Virus record (IMG/VR): IMGVR_UViG_3300042322_000039
Coordinates: 1-22,740 of that record
Source of the DNA: a virus
Reading direction: 5' to 3' (one strand)
DNA: 22,740 nt
Below the pieces are notes generated by a model that did not search any database, was not told the origin of the DNA, and saw nothing but the letters and a program-made list of their open reading frames with translations. Below are positions 1-22,740 of the stretch, piece after piece. Within the stretch, counting starts at the first letter, position 1. Every line of letters starts with the position of its first letter. Made by a program: the position numbers and the translations under genes.

Positions 1-1461
1 CGTGTAGGTCGAGAGCGAGAACGCTTCCGACAGGTTGACGGCGTTCTCCTGCGAGAGACGAAGCGCTCCCGAGGTGTACTGACGGAGAGCGAGCGACGAA
101 ACGAATGCGCACTCGTCCTTGTTCACCGAGTCAAGTCCAGCGTCAACGACGATGGGGATACCGGCGATGGATCCACGGAGTCCCGAAACGTTTGCCGAAC
201 CTGCGAAGCCAAGAGCTTCACCAGCGAACGAGATGACCGGGGTTCCATCAAGGGCAAGCAAGTCCTTGAAGGTGGCCTTGTCAACGACGAGGGCATCAAT
301 CTGCACACCGTTAGGCGTGAAGTAGGTTGCCGATGCGTCAGCAAGTGCGCCGACCCATCCGTCGTAGGTTCCAGCTGCAAGGGTGACCTTGTTGGTTGCG
401 ATGACCTGTGCTGCACAGACTGCTTGGTACTTGGTGCGCAGCTGCGTAGCAAGTGCCTTGCCGAGTCCGATTGCCTGACCACGGAGAACCGAGTTCAAGT
501 AGTCAACCGAGGAACGGTCGATAACCTGACGCGACAGTTCGGAGTAGTTTCCGACCGTGATGATGTTTTCGGTGAACGTGTCAAGGTTGAGCTGGTAGTA
601 ACCGAGGTCGTCACCTTCGGCAGCCTGTGTGGCCGTACCGTCGGTGATGCCATCGACAACAGCGAACGTGATTGTCATGCCGGTGGGGGGAGTAACTCCG
701 CGACCGAACACAGAACCGAGAGGGTTGGCTGCGTCAACGAGACGGATGAGGTCAACGTCGATGGGGGTCGTGATTGAGTCAGCGGTCGTTGCGCCAGTGT
801 AAGCGCGGACTGCATTCTCCTCGTTGGCAGCAAGTGCCTGAAGGAAGTGTCCAGCCGAACGGTAGGACGGTGCCGAAGGGGCTTCGACGGTGCCGAGAGT
901 TGAGATTTCACGCTCAACCATTTCAATACGCTCACGAACCTCGGCGAGTTCGGGAGTCAGGTCACGGATTTCATCCATGATTTCTCCTTTTTGTTCAGCC
1001 GATACAGGGATGTCCTGTTCGGGTTCGTCACGCAATTCCGTGACAGTCGCTCCCTCATACCAAGGGAACGAAACTAGTGAGACTTCACGCACGTAGGCAT
1101 CGGTGACGATGCGGTTGCGTTGTTCGTCGGTGGTGGACTTGCGCATGAGGAAGCCAACCGAGAAGCGGTTGATGACACCATCCTCGAGGAGTGCGATGGC
1201 ATCTTTGCCACGAGAGGTCTCGGAGATAGTTGCGCGAATCTCAAAGCCCTCGTCGGTGTGACGGCCTTCGATAATGCGACCAATAGGTTCCGACTTGTCG
1301 TGTTGCCACATAAGTTTGGCTTCGGGGTCAAGCGTGACCGAATCGCGGGCGAACATCTCGCCGTTCTCGAGCGTGCCGTAAGGGACAGCAATCCCAGCCA
1401 CCTCACGCTTGTCTTTGTCAGTGAGACGGAACTCCATCTCACGGGTCTCAAATTGTTCCAT
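1..1461 (-). CDS. HK97-type prohead protease fused to major capsid protein, copy A (3' end cut by window edge)
   Basis: The frame is open from the ATG at 1461 to the window edge, giving 487 codons. It matches copy B at 16869-18383, so about 17 residues are missing. An AGGAG sits 6 bases before the start. The portal stop at 1448 overlaps the start by 14 bp. The N-terminal part resembles HK97-family (U35) prohead proteases: His54 in the WQHDKSEPIGR segment and Ser101 in NRFSVGF are the likely catalytic residues. A charged, probably helical segment follows at about 160-195. From about 205 on the sequence is a HK97-fold capsid protein. A second strong ribosome site lies inside the gene at 976-989. 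The domain assignment is confident; protease catalysis is inferred from motif similarity. Confidence 0.93.
   Translation of the reverse strand, partial: MEQFETREMEFRLTDKDKREVAGIAVPYGTLENGEMFARDSVTLDPEAKLMWQHDKSEPIGRIIEGRHTDEGFEIRATISETSRGKDAIALLEDGVINRFSVGFLMRKSTTDEQRNRIVTDAYVREVSLVSFPWYEGATVTELRDEPEQDIPVSAEQKGEIMDEIRDLTPELAEVRERIEMVEREISTLGTVEAPSAPSYRSAGHFLQALAANEENAVRAYTGATTADSITTPIDVDLIRLVDAANPLGSVFGRGVTPPTGMTITFAVVDGITDGTATQAAEGDDLGYYQLNLDTFTENIITVGNYSELSRQVIDRSSVDYLNSVLRGQAIGLGKALATQLRTKYQAVCAAQVIATNKVTLAAGTYDGWVGALADASATYFTPNGVQIDALVVDKATFKDLLALDGTPVISFAGEALGFAGSANVSGLRGSIAGIPIVVDAGLDSVNKDECAFVSSLALRQYTSGALRLSQENAVNLSEAFSLSTYT
976..989 (-). promoter_or_regulatory. Internal Shine-Dalgarno and in-frame ATG inside protease-capsid gene, copy A
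   Basis: AAGGAG at 984-989 lies 5 bases before an in-frame ATG at 976-978 (codon 162 of the fusion). Initiation here would give a capsid protein that keeps the helical scaffold-like segment but lacks the protease. The site is identical in copy B. Function is inferred. Confidence 0.6.
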
Positions 1462-2581
1462 TGGGAACTCCTAACAGTGGCGCAAGCTTTTCGTCCTCAC
1501 GAACTTCGTCGATGGTCTTGAAGCCTGCTGCGATTGCAATCTGGTGGGCTTGGTAACGGGTAAGTGTGTCATTGCGGAGCAAAGCATCAATGTTCATGCG
1601 TGCGTCAGTGCCACGAGGCAACAGTGCGCTCATGGCCTGCTCAATCTCGACGTAGTAAGCAGAGAGGGAGTACCGGGTGAATGCAATCTGTTCCTGCTCA
1701 ACGTTTGAATAGGTCATGCTCGAGCCTGCTTCGGCGAGCATCATGTTGGCAGGAATGCCGAGTATGCGACAGACCTGTGAAGTGTTCCACTGCTGAACCT
1801 CAACAAACATTGCGTCACGAGGGTTCAGGAACAAGTTCTGAATCGACAATTCGGCAGGTGACACCACACTGCCACCAGTCTGCGCGTTGCGCAACGACTC
1901 GGCAATATCAATCAAAGTGTCAGGCGAGACAGGAACCTTCGGCGAAACAACCTGCGCAGCCATCCCCGAATCCGAGAACCACTTTGACGCAAAGTCGCGT
2001 GTGTCCTTTGAGTTGCGCAATTCCGCTTGACAAGCCTGAATCGGGCCCAGACCGTAAAGGTTGCCGGGCATGCTAAGCATCTTGAGGTGCTGAATCTCAT
2101 TAGGTTGGTATTCGGTAGTACCCCGATAGGTGTACCCGGTGAGTTCTCCGCTATCCGTTGACTCAATCAATATGTCGAATGGGTTCAGCACTTCAAGCTT
2201 GACCGTCTCGCCACGGCCATTGCGCGAGATACGCCAATAAGCGTTTCCGGCCACAGCCATCGAGTTGACAGTACGCGCCATAAACTCGGCACGGGTTATC
2301 TTGTCATCGGGTTGCTTTACCCACAACGGTGTCGACTCAAGCCGAACATCGTCACGGTAAAGGTGAACACCAATCTGCTTGATTGCGTTCGACAGAATTG
2401 AAACTCCACGGTAGACGGCAGCAATGCTGACCGCTTCGACAGTGTTGACCCCAGCCGATGCGGAGCGTGGCGGTGGAACAATAGACGAACGGGTTGAGAG
2501 TTCAGTGCCAAAATCGGACGCGACGGAACGCACCGTCTCGATTGCGCGAAGGGGGTTGAGGAAGTCTAAAAGGCTTGCCAT
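1448..2581 (-). CDS. Portal protein, copy A (377 aa)
   Basis: The portal is the dodecameric ring at the capsid vertex through which DNA is packaged and to which the connector binds. The assignment rests on the overall sequence (N-terminal SLLDFLNPLRA and PPRSASAG, then AVYRGVSILSNAIKQ, the NPFDILIES region, and a helical C-terminus), which resembles HK97-type phage portals. The position between large terminase and protease-capsid supports it. I chose the ATG at 2581. In-frame upstream codons exist to 2608, but they lie in a stretch that looks like a promoter (2582-2645). No Shine-Dalgarno precedes 2581, so a leaderless message is possible. Copy B differs at only five residues, all within about the first 50. 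The stop overlaps the capsid start. Confidence 0.93.
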   Translation of the reverse strand: MASLLDFLNPLRAIETVRSVASDFGTELSTRSSIVPPPRSASAGVNTVEAVSIAAVYRGVSILSNAIKQIGVHLYRDDVRLESTPLWVKQPDDKITRAEFMARTVNSMAVAGNAYWRISRNGRGETVKLEVLNPFDILIESTDSGELTGYTYRGTTEYQPNEIQHLKMLSMPGNLYGLGPIQACQAELRNSKDTRDFASKWFSDSGMAAQVVSPKVPVSPDTLIDIAESLRNAQTGGSVVSPAELSIQNLFLNPRDAMFVEVQQWNTSQVCRILGIPANMMLAEAGSSMTYSNVEQEQIAFTRYSLSAYYVEIEQAMSALLPRGTDARMNIDALLRNDTLTRYQAHQIAIAAGFKTIDEVREDEKLAPLLGVPNGTI

Positions 2582-2645
2582 ACGCAATAATCGTACCATA
2601 CGACGCAAGAATCTTGCGTGGCGTGTCTAAATTGTACGTTTTATG
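2582..2645 (-). promoter_or_regulatory. Conserved promoter-like spacer with palindrome upstream of portal, copy A
   Basis: This 64-bp non-coding spacer has one mismatch to copy B, although the flanking genes are diverged. On the minus strand an extended -10-like TGGTACGAT lies at 2590-2598, with eight bases between TACGAT and the portal ATG. A perfect 8+1+8 palindrome, ACGCAAGAATCTTGCGT, occupies 2603-2619, where a -35 region or operator would sit. I see no good -35 hexamer. Promoter and operator function are inferred. Confidence 0.45.
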
Positions 2646-2726
2646 TTATTGGCACGAATCGCACTGAAGATAATCCATTGGGTCAACGGGTGGGATGGGG
2701 TAACCATCAAGAGTCTGCTTATCCAT
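2646..2726 (-). CDS. 26-aa CxxC microprotein, copy A
   Basis: A short reading frame lies between large terminase and portal, ending in a CDSC (CxxC) motif after a PIPPVDP segment. Of the codons that differ from copy B, six changes are synonymous (Asp, Leu, Pro, Asp, Leu and Ser codons) and one is Tyr to Phe. That pattern indicates translation. No clear Shine-Dalgarno precedes the ATG; the frame begins 20 bases after the terminase stop, so translational coupling is likely. I do not recognise a family. A single CxxC could help bind metal in a dimer or complex, but no function can be assigned. Confidence 0.6.
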   Translation of the reverse strand: MDKQTLDGYPIPPVDPMDYLQCDSCQ

Positions 2727-2745
2727 AGAGGACTACATTATCAGG

Positions 2746-4170
2746 TCAGACCATAATCGTGCGAGTTGCCACAGCCTTCAGCGTTTCGGCACCATGACAA
2801 GCCAACAATGTTGCCATCACCGCGTCAATCTCCACGCTCGAGTCACGCCGCGAGATACGGAAGCCGTTGTCCAGCACCTTACGAACGGTGCGCGGAATCT
2901 GAACCGACAGCAACGGGTCCGGGGCATGTTTCAGTGTTTCATTCTTGAGACGGGCATGGAACGACGAACAAGCGCCGTTGATTTGAGAGTTCAGAATAAG
3001 TTCTGAATTGATACCACGGCGAATGAGTTCGTTGTGTAAATCCTTGAGCATGAGACCGTCCATGATGATAGCCCGGGGAGAGTGCTGGTGAAGTTGCTGT
3101 GCAACAAGCATCAACTTCTCCAGAGTAGGCTTGACAATCGATGCGACCAGTTCGGTGTGAATGACACCGTCAACCATTACAGCTGCGGCCACAGTTGCGA
3201 ATTCCCAGCCAGGGGAACGGTCAATACCGAACACAACCTGACCCGTCGGCAACGTGTCATCAATGCCACGCTCATTCTTGAGCCACAACGAGAACGGAAT
3301 GAACACATCCTTGGCGGTATTGACGAAACGGTTCAGCCGGTAACGGATGATGTCGTTGTCAGGTTCCGAGCGTGCATCCGACAGAACAAGTTTCGGGTCA
3401 ATGCGACCATCCTGCAACGCTGGTGACGCTTCCATCAACAGCGCCATAAACTCGTCATCATCGTCAGGCACAATGGCTTCTGACGCTTCCCATATCCATG
3501 CACCGAAACGGTCAAGGTCCCCGGCAATCGCTTTGTCAGCCATTCCGTAGAGTCGGGTCAATAGTTCGCTGTTCTCGTCCCCCGCTGTGGTTATGCCCAC
3601 GAGTATCGAGTTCGGGCGGGCTCCGAGCCCCGTTTGGAGTGCTGACCAGCTCGAGTCATCGACAAGGTGAACCTCGTCAATAATGCCAACCGAGATGGGA
3701 ATACCCTGCAACGCGGAAGCCTTTGACGCTTTGATTTCATAACGGCTACCCTCGTTAGTTCTAATCCCTCGAGTCTCCGTCAACTTCGTCATCATCGACT
3801 GGAGCGTCGGGTTCGCGTTGATAATGCGCAACACCCGGTCATGAACAAGACGGGCAAGGTCAACAGTGCTGGCAATACCGATGTTGTACTGGTTCGACTC
3901 ACGCAACAACGCCCAGATACCAATGGCCGTCACCAGTTCCGTCTTGCCATTCTGTCGCGGAACCGAGACCAGACAAGAACGCCACCGTAATTCGCCTGAC
4001 GGTAACAGTTCGGTAACGCGGCGCAGCAACTCACGTTGCCAAGAATCGAACTGAAACGGCTTCCCGTTCGCCACACTCCAGGCATACTCGAACGCTGGAA
4101 GATAACGGTCAATATCCGCAGCGAACTCGGGAGTCAGCGGTGGGGTATGACGTGCCGGACTAAAGACCAC
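2746..4170 (-). CDS. Terminase large subunit, copy A (474 aa)
   Basis: This is the ATP-driven packaging motor and nuclease. The Walker A-like VPRQNGKT is at residues 70-77 and the Walker B VGIIDE at 161-166, followed by a motif III-like GITTAGDE at about 192-199. The C-terminal nuclease domain shows FGIDRS with Asp317, a second acidic region near Asp371 (IIMDG) and Asp449 (EIDAVMA). It starts with GTG at 4170 and overlaps the small-terminase stop by 11 bp. Compared with copy B, the first about 280 residues carry about 43 substitutions by my count, while the last about 190 carry about five. The length is usual for a phage terminase. Confidence 0.96.
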   Translation of the reverse strand: MVFSPARHTPPLTPEFAADIDRYLPAFEYAWSVANGKPFQFDSWQRELLRRVTELLPSGELRWRSCLVSVPRQNGKTELVTAIGIWALLRESNQYNIGIASTVDLARLVHDRVLRIINANPTLQSMMTKLTETRGIRTNEGSRYEIKASKASALQGIPISVGIIDEVHLVDDSSWSALQTGLGARPNSILVGITTAGDENSELLTRLYGMADKAIAGDLDRFGAWIWEASEAIVPDDDDEFMALLMEASPALQDGRIDPKLVLSDARSEPDNDIIRYRLNRFVNTAKDVFIPFSLWLKNERGIDDTLPTGQVVFGIDRSPGWEFATVAAAVMVDGVIHTELVASIVKPTLEKLMLVAQQLHQHSPRAIIMDGLMLKDLHNELIRRGINSELILNSQINGACSSFHARLKNETLKHAPDPLLSVQIPRTVRKVLDNGFRISRRDSSVEIDAVMATLLACHGAETLKAVATRTIMV

Positions 4171-4390
4171 GGCGCAACAGTTCAGCCAACGGGTCCATAT
4201 CGACAGTCGCTCCTGGCCGTTCTTTCAAAAGTGAACGGTGAAGCACACCGAACTGCGCAATCAAGGCCGCAGTAACTTCCCGGTCAAGTTCGATGGCCAC
4301 GGCTTGCAACGCAACCACCGATGGTGCGTGCGCTGCAGTCAACCACGTCTCGTTTGCAATGAATTGCTGGACGGCGATTTCAAAGTTCAA
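4160..4390 (-). CDS. Probable terminase small subunit, copy A (76 aa, TTG start)
   Basis: A short, helix-rich protein directly upstream of the large terminase, with PSVVALQAVAIELDREV and a DPLAELLRR ending. This resembles small terminase-like proteins of actinophages, which bind packaging-site DNA and load the motor. I chose TTG at 4390 because AGGAG precedes it by 7 bases in both copies. A GTG at 4462 would extend the frame by 24 codons, but through the hairpin at 4457-4478, and four of the four base changes between copies there would alter residues, as expected of non-coding DNA. The family assignment rests on position and composition more than on a diagnostic motif. Confidence 0.72.
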   Translation of the reverse strand: MNFEIAVQQFIANETWLTAAHAPSVVALQAVAIELDREVTAALIAQFGVLHRSLLKERPGATVDMDPLAELLRRGL

Positions 4391-4514
4391 GGCTCTGCTC
4401 CTAAATGTTGGAAAGTTCGGGGATAAAAAGGAAGGGTAGGCGGCGGATTGGGGCAACCCCACTCAAAAAAGAGTGGGGATGTTTTACCGGTGGCCGCCCG
4501 TCACCGTTTGTTTG
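4391..4514. other. Non-coding packaging-region spacer between HNH and small terminase, copy A (possible cos region)
   Basis: A 124-bp gap in an otherwise gapless genome. Bases 4424-4478 are identical in copy B, whereas 4479-4514 are strongly diverged with a small indel. HNH nucleases beside terminases are known in HK97-like phages to take part in cos cleavage, so a packaging site here is plausible. I cannot see cohesive ends. Confidence 0.35.
4450..4478. terminator. Hairpin between HNH and small terminase, copy A
   Basis: A perfect 8-bp stem (CCCCACTC at 4457-4464, GAGTGGGG at 4471-4478) encloses a six-base A/T loop. GGGG at 4450-4453 can pair instead with CCCC at 4457-4460, an alternative fold. 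The minus strand after the stem reads TTGCCCC, so there is no U-tract. It may be a terminator or processing site between early and late genes, or part of the packaging site. Confidence 0.45.
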
Positions 4515-4778
4515 TTATGGGATGACCACCCCCCACCCCGGGTTAGTCCAGTTGAGTCGGGTGTTGATGCGGTCGGCTTTGGCACTGTTGCATCGACGGC
4601 AGCAGGCGATGAGGTTGCCGGGTTCGTTACCCCCACCTAGGGAGTGGGGTGTTATGTGGTCGACGGTGTCGGCATCGCCACCGCAGTATGCGCAGGTGTG
4701 TGCGTCACGTTCGAGGATGAATGCGCGTGTGCGTTTCCATTCGGCGGTGCGTAGGTCGGCTCTGTCTTTGGCTGGCAT
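4515..4778 (-). CDS. HNH endonuclease, copy A (87 aa)
   Basis: A small HNH nuclease with the zinc-binding knuckles CAYC and CRRC flanking a DHITPHSLGG segment and a conserved NL, the layout of the HNH fold. In HK97-like phages, HNH proteins encoded next to the terminase are required with TerL for specific genome cleavage during packaging; that role is inferred here from the neighbours. The ATG at 4778 overlaps the metallophosphoesterase stop (TAATG). An in-frame start at 4871 exists but lies entirely inside the upstream gene. Copy B differs at only a few positions, none of them in the zinc ligands. Confidence 0.92.
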   Translation of the reverse strand: MPAKDRADLRTAEWKRTRAFILERDAHTCAYCGGDADTVDHITPHSLGGGNEPGNLIACCRRCNSAKADRINTRLNWTNPGWGVVIP

Positions 4779-5953
4779 TAGATTACCTCGAGTCCTGTGA
4801 ACTCTCCGCCGGGTCGCGTTAGCATCAGGATTGCTCCGCGTTTGGCGACGTCTCCTGTTTTGTGTTTCCACCAGGTTGATTCTGATTCCATGGTTGGTGT
4901 GCAGAGAACAAGTCGGTCGCGTTTGGAACGTATGCTGAACTCATGTTCATGGCCGTGGACGAGGATATGACCAGCCTGCGCAGCGTGCAGATTGAATGAT
5001 TGACCCGCCCACCAATCCATCGACTTACCCCGCGCCCATTGGTGGCCATGTACCAAGACCATGACGGTACCTTGGAAGTCAATGACCAGATGGTCCTCGT
5101 CAATGGCCGGGACGTGTATCGTGACATGTTTGTATCTTTCGGGGTTTAGTGCAAGAGCTTCTGCAATGGCGATGGCTGCTTCTGTAGCGTGACCATCATC
5201 AGCTCTTGTTTCTTGGAATCGTTGGAGTTGGTCGTGGTTGCCGTTGACCACTGACAGCCACACTTGCGGTGCGGTGATAAATGCTTCGATGTGAGCGAGT
5301 AGCATTCGACGCAGAATCCGGGTTTGTTCAGTGACGGTAAGTCGTGAACGCCACATGTTGCGTCCGTTCTGTGATTGGTTGCCTTCGATACAGTCACCAA
5401 CCAGTGCGATATGAACCGGCGGTCGTCCAGCATTACGCCACCGGGTAACAGCAGTCTCCAGGGACTGGTTCCATCGTCGGATAATGCCAGCAGTCCCATC
5501 GCCGTCGAGGTCCTTACCGATTTGGGTGTCCCCGATAAGGAGATGAAGTACCACATTGGTGCTGGTCGTTGAGGGTTTAGCCGGTTTCTTTTTTCCAACC
5601 AGAGCAACAAGCTCGTCAATGCTCGATCGGTTAGCGTCCGGCTCAATGCGGAAACGGTAGAACCATGTCGGGCGCGTAACAGCGTCCGCACCAGCTGTGC
5701 TTCGTGTCCACCCGTGAGTTTGGTGACGGGCTTCAACCAGTACAGCGCGGTAGCCGGTGGGGATGACTCCGCCTTGAGCCAGGATGAATTGTTTGATTGC
5801 TTCATCGCCTTTTACCTGTTCTGTTGTTGTTGCTTCGATTGTTGATGATGATGGGTCGTGTGGATCGAACGATTGTGAGAATGTCCAGTCACCTGAACGT
5901 CCGGCCTTGATGGGCTTTGGTGTTGGTGTCTGGAGCAGTTCGCCGAGATCCAT
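4778..5953 (-). CDS. Calcineurin-like metallophosphoesterase, copy A (391 aa)
   Basis: The metallophosphoesterase core runs from about residue 135 to 345. Motifs in order: GDTQ (141-144), GDCIEG (186-191), NGNHD (237-241), HGH (302-304) and HGHEH (333-337). They supply the dimetal ligands. The first motif has Gln where many family members have His. The N-terminal 130 residues contain a low-complexity TSTTS/KKKPAK linker and an unrecognised small domain. Actinophages commonly encode such proteins; substrate is unknown, possibly DNA ends or nucleotides. The gene starts 3 bp after the HTH gene's stop with no clear Shine-Dalgarno, implying coupled translation. The part upstream of 5210 is identical to the piece in copy B. 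Confidence 0.9.
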   Translation of the reverse strand: MDLGELLQTPTPKPIKAGRSGDWTFSQSFDPHDPSSSTIEATTTEQVKGDEAIKQFILAQGGVIPTGYRAVLVEARHQTHGWTRSTAGADAVTRPTWFYRFRIEPDANRSSIDELVALVGKKKPAKPSTTSTNVVLHLLIGDTQIGKDLDGDGTAGIIRRWNQSLETAVTRWRNAGRPPVHIALVGDCIEGNQSQNGRNMWRSRLTVTEQTRILRRMLLAHIEAFITAPQVWLSVVNGNHDQLQRFQETRADDGHATEAAIAIAEALALNPERYKHVTIHVPAIDEDHLVIDFQGTVMVLVHGHQWARGKSMDWWAGQSFNLHAAQAGHILVHGHEHEFSIRSKRDRLVLCTPTMESESTWWKHKTGDVAKRGAILMLTRPGGEFTGLEVI

Positions 5954-5956
5954 GAG

Positions 5957-6190
5957 TTACCGGCCGCAGGTCTTACATTCGTTGAGCCGATGGGTGCGGA
6001 TGGTGGAGTCGGACATAGGGCATCCGTATTCGCGTAGTACCCGGCAGATGTGGCTGGTCTCAGTGGTTAGATCCTGAAACGCTGCGGTGATGGCTGCACG
6101 TTCTGACTCGTTGATGGATACCCACCATTGTGACCATTTGCAGGCGTTTGTTCGCCTGGGCGGTGCTTTGAGCATTTCGTCGAGATTCAT
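5957..6190 (-). CDS. Small helix-turn-helix protein with C-terminal CxxC (77 aa)
   Basis: The sequence ICRVLREYGCPMSDSTIRTHR reads as a helix-turn-helix, and the protein ends with a CKTC knuckle. Similar small proteins with an AR-L-x-RG-x-x-VS-x-ST-V-x-x-HR pattern are common in actinophage genomes beside replication genes. The start at 6190 overlaps the upstream stop (ATGA). Its N-terminus, MNLDEMLKAP, resembles that of the next gene (MDLGELLQTP). A DNA-binding role is likely from the fold; whether it regulates transcription or assists nuclease function is unknown. Confidence 0.75.
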   Translation of the reverse strand: MNLDEMLKAPPRRTNACKWSQWWVSINESERAAITAAFQDLTTETSHICRVLREYGCPMSDSTIRTHRLNECKTCGR

Positions 6191-6423
6191 GCGAGCATCC
6201 ACAGGATTACGCCGACGGAATTTGCTATGCAGACGGCCGTGAGTACGGTAATGAGTTGGCGGTGTGTTTTGAGTCGGGACTCTTGGTCTTGCAGTTGTGC
6301 AACGATGGCTTTGTTCATGTCGGCTTGCAGTGTGAGTCCTTTGACCATGCCCGTTGATGACCGGACGATGTCGTTGTTGAATGCTAGTTGTTGGTCGATG
6401 AATGCTTCGGCTGATGTGTCCAT
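6187..6423 (-). CDS. Small C-terminally anchored membrane protein (78 aa)
   Basis: About 55 mostly polar, helical residues (possible short coiled coil around QADMNKAIVAQLQDQESRL) precede one hydrophobic segment at about residues 58-77 that ends the protein. It starts at 6423 in a TAATG overlap with the SSB-like gene, so it is translated as part of the replication operon. No family recognised. A membrane tether for replication or an early host-envelope effector would both fit; a holin is less likely because the lysis cluster lies elsewhere. Confidence 0.7.
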   Translation of the reverse strand: MDTSAEAFIDQQLAFNNDIVRSSTGMVKGLTLQADMNKAIVAQLQDQESRLKTHRQLITVLTAVCIANSVGVILWMLA

Positions 6424-6779
6424 TAGAACGGCATCTCCTCGGTTGCTGGCTTGGCGAATGCTGGCTTGATGTGTGGGTTGTTGATGTTGGGTGACACCTT
6501 GCCACGCTGGCTGCCGTCTTGGCCGGCATATTCCTCGTACTTGAATGAGACGTCACCGGTGACGATGATGTGATCGTCAAGGTTTACAGCTGTGGAGTCG
6601 GACCAGACTGTCCAGTTGCGTTCCCATGATGCCCCTGTTTGGGCTTTGATTGTTTCGGCTAGTTCGAATCCCCAGCGTTTTCCGTTGTCTTTGGACTCGA
6701 TGAATCGGGTGATTTTGCCTTCGACTGTTCCGAGGACTCGGGCTTTGTTGAGGGCTTCTTCTGGTGTGAGTACGGGCAT
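6423..6779 (-). CDS. Single-stranded DNA-binding protein-like (118 aa)
   Basis: A beta-rich OB-fold-like domain (VLGTVEGKITRFIESKDN, WTVWSDST, DDHIIVTGDVSF) is followed by a flexible tail ending in acidic residues and Met-Pro-Phe (EEMPF). That ending is the hallmark of bacterial-type SSB C-termini, which recruit replication and repair partners. It starts at 6779 in a TAATG overlap with the upstream gene and is followed by another. It probably coats single strands generated by the exonuclease and at the origin. The OB fold is inferred from pattern, while the tail is seen directly. Confidence 0.78.
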   Translation of the reverse strand: MPVLTPEEALNKARVLGTVEGKITRFIESKDNGKRWGFELAETIKAQTGASWERNWTVWSDSTAVNLDDHIIVTGDVSFKYEEYAGQDGSQRGKVSPNINNPHIKPAFAKPATEEMPF

Positions 6780-7030
6780 TAGATGTTCTCCTTTGGTTCT
6801 TCTTCGCCGAAACGGTGGCCGTATGCGACGATCTGGTTGTAGTTGTGTGGGTTGGTGATGAATCCCCAGGCTCGCAACCATTCTGCGAGTTGTCGGAATC
6901 CGTTGATTCTTCCGTAGTTGTATTCGCGGCGTAGGTGTTCGAGGTCGTCTTGTCCGATGATGCCTTTGAGTTGTAGTTGTGATAGGACGTGGTAGATGCC
7001 GCCGCGTGTTTTGACGTTGGTGTCTATCAT
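6779..7030 (-). CDS. Hypothetical replication-operon protein (83 aa)
   Basis: A small soluble protein, probably largely helical (GIYHVLSQLQLKGIIGQDDLEHL, GFRQLAEWLRAWGFI), with an acidic C-terminus. I do not recognise a family. Start 7030 overlaps the replication-protein stop (ATGA) and an AAGGGA lies upstream. Location between the putative initiator and the SSB suggests a replication accessory such as a loader, but there is no direct evidence. Confidence 0.7.
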   Translation of the reverse strand: MIDTNVKTRGGIYHVLSQLQLKGIIGQDDLEHLRREYNYGRINGFRQLAEWLRAWGFITNPHNYNQIVAYGHRFGEEEPKENI

Positions 7031-7614
7031 TCGAGTTTCCCTTCTCGGTATTGTTTCGAGCACTGTTCACACTTTAGCGCAGATGTTGACGGATAATGCA
7101 AGCATCGTGGCGGAATGTATTTTGGCGTGTCGTTGTTTTCTGTTTCGGAATTATCGGCCGCCCGAGCGAAGCTCTGGGGCGTGTCGATTATGTTATCTAT
7201 AATTGCCCCCGATCCGCCGTCGGGCTCCGCCCCGGCGGTCGGGGCTTTCTTTATATGTTCGGGTGACCTGGGTGTCACCCCTTGGGTGACCTGGGTGTCA
7301 CCCCCCCTGACACCGGTGTCACCCCCCCTGACATACACGTCACCCCTATTGAATGACGCATTTACGACGTAATAACGATTGGTTCCGCGATGGCCGTCTT
7401 GCCGTTTGGTGACAATTTCGTTCGCTTCCTCAAGGTCACGCAGCACCCGTTGAGCATGGCGAACGGATATTCCTGCCATGTCAGCAATGCGTGCCATTGA
7501 GGGCCATGATCCGTATTCGTTGCCTTCGTGGTCGGCAAGGATAATGAGGACCAGCTTGTGTAAGCCGTAGACGTTCTTGTTGTGGATTGCGGCGCGAGTT
7601 ATCTTGAATGACAT
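7027..7614 (-). CDS. Winged-helix replication initiator-like protein (195 aa)
   Basis: The N-terminal about 95 residues form a winged helix-turn-helix of the replication-initiator/DnaD-N type: a domain-opening KLVLIILADHEGNEYGSWPS, recognition helix region MAGISVRHAQRVLRDLEE, and wing TKRQDGHRGTNRYYV. The middle is a low-complexity RGGDT-rich linker encoded by four iteron-like repeats. The C-terminus has HYPSTSALKCEQCSK, with a CxxC knuckle. I chose ATG 7614 because AGGGG precedes it; the longer frame to 7650 would run through a hairpin. An initiator whose gene contains its own binding repeats is the arrangement known for phage lambda O. Initiator function is inferred. Confidence 0.8.
   Translation of the reverse strand: MSFKITRAAIHNKNVYGLHKLVLIILADHEGNEYGSWPSMARIADMAGISVRHAQRVLRDLEEANEIVTKRQDGHRGTNRYYVVNASFNRGDVYVRGGDTGVRGGDTQVTQGVTPRSPEHIKKAPTAGAEPDGGSGAIIDNIIDTPQSFARAADNSETENNDTPKYIPPRCLHYPSTSALKCEQCSKQYREGKLE
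7205..7253 (+). terminator. GC-rich hairpin with T-rich tail on the plus strand
   Basis: The left arm at 7205-7219 pairs with CGGCGGTCGGGGC at 7233-7245 apart from two bulged bases. TTTCTTTAT follows on the plus strand, so it looks like an intrinsic terminator for plus-strand transcription, although no plus-strand gene is supported. It may instead be origin structure. Confidence 0.4.
7261..7346. repeat. Four iteron-like repeats (19-23 bp)
   Basis: Units at 7261-7283, 7284-7306, 7307-7327 and 7328-7346. The first two share GGGTGACCTGGGTGTCACCC exactly. Each unit carries a (G)TGAC...GTCACC near-palindrome, perfect in the first two and decayed in the last two. They encode the repeated RGGDT segment of the replication protein. 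Confidence 0.8.
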
Positions 7615-7630
7615 GAATCCCCTAATGAAG

Positions 7631-7685
7631 TGTCCCCCCGGTGCTAGCACTCACCGAGGGGACAAGATTTTCGTGCGGTGCTAGC
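7631..7685. promoter_or_regulatory. Hairpin and 10-bp direct repeats upstream of the replication gene
   Basis: TGTCCCCCCGGTG (7631-7643) pairs with CACCGAGGGGACA (7652-7664) in 12 of 13 positions. CGGTGCTAGC occurs at 7639-7648 and again at 7676-7685, the latter overlapping the RusA stop. GTGCTAGCAC at 7641-7650 is a perfect palindrome. This is the only gap within the replication genes and could be an attenuator, processing site or operator controlling initiator level. Confidence 0.45.
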
Positions 7686-8064
7686 CGTTGATGATGTTAT
7701 CACCAAACTCGAATAATGCAATGCGCATACCCTCATCGGTGCCGGGTGGGTCGACTTGCACCTTGACTACTTTGGCTACTTTGATGCAGCTGTCGTTCTC
7801 GAACGCCACACCTTGCAGACCGTCCATTGCTATCTTGAGCAGGTTGTCCACATCGGTGGTGGAGTATCGCTTTAGGTAGACGTCGACGTGGATCGCAAGG
7901 TTGCGCGGTTCGACCTGCTTGTCACCGTACTTGTCACGCCATGCGTCGGCTATGCGCTTCTCATAGTCGGCGGTGGTCTTTGGTGTGTAGACGCCACCGT
8001 TGCGTGCGAATCGTGGCCGACCTTTGGGGACTGGTTTTCCACTAATCCAGATGCCGTGGATCAT
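7681..8064 (-). CDS. RusA-like Holliday junction resolvase (127 aa)
   Basis: The RusA family signature is clear: KPVPKGRPRFARN near the N-terminus, a YEKRIADAW helix, then TDVDNLLKIAMDGLQGVAFENDS, which supplies the catalytic aspartates (about Asp71, Asp73 and Asp91). RusA dimers cut four-way junctions, resolving recombination and replication intermediates before packaging. It starts at 8064 in an ATGA overlap with the ERF-like gene, forming an exonuclease-annealase-resolvase recombination cassette. The length is typical for the family. Confidence 0.93.
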   Translation of the reverse strand: MIHGIWISGKPVPKGRPRFARNGGVYTPKTTADYEKRIADAWRDKYGDKQVEPRNLAIHVDVYLKRYSTTDVDNLLKIAMDGLQGVAFENDSCIKVAKVVKVQVDPPGTDEGMRIALFEFGDNIING

Positions 8065-8564
8065 GACAGCTCGGTTTTGCGTTTGGTGAATGCGGCTTGG
8101 AGTTCGTCGGTGCGTCCTTCGTCAACGGCTTTTGACCACAGTGTGTTGAGTTCGTCGAGTGTGGTGGCGGTGGCTGGGTCGATTGGTGTGCCAAGGCCAC
8201 GAGAGAATGGTGTGACGTTGCTTCCACGGTTGACCTTTTCCATCTCTTCCCTTGAAGCTCTCTTATTTCCCGAGTATCCACAGTTCGCTAATGCACGCCC
8301 CACCGCCGATGTGGCACAGTTTTCAAGCGCCGATGTCTGGTTTGGTCCGGTGCCACCGTCACGCTCGAACGCTGTGTCTGTTCCAGCAGGTCGCAAGTCT
8401 TCTTTATCAAAGAATACTGATGCCGTGCAGACCCATTCTCCTCTGGTGCGATCACCTTCGGTAGTGATGTTGTCGACAATGACAGCAGCGGTTGGGTGGT
8501 CCTTCCAAAATCTTTTGAGTCGGGACTCTACTGTTTCGTAATCGTCAAGGTTGAAGCGTGCCAT
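8061..8564 (-). CDS. ERF-like single-strand annealing protein (167 aa)
   Basis: The N-terminal NLDDYETVESRLKRFWKDHP and the central ALENCATSAVGRALANCGYSG match the pattern of ERF-type annealing proteins, where an ETSA-GRAL-N-GY motif is typical. The C-terminus (LNTLWSKAVDEGRTDEL) is a helical tail. It would anneal single strands exposed by the neighbouring exonuclease. ATG at 8564 has AAGGAG upstream, and the gene begins inside the exonuclease's last codons (20-bp overlap). The family call rests on motif similarity, and the protein is slightly short for an ERF. Confidence 0.78.
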   Translation of the reverse strand: MARFNLDDYETVESRLKRFWKDHPTAAVIVDNITTEGDRTRGEWVCTASVFFDKEDLRPAGTDTAFERDGGTGPNQTSALENCATSAVGRALANCGYSGNKRASREEMEKVNRGSNVTPFSRGLGTPIDPATATTLDELNTLWSKAVDEGRTDELQAAFTKRKTELS

Positions 8565-9201
8565 TCTCTATCTCCTTCTCTTGTGTCCACCGGTCGTGGT
8601 GAACCATCTCCATTTGGAGTCTTTCAGCCACCTGAATCAGGTCGGCAATCATTCGTTCATCACGCTTGATGATGATAGTTTTCGGTTCGAACCAGCCCGG
8701 AGCAAAGCCTTCAGCAGTTTCGATGCGCAGCAACCATGCGAATACGCATGCGGTCGCACCGGTGACGTACATCTGCCACTGGACTTGTCGACGGTACTGA
8801 ATCGGGATGGCGTTAGCACCCCAGTCTTTGCCGGTCGTTTTGACTTCGGCTATGAGTGACCAGTCATCGTTGAGTCCGTCGGGTGTGGCAAGTTGCCACT
8901 TGTGGCCGTCGGCGTGGATAAGCCAATTGTTGTGTGTAATGCCGTATTCGGCTGGCAAGTTCTCTACGATCCATGACTCCCACATTCGACCGAATCGCAT
9001 GTAGTCGTTGTCACCGATGTCGACGGGGTCGAGCATGTTGCGCACTTCGGCGTCGAATCCTGCTGGTGTGGCGGCGCGTGCGACGGCTGTGGCTGATATG
9101 CCGTTACGGCGTGCTTCGAACCATGCGTCGGTGCCAGACAGTGCTACGAGACGGTTACTTGTTGCAGATGTCACAAGTTTCGCCCGGTTCGTCCCCGACA
9201 A
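8545..9201 (-). CDS. YqaJ/lambda-exonuclease-like recombinase nuclease (up to 218 aa)
   Basis: The layout is that of YqaJ-type exonucleases: GTDAWFEARRNGISAT near the N-terminus, FGRMWESWIVENL, the PD-(D/E)xK catalytic stretch TPDGLNDDWSLIAEVKTT, and QVQWQMYVTGA. It resects double-strand ends to give single strands for the annealing protein. Start choice is uncertain: TTG at 9201 gives the full frame; GTG at 9174 loses nine residues outside the domain and reduces overlap with the upstream 58-aa gene. Neither has a clear Shine-Dalgarno. Confidence 0.9.
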   Translation of the reverse strand: MSGTNRAKLVTSATSNRLVALSGTDAWFEARRNGISATAVARAATPAGFDAEVRNMLDPVDIGDNDYMRFGRMWESWIVENLPAEYGITHNNWLIHADGHKWQLATPDGLNDDWSLIAEVKTTGKDWGANAIPIQYRRQVQWQMYVTGATACVFAWLLRIETAEGFAPGWFEPKTIIIKRDERMIADLIQVAERLQMEMVHHDRWTQEKEIENGTLQP

Positions 9202-9331
9202 CCGTGGTGTAGCCCCATCGGGCTTTGTTCAGGCACTCCATGTGTGCCGTCATTGTTTCGTGCAGAATGATGTAGTCACCATTCGGCAGCTGCTCACCTT
9301 CGTGAATACTTCTCGCGTAAATTAGATCCAT
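9155..9331 (-). CDS. Small CxxC protein (58 aa)
   Basis: The frame starts at 9331 and ends at 9155, giving a protein that closes with ETCDICNK, a CxxC knuckle, and has a further Cys at about residue 33 and several His. It overlaps the 63-aa gene upstream by 38 bp and the exonuclease downstream by 20-47 bp in different frames. The ribosome site is weak, so expression would depend on coupling. A zinc-binding early protein is plausible, but no family is recognised. Retained because otherwise the exonuclease would lack an upstream coupled gene and about 90 bp would be empty. Confidence 0.5.
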   Translation of the reverse strand: MDLIYARSIHEGEQLPNGDYIILHETMTAHMECLNKARWGYTTVVGDEPGETCDICNK

Positions 9332-9485
9332 AAGGCAATGATGCCATGAAGGACGGACATCTTATCAGGTTGAACGCTAGTTCGCGTTGGAATCTCAACT
9401 CGTCACGAACGGCTGCGACGAACATCTCTCGGATGATTAGATCGTGCTCGGCACGTACTTGGTTGAGCAGTTTATCGTCGGGCAT
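9294..9485 (-). CDS. Hypothetical early protein (63 aa)
   Basis: A small charged protein likely to be mostly helical (NQVRAEHDLIIREMFVAAVRDELRFQREL). The start at 9485 lies within the end of the 38-aa membrane-protein gene (14-bp overlap), consistent with coupled translation; no separate Shine-Dalgarno is visible. I do not recognise a family. It could be an early regulator or inhibitor. Confidence 0.55.
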   Translation of the reverse strand: MPDDKLLNQVRAEHDLIIREMFVAAVRDELRFQRELAFNLIRCPSFMASLPYGSNLREKYSRR

Positions 9486-9588
9486 AATCGTGTGCCCAGT
9501 TCGAGAACAACCATGCCACCGTGAAGATAGTGGTCATTACCCCGATGAACGTAAACACAAAGATTATCATTGCGTGAAATTCGGTCAT
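9472..9588 (-). CDS. Very small membrane protein (38 aa), first gene of the early operon
   Basis: The ATG at 9588 has a perfect AGGAG seven bases upstream. The product is almost one transmembrane helix (IIFVFTFIGVMTTIFTVAWLF, residues about 8-28) followed by a short charged tail ending DYARR. It follows the lysis-early spacer directly, so it is probably the first early gene. Function unknown; candidates are a superinfection or host-membrane effector. Confidence 0.65.
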   Translation of the reverse strand: MTEFHAMIIFVFTFIGVMTTIFTVAWLFSNWAHDYARR

Positions 9589-9616
9589 TGTTACTCCTGT
9601 GCTAGTAGGTGGTCAC

Positions 9617-9625
9617 ATCGTAGCA
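9617..9625 (-). promoter_or_regulatory. Possible early promoter (extended -10)
   Basis: The minus strand reads TGCTACGAT, an extended -10-like element, about 29 bases before the first early ATG. The same TACGAT hexamer with an upstream TG occurs before portal. No convincing -35 hexamer is visible. Its position right after the hairpin and before the first early gene supports the call. Confidence 0.35.
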
Positions 9626-9633
9626 CAAGTGAA

Positions 9634-9670
9634 GACCGCCACCGACGGGAAGGGGACATCGGTGGCGGTC
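9634..9670 (-). terminator. Hairpin between endolysin and early genes
   Basis: Perfect 12-bp inverted repeat, GACCGCCACCGA (9634-9645) and TCGGTGGCGGTC (9659-9670), with a 13-base loop. It begins 21 bp past the endolysin stop. No U-tract follows on the minus strand, but U-less hairpins are common at actinobacterial gene ends. Likely end of the late transcript. Confidence 0.55.
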
Positions 9671-9690
9671 GGTCTAGGAGCAGTGCTCTA

Positions 9691-10152
9691 CTAGACGGCA
9701 CTCGTCGGGGGAGCGACGGATGGAACTGGAATCAACTTTGCATTCTCCGCAACCATGAACTTTTCATAGTCAAAGTTTCCTGTGGCGCGAAGAAACGCTC
9801 CACGTCGGCGAATTGCAAAGTGCAGGTGTGGGCCGTAACCCTTTTCGGAACCGAGTCCTGATCCACCGGACAGTCCGAGCAGGTCACCAGCTTTGACGAT
9901 TTGTCCGGCCTTGCAACTAATTTTGGATAGGTGGAGATAGTCGGCTTTGTATGGTCCGTGTTTGACAAGGACGGTTCGTCCACCAGCACCGCTGATGCTG
10001 TTGATTACTTTGATAACTTTTCCGTCGTTGACCGCTGTGACTGGTGTGCCAACTTTGACGGGGTAGTCAACACCAGGGTCTTTTGAATGACGCTTCAAGT
10101 GTTGCGCGAACGTGTTGGATATCTTTTTCGTTTTGGTTGGGCGTAGCCACAT
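9691..10152 (-). CDS. M23-family endolysin (peptidoglycan endopeptidase, 153 aa)
   Basis: A lysostaphin-type M23 peptidase. Asp29 in DPGVDYPVKVGTP, His74 in DYLHLS and the PHLHF pair (His109, His111) match the zinc and catalytic positions. In the usual HxGxD motif the His is missing here (Asp25 instead); a His at residue 18 (AQHLKRHSKDPG) resembles the variant layout seen in actinophage M23 lysins. No cell-wall-binding domain or signal peptide is seen, so release would need a holin. ATG 10152 has AGGAG six bases upstream. The longer frame to 10449 only reads through the neighbouring gene. Confidence 0.88.
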   Translation of the reverse strand: MWLRPTKTKKISNTFAQHLKRHSKDPGVDYPVKVGTPVTAVNDGKVIKVINSISGAGGRTVLVKHGPYKADYLHLSKISCKAGQIVKAGDLLGLSGGSGLGSEKGYGPHLHFAIRRRGAFLRATGNFDYEKFMVAENAKLIPVPSVAPPTSAV

Positions 10153-10153
10153 T

Positions 10154-10510
10154 TTATACTCCTGCGTAGGTTCGGGGGTTGATGAAGTCGAGATCTTGGA
10201 AGTCGGTGTGTGCCACGTCATCCCAGGTGAAATAGAATGTGCGGTAGATGCTGCCGAGTGTGATGGTGAACTTCCAGTACTCGGAACCGGTCGTTGCGTC
10301 GAGGTCGAACTGGTGGTCAACGTCAAGTGCTCCGGCCACAACATCCTGCGTGATGGTGTTTGGTGAGCGCACGAACTGGTTGTTGAGATGCCATTTCGGC
10401 ATTCCCGCTTCCATAAGGGTTGCGGTGATTGTGCCGTTAGCACCGACACTGGTTCCCCCGGTAGTCCATTCGGACAGTTGCGGGTGGAGATTGATGTGAT
10501 GGACTGCCAT
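10154..10510 (-). CDS. Hypothetical protein in lysis cluster (118 aa)
   Basis: A probably beta-rich soluble protein (GTSVGANGTITATL, YWKFTITLGSIYRTFYFTWDD) with no membrane segment. It begins at ATG 10510 with AAAGG upstream and ends one base before the endolysin start. No family recognised. Its place between the membrane proteins and the endolysin allows a tail-tip or virion role, or an endolysin partner; nothing in the sequence decides. Upstream in-frame codons to 10582 lie within the preceding gene and were not used. Confidence 0.7.
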   Translation of the reverse strand: MAVHHINLHPQLSEWTTGGTSVGANGTITATLMEAGMPKWHLNNQFVRSPNTITQDVVAGALDVDHQFDLDATTGSEYWKFTITLGSIYRTFYFTWDDVAHTDFQDLDFINPRTYAGV

Positions 10511-10512
10511 GA

Positions 10513-10710
10513 TTAGCCTTTCATAAATAGCGATAGGACGGAGCCGATGATGGCACCGATACCGGCTGCCGCGCCAGACCACCAGACCAGTTGACGTTCT
10601 AGTGAGCGGATGCGCACTTCATGGTCGTCGAGTCGTTCGCGTGCGTTGGTCTGCTTGAGCTCAAGGACAATGTCGTAAACGTCTTTGAGTGTGATTTCGT
10701 GGTTGGCCAT
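10513..10710 (-). CDS. Small membrane protein of the lysis cluster (65 aa)
   Basis: A charged helical N-terminus with coiled-coil-like spacing (DVYDIVLELKQTNARERLDD, VRIRSLERQL) is followed by a glycine-rich transmembrane segment at residues about 41-62 and a Lys-Gly end. This one-pass form with the segment at the C-terminus is seen in small phage holin-like or holin-partner proteins. It starts at 10710 in a TAATG overlap with the two-helix holin candidate, so the two are co-translated. Confidence 0.72.
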   Translation of the reverse strand: MANHEITLKDVYDIVLELKQTNARERLDDHEVRIRSLERQLVWWSGAAAGIGAIIGSVLSLFMKG

Positions 10711-10961
10711 TACTTTTCCTTGGATCGAACTGTTTCGATTGCGGAGTTGATGGTTGCGTCAAAGTCAGCGTCGTTTACGCCACCTTTGCCAGCGAAAATG
10801 AATGAGATGGCGGCGATGATGCCGAGAACTCCGAGCAGTGCACCGAACAGTGCCGATTGGACAATGTCCATGCCAACTACGGAACCTGCACCAAGTCCGG
10901 TGATGGCCGCACCGAGCGAGAATGCGGCGATGCGCATGAAGCGTTTGAGTGTTGTTTTCAT
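10710..10961 (-). CDS. Holin-like protein, two predicted membrane segments (83 aa)
   Basis: A basic N-terminus (MKTTLKRFMR), two hydrophobic glycine-rich segments at about residues 11-30 and 34-57, and a charged tail (VNDADFDATINSAIETVRSKEK). This is the usual plan of a class II holin, which would permeabilise the inner membrane to release the endolysin. It starts at 10961 in a TAATG overlap with the tail-hub gene. The longer frame to 11243 lies wholly within that gene and is rejected. The holin role is inferred from topology and position. Confidence 0.72.
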   Translation of the reverse strand: MKTTLKRFMRIAAFSLGAAITGLGAGSVVGMDIVQSALFGALLGVLGIIAAISFIFAGKGGVNDADFDATINSAIETVRSKEK

Positions 10962-13459
10962 TAGGTTACCTTTGCTACTTGTAGATCCATCATCCAGCGC
11001 TCTGGTGTGATGTCGTGGTTGATACCGACTACCCGATAGGTGGCCGTTGTTCCCTTGAATGTGACTGTTGTGAGGGAACCGATGTCGAGGTTTGTTGCGA
11101 CGATGGGGTTTTGTGCTGTGTTCCATCGCAGGGATTGGACGGTGATCTCTGGGTTGGCGAAGTCGGCGAGGAGTTCGGCGGTGCGAGTGTCCATGACGTT
11201 GTTGTATCGGATGGAGCGTGACTGGCCTGTAATGCCTTCCCATTCGTAAACGTACGTTAGATCATCGGTTGTGTCACCACTGAACCATGTTGATGCGGTG
11301 GCTGCCGTCTCCATTTGTTGCGCTGTCGCGTAGTAGCGGAATCCTGTGTTGTTTGCACCACCATAAAGGAAAGTTGAAAACACCGTTGCATAAGCGGCAT
11401 TTGCTGGTGCTGTTGCAGTTACTGTTCTGCGGGTCCAACCAGTTGCCGTAATTGTGGCAGTACTTCCCGATGATGTGGAGATAGTTGCACCCGTATCGGT
11501 ATACCAACGAATATCTGCACGTCCTGTTAGTGATGTGGCGTGACCAACACCTGCGCGTAAGTATGTGCTGGCTGTGTATTGGGTTGAAGGTGTGATTTGA
11601 AAACTGAAAATATTAGAACTAATAAACTCTCCACCGTGCAGGAATAGGGTTCCTGGGTTTTGGGCTGTTGTTCTTCCTCGGGTAACATAACCGCCAACAC
11701 CTGAAACTGGCTGTGTTGTCCCAGTGGATAGGAAGCCAGTTGCGCCGGTTGAGTTTGACGCGATGTCTACCCTGTCAATTTCCATGTTTGAGTTACCTCT
11801 TTGTAACCCGAAGTTTGATACGGAACATGAGGGGTTTGGAACCCAGTTGTAACCGTTGACCTCAGTCCACAAGTTTGTGGTCAAGTCAACCTGTCTTGCA
11901 CCCCAGTTTGTTCTGGATGTGGTATCAGAATCTACCCACTCGACCGAATACTCCTCGAACCTGTCGGAGCCTGCAGTGGTACGCCGCGACCCGATGTTGT
12001 CAAGTGTTATCTGATTGATGATGTTGGCCGTGTCATACGATGTGGCGATGTCGTTGTAGTAGATGTTTCCGTCGGCTACCGTGTCGGAGAATGCACAGAC
12101 GGGCAGCGCATAGTCAAAGTCTTGTGCAAACTGTGTGACGTTGTTCTTGTCTACCCACCAGTAAGCGCCCACAGACTGTGTGGCGAGGTCAAAGTGGTCA
12201 ACCAGTGTGCCAGTGTACAAGTTGTCCTGAACGCGGTAGGCGAGGTCTGTAGCGACTCTGGTGAGGTTGTAATCATAGAACGCAACATGCTCCATAATGC
12301 CCACAATGGCGTTCACAGACTCCGCAAGTTCAATCTGTACCGTATGTGTCGAACTAGAAGCTGTAAACGTGTAGGACGGAATCGTCGAACCCACAGTCGT
12401 GCTCGAAAGAGTGACCGAAGAACCGTTACCAATACCGTTCACAGCGAAACGATAAATGTTGCCCGGCACAGCAGCCGTCATCAGAATTGCTTTACCACTG
12501 ATGATGTACTGACGACCAGCAGTCAAGTTGGTATAGGTCTTCTCAATACCATAATTGCCGATTGGATAGTTACCTGTGGCACTGGTCGATGTTGCTTTCC
12601 GCTGAATACCAGTCTCAGGAATCAAGGCCGGTATTGAAGTATGCACAATCTCAAACGTCGAATGACCGTGCGATCCGAAGTTTGCCCACCCATCTAAAGG
12701 CAGGTCTGGTGGTGTGATATATCCTGAAGCGCTCGAGGACAGCACGGATGTTGATGCTGCGGCCGCAGCTGTCGCATTGACCGCACCAACCTTGACATAA
12801 ACTGTTGACCCGTAACTAAGCCCAGTAATTTTGTAGGTTGTTGCTGTTGAACCGGTACTGATTGTTGTGGATCCGCTGAAGTCGGAATTGTATGACCAGA
12901 TGATGTTGTAGCTGGTGACGGCGCTTCCACCGTTGTCTGACGGTGCCGTCCATGCAACATCCACAGCATTTTCCAGTGCAGCCTGCGCAACGCTCAACGC
13001 TGTTGGTGAGTTTGGAACCTGAAAGTAATCGACTCGTCCCGAAAGTTTCCCCCACGTACCACCAGCAGGGTCCGTCGTACCCGTTGCCCCACTGTCACGA
13101 CCGAAGTAGAATCCTGACGAACCGTTCTCATCAATGGTGACAACTTGATTGCCACCATTCAGATAAATACCGTTGAGAGGTTTGTATCCTGATGCGTTGG
13201 CCGAACTGTCCGAAGCAATGGTATAGAAGCTGGTGTATTGCGAACCGATACCAATACGAAGCTGTCGAGAACCACCACGGCCAGCCCAGTACACCTGAAC
13301 AGTCGAGACAAGAATCGGTTTGTTGCCTAGTGAGTCAACACGGCCAGTAGTCGGCAACGGCACACCGTTCGCAGCACTAGTCGAATACACCTTTGAATTG
13401 GCACTCCACGACAAAGTGACATCAGGTGTTGCACCACCAGCAAAGCTCAGTAAAGTCAT
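10961..13459 (-). CDS. Large tail hub / host-recognition protein with FN3 and CBM-like modules (832 aa)
   Basis: Residues 1-145 form a repetitive beta-rich domain. Residues about 148-248 form a fibronectin type III domain (PNSPTALSV... DVAWTAPSDNGGSAVTSYNI). Residues about 255-400 look like a carbohydrate-binding-type jelly roll. Residues about 400-535 and 740-832 resemble a tail-hub domain ending TYRVVGINHDITPERW. Into that hub a second CBM-like module is inserted at about 538-735 (starts WVPNPSCSV, ends WFSGDTTDD). ATG 13459 has AGGGG upstream. The protein likely forms the tail tip and binds surface glycans. Domain names rest on recognisable motifs. Confidence 0.82.
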   Translation of the reverse strand: MTLLSFAGGATPDVTLSWSANSKVYSTSAANGVPLPTTGRVDSLGNKPILVSTVQVYWAGRGGSRQLRIGIGSQYTSFYTIASDSSANASGYKPLNGIYLNGGNQVVTIDENGSSGFYFGRDSGATGTTDPAGGTWGKLSGRVDYFQVPNSPTALSVAQAALENAVDVAWTAPSDNGGSAVTSYNIIWSYNSDFSGSTTISTGSTATTYKITGLSYGSTVYVKVGAVNATAAAAASTSVLSSSASGYITPPDLPLDGWANFGSHGHSTFEIVHTSIPALIPETGIQRKATSTSATGNYPIGNYGIEKTYTNLTAGRQYIISGKAILMTAAVPGNIYRFAVNGIGNGSSVTLSSTTVGSTIPSYTFTASSSTHTVQIELAESVNAIVGIMEHVAFYDYNLTRVATDLAYRVQDNLYTGTLVDHFDLATQSVGAYWWVDKNNVTQFAQDFDYALPVCAFSDTVADGNIYYNDIATSYDTANIINQITLDNIGSRRTTAGSDRFEEYSVEWVDSDTTSRTNWGARQVDLTTNLWTEVNGYNWVPNPSCSVSNFGLQRGNSNMEIDRVDIASNSTGATGFLSTGTTQPVSGVGGYVTRGRTTAQNPGTLFLHGGEFISSNIFSFQITPSTQYTASTYLRAGVGHATSLTGRADIRWYTDTGATISTSSGSTATITATGWTRRTVTATAPANAAYATVFSTFLYGGANNTGFRYYATAQQMETAATASTWFSGDTTDDLTYVYEWEGITGQSRSIRYNNVMDTRTAELLADFANPEITVQSLRWNTAQNPIVATNLDIGSLTTVTFKGTTATYRVVGINHDITPERWMMDLQVAKVT

Positions 13460-13467
13460 TTCGTCCC

Positions 13468-13989
13468 CTAAAAGTTATCCACGACAGTGTTTTGATTAAT
13501 ATCTGGCACATTTATATCTGTGATGGCGTACGGTTCGAGCGTGGCGATCCGTTCTTCCCATCGCTCATACCCGGCAGTCGTGGTTACACCGGGCACCGTA
13601 ATGTTCGAGTGCGCTTGGATTGCGTCCACAGCGGTGATGCTCACGTAAGTGTCGATAGCGAATGTAGTCGTATTCAGAACGTATGCAGAATTGATGTCAG
13701 CAATAGTTCCCAGATACACCGACCCTTCATCGGGTGTTGCGAACTGCGTTGAGTACACCTGAACCGGCATGCGCGGTGACAACGTTGCCACAACGGCCGG
13801 ATCGAGTGAGTTATACAGCACAATCGTTGCCAGTCCGACGTTCACCGAATCAAGTCCCAGAACACCGACAGTTCCGCCGCGCTGAATCTGCACCTCGTTA
13901 CCTTCAGACAGAATCTCCGTCCAGACCAAAGTCGACTTATTCTGCACACGAATACGCAGATAGTCGTAGGGAACAGTCGAATAAGTCAA
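13468..13989 (-). CDS. Distal tail-like minor tail protein (173 aa)
   Basis: Located immediately after the tape measure and before the hub, where siphoviruses encode the distal tail protein that caps the tube. The sequence is beta-rich (VQIQRGGTVGVLGLDSVNVG, VYLGTIADINSAYVLN), and the C-terminus is acidic. ATG 13989 overlaps the tape-measure stop (ATGA). At 173 residues it is short for a Dit and lacks an obvious second domain. Assignment is positional. Confidence 0.65.
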   Translation of the reverse strand: MTYSTVPYDYLRIRVQNKSTLVWTEILSEGNEVQIQRGGTVGVLGLDSVNVGLATIVLYNSLDPAVVATLSPRMPVQVYSTQFATPDEGSVYLGTIADINSAYVLNTTTFAIDTYVSITAVDAIQAHSNITVPGVTTTAGYERWEERIATLEPYAITDINVPDINQNTVVDNF

Positions 13990-15188
13990 CGCGCACCCAG
14001 ACGTTGAGCATCCTGAACAGCCTTCATAACCGTACGGCCAACAGTTGCGGTAGGAGTTATGCCCGTCACGTTGACAGTCACCGGGGACTTTGATGTTGAG
14101 CCGGTGCGCCCTTGCGGTGTCGGCCGCGGACCAACAGGAATCGGCACATCAAAGTTCGGGCTAGAACCGCCACTGAAGTTCTTGATCCACGCTTTACCGC
14201 CCGGTGTACTGAACCAGTCACCAATGGCTTTGAGTGCGCTGTAAACGCCTTGCAAGCCTTTTCCGACGTTGACGGCCGACTGAGCCAGAAACGCCATAGT
14301 CGATGCAAAGTCTTTGACCGCTTGCGCACCTTCAGGTGATGCAATCCATTTACCAAAGTCCTCAAGTTGTTTGGTCAGGTCTTTGATTGCCTTCTTGCCC
14401 TCGACCGAGTCCAGCCAGGCAGACATCTTGTTGGCAATATCATCAACTGCTGGCAACAGAGCAAGCGACATTGTTTCCACAACGTTTTCAAAGCGAGCGT
14501 TCATCTTGTCTGTCGCGGATGCTGTTGCAGCTGCAGTTCCACCAACCTGCGTTTCGATTGCCGACAGAATGAGTTCTTGTGCTTTGAGCAACTTACCCGA
14601 CTCGACCAGAGCCTTGATTTTCTTTTTCTCGGAATCGGTGAACGTGACACCAGCCTTGCGTAGCGCTGTAAGGCCCTTGATTGGGTCTTGGAGCGCCTTA
14701 CCGAGTTGTTTGGCGTTACTCTCTGCATCACCAAATCCTGCGGCGGCTAAGTCGATTGCAGCGATTGTTGCGCGGTCGAATGCTCCACCTGTTGTGTCGG
14801 CTGTTTTCGCTAATTGTTTGAATGTGAGCAAGATGGCTTCGGCTGAACGGACTAGCTCATCATCGACACCGGTGGCAAATGAGATTGCTTCGGCATATTC
14901 CGACAGTCGGTCTGTGACGTTCTTTGTGTTGTCACCGAAAAGTCCCATCTGTTTGGCGATGTTCTCAAGTCGGAGTTCGGACTTTCGGGCTTCCTCGCCC
15001 ATCTTGATAAAGTTCGGCAAGAAAGCGAACAGTGCCCCTGCGAGTGCGCTGATGGCACCGAACGCGAGTCCCATGCCGGTCTTGAGAACCGAGCCGAAGG
15101 TGAGGGCTGACTTGCCAGCCTTTTGTAAACCTGTTGCGAACGATTTTGTTTGCGCCACTAATGTGACAATCATATTTCCGCGAGCCAT
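13986..15188 (-). CDS. Tape measure protein, short (400 aa)
   Basis: The N-terminus (FATGLQKAGKSALTFGSVLKTGMGLAFGAISALAGALFAFLPNFIKMG) has the hydrophobic, alanine/glycine-rich pattern of tape measures. Then come long helical stretches (SELRLENIAKQMGLFGDNTKNVTDRLSEY, DPIKGLTALRKAGVTFTDSEKKKIKALVES) and a Pro/Thr/Gly-rich linker near 350-375. At 400 residues it predicts a short tail, if tail length scales with protein length as in other siphoviruses. The start at 15188 overlaps the upstream gene's stop by one base. Confidence 0.92.
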   Translation of the reverse strand: MARGNMIVTLVAQTKSFATGLQKAGKSALTFGSVLKTGMGLAFGAISALAGALFAFLPNFIKMGEEARKSELRLENIAKQMGLFGDNTKNVTDRLSEYAEAISFATGVDDELVRSAEAILLTFKQLAKTADTTGGAFDRATIAAIDLAAAGFGDAESNAKQLGKALQDPIKGLTALRKAGVTFTDSEKKKIKALVESGKLLKAQELILSAIETQVGGTAAATASATDKMNARFENVVETMSLALLPAVDDIANKMSAWLDSVEGKKAIKDLTKQLEDFGKWIASPEGAQAVKDFASTMAFLAQSAVNVGKGLQGVYSALKAIGDWFSTPGGKAWIKNFSGGSSPNFDVPIPVGPRPTPQGRTGSTSKSPVTVNVTGITPTATVGRTVMKAVQDAQRLGAR

Positions 15189-15754
15189 TATGCTCCCCCG
15201 AATCCTGTTGCGTCGAAGCCGTTCTTTTCAATCCAACGGCCAATCTCTTTGTTCCACATTCTGACTACGCCGCTGCGAGTCTGGTCGCGTGCGGTGCGCA
15301 TGTACGGGTTGCCCTTGGTGCGAATGTTTTCTTGACGAACTCCACGACCGTCACGGAATACTCTCGCACCGATACGGCTACCGAGGTCAGAACGCTTATA
15401 GAACCGACCAAATGACACGGACTTGGCATACGAGTCTGTTTCGCCCCGTTCTTTTGCGCTTGCAATGACAACGCCACCAAACAAGTACCGGGCAGGTGCG
15501 TTGTTTTGTGTGATTTTCTTGCCTTGATAACCGCGAATTGAAAGAGCAAGCGCACCGGATCTACGAGGTGCTAAATGGGTGGCGCGTTGAGCAACAATGA
15601 TGGCTGCCTGCTTGACCCACTTTTGAAACTCGTTTCGCTCGAGTCCCATCTCTTTCAGTTTTCGTGCCACACCGTTCGGTCCGTAGAGTCCAGCGATGTA
15701 CGCGCTACCACTTTTGCTCGTGGCAACGCGCACACCGTAGACACTGTCGGCCAT
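15188..15754 (-). CDS. HK97 gp10-like minor tail/connector protein (188 aa)
   Basis: The central part (QAAIIVAQRATHLAPRRSGALALSIR) matches the pattern of HK97 gp10-like proteins, which have an LVP-x-x-T/S-G-x-L-x-x-SIR-type motif and serve at the head-tail joint or tail tube end. The protein is basic. Its place between major tail protein and tape measure, rather than between adaptor and tail terminator, is unusual. No pair of frameshifted tail-assembly chaperone genes is seen in this interval. Start 15754 lies one base after the preceding stop. Confidence 0.65.
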   Translation of the reverse strand: MADSVYGVRVATSKSGSAYIAGLYGPNGVARKLKEMGLERNEFQKWVKQAAIIVAQRATHLAPRRSGALALSIRGYQGKKITQNNAPARYLFGGVVIASAKERGETDSYAKSVSFGRFYKRSDLGSRIGARVFRDGRGVRQENIRTKGNPYMRTARDQTRSGVVRMWNKEIGRWIEKNGFDATGFGGA

Positions 15755-15755
15755 G

Positions 15756-16160
15756 TTAGACCGTGGCGAGAACGGGTGCGCCTACAACTTCGAAGCGAAC
15801 GCCAGACCACGAGAACGTGCCATCGGCAGATGCGTCTCCACCAAAAGGCAGACGGCCTTGTGCAGGGATGCGCAGAGTGCCAGTGAAAGTTGATGCCAGA
15901 GCGGTTGAGCTGGTGAGAACGAACGGAACTTCGTCACCTGCGGAGTTCCAGCAAACACGCCAGAACGAAGCAAGGTCAGTTGAAGTAATACCTGACAGCT
16001 CTACATACCAGTCACTACTGCCGCCTTCAGCTGCCGAAGCAAATGTCGTGACATCGGTTGATGCTTCTTCTGACTGGAGCATGATGCTTGACAAGTCAGC
16101 GGTGTAATCGTCACCGTCGACCGTGATAGTGATGGAGTTCGCTTTTACACGATTGACCAT
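15756..16160 (-). CDS. Major tail protein (134 aa)
   Basis: A small beta-rich protein (NSITITVDGDDYTADLSSIML, DWYVELSGITSTDLASFW, TFSWSGVRFEVV) in the canonical position just before the tape measure region, expected to form the tail tube as stacked hexamers. ATG 16160 has AAGGAA upstream at good spacing. It is at the short end for tube proteins, consistent with a minimal phage. The assignment is from fold pattern and order. Confidence 0.8.
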   Translation of the reverse strand: MVNRVKANSITITVDGDDYTADLSSIMLQSEEASTDVTTFASAAEGGSSDWYVELSGITSTDLASFWRVCWNSAGDEVPFVLTSSTALASTFTGTLRIPAQGRLPFGGDASADGTFSWSGVRFEVVGAPVLATV

Positions 16161-16172
16161 GATTTATTTCCT

Positions 16173-16538
16173 TTACAGTTGTGTGTTTTGTTTGACCGTG
16201 ATGGTCGCACCCAGATAAACACCGGTTGGTATTTCAACCGATGTCGGTTGACCTACTTCGGCGGCATACATGCCAGGAGCGTTGTAGATTGCGGTGAGAA
16301 CGGTTTCGACCGTCTCATCGAGGGCTTTGGAGATGACAATGTTCGTCCCAGTGGCCGCGATAATTTCCACGTCAAATGAGATGACGAATTCGCCGAACAC
16401 TTCACCGCTGACGATCCAGTCACCCGAGGGGACCATGACGGCCATCGGTGGGACTGCCCGGTCGGGAATCTCCGCATAAGCGCGCACCCCTGCTGTCTCA
16501 AGTACAGCGAGGAGTGCGGCTCGTGCTTCGGAAATCAT
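16173..16538 (-). CDS. Tail terminator-like head-tail joining protein (121 aa)
   Basis: The sequence opens with a short helix (MISEARAALLAVLETAG), a P-D-R-A-V-P-P segment, and beta strands (GEFVISFDVEIIAATG), then a helix around KALDETVETVLTAIYNA and a final strand region. This order resembles phage tail-terminator/minor tail (gpU-like) proteins. It starts at 16538 in an ATGA overlap with the adaptor gene and precedes the major tail protein. Assignment by order and secondary-structure pattern. Confidence 0.68.
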   Translation of the reverse strand: MISEARAALLAVLETAGVRAYAEIPDRAVPPMAVMVPSGDWIVSGEVFGEFVISFDVEIIAATGTNIVISKALDETVETVLTAIYNAPGMYAAEVGQPTSVEIPTGVYLGATITVKQNTQL

Positions 16539-16849
16539 GCGAACGAATATCCGTTGATGATTGGGTTCAGCAGTGGGTATGCGCCGACCATAGGGTCACG
16601 GGCGACACGTTGCGTTTGTGTACCGTCGAACGTCGCAAATTGTGCGATGCCGTTCGGTGCAGACCGCCGGTTGAACAGTTCCTGACCAACCTCGAGTCTG
16701 GCGCGGTCAAAGACATCGTTCGGAACGTCACGATCGCGGATGTATGCGTTGACGAGCGTTGTTGCTTCATCCCAGCATTGTTCTACGAAGGTGTCATCGG
16801 CGGATGCGGAGTTCACATACGCTTTGAGGTTGTTCCATGTCATGGCCAC
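16535..16849 (-). CDS. Head-tail adaptor (gp6-like connector, 104 aa)
   Basis: A helical protein (DDTFVEQCWDEATTLVNAYIRD, DVFDRARLEVGQELFNRR) matching the shape of HK97 gp6-like adaptors that bind the portal ring. It follows the capsid gene, its usual place. I chose GTG at 16849 because AGGAG lies six bases upstream; ATG at 16843 would be too far from it. The protein ends in a short linker (YPLLNPIINGYSFA). Confidence 0.75.
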   Translation of the reverse strand: MAMTWNNLKAYVNSASADDTFVEQCWDEATTLVNAYIRDRDVPNDVFDRARLEVGQELFNRRSAPNGIAQFATFDGTQTQRVARDPMVGAYPLLNPIINGYSFA

Positions 16850-16868
16850 GCCAGGCTCCTAGAGGTTA

Positions 16869-17900
16869 TTACGGGGTCTGGTCGATGGGGATGATGAACG
16901 CAGGGTACTCGCCAGCGGTGGCCGTGTAGGTCGAGAGCGAGAACGCTTCCGACAGGTTGACGGCGTTTTCCTGCGAGAGACGAAGCGCTCCCGAGGTGTA
17001 CTGACGGAGAGCGAGCGACGAAACGAATGCGCACTCGTCCTTGTTCACCGAGTCAAGTCCAGCGTCAACGACGATGGGGATGCCGGCGATGGATCCACGG
17101 AGACCGGAGACGTTTGCCGAACCTGCGAAGCCGAGGGCTTCACCAGCGAACGAGATGACCGGGGTTCCGTCAAGAGCAAGCAAGTCCTTGAACGTGGCCT
17201 TGTCAACGACGAGGGCATCAATCTGCACACCGTTGGGGGTGAAGTAGGTTGCCGATGCGTCAGCAAGTGCGCCAACCCAGCCGTCGTATGTTCCAGCTGC
17301 AAGGGTGACCTTGTTGGTTGCGATGACTTGTGCTGCACAAACAGCCTGGTACTTGGTGCGGAGCTGGGTGGCGAGAGCCTTGCCGAGTCCGATTGCCTGA
17401 CCGCGGAGAACCGAGTTCAAGTAGTCAACCGATGAACGGTCGATAACCTGACGCGACAGTTCGGAGTAGTTTCCGACCGTGATGATGTTCTCGGTGAACG
17501 TGTCCAGGTTGAGCTGGTAGTACCCGAGGTCGTCACCTTCGGCAGCCTGTGTGGCCGTACCGTCAGTGATGCCGTCGACAACAGCGAACGTGATCGTCAT
17601 GCCGGTGGGGGGAGTAACGCCGCGACCGAACACCGAACCGAGAGGGTTGGCTGCTTCGACGAGACGGATGAGGTCTACGTCAACGGGGGTCGTGATTGAG
17701 TCAGCGGTCGTTGCGCCAGTGTAAGCGCGGACTGCGTTCTCTTCGTTGGCAGCGAGTGCCTGGAGGAAGTGTCCAGCCGAACGGTAGGACGGTGCCGAAG
17801 GGGTTTCGACGGTGCCGAGAGTTGAGATTTCACGCTCAACCATTTCAATGCGCTCACGAACCTCGGCGAGTTCGGGAGTCAGGTCACGGATTTCATCCAT
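16869..17900 (-). CDS. Nested capsid protein from internal start, copy B (343 aa, predicted)
   Basis: Initiation at codon 162 of the fusion would produce a protein of 343 residues: the scaffold-like helical segment plus the whole capsid domain. AAGGAG (17906-17911) lies 5 bases before this ATG, as good a site as that of the full gene. It would supply the several hundred capsid subunits without matching protease. A nested in-frame product is known for lambda C/Nu3, with a different domain partition. Translation from this site is predicted, not shown. Confidence 0.55.
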   Translation of the reverse strand: MDEIRDLTPELAEVRERIEMVEREISTLGTVETPSAPSYRSAGHFLQALAANEENAVRAYTGATTADSITTPVDVDLIRLVEAANPLGSVFGRGVTPPTGMTITFAVVDGITDGTATQAAEGDDLGYYQLNLDTFTENIITVGNYSELSRQVIDRSSVDYLNSVLRGQAIGLGKALATQLRTKYQAVCAAQVIATNKVTLAAGTYDGWVGALADASATYFTPNGVQIDALVVDKATFKDLLALDGTPVISFAGEALGFAGSANVSGLRGSIAGIPIVVDAGLDSVNKDECAFVSSLALRQYTSGALRLSQENAVNLSEAFSLSTYTATAGEYPAFIIPIDQTP

Positions 17901-18383
17901 GATTTCTCCTTTTTGTTCAGCCGATACAGGGATGTCCTGTTCGGGTTCGTCACGCAATTCCGTGACAGTCGCTCCCTCATACCAAGGGAACGAAACTAGT
18001 GAGACTTCACGCACATAGGCATCGGTCACAATGCGGTTGCGTTCTTCGTCTGTGGTGGACTTGCGCATGAGGAAACCAACCGAGAAGCGGTTGATGACAC
18101 CATCCTCGAGAAGTGCAATGGCATCCTTGCCACGCGCCGTTTCGGATATGGTTGCGCGAATCTCAAAGCCTTCGTCAGTGTGACGGCCTTCGATAATGCG
18201 ACCAATCGGTTCTGACTTGTCGTGTTGCCACATCAGTTTGGCTTCGGGGTCGAGCGTTACGGAGTCCCGAGCGAACATCTCGCCATTCTCCAGTGTGCCG
18301 TAAGGGACAGCGATGCCAGCGACTTCGCGCTTGTCCTTGTCAGTGAGACGGAACTCCATCTCACGGGTCTCAAATTGTTCCAT
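16869..18383 (-). CDS. HK97-type prohead protease fused to major capsid protein, copy B (504 aa)
   Basis: Complete version of the fusion partly seen at 1-1461. Protease part: residues 1 to about 155, with His54 (WQHDKSEPIGR) and Ser101 (NRFSVGF) at the likely catalytic positions. Coiled, charged delta/scaffold-like segment: about 160-195 (DLTPELAEVRERIEMVEREI). HK97-fold capsid: about 205-504, including the SELSRQVIDRSSVDYLNSVLRG spine region. An AGGAG precedes ATG 18383. In typical HK97-like phages protease and capsid are separate genes; fusion imposes equal amounts unless the internal start at 17900 is used. Confidence 0.95.
   Translation of the reverse strand: MEQFETREMEFRLTDKDKREVAGIAVPYGTLENGEMFARDSVTLDPEAKLMWQHDKSEPIGRIIEGRHTDEGFEIRATISETARGKDAIALLEDGVINRFSVGFLMRKSTTDEERNRIVTDAYVREVSLVSFPWYEGATVTELRDEPEQDIPVSAEQKGEIMDEIRDLTPELAEVRERIEMVEREISTLGTVETPSAPSYRSAGHFLQALAANEENAVRAYTGATTADSITTPVDVDLIRLVEAANPLGSVFGRGVTPPTGMTITFAVVDGITDGTATQAAEGDDLGYYQLNLDTFTENIITVGNYSELSRQVIDRSSVDYLNSVLRGQAIGLGKALATQLRTKYQAVCAAQVIATNKVTLAAGTYDGWVGALADASATYFTPNGVQIDALVVDKATFKDLLALDGTPVISFAGEALGFAGSANVSGLRGSIAGIPIVVDAGLDSVNKDECAFVSSLALRQYTSGALRLSQENAVNLSEAFSLSTYTATAGEYPAFIIPIDQTP
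17898..17911 (-). promoter_or_regulatory. Internal Shine-Dalgarno and in-frame ATG, copy B
   Basis: AAGGAG at 17906-17911, spacer of five bases, ATG at 17898-17900. The surroundings are identical to 976-989 in copy A. Confidence 0.6.
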
Positions 18384-19503
18384 TGGGAACTCCTAACAGT
18401 GGCGCGAGCTTCTCGTCCTCACGGACTTCATCGATTGTTTTGAAGCCTGCTGCGATTGCGATTTGGTGGGCTTGGTATCGGGTAAGTGTGTCGTTGCGGA
18501 GAAGTGCGTCGATGTTCATGCGTGCGTCGGTTCCACGTGGGAGCAGAGCGCTCATGGCTTGCTCAATCTCGACGTAGTAGGCAGACAGCGAGTACCGGGT
18601 GAACGCGATCTGTTCCTGCTCGACGTTCGAGTACGTCATGCTCGAGCCGGCTTCTGCCAGCATCATGTTCGCGGGAATCCCTAGGATGCGACAGACTTGC
18701 GAAGTGTTCCACTGCTGGACCTCGACGAACATCGCGTCACGGGGGTTCAGGAACAAGTTCTGAATTGACAACTCGGCAGGTGACACCACACTGCCACCAG
18801 TCTGCGCGTTACGCAACGACTCAGCAATATCAATCAACGTGTCAGGCGAGACAGGAACCTTCGGCGAAACAACCTGCGCAGCCATACCCGAATCCGAGAA
18901 CCACTTCGACGCAAAATCGCGGGTATCCTTCGAGTTTCGCAATTCCGCCTGGCACGCCTGGATAGGACCAAGGCCGTAAAGGTTGCCGGGCATGCTAAGC
19001 ATCTTGAGGTGCTGAATCTCATTAGGTTGGTATTCAGTAGTACCCCGATAGGTGTACCCGGTGAGTTCTCCGCTATCCGTCGACTCAATCAGAATGTCGA
19101 ATGGGTTCAGCACTTCAAGTTTCACAGTCTCACCGCGGCCATTGCGCGAAATACGCCAGTAAGCGTTTCCAGCCACAGCCATCGAATTGACAGTACGCGC
19201 CATAAACTCGGCACGGGTAATCTTGTCATCCGGTTGCTTTACCCACAAGGGTGTCGACTCAAGCCGAACATCGTCACGGTAAAGGTGCACACCAATCTGC
19301 TTGATTGCGTTCGACAGAATAGATACGCCACGGTAGACGGCGGCAATGCTCACAGCTTCGAGAGTGTTCACACCAGCCGATGCGGAACGGGGCGGTGGCA
19401 CGATACTTGATCGCGTTGTCAGTTCGGTGCTGAATTCGGACGCGACTGAACGCACCGTCTCGATTGCTCGGAACGGGTTCAGGAAGTCCAGAAGGCTTGC
19501 CAT
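18370..19503 (-). CDS. Portal protein, copy B (377 aa)
   Basis: Second allele of the portal at 1448-2581. The protein differs at five positions (Leu/Phe, Asp/Glu, Gly/Ser, Ser/Thr, Val/Leu), all near the N-terminus, although the nucleotide sequence differs at many third positions. The ATG at 19503 again lacks a Shine-Dalgarno and follows the conserved promoter-like spacer. The stop overlaps the capsid start by 14 bp as in copy A. Confidence 0.93.
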   Translation of the reverse strand: MASLLDFLNPFRAIETVRSVASEFSTELTTRSSIVPPPRSASAGVNTLEAVSIAAVYRGVSILSNAIKQIGVHLYRDDVRLESTPLWVKQPDDKITRAEFMARTVNSMAVAGNAYWRISRNGRGETVKLEVLNPFDILIESTDSGELTGYTYRGTTEYQPNEIQHLKMLSMPGNLYGLGPIQACQAELRNSKDTRDFASKWFSDSGMAAQVVSPKVPVSPDTLIDIAESLRNAQTGGSVVSPAELSIQNLFLNPRDAMFVEVQQWNTSQVCRILGIPANMMLAEAGSSMTYSNVEQEQIAFTRYSLSAYYVEIEQAMSALLPRGTDARMNIDALLRNDTLTRYQAHQIAIAAGFKTIDEVREDEKLAPLLGVPNGTI

Positions 19504-19567
19504 ACGCAATAATCGTACCATACGACGCAAGAATCTTGCGTAGCGTGTCTAAATTGTACGTTTTATG
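19504..19567 (-). promoter_or_regulatory. Conserved promoter-like spacer with palindrome upstream of portal, copy B
   Basis: Same elements as 2582-2645: extended -10-like TGGTACGAT at 19512-19520 and the ACGCAAGA/TCTTGCGT palindrome at 19525-19541. One base differs from copy A, just beyond the palindrome. Confidence 0.45.
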
Positions 19568-19648
19568 TTATTGGCAGGAATCGCACTGCAAGAAGTCCAT
19601 CGGGTCAACGGGTGGGATGGGGTAACCATCGAGAGTCTGCTTGTCCAT
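19568..19648 (-). CDS. 26-aa CxxC microprotein, copy B
   Basis: Same length and stop as copy A. The only residue difference is Phe for Tyr before the Leu-Gln-Cys-Asp-Ser-Cys-Gln end; the other six base-changed codons are synonymous. It sits 20 bases after the terminase stop. Confidence 0.6.
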   Translation of the reverse strand: MDKQTLDGYPIPPVDPMDFLQCDSCQ

Positions 19649-19667
19649 AGAGGACTACATTATCAGG

Positions 19668-21092
19668 TCAGACCATGATCGTGCGAGTGGCCACAGCCTT
19701 CAGCGTTTCCGCACCATGACAAGCCAAGAGTGTGGCCATCACCGCGTCTATCTCCACGCTCGAGTCACGCCGCGAAATACGGAACCCGTTGTCTAGCACC
19801 TTGCGAACGGTTCGCGGAATCTGAACAGACAGCAACGGGTCCGGTGCGTGCTTGAGCGTTTCGTTCTTGAGCCGGGCATGGAACGAGGAGCAAGCACCGT
19901 TTATCTGCGAGTTCTGAATAAGTTCTGAATTGATACCACGACGGACAAGCTCGGTGTGTAGATCCTTGAGCATCAGACCGTCCATGATGATAGCCCGGGG
20001 AGAGTGCTGGTGGAGTTGTTGTGCGACGAGCATCAACTTTTCCAGAGTCGGCTTCACAATGGATGCGACCAGTTCGGTGTGGATGACACCGTCAACCATT
20101 ACAGCTGCGGCCACAGTTGCGAACTCCCAGCCAGGGGAACGGTCAATGCCAAAGACAACCTGACCGGTCGGCATGACATCGTCGATGCCACGCTCGTTCT
20201 TGAGCCACAACGAGAACGGGATAAACACATCCTTTGCGGTGTTCACGAATCGGTTCAGCCGGTACCGGATAACATCCAGGTCGGGTTCTGATCGCGCATC
20301 AGACAGAACAAGCTTCGGGTCAATGCGACCGTCTTGAAGTGCAGGGTTGGCTTCGGTAAGTAACGCCATAAACTCGTCATCGTCATCGGGGACAATGGCT
20401 TCGGATGCTTCCCATATCCACGCACCAAAGCCTTCGAGTTCTCCAGCGATTGCCTTTTCGGCCATGCCATACAGTCGAGTCAAAAGTTCGGAGTTCTCGT
20501 CCCCTGCTGTTGTGATGCCACAGAGCATTGAGTCGGGTCGACTGCCGAGCCCGGTCTGAATGGCCGACCAGCTTGCATCATCAACCAAGTGCACTTCATC
20601 AATGATTGCAATTGAAACGGGGATACCTTGAAGGCTGTTTGCTTTAGACGTTTTGATTTCATATCGCGTTCCCTCGTTAGTTCGGATACCACGAGTCTCG
20701 GTAATCTTTGACATCATCGACGAGAACGTCGGGTTGGCATTGATAATGCGCAACACTCGGTCGTGGACAAGTCGAGCCTGCTCAACGGTCGACGCAATAC
20801 CGATGTTGTATTGATTTGGTTTCCGCATCAGAGCGAGCAGTCCGATTGCTGTTGCTAATTCTGTTTTGCCGGATTGTCTTGGGACGCTGATTATGCAACC
20901 TCTCCACCTCAAGGTCCCGTCTGGTAACAGTTCGGTAACGCGGCGCAGCAGCTCACGTTGCCACGGGTCGAACCGAAACGGCTTCCCGTTTGCAACAGTC
21001 CAGGCATACTCGAACGCTGGCAGGTAACGGTCAATGTCGGCCGCAAAGTCTGGGGTCAGTGGCGGTGTGTGACGTGCAGGGCTAAATACCAC
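19668..21092 (-). CDS. Terminase large subunit, copy B (474 aa)
   Basis: Second allele of the packaging motor, same length as copy A. Walker A reads VPRQSGKT here (Ser for Asn), Walker B AIIDE. The nuclease residues Asp317, Asp371 and Asp449 are retained. GTG start at 21092 overlaps the small terminase. The ATPase half differs from copy A far more than the nuclease half at protein level. Confidence 0.96.
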   Translation of the reverse strand: MVFSPARHTPPLTPDFAADIDRYLPAFEYAWTVANGKPFRFDPWQRELLRRVTELLPDGTLRWRGCIISVPRQSGKTELATAIGLLALMRKPNQYNIGIASTVEQARLVHDRVLRIINANPTFSSMMSKITETRGIRTNEGTRYEIKTSKANSLQGIPVSIAIIDEVHLVDDASWSAIQTGLGSRPDSMLCGITTAGDENSELLTRLYGMAEKAIAGELEGFGAWIWEASEAIVPDDDDEFMALLTEANPALQDGRIDPKLVLSDARSEPDLDVIRYRLNRFVNTAKDVFIPFSLWLKNERGIDDVMPTGQVVFGIDRSPGWEFATVAAAVMVDGVIHTELVASIVKPTLEKLMLVAQQLHQHSPRAIIMDGLMLKDLHTELVRRGINSELIQNSQINGACSSFHARLKNETLKHAPDPLLSVQIPRTVRKVLDNGFRISRRDSSVEIDAVMATLLACHGAETLKAVATRTIMV

Positions 21093-21312
21093 GACGCAAC
21101 AGTTCAGCCAACGGGTCCATATCGGCTTGCACGCTTGGCCGTTCTTTCAGCAACGACCGGTGGAGCACACCGAATTGCGCAATCAAGGCGGCAGTCACTT
21201 CCCGGTCAAGTTCGATGGCCACGGCTTGCAATGCAACAACCGATGGTGCGTGCGCTGCAGTCAACCACGTTTCGTTTGCAATGAATTGCTGGACGGCGTT
21301 TTCGAAGTTCAA
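21082..21312 (-). CDS. Probable terminase small subunit, copy B (76 aa, TTG start)
   Basis: Second allele of 4160-4390. It keeps the AGGAG and TTG start, the ALQAVAIELDREV helix and the DPLAELLRR end; changes cluster just before DPLAEL (SVQAD for GATVD) and at the first residues. The GTG at 21384 is again inside the hairpin. Confidence 0.72.
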   Translation of the reverse strand: MNFENAVQQFIANETWLTAAHAPSVVALQAVAIELDREVTAALIAQFGVLHRSLLKERPSVQADMDPLAELLRRGI

Positions 21313-21439
21313 GGCTTTGCTCCTAAATGTTGAAAAGTTCGGGCGTAAAAAGGAAGGGTAGGCGGCGGATTGGGGCAACCCCACTCAAAAAAGAGTGGGG
21401 ACTTTATGCGAGGGGACAGACCACCCACGATTGTTTATG
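21313..21439. other. Non-coding packaging-region spacer, copy B (possible cos region)
   Basis: Counterpart of 4391-4514. The portion 21346-21400 is identical to copy A, while 21401-21439 is replaced by largely unrelated bases and is 3 bp longer. The hairpin is included. Confidence 0.35.
21372..21400. terminator. Hairpin between HNH and small terminase, copy B
   Basis: Identical to the copy A hairpin: CCCCACTC at 21379-21386 and GAGTGGGG at 21393-21400 with an A6 loop on the plus strand, and the alternative GGGGCAACCCC fold at 21372-21382. Confidence 0.45.
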
Positions 21440-21703
21440 TTATGGGATGACTACCCCCCACCTGGGGTTCGTCCAGTTGAGGCGTGTGTTGATGCGGTCT
21501 GCTTTGGCAGAGTTGCATCGTCGGCAGCAGGCGATGAGGTTGCCTGGTTCGTTACCGCCACCGAGGGAGTGGGGGATGATGTGATCTACAGTGTCTGCCA
21601 CCCCCCCGCAATATGCGCACGTTTCAGCATCTCTGGCGAGGATGAATGCGCGTGTGCGTTTCCATTCGGTGGTGCGTAGGTCGGCTCTGTCTTTGGCTGG
21701 CAT
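21440..21703 (-). CDS. HNH endonuclease, copy B (87 aa)
   Basis: Second allele of 4515-4778, same length. The CAYC and CRRC knuckles and DHIIPHSLGG are intact. The start at 21703 overlaps the metallophosphoesterase stop (TAATG). Changes such as Glu/Ala and Asp/Val avoid the zinc and active-site positions. Confidence 0.92.
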   Translation of the reverse strand: MPAKDRADLRTTEWKRTRAFILARDAETCAYCGGVADTVDHIIPHSLGGGNEPGNLIACCRRCNSAKADRINTRLNWTNPRWGVVIP

Positions 21704-22740
21704 TAGATGACCTCGAGTCCTGTGAACTCTCCGCCGGGTCGCGTTATCATCAGGATTGCTCCGCGTTTGGCAACGTCACCTGTTTTGTGTTTCCACCATG
21801 TTGATTCTGATTCCATGGTTGGGGTGCAGAGAACAAGTCGGTCGCGTTTGGATCGTATGCTGAACTCATGTTCATGGCCGTGAACGAGGATATGACCAGC
21901 CTGCGCAGCGTGCAGATTGAATGATTGACCCGCCCACCAATCCATCGACTTACCCCGCGCCCATTGATGGCCATGTACCAGGACCATGACGGTACCGTTG
22001 AAGTCAATGACCAGATGATCCGAGTCCACTTCCGGGACGTGTATCTTGACATGTTTGTACCTTTCGGGGTTTACTGCAAGAGCATCTGCAACCGCGATGG
22101 CCGCTTCTGTAGCGTGACCATCATCAGCTCTTGTCTCTTGGAATCGTTGGAGTTGGTCGTGGTTGCCGTTGACCACTGACAGCCACACTTGCGGTGCGGT
22201 GATAAATGCTTCGATGTGAGCGAGTAGCATTCGACGCAGAATCCGGGTTTGTTCAGTGACGGTAAGTCGTGAACGCCACATGTTGCGTCCGTTCTGTGAT
22301 TGGTTGCCTTCGATACAGTCACCAACCAGTGCGATATGAACCGGCGGTCGTCCAGCATTACGCCACCGGGTAACAGCAGTCTCCAGGGACTGGTTCCATC
22401 GTCGGATAATGCCAGCAGTCCCATCGCCGTCGAGGTCCTTACCGATTTGGGTGTCCCCGATAAGGAGATGAAGTACCACATTGGTGCTGGTCGTTGAGGG
22501 TTTAGCCGGTTTCTTTTTTCCAACCAGAGCAACAAGCTCGTCAATGCTCGATCGGTTAGCGTCCGGCTCAATGCGGAAACGGTAGAACCATGTCGGGCGC
22601 GTAACAGCGTCCGCACCAGCTGTGCTTCGTGTCCACCCGTGAGTTTGGTGACGGGCTTCAACCAGTACAGCGCGGTAGCCGGTGGGGATGACTCCGCCTT
22701 GAGCCAGGATGAATTGTTTGATTGCTTCATCGCCTTTTAC
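21703..22740 (-). CDS. Calcineurin-like metallophosphoesterase, copy B (5' end cut by window edge)
   Basis: Reading frame enters from the window edge at the codon equal to residue 47 of copy A and runs to the stop at 21703. All metal-binding motifs are present (GDTQ, GDCIEG, NGNHD, HGH, HGHEH). The part from 22136 to the edge is base-identical to copy A; only the C-terminal part carries substitutions (for example EVDSDH for AIDEDH). Confidence 0.9.
   Translation of the reverse strand, partial: VKGDEAIKQFILAQGGVIPTGYRAVLVEARHQTHGWTRSTAGADAVTRPTWFYRFRIEPDANRSSIDELVALVGKKKPAKPSTTSTNVVLHLLIGDTQIGKDLDGDGTAGIIRRWNQSLETAVTRWRNAGRPPVHIALVGDCIEGNQSQNGRNMWRSRLTVTEQTRILRRMLLAHIEAFITAPQVWLSVVNGNHDQLQRFQETRADDGHATEAAIAVADALAVNPERYKHVKIHVPEVDSDHLVIDFNGTVMVLVHGHQWARGKSMDWWAGQSFNLHAAQAGHILVHGHEHEFSIRSKRDRLVLCTPTMESESTWWKHKTGDVAKRGAILMITRPGGEFTGLEVI

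Follow-up and report, generated by a model that had tools for sequence, protein, structure and literature searches.

Class I ribonucleotide reductases (RNRs) carry at the C-terminus of NrdA a pair of cysteines, through which thioredoxin, glutaredoxin or NrdH passes electrons to the active site and which is stated to be present in the NrdA of all class I enzymes (PMC6187632); of the 2022 class I sequences in another count, 1737 have the CXXC motif (PMC9531940). A redox-tail part that forms a polypeptide of its own and serves a catalytic subunit is represented by the NrdJa/NrdJb system of Pseudomonas aeruginosa, a split class II RNR in which NrdJb supplies the thiol/disulfide exchange as a separate chain (PMC4520616). 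A rewired electron route to RNR has been described for the NrdB-glutaredoxin fusion of Facklamia ignava and for phage RNR operons with glutaredoxin (PMC6187632). In these systems, however, a reductase domain has been added and the tail has not been detached. The class I NrdA of Aeromonas phage Aeh1 also occurs in separate pieces, but it is reportedly split by a homing endonuclease within the catalytic body, and the break is not at the tail. Searches of the literature, covering open-licence papers, turned up neither a class I tail described as a free peptide nor the motif string of the peptide considered here.

This peptide resembles the class I NrdA/NrdE tail in having the CxxC at its extreme C-terminus and in the pattern ...VDP...xLQC[DE]SCQ, which ends as the fused actinobacterial NrdA does; unlike that tail, it is encoded by a separate gene, found also on phages and plasmids. 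NrdJa/NrdJb differs from it in several respects: that system is class II and cobalamin-dependent, whereas the one considered here is class I, with an ATP-cone-containing NrdA and NrdB; the separate class II piece is a cysteine-rich domain of 150–220 aa (PMC5704485), as opposed to a peptide of 20–43 aa; and the accessible parts of the sources describe no copies of it on mobile elements.

The window, i.e. the whole stretch of 22,740 nucleotides that was analyzed, probably combines sequence from two strains of a small tailed phage with a genome of ~17 kb, the assembly having run past the genome start. Its first 5.8 kb are repeated 16.9 kb downstream, at ~50–100% identity per 100 bases, and the two copies of the microprotein gene are therefore best read not as a duplication but as alleles of two strains that a single contig brings together. 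Positions 1–5818 and 16923–22740 are diverged versions of one stretch of ~5.8 kb, in which the identity falls to about 50–80% within the terminase gene. The relevant features are:

1448..2590, minus strand: portal gene, downstream of copy 1 (phrog_12, E 2.6e-60)
2646..2726, minus strand: microprotein copy 1, 26 aa, MDKQTLDGYPIPPVDPMDYLQCDSCQ, with the ATG at 2726 and the TAA ending at 2646
2652..2663, minus strand: CxxC dithiol of copy 1, Cys22-Asp-Ser-Cys25, both Cys invariant in 74/74 rows
2735..2740, minus strand: TAATGT, a -10 element of the TANNNT type 8 nt ahead of the ATG of copy 1, putative leaderless promoter
2746..4170, minus strand: large terminase gene, upstream of copy 1 (phrog_9, E 1.9e-60)
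19568..19648, minus strand: microprotein copy 2, 26 aa, allele of the second strain with Y19F, read as an ORF
19657..19662, minus strand: the same putative -10 element ahead of copy 2, assigned from the cross-lineage spacing

The CxxC of copy 1 lies one residue upstream of the C-terminal Gln, and the terminase stop codon is found 19 nt ahead of the ATG. The microprotein is separated from the portal start by an inverted repeat, ACGCAAGAATCTTGCGT (window 2603–2620), and similar words precede the portal gene in some relatives (L012–L014). No RNR gene was identified among the 16 window proteins scanned, and the Pfam, PHROGs and NCBIfam profiles gave no significant match to the three peptides searched.

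The sequence-only reading had proposed a conserved, translated CxxC microprotein, offering no function for it, and our analysis supports this proposal. The comparison of the two alleles, with six synonymous codon changes and one Tyr/Phe replacement (9 nt in 26 codons), was reproduced, and none of 50,000 random placements of the 9 changes altered one residue or fewer, in agreement with the argument that such a pattern reflects translation. Since rows selected by a motif cannot reveal its conservation, all conservation counts were taken from relatives gathered by the similarity of the terminase and not of the peptide (74 contigs or loci, 50–100% identity, 72 of them with a readable portal gene). 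The frame ending CxSC-Q, for which a search of related terminase-portal gaps had been suggested, is present in all 72 readable relatives; together with both window copies they exhibit an ORF of 22–26 aa ending DPMDxxQC[DE]SCQ (H for Q once), the lengths being approximate, as the starts were chosen by a rule (nearest suitable ATG). Within the last 14 residues P, D, P, M, D, C, S, C and Q are invariant in the 74 rows (72 relatives and 2 window copies). The dN/dS, named in the same reading as a possible source of refutation, turned out to be low: over 53 distinct cores in the correct frame pS is 0.86, pN is 0.11 and pN/pS is 0.13, while the two shifted frames of the same cores give ratios of 3.4 and 1.3. 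Some of the gaps contain additional elements: in L039 and L042 an ORF of 112 aa, by eye resembling a HAD-type phosphatase (DIDGTLL), is inserted after the microprotein, and in L050 ARAGORN reports a doubtful tmRNA-like gene (7140–7626), which overlaps the end of the terminase and the gap. No tRNA genes were found in 23 loci of the window lineage.

The start of the gene in the window phage has no Shine-Dalgarno sequence, and a sigma-70 consensus scan of positions 2500–3000 found no promoter. Among the distinct upstream regions of the window lineage, a TANNNT word occurs 8 or 9 nt ahead of the start in 44 of 52, and at spacings of 3–7 or 10–14 nt in none of the 52. Leaderless transcripts are common in Actinobacteria, and this spacing would fit a leaderless transcript made from a -10 element of its own. 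The same spacing was not found in 48 starts of other phages, so the putative promoter belongs to the window lineage. A leaderless mode is also consistent with most viral starts being without a Shine-Dalgarno-like word (92 of 116 viral ATG starts among the matches listed), unlike the chromosomal ones, of which 81 of 106 possess it (again among the matches listed).

The position between terminase and portal, at which the sequence-only reading had noted the microprotein, proved to be an incidental location. The motif is present in at least 119 stretches of viral contigs, and 78 of 109 further viral loci (L075–L183, including additional stretches from contigs counted before) contain no homolog of the window terminase or portal in the available stretch; these 78 stretches form 23 DNA-level groups. 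A phage head or packaging gene would be expected to keep a fixed place among head genes across phages, and the motif does not. In Pontimonas phage phiPsal1 and Clavibacter phage CMP1 the motif-bearing ORF follows the holin gene and in Clavibacter phage CN1A a metallophosphatase gene, unannotated in each case, and in Pseudanabaena phage Pan2 it is annotated as a hypothetical protein; thus, of the 4 named phages found, 3 carry the microprotein without annotation. The Pan2 peptide (L189, record positions 21249–21323) is a diverged tail-like sequence, MDDFDTIDGFACPNDPADLVSCESCQ, and the named host of this phage is a cyanobacterium. The motif was also identified in 19 plasmid records, from Clavibacter (15), Leifsonia (3) and Gryllotalpicola (1); all the carriers are genera of Microbacteriaceae, to which we take Gryllotalpicola to belong, and one of the Leifsonia copies reads ...GYQVPVDPMDQLQCDGCQ.

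The scan of bacterial and archaeal genomes revealed the motif in at least 120 stretches; both this total and the viral one are lower bounds from samples that are not random. Nearly all of the 80 genome stretches listed bear the label Microbacteriaceae or a broader actinobacterial name, the exceptions among the listed matches being two MAGs labeled Acidobacteria and one Cellulomonadaceae. Clustering of 120 genome stretches by their neighbors suggested linkage to nrdAB for 45 and placed 43 upstream of FAS1-dehydratase/MaoC/MurB genes, with 32 unplaced, and a genome may possess up to five copies. In the first type, the gene for a class I NrdA (PF02867, E 4e-164, with an ATP-cone) is followed by the peptide and then by NrdB (PF00268, E 2.5e-75), and the peptide is a separate ORF in all 29 nrdA-linked host loci, as it is in phage. 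The copy upstream of FAS1-dehydratase/MaoC/MurB, away from nrdAB, is a second host copy (e.g. L210, L212 and L251) and often has a strong Shine-Dalgarno sequence. In Schumannella soli (L191) an ORF of ~160 residues ends in the tail motif (...EPMVDPMDLLQCDSCQ) and may represent the fusion of a tail to some other protein.

Analysis of the NrdA sequences themselves revealed that the split enzymes have no cysteine after the barrel (29 of 29), whereas 37 of the 38 other NrdA rows have 2–3, the exception being the truncated L373. The split NrdAs retain the SNCFV and SVCNLASINL motifs of the catalytic core, which we take to hold the active-site cysteines. Their nearest homologs elsewhere in Actinobacteria, at 69–75% identity, exhibit a fused tail, ...ACPVDPQERLQCESCQ or in general form ...DPQExxxC[DE]xCQ, in all 15 untruncated cases, and 12 remoter homologs (39–41% identity) end in CEACQ. 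Two of the 30 loci in this homolog set are ended by contig edges: in L375 the edge falls inside the motif and ACPVDPQERVQCE can still be read, and L373 stops ahead of the tail. A profile HMM built solely from 116 distinct viral peptides matched the last residues of the fused actinobacterial NrdAs of the nearer group in 15 rows (E 5e-8 to 7e-4), with a 16th row, cut by a contig edge, at E 0.12, and it matched none of the 29 split NrdAs. In a tree obtained by a quick method, in which the placement of long rows is unsure, the split rows adjoin the fused ones with 2 label changes, which leaves room for a single origin of the split NrdAs. Compared with the class I tail, the peptide has the CxxC pair near the chain end (74/74 rows) and homology to the tail, and differs in not being part of the NrdA polypeptide; a tailless catalytic subunit with a linked gene that supplies the cysteines, as expected of a split RNR, was found both in the hosts and in one phage record, G500. 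These sequence comparisons argue strongly that the peptide is a free-standing homolog of the redox tail found at the C-terminus of class Ia NrdA. An AlphaFold model of an NrdA extended by readthrough into the peptide, based on a shallow alignment of 22 rows, reached a pLDDT of 43 and was discarded as uninformative.

G500 (95 kb; L390 and L109) is the only one of the 40 peptide-bearing phage records searched in which an RNR was found. Its gene order is peptide, tailless nrdA, nrdB; the genes around them match families of phage tail and lysis proteins, and the PF03354 terminase was not found in this record. In the quick tree the G500 NrdA has a long branch and clusters with the split NrdAs of the hosts. 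This protein, of 1120 aa and adjoining the detached tail gene, contains an intein-like insertion (PF14890, below the curated cut-off).

The co-occurrence of the two partners was analyzed in 100 Microbacteriaceae genomes. The peptide is present in all 45 genomes that possess the tailless NrdA, 44 of them by a strict pattern and the 45th, G032, by a looser one that captured the variant ...DPMELLQCDSCQ; the strict pattern has no match in the 55 genomes without this NrdA. All 44 pattern-positive genomes thus possess this NrdA (Fisher p 9e-28, a descriptive value that ignores kinship). The strict pattern misses four variants adjacent to nrdA (G088, G081, G058 and G055), and the looser one was run on 4 genomes, all outside the set of 55. 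In that set, 53 genomes have more distant RNR matches only and two have none, and the class Ib NrdE tails read there are fused, with CVSCML in 9 of 9. Outside the family, 149 genomes drawn from the order yielded a match in the center genome G006 itself and in no other. Two genomes have copies only away from nrdA: in G069, nrdA and nrdB are spaced by 58 nt that hold no peptide, a single copy being found elsewhere, and in G032 the sole detected copy and nrdA lie about 33 kb apart. Both genomes would require action in trans, provided that the function proposed below is correct.

In our opinion it is highly probable that the peptide is a detached redox arm of class Ia RNR that acts in trans, with the phage contributing an arm of its own, expressed from a leaderless promoter. 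The homology to fused tails, the tailless NrdA, the co-occurrence, the purifying selection and the copies apart from nrdA are shown by the sequences, whereas the function is inferred. According to this model, nrdA of one branch of Microbacteriaceae would have lost its CxxC tail, which would persist as a separate gene of 20–43 aa, often between nrdA and nrdB, usually with a further chromosomal copy elsewhere and with more copies on the phages and plasmids of these bacteria. The peptide may diffuse or dock in trans on NrdA, be reduced by thioredoxin, glutaredoxin or NrdH, and in turn reduce the disulfide left in the active site of NrdA after every catalytic cycle; by making its own arm, the phage, in which no RNR gene was identified, could sustain or tune the host RNR for the synthesis of phage DNA. 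A class II tail is able to reduce a neighboring subunit, but when a truncated class II NrdJd was combined with its cysteine-rich domain, expressed on its own, no activity was obtained with TCEP (both in PMC5704485), and function in trans is therefore not automatic. The model is also weakened because the host already holds up to five copies, because a late-gene neighborhood is unexpected for an early dNTP function, because the phage start has no Shine-Dalgarno sequence, and because the named host of Pan2 is a cyanobacterium.

Could the phage copy instead be a decoy or inhibitor, which binds NrdA or its reductant and blocks or diverts the reduction in the host? Phages often target host metabolism, and a small mimic of the tail, with no catalytic domain, could compete with the host arm. 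However, both cysteines and the motif are under strong purifying selection in the terminase-selected phage set, the host copies (selected by the motif) likewise keep them, and the phage with its own RNR retains the peptide beside nrdA; we regard this explanation as unlikely. A much smaller probability is assigned to the possibility that the host tail is joined to NrdA by frameshifting or readthrough and acts in cis, the detached copies being secondary. The peptide ORF does start at or near the nrdA stop codon in the nrdA-linked host loci, but the relative frame varies, with 27 of 29 loci out of frame and 2 in frame, L209 has AGGAGG ahead of an ATG of its own that follows a TAG, two genomes have distant copies only, and a Shine-Dalgarno-like word precedes most of the listed host copies. 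It is equally improbable that the peptide has nothing to do with RNR, resembles the tail by chance and serves generally as a dithiol or in binding zinc: CxxC motifs are common in metal binding and redox chemistry, and the sole Pfam match is an insignificant one to a zinc finger (E 0.14–0.27), but the likeness extends to VDP and LQC[DE]SCQ with the same last residue, and the presence of the peptide tracks the tailless NrdA across the 100 genomes. A leader peptide or RNA element governing the portal gene, which the location upstream of portal in the window lineage might suggest, has next to no likelihood, given an RNA fold not above chance in the microprotein region (z -1.05), a terminase-portal gap that ranges from 95 to 458 nt among relatives, the lack of a fixed downstream gene, with the peptide following holin or other genes elsewhere, and selection that acts on the residues.

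An orphan tail of the fused style (CPVDPQE...) has 0 matches in viral contigs. With less assurance than for the arm itself, we favor the broader view that class I RNR can employ a diffusible micropeptide arm, encoded by a gene of ~26 residues, and that mobile elements, namely the phages and plasmids of Microbacteriaceae, bring their own arm to take over or boost the synthesis of DNA precursors in the host; the choice of arm may set the activity of RNR or its preference for a reductant. If true, an essential textbook enzyme would work with its redox arm unattached, contrary to the universal statement in PMC6187632, and whether the arm acts in cis or in trans, a question of long standing, would become directly testable in a natural system. 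A function would be given to a gene that Pfam, PHROGs and NCBIfam do not recognize, and this gene would be among the smallest auxiliary metabolic genes proposed. It would also indicate that even genes of very small size may be genuine metabolic genes of phages.

Follow-up and report, generated by a model that had tools for sequence, protein, structure and literature searches.

In phage lambda, the protease gene C contains a nested gene, Nu3, which is read in the same frame from a start of its own up to the common stop codon. In phage HK97, the gp4 protease and the gp5 capsid protein are encoded by neighbouring genes, and the delta segment is at the N terminus of the major capsid protein (MCP); the mature HK97 protein begins at residue 104, and the N-terminal segment before this residue has about 102 residues. 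In-frame nesting is also found in herpesviruses, where UL26.5 overlaps UL26 with the same 3' end, and where the protease is at the N terminus that only the longer product has (PMC4498786). For the cytomegalovirus counterpart of these genes, separate 3'-coterminal transcripts are named in the title of a reference cited in that paper.

In the available parts of four publications, a protease-scaffold-capsid fusion encoded by a single gene is presented as notable and as frequent among siphoviruses that have very small genomes (PMC5513430, PMC7302621, PMC9671004, PMC11749239). An inner start is not mentioned in these parts, and it is possible that it has been reported elsewhere, including for the Gifsy-2 and Lactococcus phage 1706 genes that are discussed below. 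Hundreds of phage records have this gene annotated as encoding one protease-capsid fusion product, which leaves the problem of one protease per capsid subunit. Here, such a gene is analysed in a virus contig of 22,740 nucleotides (IMG/VR record IMGVR_UViG_3300042322_000039, positions 1 to 22,740), referred to as the window. From sequence comparisons it is probable, at roughly 85%, that this is a two-product gene, from which a protease-MCP fusion would be made in the minority and a nested MCP of 343 residues (36.0 kDa) in the majority.

Organization of the fusion gene and of the record

The fusion ORF has 504 codons and is on the minus strand, and the nested capsid ORF has the same frame and the same stop codon (Table 1). 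The 22.7-kb contig covers a 16.9-kb unit, which is the repeat period of the window, about 1.34 times. Two copies of this phage unit are arranged head to tail (window positions 1-5818 and 16923-22740), being mostly 85-97% identical across the first 3.4 kb. The doubled layout represents either two strains joined by assembly or a real tandem, and is probably due to assembly. A layout resembling this doubling is seen in IMGVR_UViG_3300042342_000476 (17842 bp), which has two different fusion genes, one per end (L039, 1-4971, and L124, 13397-17842), 76% and about 66% identical to that of the window, respectively. The period of about 16.9 kb and the 15-18-kb contigs of the relatives agree with the small genomes (about 15-18 kb) of the siphoviruses that have such fusions.

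Table 1. Coordinates of the features of the fusion gene and its inner start site in the window
Feature	Position	Strand	Remarks
Protease-capsid fusion ORF	16869..18383	-	Pfam Peptidase_S78, phrog_2263 major head protein
Fusion start ATG	18383-18381	-	Overlaps 3' end of portal gene (18370-19530)
Full-length-start SD AGGAG	18390..18394	-	6-nt spacer, -6.8 kcal/mol, below inner SD (-8.7)
S78 prohead protease domain	17961..18323	-	Residues 21-141, Pfam
Inner Shine-Dalgarno (SD) AAGGAG	17906..17911	-	Kept in 65 relatives
Inner start codon ATG (codon 162)	17898..17900	-	ATG/GTG in all relatives
Proposed nested capsid gene	16869..17900	-	343 codons, 36.0 kDa; putative product
Predicted helix 172-189, delta/scaffold-like, after inner start	17817..17870	-	AlphaFold2, low confidence here
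HK97-fold capsid core	16872..17687	-	Residues 233-504; Foldseek, VIA-align
CTCGCCGAGGTTCG	17857..17870	-	About 10 codons after inner start, within the gene's lowest synonymous variation
AAGGAG-AAATC-ATG, identical copy	976..989	-	In second, truncated gene copy
Second fusion-gene copy, truncated	1..1461	-	Closely related strain; protein 99% identical

Domains and fold of the fusion protein

The fusion protein has the N-terminal protease that is characteristic of small-siphovirus fusions, as shown by a match of residues 21-141 to Peptidase S78 (PF04586; Pfam, E=2.3e-15), and it matches the fused head-protein family phrog_2263 (major head protein) over residues 14-503 (E=2e-60). The S78 protease and an HK97-fold MCP are present in one ORF without a stop between them, as is typical of a fusion gene. 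When searching by sequence, no close solved structure of the fusion protein was found. In the AlphaFold2 model (mean pLDDT 64), a protease-like β domain extends up to residue 129, residues 131-171 are of very low confidence and without regular structure, and these are followed by a helix (residues 172-189) and then by the C-terminal domain. The earlier note had placed the inner start exactly at the break between the protease and a scaffold-like segment, and this is approximately right but not exact, when considering that the S78 match ends at residue 141, that the unstructured region covers residues 131-171 and that the helix begins at residue 172.

Residues 233-504 match HK97 and other phage capsids (Foldseek, E down to 8e-11), and when superimposed on residues 119-383 of HK97 Prohead II (2gp1) they give a Z score of 16.3 and an rmsd of 4.0 Å for 231 aligned residues (VIA-align). 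In the register of this alignment, HK97 residue 104 corresponds approximately to residue 217 of the fusion, and therefore initiation at the inner start would add about 55 residues to the N terminus of the MCP. As judged from the predicted structure, this segment is probably a short counterpart of the delta segment, which is about 102 residues long in HK97.

The proposed inner start site of the window

The sequence AAGGAG, five nucleotides before an in-frame ATG at codon 162, is found exactly as the earlier note had it, with the spacer AAATC. The 14-nucleotide repeat of this site, to which the same note drew attention, is indeed identical, but it is not independent evidence, because it sits in the near-identical second copy of the gene. 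The mass of the inner product, put there at roughly 37 kDa, is close to the value computed for the 343 residues.

The anti-SD pairing energy of the inner site (-8.7 kcal/mol) is the strongest among the 195 internal ATG and GTG codons in the 23 genes of the window, and no other of these codons reaches -8 kcal/mol or below. It is also better than at 22 of the 23 assumed gene starts of the window. When neighbouring codons are permuted, such a site is modestly unlikely (p=0.0195); with a chance probability of about 0.02 for the site alone, the case rests on the comparison with relatives. The RNA at the inner site is no more accessible than in synonymous recodings (mean z 0.28).

Conservation of the site in 65 relatives

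The relatives comprise 65 non-redundant complete fused genes from two IMG/VR scans, with pairwise identities of 42-99% and forming 15 clusters at 80%; a search of the genome contig collection yielded no relatives. A split protease/MCP version was not found among the IMG/VR relatives that were examined. As anticipated in the earlier note, which looked to homologous fusions for conservation beyond what the codons need, SD and start codon are kept in all 65 genes, and a loss in close homologues is not seen. At the junction, 36 genes have ATG and 28 have GTG (64 of 65), each with an SD. The remaining relative (L046) had seemed to lack the site, but this is an alignment artefact: AAGGAG-ATTCCT-ATG, with a 6-nt spacer, is present a few codons earlier and had been misaligned. 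Of the 64 aligned sites, 63 have an SD of the form AAGGAGG, AAGGAG, AGGAGG, GGAGG or AAGGGGG at a distance of 5-6 nt upstream of the start, and one has GGAG at 9 nt.

The junction valine is encoded by GTG in 28 of 28 genes, as compared with 10.9% for the other valine codons. Other Met/Val columns of the alignment have mixed valine codons, and the only other column in which valine is exclusively GTG is the start codon of the ORF itself. At least 11 changes between ATG and GTG have occurred at the junction codon when considering parsimony on the tree; because a single mutation converts ATG into GTG, some of the GTG bias could have a mutational cause. The SD is preserved in two reading registers, AAA GGA GAA encoding K-G-E and AAG GAG GAA encoding K-E-E. 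It is also preserved through changes of the peptide: K-G-E is found as AAAGGAGAA and as AAGGGGGAA, K-E-E as AAGGAGGAA, and the relatives have M-E-E, Q-E-E and K-E-Q as further peptides at this position. The linker upstream of the site varies in its residues and in its length, from 21 to 31 codons, and the spacing between SD and start is nearly constant. Taken together, the registers, the linker length and the GTG-only valine are decisive in indicating that the feature conserved at the junction is the start signal and not the peptide.

This is also in agreement with the synonymous variation, which for codons -4 to 0 is 0.20 of expectation versus a median of 0.81, being the third lowest among 526 five-codon windows. 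In most of the 37 genes for which inner and outer SDs were compared, pairing is stronger at the inner SD (-8.3 to -11.9 kcal/mol) than at the outer SD, and the outer start codon is often TTG or GTG; a difference of this kind is expected if more MCP than protease is required.

The region of low synonymous variation is wider than the start site. In the 65 relatives it spans about -20 to +12 codons, and its minimum, which is that of the gene, is at +8 to +12, outside the SD. This would be expected if another overlapping element, such as a DNA or RNA signal or a recombination junction, were the conserved feature and SD and ATG were incidental, but both peptide and nucleotides vary freely between the inner start and codon +8, and the structure signal is not consistent: local folding z-scores near the inner start are mixed and there is no hairpin signal at +8 to +12. 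As the sole explanation such an element is therefore highly unlikely; a second element could coexist with the inner start. In the same region, CTCGCCGAGGTTCG (CTC GCC GAG GTT CG, codons for L-A-E-V-R) is nearly without synonymous variation in the 65 relatives. When it is considered as a repeated regulatory site and the second copy of the gene is left aside, its near matches are no more numerous than expected by chance.

Distant fusions and split relatives

An ATG or GTG with an SD-like stretch is also present at the protease-capsid junction of more distant fusions, of which those of cluster EE and Barebow have 33-37% protein identity to the window protein. It is found in Orlajensenviridae (Microbacterium cluster EE, phiExGM16), in Barebow and in Arthrobacter AN, in Root, Sputnik, Adaia, Emperor, Piku, GMA5, Schiebs and Berka, and in McGonagall, BlueFeather, RRH1, Corgi and ScienceWizSam (AU). 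These are cultured phages with annotated fusions, including Gordonia phages and Rhodococcus RRH1. In cluster EE and several of the others, pairing at the SD is weak (-4 to -6 kcal/mol), and another in-frame candidate is sometimes stronger. The single permutation p values range from 0.005 to 0.25 and the combined p is about 3e-8 for 17 representatives; the sites were picked by position, and therefore this is support but not decisive. In Curtobacterium phage Barebow, gene 4 (L052:1226-1495), annotated as a cyclic nucleotide sequestering protein of the anti-defence type, is located between the portal and the fusion gene.

In a second fusion family, the corresponding H-x-E-rich stretch contains GAAGGAGAAGATAAC-GTG in Lactococcus 1706 and CAGAAGAGGACAAC-ATG in ReqiPoco6. 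The tblastn searches with the window protein gave no match to this larger AU/ReqiPoco6/Lactococcus 1706 family. In orf10 of Lactococcus phage 1706 (L147:586-2646), which has a low-GC host, an in-frame GTG at codon 171 follows AAGGAG, and this gene is a good independent test case for a nested start. The Gifsy-2 ClpP-capsid gene (L146:2472-4562) has in-frame ATG codons at positions 186 and 221, near the end of the protease part, with strong SD-like stretches (-8.7 and -8.8 kcal/mol, respectively); in this unrelated protease-capsid gene a nested start is possible.

Moraxella Mcat9 has a split pair, in which the coat (MCP) gene begins within an ATGA overlap at the protease stop, its SD being located in the protease gene. 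The separate MCP gene of Vorrps has its own SD and starts just before a helical N-terminal segment (the helix being judged from the sequence). The MCP genes of these split relatives begin at a place equivalent to the inner start, and the arrangement seen in the window would result if the stop codon were lost and the MCP start kept. Right after such a fusion event, SD and ATG are expected to be present as a relic of the ancestral separate capsid gene, with only the full-length fusion being made and cut by its own protease. Such a relic would decay, however, and SD and ATG/GTG are kept in 65 genes that are as little as 42% identical, with a GTG-only valine and within a drifting linker, making it very improbable that the site is only a remnant.

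SD-like stretches have also been proposed to slow ribosomes, which is disputed. It is even less probable that the site serves such pausing without initiation, allowing the protease to fold before the capsid domain, for although it is within the inter-domain linker, pausing needs no start codon at a fixed spacing, and the ATG/GTG is invariant at 5-6 nt downstream with its valine always being GTG.

Proposed expression of two products

In the proposed two-product scheme, initiation at 18383 would generate a 54-kDa protease-MCP fusion, and initiation at the inner SD and ATG (17900) would generate the 36-kDa MCP precursor, which would have a short N-terminal delta-like segment but lack the protease. 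The inner SD is the stronger one, and therefore nested MCP should be made in the larger amount, with the fusion as a minority subunit. We infer that the fusion co-assembles with the nested MCP, such that its own capsid domain would bring the protease into the procapsid, where the protease would cleave the N-terminal segments and thereby also release itself. Dual initiation fits as an explanation of the stoichiometry, in which many shell subunits and few proteases would be needed; the conserved inner start would be a simple answer to the problem of one protease per subunit.

It is moderately probable that dual initiation is a general rule for phage protease-MCP fusions, in both the small actinobacteriophages and the AU/ReqiPoco6/Lactococcus 1706 family, the shell being built mainly from MCP that is started internally, with the protease delivered by a full-length minority of the subunits. 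The inner start also suggests how fusions may arise, by loss of the stop codon while the capsid start is kept, and in cultured Microbacterium and Arthrobacter phages the position annotated as the beginning of the capsid precursor may need correcting.

Comparison with known systems

The small-siphovirus fusions (Microbacterium EE, Arthrobacter AN, Gordonia CW/DM, Rhodococcus RRH1) are like the window gene in having the same gene order, S78 protease and HK97-like MCP in one ORF, and a small genome. They are published and annotated as one fusion product (PMC7302621, PMC5513430), and the available parts of their descriptions do not mention an inner start; inner sites are present there too, with an SD that is usually weaker. 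In HK97 and Moraxella Mcat9, protease and MCP are adjacent as in the window, but as separate genes and without a fusion product.

The inner ORF shares frame and stop with the fusion and has its own conserved initiation signal (SD and ATG/GTG in 65 of 65), as expected of an in-frame nested assembly gene like those of lambda C/Nu3 and UL26/UL26.5. In lambda, however, only scaffold is made from the inner start and a separate gene encodes the MCP, and in UL26/UL26.5 the shared part is scaffold and not capsid protein, whereas in the window it is the MCP itself that would be made from the inner start. For the cytomegalovirus counterpart separate 3'-coterminal transcripts are named, whereas in the window an SD would do it. 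The inner ORF is not restricted to scaffold but holds the whole HK97-fold core, and therefore the gene would work like the scaffold-only nested genes, yet it is not a member of that class. The principle of lambda C/Nu3 and UL26/UL26.5 would in this way be extended to the capsid protein itself.
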